NCBI GenBank assembly: GCA_013214545.1
Contig: JABSQB010000003.1
Coordinates: forward strand, 1-37,235
Source: Henriciella sp.
GTDB lineage: Bacteria > Pseudomonadota > Alphaproteobacteria > Caulobacterales > Hyphomonadaceae
Direction of reading: 5' to 3'
Length of the DNA: 37,235 bases
A program made the position numbers and the translations under genes. Shown one piece after another: positions 1 to 37,235 of the stretch. Position 1 is the stretch's first letter, and the number at the start of each line of letters is the position of its first letter. The notes beneath the pieces were generated by a model, which saw nothing but the letters and a program-made list of their open reading frames with translations, made no database searches and was not told where the DNA came from.

Positions 1-139
1 CGCCTTGTTGCCAGGCATCATACCAACGATAGAACGTCGGGCGTGACACACCGATCTGCTCCAGCGTGCGTTTGATCGGCTGATGCGATTGCTCGACCAG
101 CTGGATGATCTCCAGCTTCTCAGATGCAGGATACCTCAT
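1..139 (-). CDS. IS3-family transposase OrfB (N-terminal 46 residues, partial)
   Basis: Reading leftward from ATG at 139, the protein begins MRYPASEKLEIIQLVEQ and continues through a helix-turn-helix-like stretch with VSRPTFYRWYDAW before the window ends. This is the N-terminus of the OrfB catalytic subunit of IS3-type transposases, whose DDE integrase core would follow outside the window. Its ATG overlaps the orfA stop as ATGA (139-136), so it may be translated by coupling. In many IS3 elements the functional transposase is instead an OrfA-OrfB fusion made by -1 frameshifting. I did not identify a slippery site here. Confidence 0.8.
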   Translation of the reverse strand, partial: MRYPASEKLEIIQLVEQSHQPIKRTLEQIGVSRPTFYRWYDAWQQG

Positions 140-498
140 ATGTCGTCGTCCCCATCCGCAATCACGCTTTTTTTGAGCACGCGGTTTTCCAGGGTGAGGT
201 CCGCAACCACCTCTTTGAGGTCGCGCATCTCACGGCGCATCTCAACAACCTCATCGCTGCGGGCTTCGCGTTGGGTGTCGCCCGCCAGGCGCTTCTTGCC
301 AGCCTCCATAAAATCCTTCGACCAGCTATAATATTGGCTCTGGGCAATCCCTTCCCGGCGACACAGCTCGGCAATCGAATGTTCGCCCCGCATGCCTTCC
401 AGGACAATGCGGATCTTCTCTTCTGCTGAATACTTACGCCGGGTGCGGCGCTTCACCGATCTTATGTGCTGCTCGGCACTTTCGGATTTTTTGCTCAT
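136..498 (-). CDS. IS3-family transposase OrfA (helix-turn-helix protein)
   Basis: About 120 residues with a basic N-terminus (VKRRTRRKYSAEEK), a helix-turn-helix of the IS3 OrfA type (SIAELCRREGIAQSQYYSW), and a C-terminal heptad-like stretch (MRREMRDLKEVVADLTLENRVLKK) that would act as a leucine-zipper dimerisation segment. In the family, OrfA binds the terminal inverted repeats. The start at ATG 498 is preferred because AGGAG lies five bases upstream. A GTG two codons earlier overlaps that Shine-Dalgarno sequence. The stop overlaps the orfB start (ATGA). The frame is intact, so this copy is not visibly decayed within the window. Confidence 0.85.
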   Translation of the reverse strand: MSKKSESAEQHIRSVKRRTRRKYSAEEKIRIVLEGMRGEHSIAELCRREGIAQSQYYSWSKDFMEAGKKRLAGDTQREARSDEVVEMRREMRDLKEVVADLTLENRVLKKSVIADGDDDI

Positions 499-584
499 CT
501 TCACTCCTTGGGTCAGTTACGATGAGCCAAAAATCCTCCTTAAGCAAAACAACCAAAGTGTCTCACGGTCGCTGAACCGCTACA

Positions 585-2093
585 ACCCTCTCCGGCGATG
601 ATGAAGGCAAGTTCAATATCGACCAGGATACTGGCGAGGTCAGCTTCAAGTCCTCGCCCGACTTCAATCACATCATCCCGGATAACAATACCTATAACTT
701 CACCATCACAGCGAAAGATGGCCATGGTGTCGAAACGGAACGGGATATCACCCTGACGGTGCTCGAATCGGAGAGCCCCACGGTCTGGGAGTTTGATGGA
801 GATGATCAATCCAATTCTGGCACGTATCAGCGTATCAATGCCGGCCGGAGCGAAGTGAACCTCAATAATCAAAACGAGGGCGGTCTGAGAATTGAGAACG
901 AAGACGGGATTGAACTCTGGTTCTCAGTCGATCCAAACACCAACGACAAAAACGGTTTCCTTTCGTGGACGGGAGCTAACACTGGAGTTTTGGGGCGAAG
1001 TGACAGTGATAGGTCTGACGAAACATTCTACTATGCCGTCTATAACGGTACAAATAACCCGTATGTGGATACACCCGACCTGGACCAGCTTGTCATCGCC
1101 CCAAACCGCCACACGCTTGATGATGTCAATTATCAGGATGATCGTGATAGCAATGGCGACTTTACGGCGCGCTTTATCGGCACCGAAGACAAGCCCGTGA
1201 CAGTGAATTTCGCAAGCGGGCTCGGCATCTGGGAAGTGACCTTCCACAGCGCCGATGGCAATGATGTCATCGTCCAGATCGGTAACGATGACCGATACGG
1301 CCCGGACTTCAATAATGGCAATAACATCGACTGGCTTATTGCCTGGAACGACGAAACGGCCGAAGCCGTTGGTCAGTTTACGCATATCACGTTCAAAACG
1401 CTGACCCCGGCGCTTATCAATGTTAAGAACCCGGTCTTCCATATCGAAAGTCTCAGCATGGCGGACTATGCCACGGGCGCGGCGAGTTTTGATGGATCTG
1501 AAACATCGATCGACGTCGAAGGCGGCGCCGCGACGAGTGAGGTCATCTATGACGCCAATGTCATCGATCCGGACGGCGACGATGCCGCCGCCCGATACAC
1601 CCTTACAGGCGACGATGCGGACGATTTCAATATCGATGACGAGACGGGCGAGGTGACCTTCAAGACCTCACCGGATTTCAATGCCCCGGCTGATGCCGAT
1701 AACGACAATGTTTATCACATCACCATCATCGCGACCGATGAAGAAGGGCTCACCACCGCCCAGGACCTTGAGATCACCGTGACCGAACCGGCTGCTGCGG
1801 CAGCTCCGACCTCCGTCACGCTGAACACGATCAAGCTGCAAGAAACCCCGCTGACCGATACGCCATATGGGTCTGAGCAAGACAACAATAGTCCGGATCC
1901 AGACAGCACGCTCCTGTCTAAAATGGACGGCGAGATTTTGTCTAAGGAGACCGTTCCGCCCACGACCCCGGCGAAGACCGAGGCGAGCTCAGAGGTACCC
2001 GCACCGCCAGTCGATGAGATCTGGGACCAGGACGCCCTCGCTGCCGCCATGCTGCATCTCGACATGGCTGCAGGCAGCGACGCTATGGCTTAG
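585..2093 (+). pseudogene. Cadherin-repeat secreted protein, 3' remnant interrupted by the IS
   Basis: An open frame of 502 codons with no start of its own runs directly out of the IS end. Four codons to its left, just inside the IS, is an in-frame TGA (573-575). The first ~60 residues (TLSGDDEGKFNIDQDTGEVSFK...) closely match a second copy at about 1594-1790 (TLTGDDADDFNIDDETGEVTFK...). Both are cadherin-like repeats with acidic, calcium-binding-type DxD and FxIDxxTGEV motifs. Between them lie about 200 acidic, Asn/Asp-rich residues that I do not recognise. The C-terminus is Pro/Ala/Glu-rich and ends DMAAGSDAMA. The lack of a start, the cadherin repeats and the adjacent type I exporter suggest the 3' end of a large exported adhesin or surface protein. 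Annotated as disrupted because the upstream part is separated by the IS. Confidence 0.75.
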
Positions 2094-2144
2094 GCAAACA
2101 CCTCGAGCAGGGCCGCCTTGCCGACCCTGTCTTACAGAAAGATC

Positions 2145-2179
2145 ATCCGGCCGGGCCCGCACGCCCGGCCGGATTTTTT
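2145..2179 (+). terminator. Rho-independent terminator
   Basis: A 12-bp perfect stem (ATCCGGCCGGGC, 2145-2156, pairing with 2163-2174) with a 6-base loop is followed by six T residues (2174-2179). It lies 50 bp after the cadherin-protein stop and is the obvious end of that transcript. Confidence 0.9.
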
Positions 2180-2265
2180 GCGTGATCTCGGCCAGACGTC
2201 CGCACTGGTTGGCGCGTCGCTTTGATTTGCGCTGCAGTTTTCGATAGCGTCCGCAGCTCAATGCA

Positions 2266-2973
2266 ATGAATGAGCTGGTCATGCCGCTGAGCACTCGTCT
2301 CTCGCCCGTTTGTTTCACAGCGCTCCTTACCGCGGGGGCGCTCGTCTTGTCGGCCTGCACCACTGAAACACCGTCGGCGGTTTCGACTGACAATGGAGCC
2401 GAACCCGTGATCTCACGATTGGTCGGTCATTACAGCAATCTGGATCAATATAAGGCCGCGCCTGACGCTCACAAAATCGCGCCAGAGATTGGCAGTGACG
2501 CGCCATGGATCGATCTGCAATATGCGGTGTTTAAGCGGGTTAATGTACCGTCTGTCCCAGGCGACGTGATTGCCCTGGAATGGCGCAGCGGCGCAAAGAC
2601 CGGCCCGATATCAAGACAGCGTTTATGGGCCTTCAGGGCCAGTGACGCGGGCCTCGTCATGGACTTTTACACACTGACCTCAGAGATCGAGTTTTCCAGT
2701 GCCGAGGCCTTCTTGGGTCTGCAATTGGATGACCTCATTTCATATGGCAACGCCTGCGCGCTACCCGTTCATGCGGTGGACGGCGGGTTCGCAATGGCGA
2801 TCCCGGAGACCTGCCAGATTGTTTCCCGGTCAGGACGAGACATGACTCTCTCCGCGCAGATCTCAATCGGCGATACCCTGACTTATCAGGAGTCCGGCCG
2901 CTTCCCGAACGGCGATTTGGTTTTCCAGGTGCCCGGCATCGGGCCGTATCAGTTCACGCGCCTGACGGAGTAG
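2266..2973 (+). CDS. CpeT/CpcT-like lipoprotein
   Basis: 235 residues with a lipoprotein signal: a hydrophobic stretch ending in the lipobox LSAC, with the lipidated Cys at residue 31. The mature part has the pattern of the CpcT/CpeT (DUF1001) family: GHYSNLDQY near the start, a middle segment ending RQRLWAFR (the family has YRQR), two spaced Cys residues (in GNACALPV and ETCQIV), and a C-terminal GPYQFTRL. In cyanobacteria the family attaches bilins. Homologues in non-photosynthetic bacteria have no established role, and no phycobiliprotein is expected here, so the function is unknown. An ATG at 2281 is an alternative start that still leaves a full signal peptide. The gene follows the terminator at 2145-2179 and faces the exporter operon tail to tail, with only 11 bp between the stops. 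Confidence 0.55.
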   Translation: MNELVMPLSTRLSPVCFTALLTAGALVLSACTTETPSAVSTDNGAEPVISRLVGHYSNLDQYKAAPDAHKIAPEIGSDAPWIDLQYAVFKRVNVPSVPGDVIALEWRSGAKTGPISRQRLWAFRASDAGLVMDFYTLTSEIEFSSAEAFLGLQLDDLISYGNACALPVHAVDGGFAMAIPETCQIVSRSGRDMTLSAQISIGDTLTYQESGRFPNGDLVFQVPGIGPYQFTRLTE

Positions 2974-2984
2974 CGGAACCAGAC

Positions 2985-4094
2985 CTAGTCGGAGATGGAG
3001 AGCACCGTCTTGATCTCTTCCCCCAGCGGCCCGATCGCGCCCGGCTTGCGGACGCCATTCAGCACCGCGACATCATAAAGCTCGTCGACAATACCTTCAA
3101 AGACCAGCGAATGGGTGATTGTGCCGGTCTTCAGATCAATGAAATAGAGGCCGCTGCGCGGTTCGATACCCTTTTCTTTCAGGCGCCCGTCTAGCGCCAG
3201 CCCGGTAAAGGTCTTGTTTTCATCGCGCGGCTTGGACAGCCCGACGACGGCATGATCACCAATGAAGTCGAGCCCGCGTAAATATCCGGGACAAAAGGCC
3301 AGCGGCACGAAGGTCTCTTTCTCCATGTCGACATAGCCAAAATCACCCGTGCCTGAATTGTGCAGCCACAGTTTACCATCATGCCAGCGCGGCGAATGCG
3401 GCATCGAGAGGCCGTCACACACCACTTCGTTGTTGGAAATATCCATCACCACGCCGCCGGATTCGCGCTGGCCGCGCCAACCTTCATAGACATCGGTCTG
3501 GCTGATCATGGTAACATAACGCGGCACGCCGTCGCGCAAGGCCAGGCCGTTCAGGTGACAGCGGTCTTCGGCTACCAGTTTGGAAATGAATGGCGGCTGC
3601 CAAATCGGCTCAAAACTATGTTCAGCGCTGGGTTTGGCGAGGCAATTGAAAAGCGTGTTGATAAAGACGGGTGAGCCATCCTTGTCCAAGGCCACATCAT
3701 GGATATCGAGGTCGCCGGTGAAATAGGACATGCGCGGCGCATAATAGGCATCGCAACCGCCCTGCCCCAATTGGCCAGGACGAACCAGATTTTCAAACCG
3801 GAAGAATTGCGTGTTGCTGGAGACCCAAAACCCGTTCTCATAGCTGGTCAGGCCCAGGCAGCGTCCGATATTGCGATTGAAGATCCAAAGGTCTTTCTTT
3901 TCATCAAGCCCGAAGAACATGATCTTTCCGACCCGGTAAGTCGTGATTGCCAGGCTGGCATTCTGCGACTCAAGCCAAGCATTAAAGCCGCGTGAGGCAT
4001 CGGCTCGGAAGACTTCCTGCGGCGCTTCAGCACCCGTCGTCGTCGTCTGCTTAGGCGCAGCCTTGGGCTTCTCTTTGGTCATTTCCTCTGCCAT
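2985..4094 (-). CDS. TIGR03032/DUF4915 family protein
   Basis: 369 residues. The N-terminal ~35 are low-complexity, Lys/Ala/Thr-rich and probably disordered. The rest carries the hallmarks of TIGR03032 (DUF4915): DLDIHDVALD (128-137), NTLFNCLA, WQPPFIS, DRCHLNGLALRDG (177-189) and LSMPHSPRWHDGKLWLHNSG (229-248). The repeated strand patterns suggest a beta-propeller-like fold, but this is inferred. The family has no proven function that I know of. GAGGAG eight bases before ATG 4094 supports the start. It is the fourth gene after the type I exporter, 57 bp behind the TolC-like gene, and probably shares its transcript. No signal peptide is visible, so it is expected in the cytoplasm unless it is itself an exporter substrate. 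Confidence 0.85.
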   Translation of the reverse strand: MAEEMTKEKPKAAPKQTTTTGAEAPQEVFRADASRGFNAWLESQNASLAITTYRVGKIMFFGLDEKKDLWIFNRNIGRCLGLTSYENGFWVSSNTQFFRFENLVRPGQLGQGGCDAYYAPRMSYFTGDLDIHDVALDKDGSPVFINTLFNCLAKPSAEHSFEPIWQPPFISKLVAEDRCHLNGLALRDGVPRYVTMISQTDVYEGWRGQRESGGVVMDISNNEVVCDGLSMPHSPRWHDGKLWLHNSGTGDFGYVDMEKETFVPLAFCPGYLRGLDFIGDHAVVGLSKPRDENKTFTGLALDGRLKEKGIEPRSGLYFIDLKTGTITHSLVFEGIVDELYDVAVLNGVRKPGAIGPLGEEIKTVLSISD

Positions 4095-4151
4095 TTTTAT
4101 GATCTCCTCGGGATCTGAAGTCTTTGCAGCATCTCTTGTTTGCGCAGCTGC

Positions 4152-5420
4152 CTAGCTCGACAACGCGTCCACCAGAGACACGAGTTGAAGGGTTTGTTCG
4201 CGCCCGAGATAACGCGCCTCAATCTCCTGCAGGATCGCGTGTTGCACGCCCGCTTCAGCTTGCAGCACATCCTGATAAGGACGAAGGCCATTCTCGAACT
4301 CTCGCAAGAGAGCAGCGGCTTCCGTTTTCAAGCTTTCGCGAGCCGAAACCTGCGATAAGGCCAGAGCTTCGTAAGCAATGGCGCGCTGCCAAGTCAGCGT
4401 AATGCGCTTTTCGAGATCGCGGTGCAGACGCGCGAGATTCAGCTCCGCCGCCTGCAAGTCAGCCGCGGCTTCCTGTTTTTCCGAACTGTAACGCCCAAAC
4501 CCGTAGATCGGCGCGGAGACATTGATGCCAATCCGCGACTCGACCTCGAACTGATCAGAGAAGTCTTCATTCGCGACCGCAGCTACACCTTGCACATCTA
4601 CAGTGGGTGCCCGATTTCGCCCAACCGCGCGAAGCTCGGCCTGCAGCGCCGTCCGTTCTGCCTCGGCTGCGAGGATCTGGGGATGCTGGACGGTAGCGAG
4701 GTCAATGATGCCGACCAGCGTTTCAGGCAGATGTCGGGCGAAAAAGTCGTCGACTTGCGCCAGGCTTTCACACGCCGCTTGTTCGCTACTGGTCAGAATG
4801 AAAAGGTCAGATTGCGCGGCGGCCAGGGCCAGTTCTTCTTCGATCAGATCGGACCCAGCAAGCGCAAACTCGGCCTCGATCCGGGCTTTTTCAGCTGCGG
4901 TGATGTCCTTGGCCGTCAAGCGCGTTTCGAGCCCTGCGACCAGGTCCGCGAGATAAGCTTTGCGCGCGCGGGCGGCGCGGACGCGCTCCTCAGCTTTCAA
5001 CGCATCGAGATAGGTTTGCGCGGTGACCGTAGCAACATCGTTTCGGGCGCTTTCCAGCCCAAAATCGGCGACCGACACCCGGGCTTCTGCGCTGCGCTGT
5101 TCCAGACGGCCGCGGCCAAAGTCAAACAGGCGCTGGGAGACGGTGATGCCCAATTGGTTATTGGTGCGGCCATCGCCAATCCCGTTTGGGCCATCATTGG
5201 TCTGAGCAAAGCCGGAAATTTGCGGACGCCATTCTGACTTGACGCCGATCAGGCGCGCTTTTGCTCCGGCGACCCGGGCATCCGCTTCGCCGATCGAGGG
5301 GTCGATTGTCTCGCTGAGCCGAACCGCATCGGTCAGCGTCAGGCACGCCTGCGCCGTGGCAGACGCTACAGGCCAAGCACATGGCATCAGAAGCGCCATC
5401 GTAATGTATCGAAAAATCAT
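4152..5420 (-). CDS. TolC-family outer membrane channel of type I secretion
   Basis: A 422-residue outer-membrane efflux protein. An N-terminal signal peptide (MIFRYITMALLMPCAWPVASATAQA) is followed by the two OEP halves: LTLTDAVRLSETIDPSIGEADARV at the start, an SQRLFDFGRGRLEQRSAEA strand-coil motif in the first half, and SAPIYGFGRYSSEKQEAAADLQAAELNLARL at the equivalent place in the second half. This internal repeat and the long coiled-coil segments are typical of TolC. The start at 5420 is chosen over an upstream in-frame codon because AAGGAG lies eight bases before it and it gives a proper signal peptide. It begins four bases after the HlyD-family stop. It would form the trans-periplasmic and outer-membrane exit duct for the exporter encoded just upstream. 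Confidence 0.9.
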   Translation of the reverse strand: MIFRYITMALLMPCAWPVASATAQACLTLTDAVRLSETIDPSIGEADARVAGAKARLIGVKSEWRPQISGFAQTNDGPNGIGDGRTNNQLGITVSQRLFDFGRGRLEQRSAEARVSVADFGLESARNDVATVTAQTYLDALKAEERVRAARARKAYLADLVAGLETRLTAKDITAAEKARIEAEFALAGSDLIEEELALAAAQSDLFILTSSEQAACESLAQVDDFFARHLPETLVGIIDLATVQHPQILAAEAERTALQAELRAVGRNRAPTVDVQGVAAVANEDFSDQFEVESRIGINVSAPIYGFGRYSSEKQEAAADLQAAELNLARLHRDLEKRITLTWQRAIAYEALALSQVSARESLKTEAAALLREFENGLRPYQDVLQAEAGVQHAILQEIEARYLGREQTLQLVSLVDALSS

Positions 5421-5424
5421 GTCC

Positions 5425-6723
5425 CTACTCCTTGGCGCCGCGCCGGAACGTGGCGGTGATCGGTTCGACCAGGTAATTGAGAAGCGTGCGGTTTTTGCCT
5501 GACACCACAAATGCCTCTACAGGCATGCCTGGTGACGCAGTGAGGCCATGGTCGGACAACGTCTTCGTGTCCAAAACCACGCGCGCTTCATAGAAGGAGT
5601 AATCGCCGTTCGGAGAGGTTTTTAGATCCGGACTGACGTCCATGATCTTACCTTCCAAAGTCGGTGAGATCCAGCTGTCGAGACCGGTCAGTCGGGTCTT
5701 CACATCAAGACCGACATAGACGCCTTCGCGTTCGGTCGGCGGGATCTCAAGCGAAGCGATAAGCTGGGTTTCCAGCGGCACGATCTCAACAATGGGGTCG
5801 CCTGGCGAGACAACGCCGCCAAGCGTCTTGTACGCCAGATTGAGGATCTCTCCTGACAGAGGCGCATAGAGTGTGGTCCGGTTGACCACATCCTGCGCGG
5901 CACGCAGACTTTCAGAGGCTTCAGCCGCGCGGGCACGGGCTTCCAACAAGTCTTCCGTGGCCGCCTCAGCAAACTGCTCTCGGGTCTGAATGATCTGGAT
6001 GCGAACCTCGCGCGCCTGAATCAGGTTTTGCTCTTGCTCAGCCTGCAATCGAAAAAGCTCGCTCTCGGCCGCAGAGAGATCGCGTTCCAATTGCACAACC
6101 GCGTCGCCAGAAATGAGATTCTCTTCTAGCAGACCACGCTTGCGTTCCAGATCGGTCTTGACGATGTCGATCGACCGAACTTGTCCGTCAATTTGAGCCT
6201 GCTTGTTGCGCGCGCTTTCAGCCAAACCATCTGCGCGGCTCTGCAAGACACGGACATCAGCGCTCAGCCGACGGTTTTGTTGTGCGAACAAATCACGTTG
6301 CCTGGCTAAAATATCGCTCAGCGTTTCAGGCGCAATTTCTATGCTGGGATCCAGTGGCTCAAAGCCCAGCGCGTCCGCACCATCGAGCAGAGCTGTTAAT
6401 CGATCAATCGATGCGAGATTGTTGACAAGGTCCTGAGTCACCTGATCGCGCCCAGCCGAAGCCGCAATATCTGTCAGGACGACCAATGCATCTCCGGCTT
6501 CGACCACGTCTCCTTCTCGCACCAGGATCTGATTGATGATCCCGCCTTCTAGATGCTGAACAAGCTTGCGATCATTCTCGACCTCAACCGTTCCGAAGGC
6601 GATCGTTCCTTCTGCCAGGGGTGCGAGCGAAGCCCAAACCAGGAATCCGCCTAGTGATAAAACGCACACAAAAAAGGAGGTCAGCAACCGCCCATCGGTG
6701 AAGATCAGTCGCCACGCGCTCAT
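5425..6723 (-). CDS. HlyD-family membrane fusion protein of type I secretion
   Basis: A 432-residue periplasmic adaptor. It has a short cytoplasmic N-terminus, one membrane helix at about 14-34 (LLTSFFVCVLSLGGFLVWASL), a lipoyl-like segment (QHLEGGIINQILVREGDVVEAGDAL, about 56-80), a long coiled-coil region (about 115-290, with Gln/Glu/Arg-rich heptads), the second lipoyl half (TTLYAPLSGEILNLAYKTLGGVVSPGDPI), and a C-terminal beta-barrel ending GMPVEAFVVSGKNRTLLNYLVEPI. This matches the HlyD/PrtE type that links the inner-membrane ABC exporter to TolC. Its ATG overlaps the stop of the ABC gene as ATGA, so the two are probably translationally coupled, as expected for subunits of one complex. 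Confidence 0.93.
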   Translation of the reverse strand: MSAWRLIFTDGRLLTSFFVCVLSLGGFLVWASLAPLAEGTIAFGTVEVENDRKLVQHLEGGIINQILVREGDVVEAGDALVVLTDIAASAGRDQVTQDLVNNLASIDRLTALLDGADALGFEPLDPSIEIAPETLSDILARQRDLFAQQNRRLSADVRVLQSRADGLAESARNKQAQIDGQVRSIDIVKTDLERKRGLLEENLISGDAVVQLERDLSAAESELFRLQAEQEQNLIQAREVRIQIIQTREQFAEAATEDLLEARARAAEASESLRAAQDVVNRTTLYAPLSGEILNLAYKTLGGVVSPGDPIVEIVPLETQLIASLEIPPTEREGVYVGLDVKTRLTGLDSWISPTLEGKIMDVSPDLKTSPNGDYSFYEARVVLDTKTLSDHGLTASPGMPVEAFVVSGKNRTLLNYLVEPITATFRRGAKE

Positions 6724-8453
6724 GCCGATACACCCTTCTGATCCATCACATCCCGGCCTGTGACGGCGGCGTAATAGGCCTCTCCTGCAACAAGTTTGAT
6801 TTCCTGCTTGCTCAACACCAGCACCTGATCGGCTTCCTTGATCAGCCGGACATCATGCGTTGCAACGATCACGATCCGACCTGCGGCACGTTTTTCGGCC
6901 AGGGATTTCTTCAGACGCGCCACGGTGAAACTGTCCAAATTGGACGATGGTTCATCCAGAACGATCAGGACCGGGTCGCCGAACAAAGCGCGCGCCAGAC
7001 CAACGGCCTGCGCCTGTCCTGCTGAGACGTGCATGCCGCCCATGCCAACTTTCGTGTCATATCCATCAGACAGACCACTGATCAGCTCATGTACGCCGCA
7101 ATCTTTCGCCACCTGCACCGCGTCTGTTCCGTCTGCACCGGTGAACCGGGCGATGTTCTCAACGACACTGCCCGGCAGCAAATCAACGTTTTGCGGCAGG
7201 TATCCGAGGAAACGACCCCGGTCCTCAATGTTCCAAGTATGCAGGTCGCGACCGCCGAGCGTGACCTGCCCTTCTTGCGGGGACCATACGCCCGTCAACG
7301 TTTGCAGGAGCGATGTCTTGCCCGTCCCGCTCGGACCCGCGATCGCGAGCATCGTTCCGCCAGCAAGCGACAGATTGAAACGCGGCAGGATGGGTTGCTC
7401 GGCACCCGGAATAGCGACTTGCAAACCGACGAATTCCAGTCTCGCATCGGGTCGCGGCATTGGCGTGAATGGATCTGGCGTGGCATCAGGATCGTTCAGT
7501 CGCGACTTTAGCTCTCGCCATGATTTGCGGGTGCGGATGATCTGTCGCCACATGCCGACGCATTGATCAATCGGCGCCAGCGCCCGACCCAGCAGAATCG
7601 AGGCAGCGATGATGACACCGGGCGTCGCTTGTTGTTGCAGAACCAACCAGCCACCGGTACCAAGCGCGCCCATCTGCAGGACCAATCGCGTTCCGCGCGT
7701 GAACGCACCAAAAAAATTGGTCGCCTTCGAGGTGCCAAGCGACAGCGTATCTGCCATGACCTTGCGCCTCTGCCAGTCCTCAAAGGCAGATTGCGCCATG
7801 CCCATGCTGACAATGGCCGAACGTTGTTCTGCCACATCGGCAGCAAAGTTCTGCGCCGTGCGCTCGGCGTCTTGCGCAAACTGTTCCCGGCCCCGCGTCG
7901 AAAGTTCGGCGAGGATTGCGATCAAGAAGAGCAGAACCGCCCCGGCAACACCGATCCAGCCAATCAAGGGATGAACCAGAAACATGATCATCAAAAAGAA
8001 CGGCGTGAATGGCAGATCAAAGAAGGGCAGCGCCAGTCCATTTGAATAGAAGGACTGGACCACACCCATATCGGACAAGTCTTTGCGCAATGCACCTTCC
8101 GGACTGGTCCTGTTAAAGTTCACATTGAAAAGCTTGCGCCCCATTTGCTGTCGCAAAAACACGGCGCCGAGCGAGAGAACGTGGCGACGCGCGCTTTCGG
8201 CGAAGACATAGGTCACCATCAATCCGCCAGCGAGCACTGAGACGAGAATGAGCGTCTCAACTGATCCGGAGGTCAGAACGCGATCATAGACCTGCAGCAT
8301 GTAGAGCGGCGAGACCAGCATGAGCAGGTTGACCACAATCGAGAAGAGGACAGCGACCAGCAGAAAAGGCCGCATCCGCCCTGGTGTAGAAACGGATGCG
8401 GCACGCACTTCAGGTGCGTTCTGGGAGGAACCTTGCAAGCTAGGAGAGATCAT
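6720..8453 (-). CDS. Type I secretion ABC transporter (PrtD-like permease/ATPase)
   Basis: A 577-residue half-transporter with the membrane domain (about 28-320, starting LLVAVLFSIVVNLLMLVSPLYMLQVYDRVL, a signature of PrtD/AprD-type exporters) fused to an ATPase domain. The ATPase has Walker A GPSGTGKT (373-380), ABC signature VSAGQ (about 475-480), Walker B VLIVLDEP (about 495-502) and the switch His in VATHD. There is no C39 peptidase-like N-terminal domain, so substrates are expected to keep an uncleaved C-terminal signal. It is the first gene of the exporter operon (ABC, HlyD, TolC, DUF4915). The broken cadherin protein 6 kb away is a plausible substrate by proximity only. An alternative start (residue 27, MRPFLL) would remove a polar tail. 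Confidence 0.93.
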   Translation of the reverse strand: MISPSLQGSSQNAPEVRAASVSTPGRMRPFLLVAVLFSIVVNLLMLVSPLYMLQVYDRVLTSGSVETLILVSVLAGGLMVTYVFAESARRHVLSLGAVFLRQQMGRKLFNVNFNRTSPEGALRKDLSDMGVVQSFYSNGLALPFFDLPFTPFFLMIMFLVHPLIGWIGVAGAVLLFLIAILAELSTRGREQFAQDAERTAQNFAADVAEQRSAIVSMGMAQSAFEDWQRRKVMADTLSLGTSKATNFFGAFTRGTRLVLQMGALGTGGWLVLQQQATPGVIIAASILLGRALAPIDQCVGMWRQIIRTRKSWRELKSRLNDPDATPDPFTPMPRPDARLEFVGLQVAIPGAEQPILPRFNLSLAGGTMLAIAGPSGTGKTSLLQTLTGVWSPQEGQVTLGGRDLHTWNIEDRGRFLGYLPQNVDLLPGSVVENIARFTGADGTDAVQVAKDCGVHELISGLSDGYDTKVGMGGMHVSAGQAQAVGLARALFGDPVLIVLDEPSSNLDSFTVARLKKSLAEKRAAGRIVIVATHDVRLIKEADQVLVLSKQEIKLVAGEAYYAAVTGRDVMDQKGVSA

Positions 8454-8776
8454 ACACGGCGCTCGTGAAGCGAATGGCTTGCCGACCGGACCGCATTAAA
8501 GGGTATGCAAAGGATCATCCGTGAACCTGTAAAACTTGAGCCCTCGAGCGCGCCACGTCGTGCGGTTTGCCCCATGTCCTTTAAATGACTGGATTTTTCC
8601 GTTCAGTCATTGTCGCGGTGTCTCAATTTTGGAGAAGACTGCTATATTTCAGCAAGGGCCATTCGCGGCACAGATTAATCAGTTTGAACCAAGCCAAATT
8701 GTCTCTGTGTCTCACCACGGGCAAAAAAACGGAATCTGAAGCGCCGTCCCGACTCCAATGCTCGCGAAAACAGACG
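8454..8776. other. Intergenic region upstream of the type I secretion operon
   Basis: About 320 bp without a convincing gene, lying between a leftward GST-like gene and the leftward exporter operon. It should hold the exporter promoter. I could not pick out a -35/-10 pair with confidence. The only clear structure is the 8-bp inverted repeat at 8584-8611. Short frames on the plus strand here have neither a ribosome-binding site nor a recognisable product. Confidence 0.5.
8584..8611. repeat. 8-bp perfect inverted repeat, possible operator or hairpin
   Basis: AATGACTG (8584-8591) and CAGTCATT (8604-8611) form a perfect inverted repeat around a 12-base spacer, about 130 bp before the start of the exporter operon. 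It is not followed by a convincing T-run on either strand (only TTTAAA leftward), so it looks more like a dyad binding site than a good terminator. It could also be a weak terminator for the GST-like gene upstream. Confidence 0.4.
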
Positions 8777-9865
8777 CTAGGCCAGTGCCAGCTTGAAGTT
8801 GCGACGGGTCAAGCGCGGCTCGATCCGAAAAGTTTTCAGAGCGTCTCCGCCGACAGCGCTCAGAAACGCGTTCGCTCGGCGTTTGTCGGACGGCATCATC
8901 AATTGATAAGTATCAAGCGCATCCTGCAATCGCAGCAGTGAAAACGTTCGCGAAGCGATGACGCCCTCAGCGCCGCCCGTTGTAAAGGGCGACATTCCCA
9001 CGCCGCGCGGCACTTCGGACTTTGGTTCTGCGCTCGCCGCCCATTCTCTAAACTGCTCATTGGTATTGATCAGAACTGGCAAATGCTCAGTCAGCGCGAC
9101 ACGCAGGATGGGCAGAAGGGTTTTTGGAATGTCATCCAACGGAATGAGCTCGCCGTCCTGGCCATCACCCGCAAGCACGCGCTCAACATAATCTGCAACG
9201 CTGGGCGCGGTGCGTTTCATATGCTCGCCGGAGAATTTATCGCGATATTGATGCGCAAAGAGCGGGCCGATGAGAGCGAAATCAGCATAGCTGGCGCGTG
9301 TTCCAAACAAGTATGGCAGCTTCTCCAGGTGCGCCGAGAGATCTGCCAGAAACTGCTCATAGGCTTTCTCAATTCCAGGTGCGGTCTCCGGCGTAATACC
9401 GAGCATCGGAACGAAACCTTTGAATCGCGACCCAACCGCTTTTCCAGCCTCGTATTGTTCTTCAGGGGTCCCATCCGGCGCGGCATTTTTGCCGAACTCG
9501 CCATAGATCCATTCTTCATTGTGATTCCAGCGATAATGCATAGCTGGAAGCGTCATCCATTCGTCTGCGAAGAGCTGAATCAAGTACGTGACAAATTTCT
9601 GCAAGGGCGATTCCGGCATTGCGGAATTTTCATCACTCGTCCCCTCAAAATGCGCGATGATATCGGCTGTATCCTGAATGTATTCAGCGTCTGGCGTCTT
9701 CAGGACCGGGATCACAGGCCAACCGATATGAGGCAGGATTTCCGCTTTCATCAGTTCGGGCGACGGAGCGATTTCGGTGAACTCGATGCCTTTCCACCTC
9801 AGATAAGCCCGCGCTTTGCCGCTAAAATAGCTCATCTCGCTGCCATACAATGTATAGCCCGTCAT
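8777..9865 (-). CDS. Glutathione S-transferase-like protein, unusually long
   Basis: 362 residues. The N-terminus is a thioredoxin-fold GST domain (YTLYGSEMSYFSGKARAYLRWKGIEF, with a VIPVL cis-Pro turn near residue 52 and a QDTADI glutathione-contact motif near 65). The helical C-terminal GST domain continues beyond the usual ~220 residues to include YLFGTRASYADFALIGPLFAH and an extra ~140-residue tail (from about 220) that I do not recognise. Ser at SYFS may be the activating residue; this is inferred. The gene stands alone, read leftward, divergent from the tol operon. The substrate is unknown. Confidence 0.75.
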   Translation of the reverse strand: MTGYTLYGSEMSYFSGKARAYLRWKGIEFTEIAPSPELMKAEILPHIGWPVIPVLKTPDAEYIQDTADIIAHFEGTSDENSAMPESPLQKFVTYLIQLFADEWMTLPAMHYRWNHNEEWIYGEFGKNAAPDGTPEEQYEAGKAVGSRFKGFVPMLGITPETAPGIEKAYEQFLADLSAHLEKLPYLFGTRASYADFALIGPLFAHQYRDKFSGEHMKRTAPSVADYVERVLAGDGQDGELIPLDDIPKTLLPILRVALTEHLPVLINTNEQFREWAASAEPKSEVPRGVGMSPFTTGGAEGVIASRTFSLLRLQDALDTYQLMMPSDKRRANAFLSAVGGDALKTFRIEPRLTRRNFKLALA

Positions 9866-10087
9866 CTCGTCACCCTTCTCTACCGGGATGCATTAGGAGC
9901 AAAAAACGCTCTGAAAGACAAATGAGATTTATGAGAATCGAGGATTCGTTAACCCAATCGCTCCAATCCCATGAACATTGCAGAGAAGAAGGCAAGCGGT
10001 CACGTTTCCGCCCGATTCTCCACAGATAGAAATACGAGAATTTCACCCGGCGACGTGCTTCGCCAATCAGAAGGATGGGACAAGCGT
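9866..10087 (+). promoter_or_regulatory. tolQ: Probable promoter region of the tol-pal operon with clustered GANTC sites
   Basis: The 220 bp between the divergent GST-like gene and the chosen tolQ start contains GANTC sites at 9935-9939, 9943-9947 and 10014-10018, and a GTTAAC at 9948-9953. GANTC is the CcrM methylation site of many alphaproteobacteria, and promoter clusters can mark GcrA/CcrM-controlled genes. Whether that applies here is inference. No confident -35/-10 pair was assigned. Confidence 0.35.
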
Positions 10088-10792
10088 ATGGAATCGCAAG
10101 CGCTGGCTGACGTTCACAATCAAGGCACCTTTTCCATGATGGAACTGTTATTGGCCGCGGATCCCGTGGTCAAACTGGTTCTGATCGCGCTGGTGATTGC
10201 CAGTGTATGGTCCTGGGCTGTGGTCGCAGAAAAGCTGTTCGCCATTGGCGGAGCGCGCAAGAAAGCGAACGAATTTGAGGAGGCTTTCTGGAACGGTCGC
10301 GCCGACGATTATGAAATGCGTCCAGGCCAGAATCCGGACAATGCCGGTGCGCGCTTGTTCGCGTCTATCTCTCGCGAATGGCGGGATGCCAAAGCAATTT
10401 CTCCGGCTGAGCATGGCGCATTGGTGGCACGAGCCGAGCGCTCACTGCGAGCGACGGTCGATCGTGAAGTCGGCAAGATCTCTAACGGGATCGGCGCCCT
10501 GGCGACGATCGGTTCTGCCTCACCCTTTATCGGCCTGTTCGGCACCGTGTGGGGCATCATGAACGCGTTTTTGAACATCAGCGCCCAGGAAGACACTAGC
10601 CTTGCCGTGGTCGGTGGCCCGATCGCCGAAGCCTTGTTTGCAACCGGCCTCGGCCTGATCGCTGCGATCCCGGCGGTCATTTTCTACAATAAGTTCTCCG
10701 GTGATCTGAACCGCTACGCGGATGCGCTCGACGCGTTCAGTCAAGATCTCCTCGTGCGCCTGTCGCGTCGCGCCAGTGATGGACCTGTCTAA
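10088..10792 (+). CDS. tolQ: Tol-Pal proton channel subunit TolQ
   Basis: 234 residues of the MotA/TolQ/ExbB family. The first membrane helix is near 21-43 (VVKLVLIALVIASVWSWAVVAE). A cytoplasmic loop follows, then the conserved pair of helices: GALATIGSASPFIGLFGTVWGIM and EALFATGLGLIAAIPAVIFYN. With TolR it uses the proton gradient to energise TolA, maintaining outer-membrane constriction and lipid balance. The frame stays open back to an ATG at 9971, which would add 39 residues unlike the family. The start at 10088 gives the normal length, although its Shine-Dalgarno (AAGGA about 12 bases upstream) is distant. Its stop overlaps the tolR start by one base (TAATG). Confidence 0.93.
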   Translation: MESQALADVHNQGTFSMMELLLAADPVVKLVLIALVIASVWSWAVVAEKLFAIGGARKKANEFEEAFWNGRADDYEMRPGQNPDNAGARLFASISREWRDAKAISPAEHGALVARAERSLRATVDREVGKISNGIGALATIGSASPFIGLFGTVWGIMNAFLNISAQEDTSLAVVGGPIAEALFATGLGLIAAIPAVIFYNKFSGDLNRYADALDAFSQDLLVRLSRRASDGPV

Positions 10793-11238
10793 TGGCGATG
10801 CAGCTCAACTCTTCCGGCGGCAGACGCGGGCGGCGATCCTTCAACGCCGAGATCAATGTTACGCCATTTGTCGACGTGATGCTGGTCTTGCTGATTATCT
10901 TCATGATTACGGCAACGGCGTTGCAGCGCGGCGTCGAAGTCAATCTGCCGAGTGCGGCCTCGAGTAATCTGACGGTGCCAAAATCAACACCGCTTCTGGT
11001 GACTGTTACGGCAGATGCAAAAGTCTACATTTCCGAGACCGAAATTGAACGCGGCGAGCTTACGGCAAAACTGCTCGCGATTGCCGAAGAGGGCTATCAG
11101 GAACGCATCTATCTTCAGGGCGACACCAATGCTGCCTATGGCGAAGTGCTTTCCGTGATGGCTGAAATGGAGCGCGCAGGGTTCTCAAACTTTGCCCTGG
11201 TGACTGACCCGAAAGCGCGGGTCGAGCGAGGCGAGTAG
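10792..11238 (+). CDS. tolR: Tol-Pal subunit TolR (ExbD family)
   Basis: 148 residues with a short cytoplasmic tail (GRRGRRSFNAEINVTPF), one membrane helix starting FVDVMLVLLIIFMI with the essential proton-carrying Asp (D28), and a periplasmic domain ending SNFALVTDP. This is the ExbD/TolR architecture at the usual length. It pairs with TolQ to form the stator that drives TolA. Translation is coupled to tolQ by a one-base overlap. An ATG two codons further on is an equally possible start. tolA follows after three bases. Confidence 0.95.
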   Translation: MAMQLNSSGGRRGRRSFNAEINVTPFVDVMLVLLIIFMITATALQRGVEVNLPSAASSNLTVPKSTPLLVTVTADAKVYISETEIERGELTAKLLAIAEEGYQERIYLQGDTNAAYGEVLSVMAEMERAGFSNFALVTDPKARVERGE

Positions 11239-11241
11239 ACC

Positions 11242-12144
11242 ATGCTGCGCGGCCTGCCTGCTTCCATCATTGCACACGCCGCGGTGTTCAGCGCGTCCTA
11301 TCTGACGTTCCCATATTGGGGATCTGCCAGCCGCACTTATGCAACCGATATTCAGGCAGTCGATGTCAGTTTTGCGGAGATTGGCGAGATCACCAATATC
11401 GCGCCGATGATCGAACCTGAAGAGGAGTCCGCTGCGCCGGAACCCGAAGAGCCGGAAGAGCTGCCTGAAGAATACCCTGTTGAAGAAGAGCTGCCAGAAG
11501 CCGATCAGGACGTCACCAATGTGGACGAACCGGCAGCGGCAACCGAACCGGAAGATGTCCTCCCTGATTTCGATGCGCCGGAGCCAGAAGACGAGCCCGA
11601 GCCGGAGCCGGAACCAAAGCCGGACCCGACGCCGCAGCCGCCACGCGATCCTTTGGCCGATTTCCTGAACCAGAGTGAATCGACCTTTAAAAGTGAGATC
11701 GAAACCCGTCGAAAGCGACCAGAGCCTAAGCCAGTGCCGCCAGAGGAACCGCCAAAGACAGCGCTTAGAAATGCGCCGCAGCCCGTCGATTCCCGCAATC
11801 AACGCGGGGCCGGTGAACGCAACGCTAATATCGCGCGCATCGACGCCATTCTCTACAGCCGCATTTATCCATGCTGGGATGGTGTGTCCGATCTGCCCTT
11901 CCCCGAACGCCTGAACGTTCGCATGAAGCTACAGCTCAACCAAAACGGTACGATCGCAGACCTGAGCCTGGTGGAGCCCAGACGCCGCCCGGTCGGCAGT
12001 TCTCCTATGGGGACTGCTGTTGATCGTGCCTTGCGAGCCGTGCGCAAATGCGCGCCTTATAACTTACCCCTCGATGATTATGACATCTGGCGCGAGGGGG
12101 CCGTTAATCTCGGCCCTGCATTTGCGCCGACAACCCAACGCTGA
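11242..12144 (+). CDS. tolA: Tol-Pal energy-transducing protein TolA
   Basis: 300 residues. One N-terminal membrane helix (about 6-26) is followed by a long Glu/Pro-rich spacer (about 55-190, many EPE and EPEP repeats) in place of the Ala/Lys/Glu helix of enterobacterial TolA. The C-terminal TolA/TonB-like domain (about 200-300) has two Cys residues, C211 (in YPCWD) and C270 (in RKCAPY), placed as in the disulfide of TolA domain III. The protein bridges the inner-membrane TolQR motor to TolB-Pal. The acidic spacer is well suited to spanning the periplasm as an extended chain (inference). Located three bases after tolR. Confidence 0.9.
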   Translation: MLRGLPASIIAHAAVFSASYLTFPYWGSASRTYATDIQAVDVSFAEIGEITNIAPMIEPEEESAAPEPEEPEELPEEYPVEEELPEADQDVTNVDEPAAATEPEDVLPDFDAPEPEDEPEPEPEPKPDPTPQPPRDPLADFLNQSESTFKSEIETRRKRPEPKPVPPEEPPKTALRNAPQPVDSRNQRGAGERNANIARIDAILYSRIYPCWDGVSDLPFPERLNVRMKLQLNQNGTIADLSLVEPRRRPVGSSPMGTAVDRALRAVRKCAPYNLPLDDYDIWREGAVNLGPAFAPTTQR

Positions 12145-12162
12145 ACCCCGGAGACCTGAATC

Positions 12163-13536
12163 ATGATGAAAAGACTGTTCTGCGCCATTGCCCTGGCGTT
12201 TGGTTTGGCCAGCCCTGCGGCGCTTGCCCAGTTTGAAGTGAACATTCAGGAAGGCGTGCTCAAGCCGACGCCAATTGCCATCCCGAATTTTGAAGCCATC
12301 GGGGTCGCGCCTGAGACAGCGCAGTTGATCAGCGACGTCATTCGCAACGATCTGGAATCCACCGGCCTGTTTACGATCACGTCGGAGGACGCCTTCATCC
12401 AGACCGACCTCAATATTGAGGTCGCACCCCGCTTCGCAGACTGGAAAATCATCCAAACTGACGCGCTTGTCGTCGGCACAGTTGAACAAATCACCCGTGA
12501 CGGAAATGAGCTCATCCGCGGTTCCGTCCGCATGTGGGATGTTTACGGCGAAGAGCTCATGCGGTTTGAGGATTCGGCCGGGCGTCAGGTTTCGGGCCGT
12601 CGCTTCACCACCACACCTGAAGATGCACGCCGCATCGCCCACAAGATTGCTGACGCCATTTACAGCCGCCTGACCGGGGAAGATGGCTATTTCGACACCC
12701 GCATCGTCTATATCGCTGAGACGGGTCCGAAGAATGCACGGATCAAACGTCTGGCCATCATGGATGCCGACGGCGCGAACGTGAAATATCTGACCAGCGG
12801 CGCATTTACGGTGCTGACACCCCGCTTCTCTCCTGAAGCGCAGCAAATCACCTACATGTCCTATGAAGGCGGCATTCCGCGAGTTTATCTCTACGATCTG
12901 CGCCGCGCCCGTCAGGAAGTCCTGGGTAATTTCCGCAATATGACTTTCGCGCCGCGGTTTTCCCGAGACGGTAACTCGGTGCTGCTGACGCAAGCCACGA
13001 ATGGGAACTCAGACGTCTACATCATGGACCTGCAAACGCGCCAAAGCCGTCGTCTGACCGACCACCCAGCGATTGATACGTCGCCGTCCATGTCGCCAGA
13101 CGGGCGCCAGATCGTGTTCAACTCTGATCGCGGCGGCTCGCCTCAGCTTTACATCATGAATACCAATGGCACGACCCGCGTCTGTCCTTCGGGTGGCCGT
13201 GACATTGCTTGTCGGATCACGTTCGGGTCCGGGCGGTATTCAACCCCTGTCTGGAGCCCGCGCGGTGATCTGATTGCCTTTACCAAGCAGTCCCGCGGCC
13301 GGTTCCATATTGGCGTTATCGGGATTGATGGTCAGGGTGAGCGACTGCTCACCGAATCATATCTCGACGAGGGCCCGGACTGGTCGCCAAACGGCCGCGT
13401 TATCACGTTTTTCCGCGAACGTGCGCCCGGTGCATCGCCGGAGCTCTGGTCAGTTGATTTGACTGGCCGAAACCTCCGCCGTTTGCAAACCCCGACCGAT
13501 GCTTCAGATCCAGCCTGGTCGCCTTTGCTCGACTAG
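12163..13536 (+). CDS. tolB: Tol-Pal periplasmic beta-propeller protein TolB
   Basis: 457 residues. A signal peptide is cleaved after AALA (new N-terminus QFEVNIQEG). The TolB N-terminal domain (about 25-165) precedes a six-bladed propeller with repeated WSPDG-type blades: PRFSRDGNSVLL, PSMSPDGRQIVFNSDRGG, PVWSPRGDLIAFT and PDWSPNGRVITFF. TolB shuttles between TolA and Pal and controls where Pal is anchored to peptidoglycan. GGAG ten bases before ATG 12163 supports the start. It is 18 bp after tolA, consistent with one operon. The 130-bp gap to pal suggests that pal also has its own promoter. Confidence 0.96.
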   Translation: MMKRLFCAIALAFGLASPAALAQFEVNIQEGVLKPTPIAIPNFEAIGVAPETAQLISDVIRNDLESTGLFTITSEDAFIQTDLNIEVAPRFADWKIIQTDALVVGTVEQITRDGNELIRGSVRMWDVYGEELMRFEDSAGRQVSGRRFTTTPEDARRIAHKIADAIYSRLTGEDGYFDTRIVYIAETGPKNARIKRLAIMDADGANVKYLTSGAFTVLTPRFSPEAQQITYMSYEGGIPRVYLYDLRRARQEVLGNFRNMTFAPRFSRDGNSVLLTQATNGNSDVYIMDLQTRQSRRLTDHPAIDTSPSMSPDGRQIVFNSDRGGSPQLYIMNTNGTTRVCPSGGRDIACRITFGSGRYSTPVWSPRGDLIAFTKQSRGRFHIGVIGIDGQGERLLTESYLDEGPDWSPNGRVITFFRERAPGASPELWSVDLTGRNLRRLQTPTDASDPAWSPLLD

Positions 13537-13610
13537 GGAAAGAAATCACAGTCTGACAAGACGTTAATCTTCCCAAATCGCAAGAAAATCGGGTATACGG
13601 CGTCACGAAG

Positions 13611-13639
13611 TTGACAAAAACTGTGCCTAATGCACCCAT
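13611..13639 (+). promoter_or_regulatory. pal: Possible promoter for pal
   Basis: A perfect -35 TTGACA (13611-13616) is followed at 17 bases by ACCCAT (13634-13639), a poor -10. The only other support is its place in the 130-bp tolB-pal gap, the largest within the tol cluster. The call is tentative. Confidence 0.25.
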
Positions 13640-13666
13640 TGCACGCGCAAGCAAGGAGAGACCCAC

Positions 13667-14215
13667 ATGCGTAAGCTTATGATGACGTCCGCGTCGATCG
13701 CCCTTTTCGTTGGCGTGGCGGCATGTTCTTCAACACCAGAACCAGAACCGGTTGTGGTCGAAGAGCCTGTTGTCGTTGAAGAACCAGAACCAGAAGTTGT
13801 CGTGGTAGAAGAAACTCTGCCAGTCGTTCCAACCGGACCGGTCGAAGGCTCTCTGGAAGATTTCCAGGTCAATGTTGGTGACCGCGTCTATTTTGACCTC
13901 GACCAATATCGCCTCTCCGCAGACGCTCAAGGCATTCTGCAGCGTCAAGCCGCTTGGCTTTCATCTTACCCAGACGTGAACATTCTCGTCGCTGGTAACT
14001 GTGATGAGCGCGGTACACGTGAATACAACCTGGCGCTCGGCGAACGCCGCGCCTCTGTTGTGAAGAACTACCTGGTTGACCTCGGCGTTGACCCAGCCCG
14101 TATCCAAACCGTTTCTTACGGCAAAGAGCGTCCTTTGGCTCTCGGCTCCAATGAAGCGTCTTGGGCTCAAAACCGGAACGGCTTCACACAGCTGATTTCA
14201 GGTGTGGTTGGCTAA
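13667..14215 (+). CDS. pal: Peptidoglycan-associated lipoprotein Pal
   Basis: 182 residues. The lipoprotein signal ends in the lipobox VAAC (Cys20). A Pro/Val/Glu repeat linker (about 23-50, EPVVVEEP units) leads to an OmpA-type peptidoglycan-binding domain (about 65-182) with DRVYFDLDQYRLS, GNCDERGTREYNLALGERRA (the Asp and Arg that hold meso-diaminopimelate) and TVSYGKERP. GNCDERGT has Asn where many Pal proteins have His, a variant I believe is common in alphaproteobacteria. AAGGAGAG ten bases upstream supports the start. Pal anchors the outer membrane to the cell wall and is the end point of the Tol motor. A terminator follows at 14243-14275. Confidence 0.96.
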   Translation: MRKLMMTSASIALFVGVAACSSTPEPEPVVVEEPVVVEEPEPEVVVVEETLPVVPTGPVEGSLEDFQVNVGDRVYFDLDQYRLSADAQGILQRQAAWLSSYPDVNILVAGNCDERGTREYNLALGERRASVVKNYLVDLGVDPARIQTVSYGKERPLALGSNEASWAQNRNGFTQLISGVVG

Positions 14216-14242
14216 GCCCAACTGTAATATTTACATTTGATT

Positions 14243-14275
14243 AGGCCGGGCGTCACATTTTGGCCCCGGCCTTTT
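14243..14275 (+). terminator. Rho-independent terminator after pal
   Basis: An 8-bp GC-rich stem, AGGCCGGG (14243-14250) pairing with CCCGGCCT (14265-14272), with a 14-base loop and a short T-run (14272-14275). It should end most tol-pal transcripts before cpoB. Confidence 0.75.
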
Positions 14276-14325
14276 CGTATGTGCTGTTTTCTCGACGATT
14301 TTGACCAGCTTGGAGTGCGTCCCCC

Positions 14326-15345
14326 ATGTTTCGATCTTCCTGTCTGGCGCTGACAGCGCTGTGCGTTCTTGGAACTCAGCCGGTTGCGGATGCGCAAAGC
14401 CGCGCGGGCATTGTTCAGGGCGTGACCAGCGGCGAACTGGCGCTGACTGTAGAGGAGCTCCGCGTGAGCAATGCAGAGCTTCGCGCGCGCATGACCGGAA
14501 TCGAGTCGGATAAAGCTCAGCTAAATGGCAAAGTGGAAACGCTCGAATTTCTGCTGTCGCAGTCCCGCGATGAGATTAATCGCATGCAGACAGATGATGC
14601 AGAACTGGAACGCCTGATCACGCGTCTGGAGCGGCGCTTGTCAGATCAGGAAAAAACGATTGTAGACCTCAATCGCCAGATTGCCGCGCTTCAACCAGAA
14701 CCAGCATTCCTGGCACCCGGACCGGTACAGACCACACCTCAACCAAGCGGCGACACGTTTGATGAGACGGGCTCAGGCGATTTAGCCGAGAGCACCGAAA
14801 CTCCAGCGACAGGCGGGCCGACCATCATTATTCGCCAGGCTGACACCGATATGGTGACCGCTCAGGCAACGGACTCCATCACGCAAACGGGCCCAGATGG
14901 AGAGGCCTTGCCACAAGGCTCTCTGGGTACACTCTCGGCCAGTGCGCTGCCCGGCGAAGCCGGTCCATTATTCGGCGAAGCAAAATCGCGGCTGCTGCAG
15001 TTTGACTATGCCGGCGCCGAAGAAGCCTTTCGCGCATTTCTGGCCAGATTCGGTGACGATCCGCAGGCCGGTGAAGCGCAATACTGGCTCGCTGAAGTCC
15101 TATATCAGCAAGAAGCCTATGCGGAGTCTGGAGCGGCTTATACCGATATGATCCGGACATACCCCGATGATCCGCGGGCCCCTGAAGCGCTGGCTAAACT
15201 CGCGCGTTCCATGCGCCTGGTCGGTGACACGGACCAAGCCTGCAATGCCCTTGATCTGCTGCCGCAACGCTATCCCAATGCTTCTGGTGTGACCCGCAAT
15301 CTCGCCGCTGGTGAGCGCGTGCGGTCCGGCTGCGAAAACAGCTAG
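14326..15345 (+). CDS. cpoB: Cell division coordinator CpoB/YbgF, TPR protein
   Basis: 339 residues. A signal peptide (cut near VADAQS) is followed by a coiled-coil segment (about 40-125) with regular Leu/Ala heptads, as in the trimerising N-terminus of YbgF, and a Pro/Thr-rich linker (about 125-215). C-terminal tetratricopeptide repeats (about 222-335) include LFGEAKSRLLQFDYAGAEEAF and AQYWLAEVLYQQEAYAESGAAY. In E. coli the protein coordinates Tol-driven outer-membrane constriction with septal peptidoglycan synthesis. It is always near pal. Here a terminator and 110 bp separate the two, so it may have a separate promoter. GGAG lies ten bases before the ATG. Confidence 0.92.
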   Translation: MFRSSCLALTALCVLGTQPVADAQSRAGIVQGVTSGELALTVEELRVSNAELRARMTGIESDKAQLNGKVETLEFLLSQSRDEINRMQTDDAELERLITRLERRLSDQEKTIVDLNRQIAALQPEPAFLAPGPVQTTPQPSGDTFDETGSGDLAESTETPATGGPTIIIRQADTDMVTAQATDSITQTGPDGEALPQGSLGTLSASALPGEAGPLFGEAKSRLLQFDYAGAEEAFRAFLARFGDDPQAGEAQYWLAEVLYQQEAYAESGAAYTDMIRTYPDDPRAPEALAKLARSMRLVGDTDQACNALDLLPQRYPNASGVTRNLAAGERVRSGCENS

Positions 15346-15350
15346 AATCA

Positions 15351-16499
15351 GTGAAATTTGGGGCTGACTTCGAAACGCTACTTGCGCGGTTCTCCGAAGA
15401 CACAAACAAACCCCTCACGATTGCGGTCTCAGGCGGCAGCGACTCGCTCGCGCTGTTATGGAATACACATGAATGGTCGGCGCGCTCAGGTAGACAATTA
15501 CAGGTCTTTACCGTCGATCACCGCCTTCGGGCCGAGTCCGCGAGTGAAGCGGAACATGTTGCCGGACTGTGCGAGGCGCTGGGTCACTTCCACATGACCC
15601 TGACATGGGATACGCCTAAGAAAACCCAGAGCGCGGCTCGAGAGGCGCGATACGAGCTTATCTGCAAAGCCATGCAAGCCAGCGGGGGACGGGTATTGCT
15701 CACGGGACACACATTCGATGATGTTTTCGAGACCGCGATGATCCGCAGGCGTCGTGGCGTGCGCGATGCGAGCATTGCCGGCCCGGCCTTAGCCGCGCCA
15801 GCGCCTGTCTGGCCGAACGGGCGCGCAATCACCGTAATCAGGCCGTTGATCCATGCAACGCGAAGCGCCTTGCGTCAGTTCCTGACGGAGAGGGACTGCG
15901 CCTGGATTGAGGATCCATCGAATGAATCGATCCAGTTCGAACGCGTGCGCGTGCGCAAGTTTCTCGCCCGGCATCCTAGTTTGGCAGACCTCGGTCGGAG
16001 CTTCGTACAAGTCCAACAAAAACAACGTGCTACGCGAGATGCGTCGCTTGGTAAACACCTGTCGCAGGTCGAGGTTCATGCCGACGGGACAATCGAGGTG
16101 CACCAGTCGCCCATGACGGCCCGCGCGATGGCATTGCTCGCACGATGCGCCAGCGGAACCGCCTCTGAACCACGATTAGGGGCCGTACGAGACATGCTCA
16201 GCAGCCTCACCAGACCTGGCCAACGGCAGACTCTAGGCGGTGCTTGGATCCAGAAAACGCAAACCGGGCTCTTAATCGGCCGCGATCCTGGCGCAACCAA
16301 TCTAAAAACAGATCATGAGCTGTTCGACGGACGGTTCGAACGGAAACCGGGCGCGGGATTACCACAGCCGGCCGAGCAGACATTTCTGGTGCGGCATGCA
16401 TCACCGCCGGACAGCGATTGGCGCGAAATCGTTTCAGACCGTATCTCGCATCTTGCATTGTGCCTGCAGACACCGCTTCTCAATCCGGTAGAATCTTAG
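15351..16499 (+). CDS. tilS: tRNA(Ile)-lysidine synthetase TilS
   Basis: 382 residues beginning with GTG six bases after cpoB. It has the PP-loop ATP-pyrophosphatase motif SGGSDS at 27-32, the downstream VDHRLR and LTGHTFDD elements, and a family-typical tail. TilS adds lysine to C34 of tRNA-Ile(CAU) so that it reads AUA. No earlier start leaves room for the motif, so GTG is accepted. In many alphaproteobacteria tilS sits between cpoB and ftsH. Here the next gene is an aminotransferase instead. The C-terminal domain is shorter and less conserved than in E. coli (432 residues). Confidence 0.9.
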   Translation: MKFGADFETLLARFSEDTNKPLTIAVSGGSDSLALLWNTHEWSARSGRQLQVFTVDHRLRAESASEAEHVAGLCEALGHFHMTLTWDTPKKTQSAAREARYELICKAMQASGGRVLLTGHTFDDVFETAMIRRRRGVRDASIAGPALAAPAPVWPNGRAITVIRPLIHATRSALRQFLTERDCAWIEDPSNESIQFERVRVRKFLARHPSLADLGRSFVQVQQKQRATRDASLGKHLSQVEVHADGTIEVHQSPMTARAMALLARCASGTASEPRLGAVRDMLSSLTRPGQRQTLGGAWIQKTQTGLLIGRDPGATNLKTDHELFDGRFERKPGAGLPQPAEQTFLVRHASPPDSDWREIVSDRISHLALCLQTPLLNPVES

Positions 16500-16541
16500 T
16501 CGATTTCACAGCTTGCGTGTTCGATAAAGAAGTCCTCAATC

Positions 16542-17438
16542 ATGCCGACCAGTCTCTCAAAGCAGAATTCGACCCCCGGAGCGTGGGTGTTCCTGGATGG
16601 CGAGATCTTGGCCCGCGAAGCCGCCAAGATCTCGGTCAATGATCGCGGATTCCTTTTTGCGCACGCGGCCTATGAAGTGACCGCCGTCGTTAATGGTAAT
16701 CTGATCGACTTCGAGCATCACATGGCCCGCTTGGAGCACACACTGGCGGGAATTGAAGTCGATATGCCCTCCATCGATTTTGCCGAGATTCATGCCGAGT
16801 TGATCGATCGAAATCAGCTGCAGGAAGGTCTGGTCTATGTGCACGTCACGGCAGGCGACCAGGGCCCGCGAGACTATTACGGCCCCGAACAGCTCACGCC
16901 TTCAGTTTATATCTCGGTGACGCATAAGCAGCTCATCGGATCTGTGGCGCGCGAAGGTCTGACCGCCATCTTCTACGAGGACACAAGGTGGCAGCGCCGC
17001 GATCTCAAAACGACGCAATTGCTAACCCAAACCCTTGCTTATCGCGCTGCACGGCGTGCGGGTGCGGATACAGCGATCCTGTATGAAGCAGGACTTGTCA
17101 CAGAGGCCGCATCGGCAAATCTCTGGATTGTCAACGCGGACGGCACCCTGATTACCCGAGACCTTTCCTCAGCCTTGCTTCCTGGGATCACGCGGGGGCG
17201 ATTGATTTCTTTGCTGGAGAGTGACGGGCACAGGATCGAAGAGCGCGCGGTTTCGCGCGAGCAAGTTCTGCACGCGCAAGAAGCCTTCACGAGTTCAACC
17301 GGCGTGGTGATTGCCCCGGTCCTGAGCATTGATGGCGTGGCGATCGGATCGGGTCGTCCCGGTTCCGTGACGCGAAAGGTTCAGGCCGCTTACTATCAGT
17401 ATATCGGGGCAGATTTGGACCAGCTGGACTGGCTATGA
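16542..17438 (+). CDS. PLP-dependent class IV aminotransferase, D-amino-acid transaminase type
   Basis: 298 residues of fold-type IV, the family that includes D-amino-acid and branched-chain transaminases. Visible hallmarks are SVNDRGFLFAHAAYEV (31-46), the PLP-binding Lys K156 in DTRWQRRDLKTTQLL, E188 and the phosphate-binding stretch in GLVTEAASANLWIV, and LLPGITRG. The DTRW...DLKT context is closer to D-alanine transaminase than to IlvE. The likely role is supplying D-Ala/D-Glu or interconverting other D-amino acids, but the substrate cannot be read from sequence. It starts 42 bp after tilS. Its stop overlaps the convergent neighbour's stop. Confidence 0.85.
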   Translation: MPTSLSKQNSTPGAWVFLDGEILAREAAKISVNDRGFLFAHAAYEVTAVVNGNLIDFEHHMARLEHTLAGIEVDMPSIDFAEIHAELIDRNQLQEGLVYVHVTAGDQGPRDYYGPEQLTPSVYISVTHKQLIGSVAREGLTAIFYEDTRWQRRDLKTTQLLTQTLAYRAARRAGADTAILYEAGLVTEAASANLWIVNADGTLITRDLSSALLPGITRGRLISLLESDGHRIEERAVSREQVLHAQEAFTSSTGVVIAPVLSIDGVAIGSGRPGSVTRKVQAAYYQYIGADLDQLDWL

Positions 17439-17996
17439 GTCCTTGTCATCGCGGTCAGGATCAATCACCTCACCATCGAGTGTAAAGGCATCCTCATCCG
17501 ACTCAGCTGATTGCGCGGACTGCATTTGCGCCATCATCTCCTGCATCTGCCTCATCATGTCCGCCATCTGGCTCATGCCGACGCGGGCAGAGATCCAACC
17601 GCCGACAATGGCGACCAACGTGGGGAGGATGAGATAGGCCGTGTCCGACATCATCACCTGAGGTTCAAATTCAGTGGTCTGGAACAGAGCCGCGACGAGC
17701 GCCGCCAGACCAAATGCGATGCTGTATCCCACCAGTCCGATTGCGAAGCGGCGCCCAACACCGCGAAACAGGTTCTGAGGCTCTGGCTGCGCATCCGATG
17801 CTAACACGGATTTGATGTCCGTGACAGGCGACGGGCTTACTTTCCGGATCACCAGCGTCGTCACGGTCGCGACAAGCGTCAGCAAAGGAACCAGCAAGAA
17901 GCTGCGATTCATTACGCCTGCAGCAATCGCCGCGCCAAGAAAGGCGATCGGCCCCGCTAAACGCAGCAAAACTGGGATGAGAAAGGAAGTCGGCAT
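17433..17996 (-). CDS. Membrane protein with a methionine-rich cytoplasmic helix, unknown function
   Basis: 187 residues. There are four probable membrane helices (about 6-26, 32-52, 84-106 and 118-138), then a helix with eight Met in 18 residues (about 141-158, MSQMADMMRQMQEMMAQM), and an acidic tail ending DPDRDDKDS. I do not recognise a family. The Met/Gln heptad pattern suggests a coiled-coil oligomerisation helix. Metal binding through Met is an alternative. Start: ATG 17996 is preferred; a TTG four codons upstream is also open. Neither has a good Shine-Dalgarno. The stop overlaps that of the convergent aminotransferase gene. Confidence 0.65.
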   Translation of the reverse strand: MPTSFLIPVLLRLAGPIAFLGAAIAAGVMNRSFLLVPLLTLVATVTTLVIRKVSPSPVTDIKSVLASDAQPEPQNLFRGVGRRFAIGLVGYSIAFGLAALVAALFQTTEFEPQVMMSDTAYLILPTLVAIVGGWISARVGMSQMADMMRQMQEMMAQMQSAQSAESDEDAFTLDGEVIDPDRDDKDS

Positions 17997-18035
17997 ATTT
18001 CGGCTCAATCTGTGACTGCGCCCCGAATATCCTGC

Positions 18036-18320
18036 TTACAGTGTCGCTGGCAATGCGCGCGGCCGGTTTTTCAAGACGGCACGAACTTTCATCGACAGAA
18101 TGATTGCCGCCAAAACCAGTGTGACCGCATTGGCGAGAATGATCGGCAGACTGCTCTGCAACAGACCGAAGATCAACCAACCTGCGACGCCGACCGTGAA
18201 CATGGCATACATGGTCAACGAAATACCGGACGTCTCGCCCGACCGCAGCACCATCACGGCCTGCGGCAGGAATGAAATTGTCGTCAAACAAGCGGCGACC
18301 AGCCCGATCAGTTCAGTCAT
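18036..18320 (-). CDS. SemiSWEET-type (PQ-loop) transporter
   Basis: 94 residues with three membrane helices. A PQ motif lies at the end of helix 1 (TISFLPQAVMVLRSGETSGIS), followed by MYAMFTVGVAGWLIFGLL and IILANAVTLVLAAIILSMKVR. SemiSWEETs are three-helix half-transporters that dimerise to move sugars, and this is the usual length. The start at ATG 18320 has GGAG eight bases upstream and places the first helix properly. An ATG ten codons earlier adds an unlikely Cys/Thr-containing leader. It lies upstream of the Met-rich membrane gene on the same strand (39 bp apart), so the two may form a small operon. The substrate is not known. Confidence 0.85.
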   Translation of the reverse strand: MTELIGLVAACLTTISFLPQAVMVLRSGETSGISLTMYAMFTVGVAGWLIFGLLQSSLPIILANAVTLVLAAIILSMKVRAVLKNRPRALPATL

Positions 18321-18494
18321 GTGCGTAGCTCCAGAATTACAGCCCGACATATCACGCCGTGCATAGAACTTCTTCGCATATCAAGCCAATACTAACATGC
18401 GTTTTTGCATACATGTTGCTTCCCGCTGGGCACCCTTGCAGGTCAGGTTGTGTTCCCGCATGTTCTCGCCTTACGAGATGCCCCGGAGACCGTC

Positions 18495-20477
18495 TTGGCA
18501 GATACCCAATACCAACACGCGCCTGATCGACCCTGGATATTCCGCACCTATGCCGGACACTCCACGGCGCAGAAATCGAACGAACTGTATCGCCGCAATC
18601 TGTCCAAGGGTCAGACGGGTCTTTCCATCGCCTTCGATCTGCCGACCCAAACCGCTTATGATGCAGACCATATCCTCGCCCGCGGTGAGGTCGGCAAAGT
18701 CGGTGTGCCAGTTGGTCATCTCGGCGATATGCGCGTCCTGTTCGACCAGTTGCCGCTGGAAGAGATGAACACGTCGATGACGATCAATGCGCCGGCGGCG
18801 TGGTTGCTTTCACTCTATGTGGCACTGGCCGACGAGCGCGGCGATGACCGAGCCAAACTCCGCGGGACGACGCAGAACGACATTATCAAGGAATACCTCT
18901 CGCGTGGAACCTATGTGTTTCCGCCGCAGCCGAGCCTGCGCCTCATCAGCGACATGATCAGCTGGTGCTATACAGAAGTGCCCAAGTGGAACCCGATGAA
19001 TGTGTGTTCCTACCACTTGCAGGAAGCGGGCGCGACGCCGGAGCAGGAGCTTGCCTATGCTCTCGCCACGGCCTGCGCTGTCCTCGATGCCGTGAAACAA
19101 GGCGGTCAGGTGCCGGAGGAAGACTTCCCGACAGTGTTTGGGCGCATTTCCTTCTTCGTGAACGCCGGAGTGCGTTTCGTCACCGAGCTTTGTAAGATGC
19201 GCGCGTTCGTCGATCTATGGGAAGAAATTGGCCGCGATCGCTACGGGGTCACCGATGCCAAGGCTTTGCGGTTTCGCTATGGCGTTCAGGTCAATTCCTT
19301 GGGGCTCACCGAGCCGCAGCCGGAGAACAATGTCTATCGCATCTTGATTGAGGCGCTTGCCGTGACCCTCTCCAAACGCGCCCGCTGCCGGGCGCTCCAG
19401 CTGCCGGCCTGGAATGAAGCGCTCGGTCTGCCGCGCCCTTGGGATCAGCAATGGTCGCTGCGGATGCAGCAAATTCTCGCCTTCGAAACCGACTTGCTCG
19501 AATATGAAGACCTGTTCGACGGCAGTCACGTCATCGACGGAAAAACCGAAGAGCTGAAAGCGCAGGCGCGCGCTGAACTCGGCGAGATCGACAATATGGG
19601 CGGCGCGGTGGATGCCGTCGCCTACATGAAAGAGAGCCTGGTCGGCGCGCATATTGATCGCGTCCGCGGCATCGAAAGCGGCAATCTCAAAGTCATCGGT
19701 GTTAATGCCTTCACGCAAACCGAAGAGAGCCCGCTTGGCGCCGGGAACGAAGCGATTGAGACCATCGATCCGATGGTGGAGCGTCAACAAATCGACGCCC
19801 TTCGGACCTGGCGGGCACGACGGGACACGGCGCAAGTCGACGCGGCACTCGCCGCGCTGAAGTCAGCCGCGGAGTCGGGCGCCAATATCATGGAGCCCAG
19901 CATCGCCGCAGCAAAGGCAGGCGTCACGTCTGGCGAGTGGGGCGGCACCCTGCGCGAAGTGTTCGGTGAATATCGTGGCCCAACCGGCGTAGCCGTCGTC
20001 ATTGAAACCGGCGGCGATGAAGATATTGAAGCGACAAAGACCAAAGTGGAGGCCCTGTCCGGACGCCTTGGACGGGACCTGACCTATGTGCTCGGCAAGC
20101 CAGGCCTGGACGGCCACTCCAATGGCGCGGAGCAGATTGCGGCGCGCGCGCGCGCGTGCGGCATGCACGTCGTCTATGAAGGCATTCGCTTCACACCTGC
20201 TGAAATCGTTGCCCAAGCCAAGGATGCGAATGCCCATGTCATCGGGCTGTCGATCCTATCTGGGAGCCACCTTGATCTGGTGCGCGAGACTTTGGCTGAG
20301 ATGCAGAAAGCCGGCATTGAGCGCACGCCGCTCATTGTTGGGGGCATTATCCCGCTCGAAGACGAGCAAGCGCTTCGGCAGATGGGCGTCCGCCGGGTCT
20401 ATACGCCGAAAGACTTCCAGATCACCAATATCATGGAAGACGTGGTCGAGGTGGTCGAAGGCGCCTGGCTGCGATAG
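18495..20477 (+). CDS. ecm: Ethylmalonyl-CoA mutase, B12-dependent
   Basis: 660 residues. The mutase TIM-barrel domain begins RPWIFRTYAGHSTAQKSNELY and includes GLSIAFDLPTQTAYDAD, PKWNPMNVCSYHLQEAGATPEQEL and VNSLGLTEPQPENNVYRI. The C-terminal cobalamin domain has the D539-x-H541-x-x-G signature (GLDGHSNG), whose His should ligate cobalt, then GLSILSGS and IVGGIIP. The pattern matches ethylmalonyl-CoA mutase, which turns ethylmalonyl-CoA into methylsuccinyl-CoA in the ethylmalonyl-CoA pathway for C2 assimilation, better than methylmalonyl-CoA mutase. TTG 18495 is chosen because GGAG lies six bases upstream and the N-terminus then matches the family. The frame is open back to TTG 18405, which has no Shine-Dalgarno. 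No other pathway gene is adjacent. Confidence 0.9.
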   Translation: MADTQYQHAPDRPWIFRTYAGHSTAQKSNELYRRNLSKGQTGLSIAFDLPTQTAYDADHILARGEVGKVGVPVGHLGDMRVLFDQLPLEEMNTSMTINAPAAWLLSLYVALADERGDDRAKLRGTTQNDIIKEYLSRGTYVFPPQPSLRLISDMISWCYTEVPKWNPMNVCSYHLQEAGATPEQELAYALATACAVLDAVKQGGQVPEEDFPTVFGRISFFVNAGVRFVTELCKMRAFVDLWEEIGRDRYGVTDAKALRFRYGVQVNSLGLTEPQPENNVYRILIEALAVTLSKRARCRALQLPAWNEALGLPRPWDQQWSLRMQQILAFETDLLEYEDLFDGSHVIDGKTEELKAQARAELGEIDNMGGAVDAVAYMKESLVGAHIDRVRGIESGNLKVIGVNAFTQTEESPLGAGNEAIETIDPMVERQQIDALRTWRARRDTAQVDAALAALKSAAESGANIMEPSIAAAKAGVTSGEWGGTLREVFGEYRGPTGVAVVIETGGDEDIEATKTKVEALSGRLGRDLTYVLGKPGLDGHSNGAEQIAARARACGMHVVYEGIRFTPAEIVAQAKDANAHVIGLSILSGSHLDLVRETLAEMQKAGIERTPLIVGGIIPLEDEQALRQMGVRRVYTPKDFQITNIMEDVVEVVEGAWLR

Positions 20478-20510
20478 CGCCGGTCCGATACGGGGGCGTC
20501 GCCGTCGCGC

Positions 20511-21179
20511 TTAAGCAAAAAGCGGCGACCGGGTTCCGACGAGTTCACGCTCTTTCTCGAGAAGATGCTCGAATGAGGGGCGCATGTGTATCCGCGCGAC
20601 ATAGTCCGACAGGTTTGGCCAGCGGGCAGAATCGATGATCTCGCCGGCGTGGAAATAGCTGATGAAAATTCCGCCCGCTGTCAGATCTGCGAGCGTACAA
20701 TCATCGCCGAGTAAGTAGGGCCGACCACTCACCAGCTGGGACTCCAGATAATCGAACACCTGCGGACGCATCTGCTTGGCCGCGGCGACGATTTCAGGAT
20801 CCGGGTCGGTCTGCTGAAAGTTCGGCTTGATGAACTGCTCGATGAACAGCGGGGCTTCAACTTTCGAGAACAAGGCCGTGGCGAGATAGTCGCAAAGCCA
20901 TAGCATCCAGGCTGCGTCCCAACCGGCTTTCGGAAACAAGGATGGCTCAGGCACTTCCGCTTCGAGCAGCGTACACGCGGCGAGCGAGTCTGGCAGGAAG
21001 CGGCCATTCACTTCCAGGACCGGGACCTTGCCGAGCGGGCTGATCTTCAGGAAGTCCGGGTCCGGATCGCCAAGCGGCACGATGGAGACTTGCTCATAGT
21101 CGAGCCCTTTCTCCTCGATTGCCACCACGAGCCGGCGCACCCAGGGCGAAAGCAGTGTACCGTGAACTTTGAGCTGCAT
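20511..21179 (-). CDS. Glutathione S-transferase, divergent from the HxlR regulator
   Basis: 222 residues. The thioredoxin-fold domain is about 1-75 (TLLSPWVRRLVVAIEEKGLDYE, then KVPVLEV with the cis-Pro and PDSLAACTLLE, where Ser contacts the glutathione glutamyl group). The all-helical domain is about 90-210 (YLLGDDCTLADLTAGG, the N-capping/hydrophobic staple motif). Start ATG 21179 has AAGGAGG upstream, so the longer open frame to 21248 is rejected. A predicted promoter (TTGCAA 21269-21274, 17 bp, TATTTG 21246-21251) lies entirely within the long inverted repeat before the hxlR-like gene, so repression by that regulator is likely. It is convergent with the ethylmalonyl-CoA mutase gene, 33 bp apart. 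Confidence 0.9.
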   Translation of the reverse strand: MQLKVHGTLLSPWVRRLVVAIEEKGLDYEQVSIVPLGDPDPDFLKISPLGKVPVLEVNGRFLPDSLAACTLLEAEVPEPSLFPKAGWDAAWMLWLCDYLATALFSKVEAPLFIEQFIKPNFQQTDPDPEIVAAAKQMRPQVFDYLESQLVSGRPYLLGDDCTLADLTAGGIFISYFHAGEIIDSARWPNLSDYVARIHMRPSFEHLLEKERELVGTRSPLFA

Positions 21180-21225
21180 GATCAGTCCCTCCTTAACAAG
21201 GATCACAATCTGCACCGTTTTGAAA

Positions 21226-21280
21226 AACTGGTTGCAATACGAAACCAAATAAGATGCATGGTTTTATATTGCAACCAATT
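21226..21280. promoter_or_regulatory. Long inverted-repeat operator with overlapping divergent promoters
   Basis: Two 22-bp arms (21226-21247 and 21259-21280) are inverted copies matching at 19 of 22 positions, with an 11-bp spacer. The perfect core is TGGTTGCAATA, with AAACCA on the inner side. A leftward promoter, TTGCAA (21269-21274), 17 bp, TATTTG (21246-21251), sits inside it. By symmetry a rightward TTGCAA (21232-21237) is spaced 17 bp from TGCATG, a weaker -10. It separates the GST gene and the HxlR-family gene and is presumably the HxlR binding site. The pairing is seen directly; protein binding is inferred. Confidence 0.8.
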
Positions 21281-21281
21281 T

Positions 21282-21779
21282 ATGCGAGCCATGAAGACAA
21301 AATCTTTCTCAGATATGCAATGCTCAATCGCGCGAACGCTGGATCATGTCGGGTCCTGGTGGTCGCTGCTGATCATCCGCGATGCGATGATGGGCGCGCG
21401 GCGGTTCAAGCACTTCCAAAGGAATCTCGGGATCGCCAAGAATACGCTGACCAGTCGCCTCAATGACCTGGTTGCTGGCGGCATCCTCGAGCGCGTTCCG
21501 GCCGCTGATGGCTATGCCCACGAGGAATATGTGCTGACCGAGCGTGGGCGCGATCTTGCCCCCGTCATCATCGCGCTGGGCCAATGGGGTGACAAATGGG
21601 TCGCCCACGAAAAGGGGCCATCCACCGTGGTTACGGTGAGAGAGTCCGGCGAGCCCCTGCCCCGTATCTGGCCGCGCCGCGCAGATGGCGAGCTATTGGC
21701 CCTCAACGAAGTCGGCATGCGCTGGGCGAATGGCGCAGGCCCAATCACCGAAACCCAAGAAAAGGAGGATCCCTCATGA
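21282..21779 (+). CDS. HxlR-family winged-helix transcriptional regulator
   Basis: About 165 residues. The HxlR (MarR-like winged helix) domain covers CSIARTLDHVGSWWSLLIIRDAMMGARRFKHFQ, the recognition region GIAKNTLTSRLNDLVAGGIL, and a wing with YVLTERGRDLAPVIIALGQWGDKW. The N-terminal Cys (in MQCS) is conserved in many members and can be redox-sensitive. A ~45-residue tail follows. ATG 21282 directly abuts the right arm of the inverted repeat. ATG 21291 is an alternative. Neither has a Shine-Dalgarno, so the mRNA may have a very short leader. The regulator likely represses itself and the divergent GST. Its stop overlaps the next gene (ATGA). Confidence 0.9.
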   Translation: MRAMKTKSFSDMQCSIARTLDHVGSWWSLLIIRDAMMGARRFKHFQRNLGIAKNTLTSRLNDLVAGGILERVPAADGYAHEEYVLTERGRDLAPVIIALGQWGDKWVAHEKGPSTVVTVRESGEPLPRIWPRRADGELLALNEVGMRWANGAGPITETQEKEDPS

Positions 21780-22093
21780 TATCCTGCAATTGCATTGTGC
21801 AGGCCGGTCAAATCTCACCCGAGACCGAAGCTGTCCTGCGCGCGAACCTGTCAGCCTTTGCCGAACGCGCCTTTGGCGAACCGGCTGAGATAAACTGGCG
21901 CGCGATTCCAGAGCGCAGCGGCTTTACCGCCGCCAAGCCAAGCACTTCTTCGATTATCTCCATGGCCGCGAACCGAGCTGTGCCACAGCCAGAACGCGCA
22001 GAACTGCTGAAAGAGATGTGCGAGCTTTGGGTCAATGAAACCCATCGCTCACTTGATGAAGTTGTCGGCGTCATTTCCGACCCTCAAACCTAA
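21776..22093 (+). CDS. Tautomerase-superfamily-like protein without the N-terminal proline
   Basis: 105 residues starting MISCNCIVQAG, with AAGGAGG directly upstream. The pattern of two beta-alpha-beta units, with INWRAIPERSGFTAAKPSTSSIISMAANRAVPQPERAELLKEMCELW and a final VVGVISDP, resembles the 4-oxalocrotonate tautomerase/MIF fold. The catalytic Pro-2 exposed after Met removal is absent (Ile follows Met). It might form a hetero-oligomer with the Pro-containing tautomerase encoded ten bases downstream, or be non-catalytic. Both ideas are inference. It overlaps the hxlR-like stop, so it should be co-expressed with the regulator. Confidence 0.6.
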   Translation: MISCNCIVQAGQISPETEAVLRANLSAFAERAFGEPAEINWRAIPERSGFTAAKPSTSSIISMAANRAVPQPERAELLKEMCELWVNETHRSLDEVVGVISDPQT

Positions 22094-22103
22094 GGAGCCG
22101 ACC

Positions 22104-22508
22104 ATGCCCCTGTATTTGTGCAATGCGGCCAAAGGCGCAATCTCTGACGAGGCCAAGCCGAAGATCGCTGCGGACATCACCCGCATTCATTGCGACGTCA
22201 CCGGCGCCCCGCCCCAATTCGTTCACGCCTTCTTCGTCGAGGAAGACGCCGCACCGCCGCTCGACGGCAAGTCTGCGGTCTTGTTCGGGAGTATTCGTGC
22301 CAACCGGACCGATGCCCAAAAGGCGCAGATCATTGCTGAAATGCGTGAGTCTATCTCCACCCATGCCGGAATTGATCTCGACGCGATCGGAATGATGACC
22401 ACCGATGTTCCGGCAAGCTGGGCTTTTGAAGGCGGTGAAGTCATGCCTGAGCCAGGTGAAGAAGCCGAATGGCTGGCGCGTCATCAACAGCCGACGGCAG
22501 CGGAATAG
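22104..22508 (+). CDS. Tautomerase (4-oxalocrotonate tautomerase/MSAD-like)
   Basis: 134 residues starting MPLYLCNAAKG, so removal of Met exposes the catalytic Pro used by this superfamily. The fold pattern continues with PPQFVHAFFVEED, FGSIRANRTDAQKAQIIAEM and GIDLDAIGMMTTDVPASWAFEGGEVMPEPG. The length and spacing fit the fused, MSAD/cis-CaaD-like subgroups (about 130-150 residues) rather than the 62-residue 4-OT. AAGGAG nine bases upstream supports the start. It lies in the HxlR-led operon, ten bases after the Pro-less paralogue and three before the DUF4345 gene. The substrate is unknown; keto-enol isomerisation or dehalogenation are family activities. Confidence 0.8.
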   Translation: MPLYLCNAAKGAISDEAKPKIAADITRIHCDVTGAPPQFVHAFFVEEDAAPPLDGKSAVLFGSIRANRTDAQKAQIIAEMRESISTHAGIDLDAIGMMTTDVPASWAFEGGEVMPEPGEEAEWLARHQQPTAAE

Positions 22509-22511
22509 GCG

Positions 22512-22898
22512 ATGGTCGCTCGCATTTTCCTGGGTTTCATCGTCCTGTCGATTGGCAGTATTGGCATCCTCTATCTGTACGATCCCAATCTGCTCCTCGC
22601 GCGCTATGATCTCGCTACGGGGAGCGCAGGCATGGATAATATGCTGCGCTCTACCTATAGCGGCCTGTTCCTGGCCTCAGCATTGGTCTTTCTGCTCGGT
22701 GTGTTCGTAGAAGCCCGCCGGCGTGATGCTTTGGCCTTCGTCGCCATTTTCATGACCGGCGCCGCGATTGGGCGGATTGCAAGCATCCTCGCTGTCGGAT
22801 CGCCGCCCGCGACGATCATGCCGCTGCTCTATTTCGAGATTGCCGCCACCGTGATCGCCGTGGTCTTATATCTCCGCACGCCAGCTACTCAGAGCTGA
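22512..22898 (+). CDS. DUF4345-family membrane protein
   Basis: 128 residues with four predicted membrane helices (about 2-22, 44-64, 72-92 and 100-121). The pattern fits DUF4345: a short helix, a loop with YDPNLLLARYDLATGSAGMDNMLRSTYSGLFLA, then GAAIGRIASILAVGSPP and a final helix. The function of the family is unknown. It is often found next to detoxification or redox enzymes, as here. Located three bases after the tautomerase gene in the HxlR-led operon. Confidence 0.75.
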   Translation: MVARIFLGFIVLSIGSIGILYLYDPNLLLARYDLATGSAGMDNMLRSTYSGLFLASALVFLLGVFVEARRRDALAFVAIFMTGAAIGRIASILAVGSPPATIMPLLYFEIAATVIAVVLYLRTPATQS

Positions 22899-22930
22899 GC
22901 CTGATCGATACCTGAAAGAGAGGGTCCATA

Positions 22931-23656
22931 ATGTCTGATACTGTCATCATCCTGGGCGCAGGTGCCTCAAAAGGCGTCGGCGGCGCGCTTGGACGCAAGT
23001 TCGCTGCACAAGGTCACCACGTGATAATGACCGGGCGCACCGCCTCGAAAGTCGAAGCGCTGGCGAGCGAAATTACAGAATCGGGTGGTTCCGCAGAAAG
23101 CCTCGCCGTCGACGTCACCTCCGAGTCAGATCTGGATACGCTGTTCGAGCAAGCTAAAGCGCGTGGTCCAGTGGCGGCTGTGCTCTACAATGCCGGGAAC
23201 AATGCCATCATCCCGTTCGAACAGCTGGAACCGGACACGGTTGAACAATTTTGGCGCGTCGGATGTTTCGGCGCTTTCTTGACGGCCAAGCGCGCGATCC
23301 CGCTGCTCGAGGCGCAAGGCAAAGGCAGTCTGTTCTTCACTGGCGCTTCGGGCTCGATGCGTGGCCGCCCGAACTTTGCGCATTTTGCCATGATGAAAGC
23401 CGGCCTGCGCATGCTGGCACAGTCTCTGGCCCGTGATTATGGTCCTAAAGGCATCCACGTCGCCCATTTCATCATCGATGGCGTAATCGACGGTGAGATG
23501 GTCCGCAGCCGGTTTGGCGACTATCTGGACGGGCTTGGCGAGGATGGCGGACTGTCCCCGGACGCAATTGCCGATGCTTATTGGCATGTGTACAGTCAGC
23601 ACCGCTCGGCCTGGACGCACGAAATGGACCTGCGCCCCTACCGCGAAACCTGGTAG
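22931..23656 (+). CDS. SDR-family oxidoreductase with Phe replacing the catalytic Tyr
   Basis: 241 residues with a Rossmann fold. The nucleotide-binding loop is GAGASKGVG (9-17), incomplete against the classical TGxxxGxG. NAG lies at 87-89, and Ser140 is in FTGAS. The active-site YxxxK reads FAMMK (F152 to K156), so the proton-donating Tyr is missing while Lys is kept. These features agree with the SDR subgroup called classical SDR c10 in conserved-domain databases, which is described as lacking the active-site Tyr. Either the chemistry differs or the protein is not a dehydrogenase. AAGAGAGGG upstream supports ATG 22931. It lies in the HxlR-led operon, 32 bp after DUF4345. Confidence 0.85.
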   Translation: MSDTVIILGAGASKGVGGALGRKFAAQGHHVIMTGRTASKVEALASEITESGGSAESLAVDVTSESDLDTLFEQAKARGPVAAVLYNAGNNAIIPFEQLEPDTVEQFWRVGCFGAFLTAKRAIPLLEAQGKGSLFFTGASGSMRGRPNFAHFAMMKAGLRMLAQSLARDYGPKGIHVAHFIIDGVIDGEMVRSRFGDYLDGLGEDGGLSPDAIADAYWHVYSQHRSAWTHEMDLRPYRETW

Positions 23657-23702
23657 CCGAACGAGGCTGGTGATCACGTGACCGGGTGCTAGACTGTCTG
23701 GC

Positions 23703-24536
23703 ATGACCCGTCTCAAAGCAGCGTGCATTCAAATGCGCGCGACGACCGAGTTTCAACCCAATATAGCGGCCGCGAGCGAGCTTATCCGCGCGGCCGCTGA
23801 CCAGGGCGCGCAGTTCATCGCCACGCCCGAAATGACCAATCTCCTGGATATTCGACCGGGTCAGGCCCGGTCAAAGATCGCGGCCGAGGCCGATGATGCG
23901 TGTTTAGGCGCGCTATCAGGCCTTGCTGCTGAGCTGAACGTCACATTACTGATCGGCTCGCTCGCCATCGCCTTGCCGGATGATGAGCGGTTCGCCAATC
24001 GCTCTTATTTGATCAGCCCAAATGGCCAAATCCTCGCGCGCTATGACAAGATCCACATGTTCGATGTCGAGGTCGGAGATGGTCAATCCTATCGCGAATC
24101 GAAAGCCTATCGCGCCGGTCAAGACGCGGTACTGGCGAGCACACCGTTCGGCCTGGTGGGACTGACGATCTGCTATGATGTCCGTTTCCCGCACCTGTAT
24201 CGCACGCTTGCGCAAGCCGGCGCAGATCTGATCACGATCCCCGCAGCATTCACGCGCGTCACAGGCGAAGCGCATTGGCATGTCCTGATCCGTGCCCGGG
24301 CGATTGAAACCGGTTGTTTCGTCCTCGCGCCTGCGCAAGGCGGGCCGCACGAGGATGGCCGCGAGACTTATGGTCACTCGATGATCGTATCGCCCTGGGG
24401 GGAGGTTCTGGCCGAAGCAGATGGCGACGAACCGGGCATCGTTCTGGCGGACCTGGACCTTACCCAAACTACCAAGGCCCGAGCCCGCATCCCGGCTCTG
24501 ACGAACGAGCAACCAATCACAATCAAGACAGACTAG
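23703..24536 (+). CDS. Carbon-nitrogen hydrolase, Nit1/Nit2-like amidase
   Basis: 277 residues of the nitrilase superfamily, with the triad Glu43 (ATPEMTN), Lys116 (RYDKIHMFD) and Cys157 (LTICYDVRFP), and a downstream Glu in RARAIETGCFVLAPAQGG. The YDKIHMFDV and CYDVRFP contexts are those of the Nit branch, whose known members deamidate alpha-ketoglutaramate (Nit2) or deaminated glutathione (Nit1/NitA). A glutathione-repair role would suit a neighbourhood with a GST, but this is inference. It starts 46 bp after the SDR gene and may be the last gene of that unit. It ends ten bases before a tRNA gene on the opposite strand. Confidence 0.88.
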   Translation: MTRLKAACIQMRATTEFQPNIAAASELIRAAADQGAQFIATPEMTNLLDIRPGQARSKIAAEADDACLGALSGLAAELNVTLLIGSLAIALPDDERFANRSYLISPNGQILARYDKIHMFDVEVGDGQSYRESKAYRAGQDAVLASTPFGLVGLTICYDVRFPHLYRTLAQAGADLITIPAAFTRVTGEAHWHVLIRARAIETGCFVLAPAQGGPHEDGRETYGHSMIVSPWGEVLAEADGDEPGIVLADLDLTQTTKARARIPALTNEQPITIKTD

Positions 24537-24546
24537 GTGAGGAAAA

Positions 24547-24622
24547 TGGTGCCGCGTAGGTGACTTGAACACCCGACCTCCGCATTACGAATGCGATGCT
24601 CTACCAGCTGAGCTAACGCGGC
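24547..24622 (-). tRNA. tRNA-Thr (anticodon CGT)
   Basis: A complete cloverleaf on the minus strand: acceptor stem GCCGCGT pairing with ACGCGGC, D arm GCTC...GAGC, anticodon stem TCGCA/TGCGG with loop TTCGTAA (anticodon CGT at positions 34-36, reading ACG), a 5-base variable loop, and T arm GGGTG TTCAAGT CACCT. Discriminator A and an encoded CCA (24547-24549) finish the gene. It is transcribed opposite to the amidase and in the same direction as the SDR upstream of it. Confidence 0.97.
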
Positions 24623-24641
24623 CAACCAAATTGAAGGCGCT

Positions 24642-24670
24642 GACATACAAGTCTGGGCCGGGTTCGGCAA
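24642..24670 (-). promoter_or_regulatory. Predicted promoter of tRNA-Thr
   Basis: On the minus strand TTGCCG (24670-24665) and TATGTC (24647-24642) are 17 bp apart, and the tRNA begins 20 bp further on. Spacing and position fit a sigma-70 promoter; the -10 is imperfect. Confidence 0.45.
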
Positions 24671-24688
24671 GACCAAGCTGCACGCGTC

Positions 24689-25468
24689 TCAGCCGGGACT
24701 TGCCGCCGACCCCGCCAGCAAACCACCATCAAGGGTCAGCGTTTCACCCGTCATGTAAGCGGCCTCGTCACTCGCCAGCATAACCGCTATAGCGGCGACT
24801 TCCTCCGGCGTGCCAAATCGCTTGAGCGGTGTGTCGGCGACCAAAGCGGCCATTTTCTCTTCCCGATCAGGTCCGTCCCCCAGCATAGGTTCCCAGATCG
24901 GCGTCAGGATGGCCGCCGGCGCGATGGCGTTGCAACGAATGGCCCAGCCTTGCTGCGCGCAATAAAGCGCGACGGAGCGGGTGTGATTGAGGATCGCGGC
25001 CTTGGAACTCGCATAGGCCGCCGCGCCTGGAATGCCGACCAGACCTGAGCGCGAGGACATATTGATGATCCTGCCGCGTCCGGCATCCTTCATCGCCTTG
25101 ATCGCGGCCTGACACCCGAGCAGCGTCCCGTCGAGATTGACGGCATGAACGCGGTGCCATGCGTCCAGGGAAATCTGCTCTGGATCTTGCACGAGATCAC
25201 CGTCCTCAAAGCCTGTGATCCCGGCATTGTTGATCAGAATATCAAGCTTTGGATGGGCCTTCATGACGGCCGCCCAGTCATCCGGCTGCGAGGCATCCAG
25301 GTGTTCATAGACGGCGCCAAGTTCTGCCGCTTTGTCCGAGCCTTCTTGATCAAGAATGTCGGTGACGATCACCCGAGCCCCTTCAGCAACAAAAGCCTCG
25401 GCAATGGCTGCACCGATACCGCGGGCCGCACCGGTTATGAGCGCAATTTTATTTTGTAGTCGGGGCAA
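24689..25468 (-). CDS. SDR-family NAD(P)-dependent oxidoreductase
   Basis: 259 residues of a canonical classical SDR: nucleotide-binding TGAARGIG (12-19), acidic Asp at the end of strand 2 (VTDI, suggesting NAD(H)), NNAG, the Ser-Tyr-Lys set in NMSSRSG...AAYASSK, and the C-terminal [12 protein letters not shown] found in FabG-like and hydroxysteroid-type enzymes. The substrate cannot be read. The start is assigned to TTG 25468 because AAAGGAGG lies five bases before it. The ATG at 25492 has no Shine-Dalgarno and would add eight residues. Read leftward, divergent from the VOC gene, with the tRNA-Thr gene downstream. Confidence 0.9.
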
Positions 25469-25671
25469 GGGAGCCTCCTTTCGAATTCGCATAAAGTGAG
25501 CGCGCGCAGGTCGCGCATGGCAAATGAGATTAGTCCGGAAAACCGGTGCCGCTAGCTCATTGGATTTCGAAAGCTCCCCTTGGTTGCGAAGGGCATAATA
25601 CGAGCACGCATTGCGTCAATGGGATTTTCGATCATACTGGCCGTTCCGCTCAGACGAGGAGGGCAAAGGTG

Positions 25672-26058
25672 ATGGAGAAGCAGCGTGTCGCGGGATTTGG
25701 CGGATTTTTCTTCCGCGCGAAGGACCCTTCTGCCCTGGCAGCCTGGTATGAAGAGAATCTCGGCATTGATCCTGTGCCCAGCGATTATGACACCGAGCCC
25801 TGGCATCAGAATGAAGGACCGACAGTCTTCGCGCCGTTCGGCGGAGACACCGCCTATTTTGGCGATGATAAGTCAAAAATGTTTATGCTGAACATGCGCG
25901 TGCACAGCCTTGAAAAAATGGTCGAACAACTTCGAGCCAACGGAAACGACGTCACGGTGGATCCTGATAATCCCTATCCGAATGGCCTGTTTGCGCGGGT
26001 CTATGACCCGGAAGGCAACCCGATCGAACTTTGGGAACCGCAACACAACCCCGCCTGA
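25672..26058 (+). CDS. VOC-family (glyoxalase/bleomycin-resistance type) protein
   Basis: 128 residues with two beta-alpha-beta-beta-beta units: VAGFGGFFFRAKDPSALAAWYEENLG in the first, and NMRVHSLEKMVEQLRANGNDV...FARVYDPEGNPIELWEP in the second. The final Glu in IELWE is a usual metal ligand of the vicinal oxygen chelate fold. The length is the single-chain norm. The open frame extends upstream to 25546, but GAGGAGGGC near 25657 and the family N-terminus favour ATG 25672 (or GTG 25669). The function within this broad superfamily (lyase, dioxygenase, binding protein) is open. It stands alone between a divergent SDR and the convergent polyamine operon. Confidence 0.85.
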   Translation: MEKQRVAGFGGFFFRAKDPSALAAWYEENLGIDPVPSDYDTEPWHQNEGPTVFAPFGGDTAYFGDDKSKMFMLNMRVHSLEKMVEQLRANGNDVTVDPDNPYPNGLFARVYDPEGNPIELWEPQHNPA

Positions 26059-26069
26059 GACGAGACTGC

Positions 26070-27212
26070 CTACCGGCCGAGGCGCTCGCGAAACGCCTCA
26101 TACCCAAAGTCGCTGATCATTTCGACGCGTCCATCCTCATGCCGCAGCGCCAGATTGGCGAGCGGGTTGCCGTTGAACGTGTTCGTTTTCACGAAGGAGT
26201 AGTGCATCTGATCGCGAAACACGATCCGGTCACCGGGCTTAAGCGGCGAAGCGAAAGAATAGTCGCCAATAATGTCGCCCGTCATACAGGTGCGGCCCGC
26301 GAGGCGATACGTGTGCGCAAACTCACCCGCATCGCCCGCGCCATTCACGTCGGGGCGATAAGGCACTTCCAAGACATCCGGCATATGGGTTGAGGCACTC
26401 GCATCCAACAGCGCGATATCGCCATCATTCCAGTGCAGATCGATAACGCTTGCATGTAACTCGCCTGTGTCCACGACCAGCCCGCTTCCGGGCTCCAGAA
26501 TGACTTCAATATCGAAGCGTTCTCGAAACGCTTTGATCGCGGCGATCAGTGCGTCCACGTCAAAATCCGGCTTGTTCAAGAAATGGCCGCCGCCAAAATT
26601 CACGGCGCGCACCTGTTGAAGATAAGGGGCGAAGTGTTCGGCAACATGTTCAATCAGGCCAACTGACCCATCCGCCCGGCTTTCGCATAATGTGTGGACG
26701 TGGAAGATGTCGACCAGGGACCAGTCGACCTCATCCAGCTTTGCGGGAACTTCACCAAACCGGGACATCGGCGCGCAAGGATCATACAGCGCGCCGCCAA
26801 GGGTGGCGTTCGAATAGCCGGGATTAACCCGCAACCCAATCTGGGCGTCGGCCGCCTTGGCAATGGCGCCATATTGCGCCATCTGCGCCGCCGAATTGAA
26901 ATAGATATGCTGGGCAATCTGGCTTAGCCGCTCGATCTCCCCAGGCGCATAAGCTGGGGAGTAGACATGAACTTCTTTGCCGAACGCTTCTGCACCAAGC
27001 TGCGCTTCCTGCTCACCGCTCGCGGTCGTGCCATCAAGATATTCGCGCATCAGCGGGAACACCGCGGGAAGCGCAAACGCCTTCGTAGCGAGCAGGATCT
27101 TGCAGCCGGCCGCCTCGCGCACGCGGCGCGCGGTTCCGAGGTTCTGGCGCAGCCGTGCAAGATCGAGCACGAAACAGGGTGTGGGAAGTGTGTCGAGGGT
27201 CATCGCGCGCAT
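26070..27212 (-). CDS. nspC: Carboxynorspermidine/carboxyspermidine decarboxylase
   Basis: 380 residues of the alanine-racemase-fold, PLP-dependent decarboxylases. The Schiff-base Lys is K44 (LLATKAFAL), HTLCE lies at 173-177, the phosphate-binding GGGH at 207-210 and EPGSG at 240-244, and the second-subunit Cys is C309 in RTCMTGDIIGDY. HTLCE and the closing QMHYSFVKTNTFNG are typical of NspC rather than of LysA or ornithine decarboxylases. It removes CO2 from carboxynorspermidine or carboxyspermidine to give the triamine. It is the last gene of a minus-strand cluster whose first gene is the matching dehydrogenase. An alternative start is ATG 27203 (MTLDTL). It starts eight bases after the crotonase stop. 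Confidence 0.9.
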   Translation of the reverse strand: MRAMTLDTLPTPCFVLDLARLRQNLGTARRVREAAGCKILLATKAFALPAVFPLMREYLDGTTASGEQEAQLGAEAFGKEVHVYSPAYAPGEIERLSQIAQHIYFNSAAQMAQYGAIAKAADAQIGLRVNPGYSNATLGGALYDPCAPMSRFGEVPAKLDEVDWSLVDIFHVHTLCESRADGSVGLIEHVAEHFAPYLQQVRAVNFGGGHFLNKPDFDVDALIAAIKAFRERFDIEVILEPGSGLVVDTGELHASVIDLHWNDGDIALLDASASTHMPDVLEVPYRPDVNGAGDAGEFAHTYRLAGRTCMTGDIIGDYSFASPLKPGDRIVFRDQMHYSFVKTNTFNGNPLANLALRHEDGRVEMISDFGYEAFRERLGR

Positions 27213-27220
27213 GTGCGCCC

Positions 27221-28129
27221 TTATTCTTCGTCAATCAAGCGACCATGCTCATCGCGTCGCTCTGGTCCCTTTACGCGGACCCGGCCATCGCCGAAGGGCG
27301 CGTCGCGGTCATGCAGGGCCTGCTTGAGGCCCATCTCGCCCGCGCGCTTGACGAAGGCCCGGGCACTGGCGGCCTGGTGCCCGCGGGCATCATTCTCGGC
27401 GGCGTAGCGTTGCAGCGTGCGCGCGCCCATCAATTCGAGACCCATATTCACCGCGCGCTTATTGGCGGCGAGAATGTCCGGGTCGATCAAGGCGAAGCGG
27501 TCGGCGAGGCCATCCACTTCCGCGTCGAGGAGGTCGGCGGGCACAGATTTAAGCGCGAAGCCAATCTCTGCCGCTTGGGCCCCGCTGATCGTGTCGCCGG
27601 TGAGCAGCAGCCGCTTGGTCCATTGCGGCCCGAGATTGTGCAACCAGAGCTGATTGGGCAGGGCGCCGAGGTCGCGACCAGCCGGAAAGCCGATCTCGGC
27701 ATCATCGGCGACAATGACAATGTCACAGAGCAGTGCCAGATCCGTCCCGCCGGCTTTGCAATGGCCATGCACCTGGGCGATGACCGGCTTGTGCATGTCG
27801 AACGCCGCCATCCGATAGCGCTGGGCCCGTTCGAGCTGCCAGATATCATCATCAATGCTGCGATAGCCGCGATAAGGCGCGTCGGAGTTTTCGGCTTGCA
27901 GCCTGGAGATCGGAACGCTCTCACCTCCAGCGAGATCATACCCGGCCGTGAAGGCCCGCCCGGCGCCCTTGATAATAGCGCAATGCACGTCCTTGCGAGC
28001 GTCAGCGTCCCACAGGGCTTCGGATAGCTCAGCCTGCATTTTCAGGCTCATGGCGTTGAGTTTGTCGGGCCGGTTCAGCGTGATGCGGGCGCGGCCATTC
28101 TCGATTTCGTAGAGGATCGTGTCGAACAT
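27221..28129 (-). CDS. Enoyl-CoA hydratase/isomerase (crotonase) family protein
   Basis: 302 residues. The crotonase core has ITLNRPDKLNAM, the first oxyanion-hole segment GAGRAFTAGYDL, and the second QVHGHCKAGGTDLALLCDIVI followed by DDAEIGFPAGR. The usual catalytic Glu near the AGGG/AGGT element is replaced by small or hydrophobic residues here, so the exact reaction is uncertain. The C-terminal helical region runs on to a charged tail ending HGRLIDEE. Other subfamily activities (isomerase, hydrolase, decarboxylase) are possible. Start ATG 28129 fits the family; an ATG three codons earlier is also open, and neither has a clear Shine-Dalgarno. Its position between two polyamine genes is unexplained. 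Confidence 0.85.
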   Translation of the reverse strand: MFDTILYEIENGRARITLNRPDKLNAMSLKMQAELSEALWDADARKDVHCAIIKGAGRAFTAGYDLAGGESVPISRLQAENSDAPYRGYRSIDDDIWQLERAQRYRMAAFDMHKPVIAQVHGHCKAGGTDLALLCDIVIVADDAEIGFPAGRDLGALPNQLWLHNLGPQWTKRLLLTGDTISGAQAAEIGFALKSVPADLLDAEVDGLADRFALIDPDILAANKRAVNMGLELMGARTLQRYAAENDARGHQAASARAFVKRAGEMGLKQALHDRDAPFGDGRVRVKGPERRDEHGRLIDEE

Positions 28130-28174
28130 GGTCCACACATTAGGTGCGATAGACGACGGAGTCGAACCTCTTCC

Positions 28175-28840
28175 TTACGCCGCTGCGCACATCGGACGCA
28201 CTTTCGAATCGTCGGCTGGAATATAGCCCAGCTGCTGCAGGCTGATGGCGAAATCGTCGACATACTGACACGGCTTCTCGCCTTGCTGGAATTGCGTTTG
28301 CGCGACAAATTCATGCGAACCTGGACGCGTGAAGGTCACGAAAGGCGACCAGACTCGATGCCAGCCCCGCTCACGCGCAATGTCCGTCACGCCCAAAGTC
28401 TCCGCGAGCGCCGCACCTGCCGGAGCGCGGACGTGGAGGTGCAAGACGCTGATCTGGAAATCTTTGCCACCATTTGGAAGACTGTTCCGCTGCGCCTCGG
28501 TCAGGGTGTTTCCGACAAAATCGCTGATCAGACGCGGGCTCTCAGGATTCATCTCTTCGGCCGCAAATTTCTTGCAATAAGGGCACTCTTCGAATCCCCA
28601 AATCACCATGAGCGGATTTCCCGCTTCATTCGCTGCATCAATGGCGGCGGCATAAAGCGCGTTCGGGTCCATGCAAGCGCGATAAGTGGCGTCCGGCACA
28701 TCGGCGCTACACCCAATCGCTGGGGTGAAATCAGCATAATCGACGGCTGGCACAAAAAGCGGCTTGTCGGAAACATCCGAACAAGCAGCTAGGATCAAGG
28801 CTATGGCGGCAAACAGACCACCTAAAGTGACACGTTGCAT
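28175..28840 (-). CDS. Thioredoxin-fold lipoprotein with CPYC motif
   Basis: 221 residues. A lipoprotein signal ends in the lipobox LAAC (Cys20). The mature part holds a thioredoxin-like segment, PLMVIWGFEECPYCKKFAAEEM, with the redox pair C86 and C89, and a later SPFVTFTRPG carrying the cis-Pro-like position. Extra Cys residues (C44, C56, C193, C218) may form structural disulfides. It should work in the periplasm, tethered to a membrane, as a reductase or oxidase of unknown partners (SoxW/DsbE-like by architecture only). AGGGG upstream supports ATG 28840. It is the second gene of the minus-strand cluster after the polyamine dehydrogenase. Confidence 0.82.
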   Translation of the reverse strand: MQRVTLGGLFAAIALILAACSDVSDKPLFVPAVDYADFTPAIGCSADVPDATYRACMDPNALYAAAIDAANEAGNPLMVIWGFEECPYCKKFAAEEMNPESPRLISDFVGNTLTEAQRNSLPNGGKDFQISVLHLHVRAPAGAALAETLGVTDIARERGWHRVWSPFVTFTRPGSHEFVAQTQFQQGEKPCQYVDDFAISLQQLGYIPADDSKVRPMCAAA

Positions 28841-28935
28841 TTCAACCCCTCAGTTCAAACAAAGCCTGTCCGTGCGCGGTTTTCGCGGTCGGATCAAGCG
28901 CGCACACGCGAATGTGTTCTGGCCCGTAGTCGCCG

Positions 28936-30153
28936 CTAAGTCTCAACCGCGAACAAGTCGTCTTGCTTGCCAGCGGGCACATCGACCACATGCCAGGGCA
29001 GACCGCGCTTTGCCACGTCTTCGAGGAAAGGCTTGGCCGGGAATTGTTCGACATTGTACACGCCTGCGCCGGACCACTCACCTTTGAAGAACATGGCGGC
29101 GCCTGAAACAGGCGGCACCCCGGTCGTATAGCTGACCGCTTGGGCTGAAACTTCTTTGTTTGTTTCGGCGTGGTCGCAGACATTGTAGATCATCTTGGTT
29201 ACCGGCTGTCCGTCCTTGGTGCCGCGCAGGATGACGCCGATACTGGTCTTGCCAGTATAGCCTTCCGCCAGCGTGCTTGGCACCGGCAGCAGGTCTTTCA
29301 AGAATTCCATCGGAACGATGTCCATACCCTTATGCTTGATCGGTTCGAGCCCGATCAGCCCGATGGATTTGAACACGTCCAAATGCTTGATGTACTCATC
29401 GCCAAAGGTCATCCAGAAGCGGATCTGCTTCAGGCCTTTGATATGCTTGACCAGGCTTTCCTCCTCCTCGTGATAGATGAGGTAGGACATGGTTGGGCCG
29501 ACTTCCGGATAGTCGATCATCGTCCGGATCGAGAGAGCCGGGATTTCGATCCACTCACCATTCTTCCAATAGCGCCCATCCTGGGTGACTTCGCGCAGGT
29601 TGATCTCCGGATTGAAATTGGTCGCGAACGTCTTGCCATGGTCGCCAGCATTGCAGTCAACGATGTCGATGTATTCGATTTCGTCCAGCAAGCCTTCCTG
29701 CTGAGCATAGGCGCAATAAATATTGGTGCAGCCCGGATCAAAACCGCAGCCAAGAATGGCCGTCAGCCCGGCCTCTTTGAACCGGTCCTGATACGCCCAT
29801 TGCCAGTGATACTCGAACTTGGCGACGTCACGCGGTTCATAATTTGCGGTGTCCATATAGTGGGTTTTGGTCGCCAGGCAGGCATCCATGATCGGAAGGT
29901 CCTGATAAGGCAGCGCCATGTTGATCACCAGGTCCGGTTTGACCTTCTCGATGAGGGCCACCGTCTCTTCGACATTGTCGGCATCAACCTGAGCAATCTC
30001 AATCGGTGTCACACACAGGGCCGCCACCTTTTCGCAAGACACAAGGCGACGAGAGGCCAGCGTGATATGCTTGAATGTGTCACGATCCATGGCGCATTTC
30101 TGGGCGACGACTGAGCCCGCCGCGCCGGCGCCAATAATCAGAACTCTATCCAT
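28936..30153 (-). CDS. Carboxynorspermidine/carboxyspermidine dehydrogenase (saccharopine dehydrogenase family)
   Basis: 405 residues. The N-terminal Rossmann motif is MDRVLIIGAGAAGSVVAQKC. The family core follows with INMALPYQDLPIMDACLATKTHYMDTANY, GCGFDPGCTNIYCAYAQQ and DCNAGDHGKTFATNFNPEINLREV, which distinguish this enzyme from true saccharopine reductases. It condenses L-aspartate semialdehyde with 1,3-diaminopropane or putrescine and reduces the Schiff base with NADPH; the decarboxylase at 26070-27212 then gives norspermidine or spermidine. The sequence does not tell which diamine is used. Start ATG 30153 has AGGGA eight bases upstream. An ATG seven codons earlier is less likely. Divergent from argF across about 200 bp. 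Confidence 0.92.
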   Translation of the reverse strand: MDRVLIIGAGAAGSVVAQKCAMDRDTFKHITLASRRLVSCEKVAALCVTPIEIAQVDADNVEETVALIEKVKPDLVINMALPYQDLPIMDACLATKTHYMDTANYEPRDVAKFEYHWQWAYQDRFKEAGLTAILGCGFDPGCTNIYCAYAQQEGLLDEIEYIDIVDCNAGDHGKTFATNFNPEINLREVTQDGRYWKNGEWIEIPALSIRTMIDYPEVGPTMSYLIYHEEEESLVKHIKGLKQIRFWMTFGDEYIKHLDVFKSIGLIGLEPIKHKGMDIVPMEFLKDLLPVPSTLAEGYTGKTSIGVILRGTKDGQPVTKMIYNVCDHAETNKEVSAQAVSYTTGVPPVSGAAMFFKGEWSGAGVYNVEQFPAKPFLEDVAKRGLPWHVVDVPAGKQDDLFAVET

Positions 30154-30350
30154 TTCATTCGTCCCTAAATCCAAGTCGAAAGCGTGAATCTGTCTCTACT
30201 GAGTTTGAGCGCGGTGCGCCAGTTTAAAATGCGCTGCTCATCGGCGCAGACCTGCAGTCAACATTAGGGATCGCGTACAATTCTGGTTTGTGTAGCTTTC
30301 CCGGCGGAAATGCGTTATGAGCGCCGCTTCCATTCTACCCGGAGGGGTGC

Positions 30351-31277
30351 ATGACCTATCGAAACTTCATCGACTTGTGGCAGCTCGAAGCGAATGAGCT
30401 GCGCGCCATTCTCGATCAGGCGCATGCGATGAAGCGTGCTCGAAAAGGTTGGCCGAAAGGCCGCGTCGATGCGGATGCGCCGCTGAAAGATCATACAATG
30501 GCGATGGTTTTCGAGAAAAACTCGACCCGCACCCGGTTCAGTTTCGAGGGCGCCATGCGCCAGCTCGGCGGAGACTCCATCATTGCAACCGCTACTGACA
30601 TGCAGCTTGGCCGCGGTGAGACTGTCGAAGATACCGCCCGCGTGCTCAGCCGCTATGTTGATATGGTGATGCTGCGCGTGAACAGCCACAGCGATCTGGA
30701 AGTGTTTGCGGAGGCCGCTTCGGTGCCGGTCATCAACGGCCTCAGCGATCGCTCGCACCCCTGCCAGATCCTCGCTGATTTGATGACGCTGGAGGAAAGC
30801 GGTCTTGACCTGAATGGCGCGCGCCTGGCCTGGGTTGGCGATGGCAACAATGTCTGCTCCAGCTTTCTGCACGCCGCGCCAAAATTCGGATTCTCGTTCG
30901 CGGTCGGCACGCCCGATCGCTATGCACCGGATGAGGATGATGTCGCCATCGCGCGCGAGCTGCAGGGACGCATCGACCTTTACGAAACGGCCGAAGAAGC
31001 CGTCGCGGGCGCGGATGTTGTCATCACTGACACATTCGTCTCCATGGGCGACAAGGACGGTGAAACGCGCCTGGCGGAGCTCGACCCTTACGCCGTGACC
31101 GAGGAGCTGATGGAGCTCGCGCAAAGCGGCGCGAAATTCCTACACTGTCTTCCCGCCCACCGCGGTGAAGAAGTCGATGCGGAGATTATCGACGCAGAGG
31201 GTTCGCTGGTCTGGGATGAGGCAGAAAACCGTCTGCACGCGCAGAAGGCGATCATGCGCTGGTGCCTCAACAAATAG
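30351..31277 (+). CDS. argF: Ornithine carbamoyltransferase
   Basis: 308 residues. The carbamoyl-phosphate site STRTR (58-62), HPCQ (136-139), the ornithine-binding DTFVSMG (227-233) and HCLP (265-268) are all present, and the length is normal. The [11 protein letters not shown] motif marks ornithine rather than aspartate carbamoyltransferase. It makes citrulline from ornithine and carbamoyl phosphate in arginine synthesis; carB, about 2.7 kb downstream, supplies the carbamoyl phosphate. CGGAGGGG upstream supports ATG 30351. Its stop overlaps the next gene's GTG (TAGTG), so the two are probably co-translated. Confidence 0.95.
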
Positions 31278-31741
31278 TGGCCGAGCAGATTGAAATCCTG
31301 ATCGATGCCGACGCTTGTCCGGTCAAGGATGAGACTTACAAAGTCGCAATCCGCCACAAGGTGCCGGTCACACTGGTCAGCAATAGTTTCTTGCGTGTGC
31401 CGCAACACCCGCTGATCAAACACCTTACCGTAAGCGATGGATTCGATGCTGCGGATGACAAGATCGTCGACCTATCGCACGCGTCCTGCGTCGTCGTCAC
31501 CGCAGACATCTTGCTGGCTGATCGCGCCCTTAAAGTGGGCGCCATCGTGCTTGGACCGAATGGCAAACCGTTCACCGAGAACTCGATTGGCGGCGCCATT
31601 GCGACGCGAGCGATCATGGCAGACCTGCGTGCAGGCGGCGATCAGCTCGGCGGTTCGGCGCCCTTCTCAAAGGCGGATCGGTCTCGCTATCTCTCGGCGC
31701 TGGATGAAGCGCTCAATCGGCTGAAGCGAGCGCAGCCTTAG
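31277..31741 (+). CDS. YaiI/YqxD (UPF0178) family protein
   Basis: 154 residues with the family's start IEILIDADACPVKDETYKVA, a middle VTADILLADRALKVGAIVLGPNGKPFTENSIG, and the conserved end PFSKADRSRYLSALDEAL. The DADACPVK motif and NYN/PIN-like fold pattern suggest a nuclease-related domain, but no activity is established. GTG 31277 overlapping the argF stop by one base is preferred. A GTG at 31262 inside argF is also open. The stop overlaps that of the convergent membrane gene by four bases. Confidence 0.88.
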   Translation: MAEQIEILIDADACPVKDETYKVAIRHKVPVTLVSNSFLRVPQHPLIKHLTVSDGFDAADDKIVDLSHASCVVVTADILLADRALKVGAIVLGPNGKPFTENSIGGAIATRAIMADLRAGGDQLGGSAPFSKADRSRYLSALDEALNRLKRAQP

Positions 31742-32400
31742 GCCGGCTCGCGCGTCCGGTCTGCCGCCCAGGCGACGACTGAAAGCAGTGAGAACGCCAA
31801 CAAAGCCATGATTGCAAACTGCGGGATTGCTGGCGGATGGTCGACTGGCAAATGATTGTAAATCTGCAAAGCGAGCATGAAGCCCAGCAGCAAGAATGGC
31901 GCAATCCGTCCAACCGGGCCTTTTGGTTTTGTATGCGCCAGATACAGCGCCCCGCCAATCAGCAGCAGGCCAATCTCAACCACTTGGGTCCAGAGCAAGC
32001 TGTTCCAGAGGCCGAGCCCGACCTTGGGGCCTCCGAACCAAAGTGCCAGATCGGGCCCGTGCGCGATCAGGTCGGTGATCCAGTGCGAAAACACTGCCAG
32101 TCCGATAATCACGCCTGCGGTCACCGCTTTCGCGCCGCGCCGCGATGCTGCGTAGAGCGCTCCGGCTGCGATCGCCCAGATCACAGCTGCGACCAGAGAG
32201 TGGGTGTATGGCATGTGATGCAAGTCGAGGATGGACGCCTCCATGAAGCCAGGCGCGACATCGAACTTCTCAATGCCCGCGAGCACCAGCGCAGCCCAGG
32301 CAAAATCGACCAGCTGCACCGCCACGAAAAACTGCCAAAGCGGTATGGCTGGCTTCACCGCCCGCGCGGCAAAAGCGGCTCCATAATGGCCAATGAACAT
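31738..32400 (-). CDS. Conserved multi-span membrane protein, DUF457/YdjM-like
   Basis: 220 residues with about six membrane helices. The motifs MFIGHYGAAFAARAV at the start, YTHSLVAAVIW in the middle, and SHWITDLIAHGPDLALW carry His/Asp residues placed as in the membrane-bound metal-dependent hydrolase-like (DUF457) group. KVGLGLWNSLLWTQVVEIGLLL follows. No biochemical role is known to me. Start ATG 32400 has AGGGAGG nine bases upstream. A TTG two codons earlier is also possible. The 3' end overlaps the convergent YaiI-type gene. Confidence 0.75.
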   Translation of the reverse strand: MFIGHYGAAFAARAVKPAIPLWQFFVAVQLVDFAWAALVLAGIEKFDVAPGFMEASILDLHHMPYTHSLVAAVIWAIAAGALYAASRRGAKAVTAGVIIGLAVFSHWITDLIAHGPDLALWFGGPKVGLGLWNSLLWTQVVEIGLLLIGGALYLAHTKPKGPVGRIAPFLLLGFMLALQIYNHLPVDHPPAIPQFAIMALLAFSLLSVVAWAADRTREPA

Positions 32401-32498
32401 GCTCAATTTCCTCCCTTGGAAATGATGGAAGTGGAATTGGGCGGCGTCAACGGTGCGCTGTGACTGGTGCTGAAGCGGAACGTGGCCTATGAGGCCGC

Positions 32499-32882
32499 AT
32501 GAACGGATTTCTGTTGGTTGCTCTTGGCGGCGCGATTGGGGCGTCGATGCGATATGGTGTTGGCCTCGCCTTCACCGCGCATGGCGGTGTGTCAGGCGCC
32601 TGGGCGACGCTGTGCGTCAACGTCGTTGGCAGTTTCATCCTGGGCGCCCTGATGGGCTGGTTCGCGAGCCGTGAGGTCGGCCTTGAGAATACGCTCTGGC
32701 TCCTCGTAGGTGTCGGCATGATGGGCGCCTTCACGACGTTCTCTGCCTTCTCCCGTGACACAGTCGACCTTTTCATGACGGGCGAGGTTATGAAGGGGTT
32801 GGCATTTGCGGCGCTGAACATGACGGGAGCGATTGCGGCTTTCGCGGTCGGCCTGCTTGCCTTGAAGAGGTTGCTCGCATGA
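32499..32882 (+). CDS. crcB: Fluoride exporter CrcB/Fluc
   Basis: 127 residues with four membrane helices. The family motifs are GGAIGASMRYG near the N-terminus, NVVGSFILGALMG (the conserved Asn of the pore, about residue 41), and GAFTTFSAFSRDT, with the Phe residues that line the fluoride path. It works as a dual-topology dimeric channel that lets fluoride leave the cytoplasm. I saw no fluoride riboswitch in the ~95 bp upstream. Its stop overlaps the start of the next gene as ATGA, a pairing with an RluC-type gene that I believe is common in alphaproteobacteria. Confidence 0.93.
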   Translation: MNGFLLVALGGAIGASMRYGVGLAFTAHGGVSGAWATLCVNVVGSFILGALMGWFASREVGLENTLWLLVGVGMMGAFTTFSAFSRDTVDLFMTGEVMKGLAFAALNMTGAIAAFAVGLLALKRLLA

Positions 32883-33880
32883 GCCGGCAAGTGATCACCG
32901 AAACCGTCAGCGCCAAGGAAGGCGGCGTGCGCCTCGATCGCTGGGTCAAACGGCGAATGCCGATGACTCAAGGCGAGCTGGAAAAGCTGTTGCGCACGGG
33001 CCAGATCCGTGTCGACGGCGCGCGCGCCAAAGCCAATACCAGGCTCGAAGCTGGGATGTCAGTCCGTCTGCCGCCGTTTGTATCCAAGGTTTCCAAGGAC
33101 ACAGATGCCCCTTGGAGCGCACCAAAAAAGTCAAACACCAAGGCGCTGGCCTTTTTGAAACCGCTGATCCTGCATGAAGACGATGAGATGTTCGTCCTCA
33201 ACAAGCCAGCAGGCATCGCCGTTCAAGGCGGCACCAAACAAGGTGGCCGGCACATCGATGGCATGCTGGATGCGCTTTCAGATGGCGAACATAGACCCCG
33301 TCTGGTCCACCGGCTCGACAAAGCCACGTCTGGCCTTCTGATCATTGCCAAACATCCGGCAGCGGCGTCGCGCCTGGGCGATCTGTTTCATTCCCGCGAT
33401 ATGGACAAAGTCTATTGGGCTGTGACGGTGGGAGTACCACACCCCCCTGCGGGTCAGCTGCGCTCATGGATGCGCAAAGGCAAGGATGAAGAGGGCCGCG
33501 AGCGGATGATCCTTGGCGCGCATGGCGACAAAGTCTCCAAGCACGCAATTACCGACTATGTAACCGTGTCCACCGCGGCGAGACGCGCCGCCTGGGTGGC
33601 GCTCAAACCATCGACCGGACGGATGCACCAGCTGCGCTTTCACATGCACGAACTCGGGACCAGCATATTGGGCGACGATAAGTACGAGACCCGCCGCGAG
33701 GTGCCGCAGGGCGTTAGCAAGGGCCTGCATCTGCATGCCCGCGCGCTGGTTATACCACGCAAGACAGGCAAGCCTTTGACCCTGCAGGCGCCGCTCTCCG
33801 GCACTATGCAGCAGACGTTTGAAACCCTCGGCTTTCTTGAAAGCGAAGCCGGTCGCGATCCGCTGTATCTATTCGTCTAG
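32879..33880 (+). CDS. RluC/RluD-family 23S rRNA pseudouridine synthase
   Basis: 333 residues. An N-terminal S4 RNA-binding domain (about 15-65, VRLDRWVKRRMPMTQGELEKLLRTGQIRVDG) is followed by the RluA-type catalytic domain with HRLDKATSGLL (144-154, catalytic Asp147) and RMHQLRFHMHELG. The architecture is that of RluC or RluD; RluC (positions 955, 2504 and 2580 in E. coli numbering) is the likeliest by context with crcB. It begins by a four-base overlap (ATGA) with crcB, so the two are translated together. Confidence 0.88.
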   Translation: MSRQVITETVSAKEGGVRLDRWVKRRMPMTQGELEKLLRTGQIRVDGARAKANTRLEAGMSVRLPPFVSKVSKDTDAPWSAPKKSNTKALAFLKPLILHEDDEMFVLNKPAGIAVQGGTKQGGRHIDGMLDALSDGEHRPRLVHRLDKATSGLLIIAKHPAAASRLGDLFHSRDMDKVYWAVTVGVPHPPAGQLRSWMRKGKDEEGRERMILGAHGDKVSKHAITDYVTVSTAARRAAWVALKPSTGRMHQLRFHMHELGTSILGDDKYETRREVPQGVSKGLHLHARALVIPRKTGKPLTLQAPLSGTMQQTFETLGFLESEAGRDPLYLFV

Positions 33881-33955
33881 GATCCATGTCGCAGCGCGAC
33901 CGCTTGCCAAACCACATCCAGCACTAGTTTTTCCGGAAATACCCGCCTTTTCCGC

Positions 33956-33984
33956 TTGCCCCAGATGGCGACTCCCCGCTATAG
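33956..33984 (+). promoter_or_regulatory. carB: Predicted promoter of carB
   Basis: TTGCCC (33956-33961) and CTATAG (33979-33984) with 17-bp spacing, about 45 bp before the carB start, in the 147-bp gap after the pseudouridine synthase gene. Both boxes are close to sigma-70 consensus. No attenuator or arginine-type operator was recognised. Confidence 0.5.
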
Positions 33985-34027
33985 GGCAGCCGTTTGCCTG
34001 CGATGCAAAATTTAAAAGGAAGACCAG

Positions 34028-37000
34028 ATGCCTAAACGCACCGATATTCAGTCCATTCTTGTTATCGGTGCTGGTCCTATCATTATCGGTCAGGCCTGCG
34101 AGTTTGATTATTCCGGCGTGCAAGCCATCAAGGCGCTGAAAGGCGAAGGCTACCGGGTCATTCTGGTCAATTCCAATCCGGCGACGATCATGACCGATCC
34201 CGGGCTTGCCGACGCGACTTATATTGAGCCCATCACGCCGGACTTCGTCGAAAAGATCATCGAAATCGAGAAGCCCGACGCGCTTCTTCCAACCATGGGC
34301 GGTCAGACCGCTTTGAATTGCGCCCTCGCCCTTGAACAGGCGGGGGTTCTTTCTAAGCACAGGGTAGAACTGATCGGGGCCCGCGCCGACGCGATCGAAA
34401 TGGCCGAAGACCGCAAACTGTTCCGTGAAGCAATGGACCGGATTGGCCTGGAAAATCCGAAAGCGGAAATTGTCTCCTCGCCGAAGAATGATGATGGGTC
34501 TTATGACCGGCATACAGGCCTGAAGAATGCACTCGAAGTGCTCGACCATGTCGGCCTGCCAGCCATCATTCGCCCGGCCTTTACGCTTGGTGGCACGGGC
34601 GGCGGCGTGGCTTACAACCGCGCTGAATATGAAGAGATTTGCCGGGCGGGCATCGCCGCCTCGCCTGTTGCTCAAATCCTCGTCGATGAAAGCCTTCTCG
34701 GCTGGAAAGAATACGAGATGGAAGTCGTGCGCGACAAAGCCGACAATGCCATCATTATCTGCGCCATCGAGAACGTTGACCCCATGGGTGTCCACACCGG
34801 CGACTCGATCACCGTCGCCCCCGCCCTGACGCTAACTGATCGAGAATACCAAGTGATGCGCAACGCCTCGCTCGCCGTTCTACGTGAGATCGGTGTTGAG
34901 ACCGGTGGCTCGAATGTTCAATTCGCGGTGAATCCAGACGATGGTCGACTGGTCGTAATCGAGATGAACCCCCGCGTCTCTCGCTCGTCGGCGCTGGCCT
35001 CCAAAGCAACCGGGTTCCCGATTGCCAAAGTCGCCGCCAAGCTCGCCGTTGGTTACACGCTCGATGAACTCGACAATGATATTACCGGCGTCACGCCAGC
35101 CTCGTTCGAACCGACAATTGACTATGTCGTCACAAAGATCCCGCGCTTTGCCTTTGAAAAGTTTGAAGGCGCCGAGCCGCTGCTGACCACTGCGATGAAG
35201 TCTGTTGGCGAAGCCATGGCCATTGGCCGGAACTTTCAGGAGAGCTTCCAGAAAGCGCTGTGCTCGCTCGATACGGGCCTGAATGGGCTGAACGAAGTCG
35301 AATTCAGCGACGAAGGCGCCCTGCGTGAAGCGCTTTCCAAGCAGACGCCAGACCGGTTGAGAATTGTCGCGCAGGCGTTCCGGATGGGAATCTCCGTCGA
35401 AGACGTTCATGCCGCGACCAGCATCGATCTCTGGTTCCTACGCCAGATTGCTCAGATCGTTTCCGTCGAAGAGAATATTCGCCGCGACGGTCTGCCAACG
35501 ACCAGCCGTGACTTTACCGATCTCAAGGCCATGGGCTTTTCTGACGCCCGACTCGGAGAGTTGATTGGTGAAGACGAACACCATGTCCGCGCGGCCCGGC
35601 ACGCCTTGTCGGTGCGCCCGGTCTATAAGCGCATTGATACCTGCGCGGCCGAGTTCGCGGCGAAGACCCCTTATCTTTATTCCACATACGAACACCCGGC
35701 CTTTGGCGAAGAGCAAGCCGATTGTGAGTCGCTACCTTCAGACCGCAAGAAAGCCATCATCCTGGGCGGCGGCCCCAACCGGATCGGGCAAGGAATCGAG
35801 TTTGACTATTGCTGCTGCCACGCGGCGTTTGCCATGGCCGATATCGGCATTGAAAGCGTCATGGTAAACTGTAACCCGGAGACCGTCTCAACCGACTATG
35901 ACACGTCAGACCGCTTGTATTTTGAGCCGCTGACGGAAGAGCATGTCTCTGAGATCATTCACAAAGAACAAAGCGCTGGTGAGCTGGCAGGTGTGATCGT
36001 TCAGTTTGGCGGACAGACCCCGCTGAAGCTGGCGCAGCCGTTGAATCAAGCTGGCGTGCCAATTCTTGGCACCAGCCCCGACAGTATTGATCTCGCCGAA
36101 GACCGCAAAGAATGGTCTGCGCTGCTTTCAAATCTCGGCATCCAGCAGCCGCCGTCTGCGTCCGCGCGCTCGATTGATGAAACGCTCGAGAAGGCGCGTG
36201 AGCTCGGTTATCCGGTCATGCTGCGCCCGTCATTTGTCCTGTCAGGCACGGCGATGCGGATCTGTCATACCGACGCAGATGTTCGCGAATATGCCGGTTA
36301 CGCGCTGTCGGTCGCCGGTGATGGATCACTGTTCCTGGACCGCTACTTGTCCGACGCGATTGAAGTAGACGTCGACGCGCTGTGCGATGGCGAAAACGTC
36401 CACGTCGCCGGTATTATGGAACATATTGAAGAAGCCGGGGTGCATTCGGGCGATAGCGCCTGCGCCTTGCCGCCTTATTCGCTGTCGCCAAGCATCATTG
36501 GCCGCCTCAGCGAGCAGACCATCGCGCTCGCCAAAGCGCTCAATGTGTCTGGACTGATCAATATTCAGTACGCGGTCAAAGGTGACGAGATTTACGTGCT
36601 CGAGGCCAATCCGCGTGCCAGCCGGACGGTCCCATTCGTGGCCAAGGCTGTTGGCGCGCCGATCGCCAGTATTGCGGCCAAGATCATGGGCGGAAAAGCG
36701 CTCACTGACTTTGATCTGCGCCATGCCGAAGCCAATCGTGTCGCCGTGAAGGAAGCCGTGTTCCCGTTTGCCCGTTTCGCCAATGTCGATCCGATCCTCG
36801 GACCGGAAATGCGTTCCACCGGCGAGGTGATGGGCTGGGATGATGATTTCGGTACCGCCTTCCTGAAGTCCCAAATCGGCGCGGGTGTGACGCTGCCTAC
36901 GGGCGGCCGCGCCTTCATATCCGTGCGTAATGCCGACAAGCCTGAGATTGTAGAGTCGGCAAAACAGTTGGTCGACATGGGCTTCACGCTGGTCGCCACA

Positions 37001-37235
37001 CGCGGAACCGCCAAGTTTCTGCGTGAGCAGGGTCTGGAAACGGAAACCGTCAAGAAAGTGCTTGAGGGCAATCCGAACATCGAAGACGAGATCCTCAACG
37101 GAACCATCGATTTGGTCTTCAACACGACCGAAGGCGCGCAGTCCCGAAAAGACTCCAAATCGATCCGCAGAACGTCGCTGATCCAGAACATTCCCTACTT
37201 CACCGACCTGTCTGCCTGCCGCGCGGCTGTGAAAG
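34028..37235 (+). CDS. carB: Carbamoyl-phosphate synthase large subunit (3' end outside the window)
   Basis: The first 1,069 codons are present; the family is about 1,080-1,100 long, so only the C-terminal end is missing. In order: the carboxyphosphate half with [22 protein letters not shown], an ATP-grasp domain ([18 protein letters not shown]), [20 protein letters not shown], the oligomerisation domain, the carbamoyl-phosphate half ([52 protein letters not shown]), and the start of the allosteric MGS-like domain ([15 protein letters not shown]). The enzyme makes carbamoyl phosphate for arginine and pyrimidines with CarA, which is not in the window. AGGAAG before ATG 34028 fits. LSGTAM replaces the commoner LGGRAM but still fits the family pattern. 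Confidence 0.97.

Follow-up and report, generated by a model that had tools for sequence, protein, structure and literature searches.

Paired 19-bp dyads between divergent glutathione S-transferase and hxlR genes of Henriciella sp.: a probable double operator of an HxlR/DUF24 regulator

Introduction

The operators of YodB and QsrR, two of the HxlR/DUF24 redox repressors that also include CatR, HypR and QorR, are shorter than the element considered here. YodB and CatR are described as sensing quinones via Cys6/Cys7 (PMC6798810). The HxlR protein of B. subtilis itself is presented as a formaldehyde-triggered activator that uses a Cys11-Lys13 pair (PMC7835342). Two-site control of a divergent region is described for SydR of Sinorhizobium meliloti, a redox-sensing MarR-type repressor with an N-terminal redox cysteine: two separate inverted-repeat sites lie in a divergent intergenic region of 144 bp, one per promoter, and each is able to repress (PMC11633110). 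Finally, the bidirectional promoters of Warman et al. are characterised as short pseudo-symmetrical elements that yield two divergent RNAs, one polymerase excluding the other, with a shared or overlapping -10 element and a distance between the starts that is mostly 18, 10 or 23 bp (PMC12825309).

The regulator studied here shares with the HxlR/DUF24 redox repressors the domain, the predicted fold and an N-terminal cysteine aligned with residue 14 of HypR, and detoxification genes adjoin. Unlike them, it is longer, has a C-terminal extension and a single cysteine, is nearest in sequence to PA1607/PA1374, and is accompanied by 19-bp dyads in a pair spaced by 30 bp. With B. subtilis HxlR, as described, it shares the domain and a cysteine at residue 11 but not Lys13. 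The two-site arrangement in a divergent region and the N-terminal cysteine resemble SydR; however, the SydR motif is TATCGCGATA and the protein is, as described, of the MarR type, whereas the present one has an HxlR domain. Further, the SydR sites are each described upstream of their own start, while here the predicted promoters overlap and parts of both fall within each dyad. In contrast to the promoters of Warman et al., as characterised, there are two separate predicted -10 hexamers (21246–21251 and 21255–21260), neither shared nor overlapping, and the inferred starts are about 28 bp apart.

A literature search at the level of listings, with subscription journals mostly outside its coverage, found no publication on this operator. 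The element is well conserved and, as a genetic switch, well supported but of an ordinary kind. We consider it very probable that the 49-bp element is a double operator by which HxlR controls its own gene as well, placed across divergent promoters that overlap, giving joint repression that is released by an electrophile at Cys11; binding, the dimer on each dyad, repression and the inducer are what we infer.

Results

The gene neighbourhood

The window, that is, the whole analysed stretch of 37,235 nucleotides (Henriciella sp., contig JABSQB010000003.1), contains the following genes and signals around the hxlR gene.

20511–21179, minus strand: glutathione S-transferase (GST) gene, with GST_N and GST_C domains
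21188–21194, minus strand: good Shine-Dalgarno-like AAGGAGG of the GST gene, from the sequence
21291–21779, plus strand: HxlR/DUF24 regulator gene, conserved start MKTKSF, invariant Cys11
21776–22093, plus strand: ORF105, predicted tautomerase-superfamily fold, overlapping the hxlR stop codon, in the linked cassette
22104–22508, plus strand: tautomerase-family gene, cassette member
22512–22898, plus strand: DUF4345 gene, cassette member
22931–23656, plus strand: short-chain dehydrogenase (SDR) gene, cassette member
23703–24536, plus strand: carbon-nitrogen hydrolase gene, next in line, following also in two orthologous loci (L036, L037)

Four ORF105 homologues match no Pfam family at E-values up to 10. 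A profile match to Ps01740 (5uif) is seen, and the structural model is confidently assigned to the tautomerase superfamily (TM 0.84). None of the eleven homologues has a proline after the start methionine, and Cys4 and Cys6 are invariant among the homologues; ORF105 seems to be a relative of the tautomerases that lacks the catalytic Pro1. Since the product of 22104–22508 begins with MP, so that Pro1 is present once the methionine is removed, the cassette pairs tautomerase-fold proteins with and without Pro1. The content of the locus (GST, tautomerases, SDR) suits detoxification of electrophiles or aromatic carbonyls. For the Hyphomonadaceae and some sphingomonads the predicted regulon is small and complete, consisting of the GST, two tautomerase-fold proteins, DUF4345 and the SDR.

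The inverted repeat consists of two dyads

The first-pass annotation had described a repeat with 22-bp arms matching at 19 of 22 positions around an 11-bp spacer at 21226–21280, and our recount agrees. A repeat search of the window returns nearly the same arms, 21225–21247 and 21259–21281 (23 nt, 87% complementary, 11 nt between them). The earlier characterisation of the repeat as far beyond chance stands as well: when the 111-bp intergenic region was shuffled 5000 times with dinucleotides preserved, a comparable repeat (22-bp arms, at least 19/22 matches, spacer 0–40) never occurred, and it did so in one of 100 shuffles of the whole window. The same scan finds a second such repeat in the real window, at 484–536, with 22-bp arms, 19/22 matches and a 9-bp spacer.

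Each arm is a dyad in itself, TGGTT-N9-AACCA, a point absent from the first-pass annotation. Hence the unit is not a single 22-bp repeat but a pair of 19-bp sites: two head-to-head pseudo-dyads with the consensus TGGTTGCAATATGAAACCA, 30 bp from centre to centre, forming an element of 49 bp in total.

21226–21280, no strand assigned: inverted repeat, 19/22, 11-bp spacer, by repeat search and our own count
21229–21247, plus strand: left operator dyad TGGTTGCAATACGAAACCA, by motif search and comparison with orthologues
21259–21277, minus strand: right operator dyad TGGTTGCAATATAAAACCA, its centre 30 bp from that of the left dyad

A de novo search of the regions before the HxlR genes for their best 19-bp palindromes is uninformative in this subfamily: the dyads are symmetric at only 6 or 7 of 9 positions, and mononucleotide shuffles often score equally well, for the hxlR of the window in 228 of 300 cases. 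Thus the evidence for the dyad is its conservation, not its symmetry.

The full 19-bp consensus with at most three mismatches finds only the two arms in the Henriciella genome. In the seven relatives searched it yields four places away from the locus, each with three mismatches, and no cassette genes were found near these four. Shorter patterns were rejected. The bare dyad TGGTT-N9-AACCA is unspecific, occurring at five places in the genome against six for the reversed control. The half site GGTTGCANNAT occurs at 29 places against four for the reversed pattern. As a regulon finder it was discarded, no scored place outside 21229/21259 reaching the lowest training score of 14.4; the best one elsewhere, in L001, scores 12.9 by the arm matrix. 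This scoring covered seven of the 29 places (L103–L109), two HxlR paralogues of the same genome and several other fetched loci.

Conservation at orthologous hxlR genes

The protein search yielded twelve close hxlR genes with at least 66% identity: the one in the window, L009 and L036–L045. The first-pass annotation had staked its proposal on conservation of the arms in orthologous regions, and the head-to-head pair at exactly 30 bp is kept upstream of hxlR in ten of the twelve, the window included, as scored by an arm matrix that excluded each locus's own arms. An operator dyad kept in the regulator's own promoter region, a mark of HxlR/DUF24 systems, is thus found at these ten. Of the remaining two, L043 (67%) has a single arm upstream of hxlR, and L045 (69%) has no arm there by arm-matrix scoring, with one arm upstream of its ORF105. 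In L089 and L090 (54%) the arm is also single; hence more distant relatives can do without the pair. The existence of single arms in these three loci agrees with the earlier idea that each arm is a unit of its own.

We aligned fourteen pairs, twelve at hxlR and two at GST/ORF105. The information content is 1.52 and 1.58 bits per column in the arms, 0.59 in the spacer, and 0.36 and 0.54 in the flanks. Outside this alignment are L043, L089 and L090 with their single arms, L045 with none at hxlR, and L016, L017, L031, L035, L046 and L072, where the spacing is different.

In two loci, from Parasphingorhabdus marina (L040) and from a Sphingorhabdus MAG (L041), the regulator gene is separated from the SDR-tautomerase-ORF105 block and faces it, and GST is divergent from ORF105. 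Both have a 30-bp pair in the GST/ORF105 gap (4516/4546 in L040, 4897/4927 in L041) and a further 30-bp pair upstream of hxlR, the latter in L040 being the weakest. L044 has the pair at hxlR in a locus with hxlR and DUF4345, and its fetched sequence contains no match to GST, ORF105 or tautomerase. These loci bear on a different explanation, namely that another transcription factor binds the element and its linkage to hxlR is that of a shared gene neighbourhood only. The five occurrences of the bare dyad in the genome would fit this. However, the pair stays with hxlR in L040 and L041, where hxlR is apart from GST/ORF105, and in L044, where these partners are not seen; it is absent from all 97 family genomes without an hxlR ortholog; and similar dyads precede the distant HxlR genes of L016, L017, L031, L035, L046 and L072. 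We regard another factor as very improbable and retain the HxlR operator. The sites, their conserved spacing and their linkage to the regulator and the cassette are established by comparison, and the genome scans agree with the comparison in pointing to the arms as the putative operator that accompanies this HxlR.

Genome scans with the composite pattern

With at most three mismatches, the composite pattern matches seven of the 105 genomes of the window's family. Eight genomes of the family have an hxlR that reaches 67% identity, and all of these but G016 are matched; the other 97 genomes have no match. Since most of these orthologs had gone into building the pattern, the 7/8 is not an independent result, and only the 0/97 is. 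Among 385 genomes of the class, scanned with at most two mismatches, only the Henriciella genome itself is found.

Of the 298 genomes of the L040 family, six matched: G488 itself, G634, G764, G574, G661 and G671. G634 and G764 are new and match without mismatches; in both, the pair lies between GST and hxlR, followed by ORF105, tautomerase and SDR, at 61–67% identity for both the GST and the HxlR protein. In G574, G661 and G671 the match has three mismatches and no cassette gene is near it; these look like chance matches. ORF105 is present in seven of the 298, in two of these only marginally. G600 and G661 have ORF105 without the pair: their hxlR (54–55%) and ORF105 diverge, and the gap between the genes has a single arm. 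Viral contigs contain no match to the composite pattern, and a plasmid search gave 720 records with HxlR relatives, all below 60% identity.

Predicted overlapping divergent promoters

Each arm contains a TTGCAA, and the hexamers TATTTG (leftward) and TGCATG (rightward) proposed in the first-pass annotation as -10 elements lie exactly 17 bp from them, as stated there.

21269–21274, minus strand: TTGCAA, candidate -35 for leftward GST transcription, part of the right dyad
21246–21251, minus strand: TATTTG, candidate -10 for leftward GST transcription, TA in 7/8 GST-facing sites
21232–21237, plus strand: TTGCAA, candidate -35 for rightward hxlR transcription, part of the left dyad
21255–21260, plus strand: TGCATG, candidate -10 for rightward hxlR transcription, at a conserved place but weak in the window

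The leftward hexamer starts with TA in seven of the eight aligned sites with GST facing left, against none of the six without it (L036, L039, L042, L044 and the hxlR sites of L040 and L041); the Fisher p of 0.0047 is naive because the sequences are related. Among offsets 10–26 in both directions, only that of the leftward -10, together with the same bases counted from the other side, gives p below 0.05. At the non-GST sites of L040, L042 and L044 another gene faces left. Hence the leftward promoter appears to be where it had been placed. The rightward one is a mixed case: the -10 place is kept, with TA in 11 of the 14 sites, but the window is an exception and its TGCATG is a poor match (2/6).

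The leftward -10 appears with a facing GST and is absent otherwise, and the operator stays in both situations. Such gain and loss of a -10 under a constant operator offers a natural series for the evolution of divergent promoters under one repressor. Tentatively, and at somewhat less than an even chance, the element may be a portable strand-symmetric bidirectional switch, in which HxlR dyads supply both -35 boxes at a fixed 30-bp phase, the neighbour is controlled by gain or loss of a TA-type -10 in the spacer, and related branches use other phases (28, 37 and 38 bp).

If transcription starts 7 bp past each hexamer, the starts would be near 21239 leftward and 21267 rightward. With starts at these positions, each dyad would take in one promoter's -35 and the opposite promoter's start region. 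The same positions are relevant to a reading in which the repeat works by folding, in RNA or DNA, as a hairpin, terminator or attenuator, which a long inverted repeat directly before a start codon could suggest. From such starts neither transcript would hold both arms; moreover, conservation tracks the dyads and the promoter bases. Because the arms kept alone in L043, L089 and L090 cannot pair, we set the hairpin aside as very improbable and continue with protein-binding dyads.

The regulator and the proposed mechanism

The right arm had been said to end one base before the hxlR start codon. This is true of the ATG at 21282, but the conserved start is the ATG at 21291 (MKTKSF): an in-frame ATG at the 21282 place is found in none of the eleven other close orthologs (L009, L036–L045). 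With the start most likely at 21291, the very short leader of the earlier description is amended to about 24 nt, counted from the predicted start of transcription.

The product, 162 aa long from this start, has the HxlR winged-helix domain PF01638 (73.5 bits, cut-off 20.8). The RrpB equivalog NF047364 scores 51.8 bits, below the curated NCBI cut-off of 175. The model is moderately confident (mean pLDDT 72), and its predicted winged-helix fold matches PA1607, HypR, HxlR and QsrR (2f2e, 4gcv, 4a5m, 7bze, 4hqe), the nearest solved structures being PA1607, PA1374 and then HypR. Cys11 is the only cysteine and is invariant in all 16 aligned rows, providing the conserved N-terminal cysteine expected in the redox branch; the aligned residue 14 of HypR is also a cysteine, which we take to be HypR's redox cysteine. 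PA1607 and PA1374 are of the same long-form, single-cysteine kind, and their structures are titled only 'putative transcription factor'; the dyads thus offer a testable operator code for regulators of this form.

We propose the following. One HxlR dimer would probably occupy each 19-bp dyad. On the left dyad it would cover the -35 of the rightward hxlR-operon promoter together with the region where leftward GST transcription begins; on the right dyad, in mirror image, the leftward GST -35 and the rightward start region. Because the promoters overlap across the dyads, occupied dyads would block RNA polymerase both ways. GST and hxlR-ORF105-tautomerase-DUF4345-SDR would then be repressed jointly, with autorepression. 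An electrophile, a quinone or another thiol-reactive carbonyl, would probably modify Cys11 and cause release from the DNA, and the detoxification genes would be induced.

Alternatively, HxlR could bind as an activator, or repress in one direction and activate in the other. The precedent is B. subtilis HxlR, described as a formaldehyde-triggered activator of its own operon via Cys11-Lys13 (PMC7835342), and the cysteine is residue 11 here too. However, residue 13 is isoleucine in 16 of 16 rows, and so the Cys11-Lys13 cross-link is not possible; also, the dyads are not upstream of the predicted core promoters but on top of them (-35 and start region), where a steric block is to be expected. Activation is therefore unlikely, and repression in both directions is preferred.

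The wider HxlR family

Similar dyads at other distances are seen beside more distant HxlR genes. In L016, L017, L031 and L035 (39–41% identity, divergent SDR gene) the same matrix finds head-to-head dyads 28 bp apart, and in L046 and L072 pairs at 38 and 37 bp, respectively. Most other relatives of 40–50% identity scored with the arm matrix have no pair. That related HxlR branches might use the same dyad at other spacings is suggestive only. The Sphingomonas sp. QA11 genome, to which L045 belongs, has L072 as a further HxlR gene (49% identity); L072 has the two dyads 37 bp apart, although the closer ortholog, L045, has lost its upstream site.

The de novo palindrome search also found near-perfect 19-bp palindromes in other HxlR branches (L015, L017, L022, L047, L072). 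In L015 and L022 a perfect or near-perfect 19-bp palindrome GACTTGCATTATGCAAGTC is situated about 30 bp before the hxlR start, and it is perhaps the operator of that branch.
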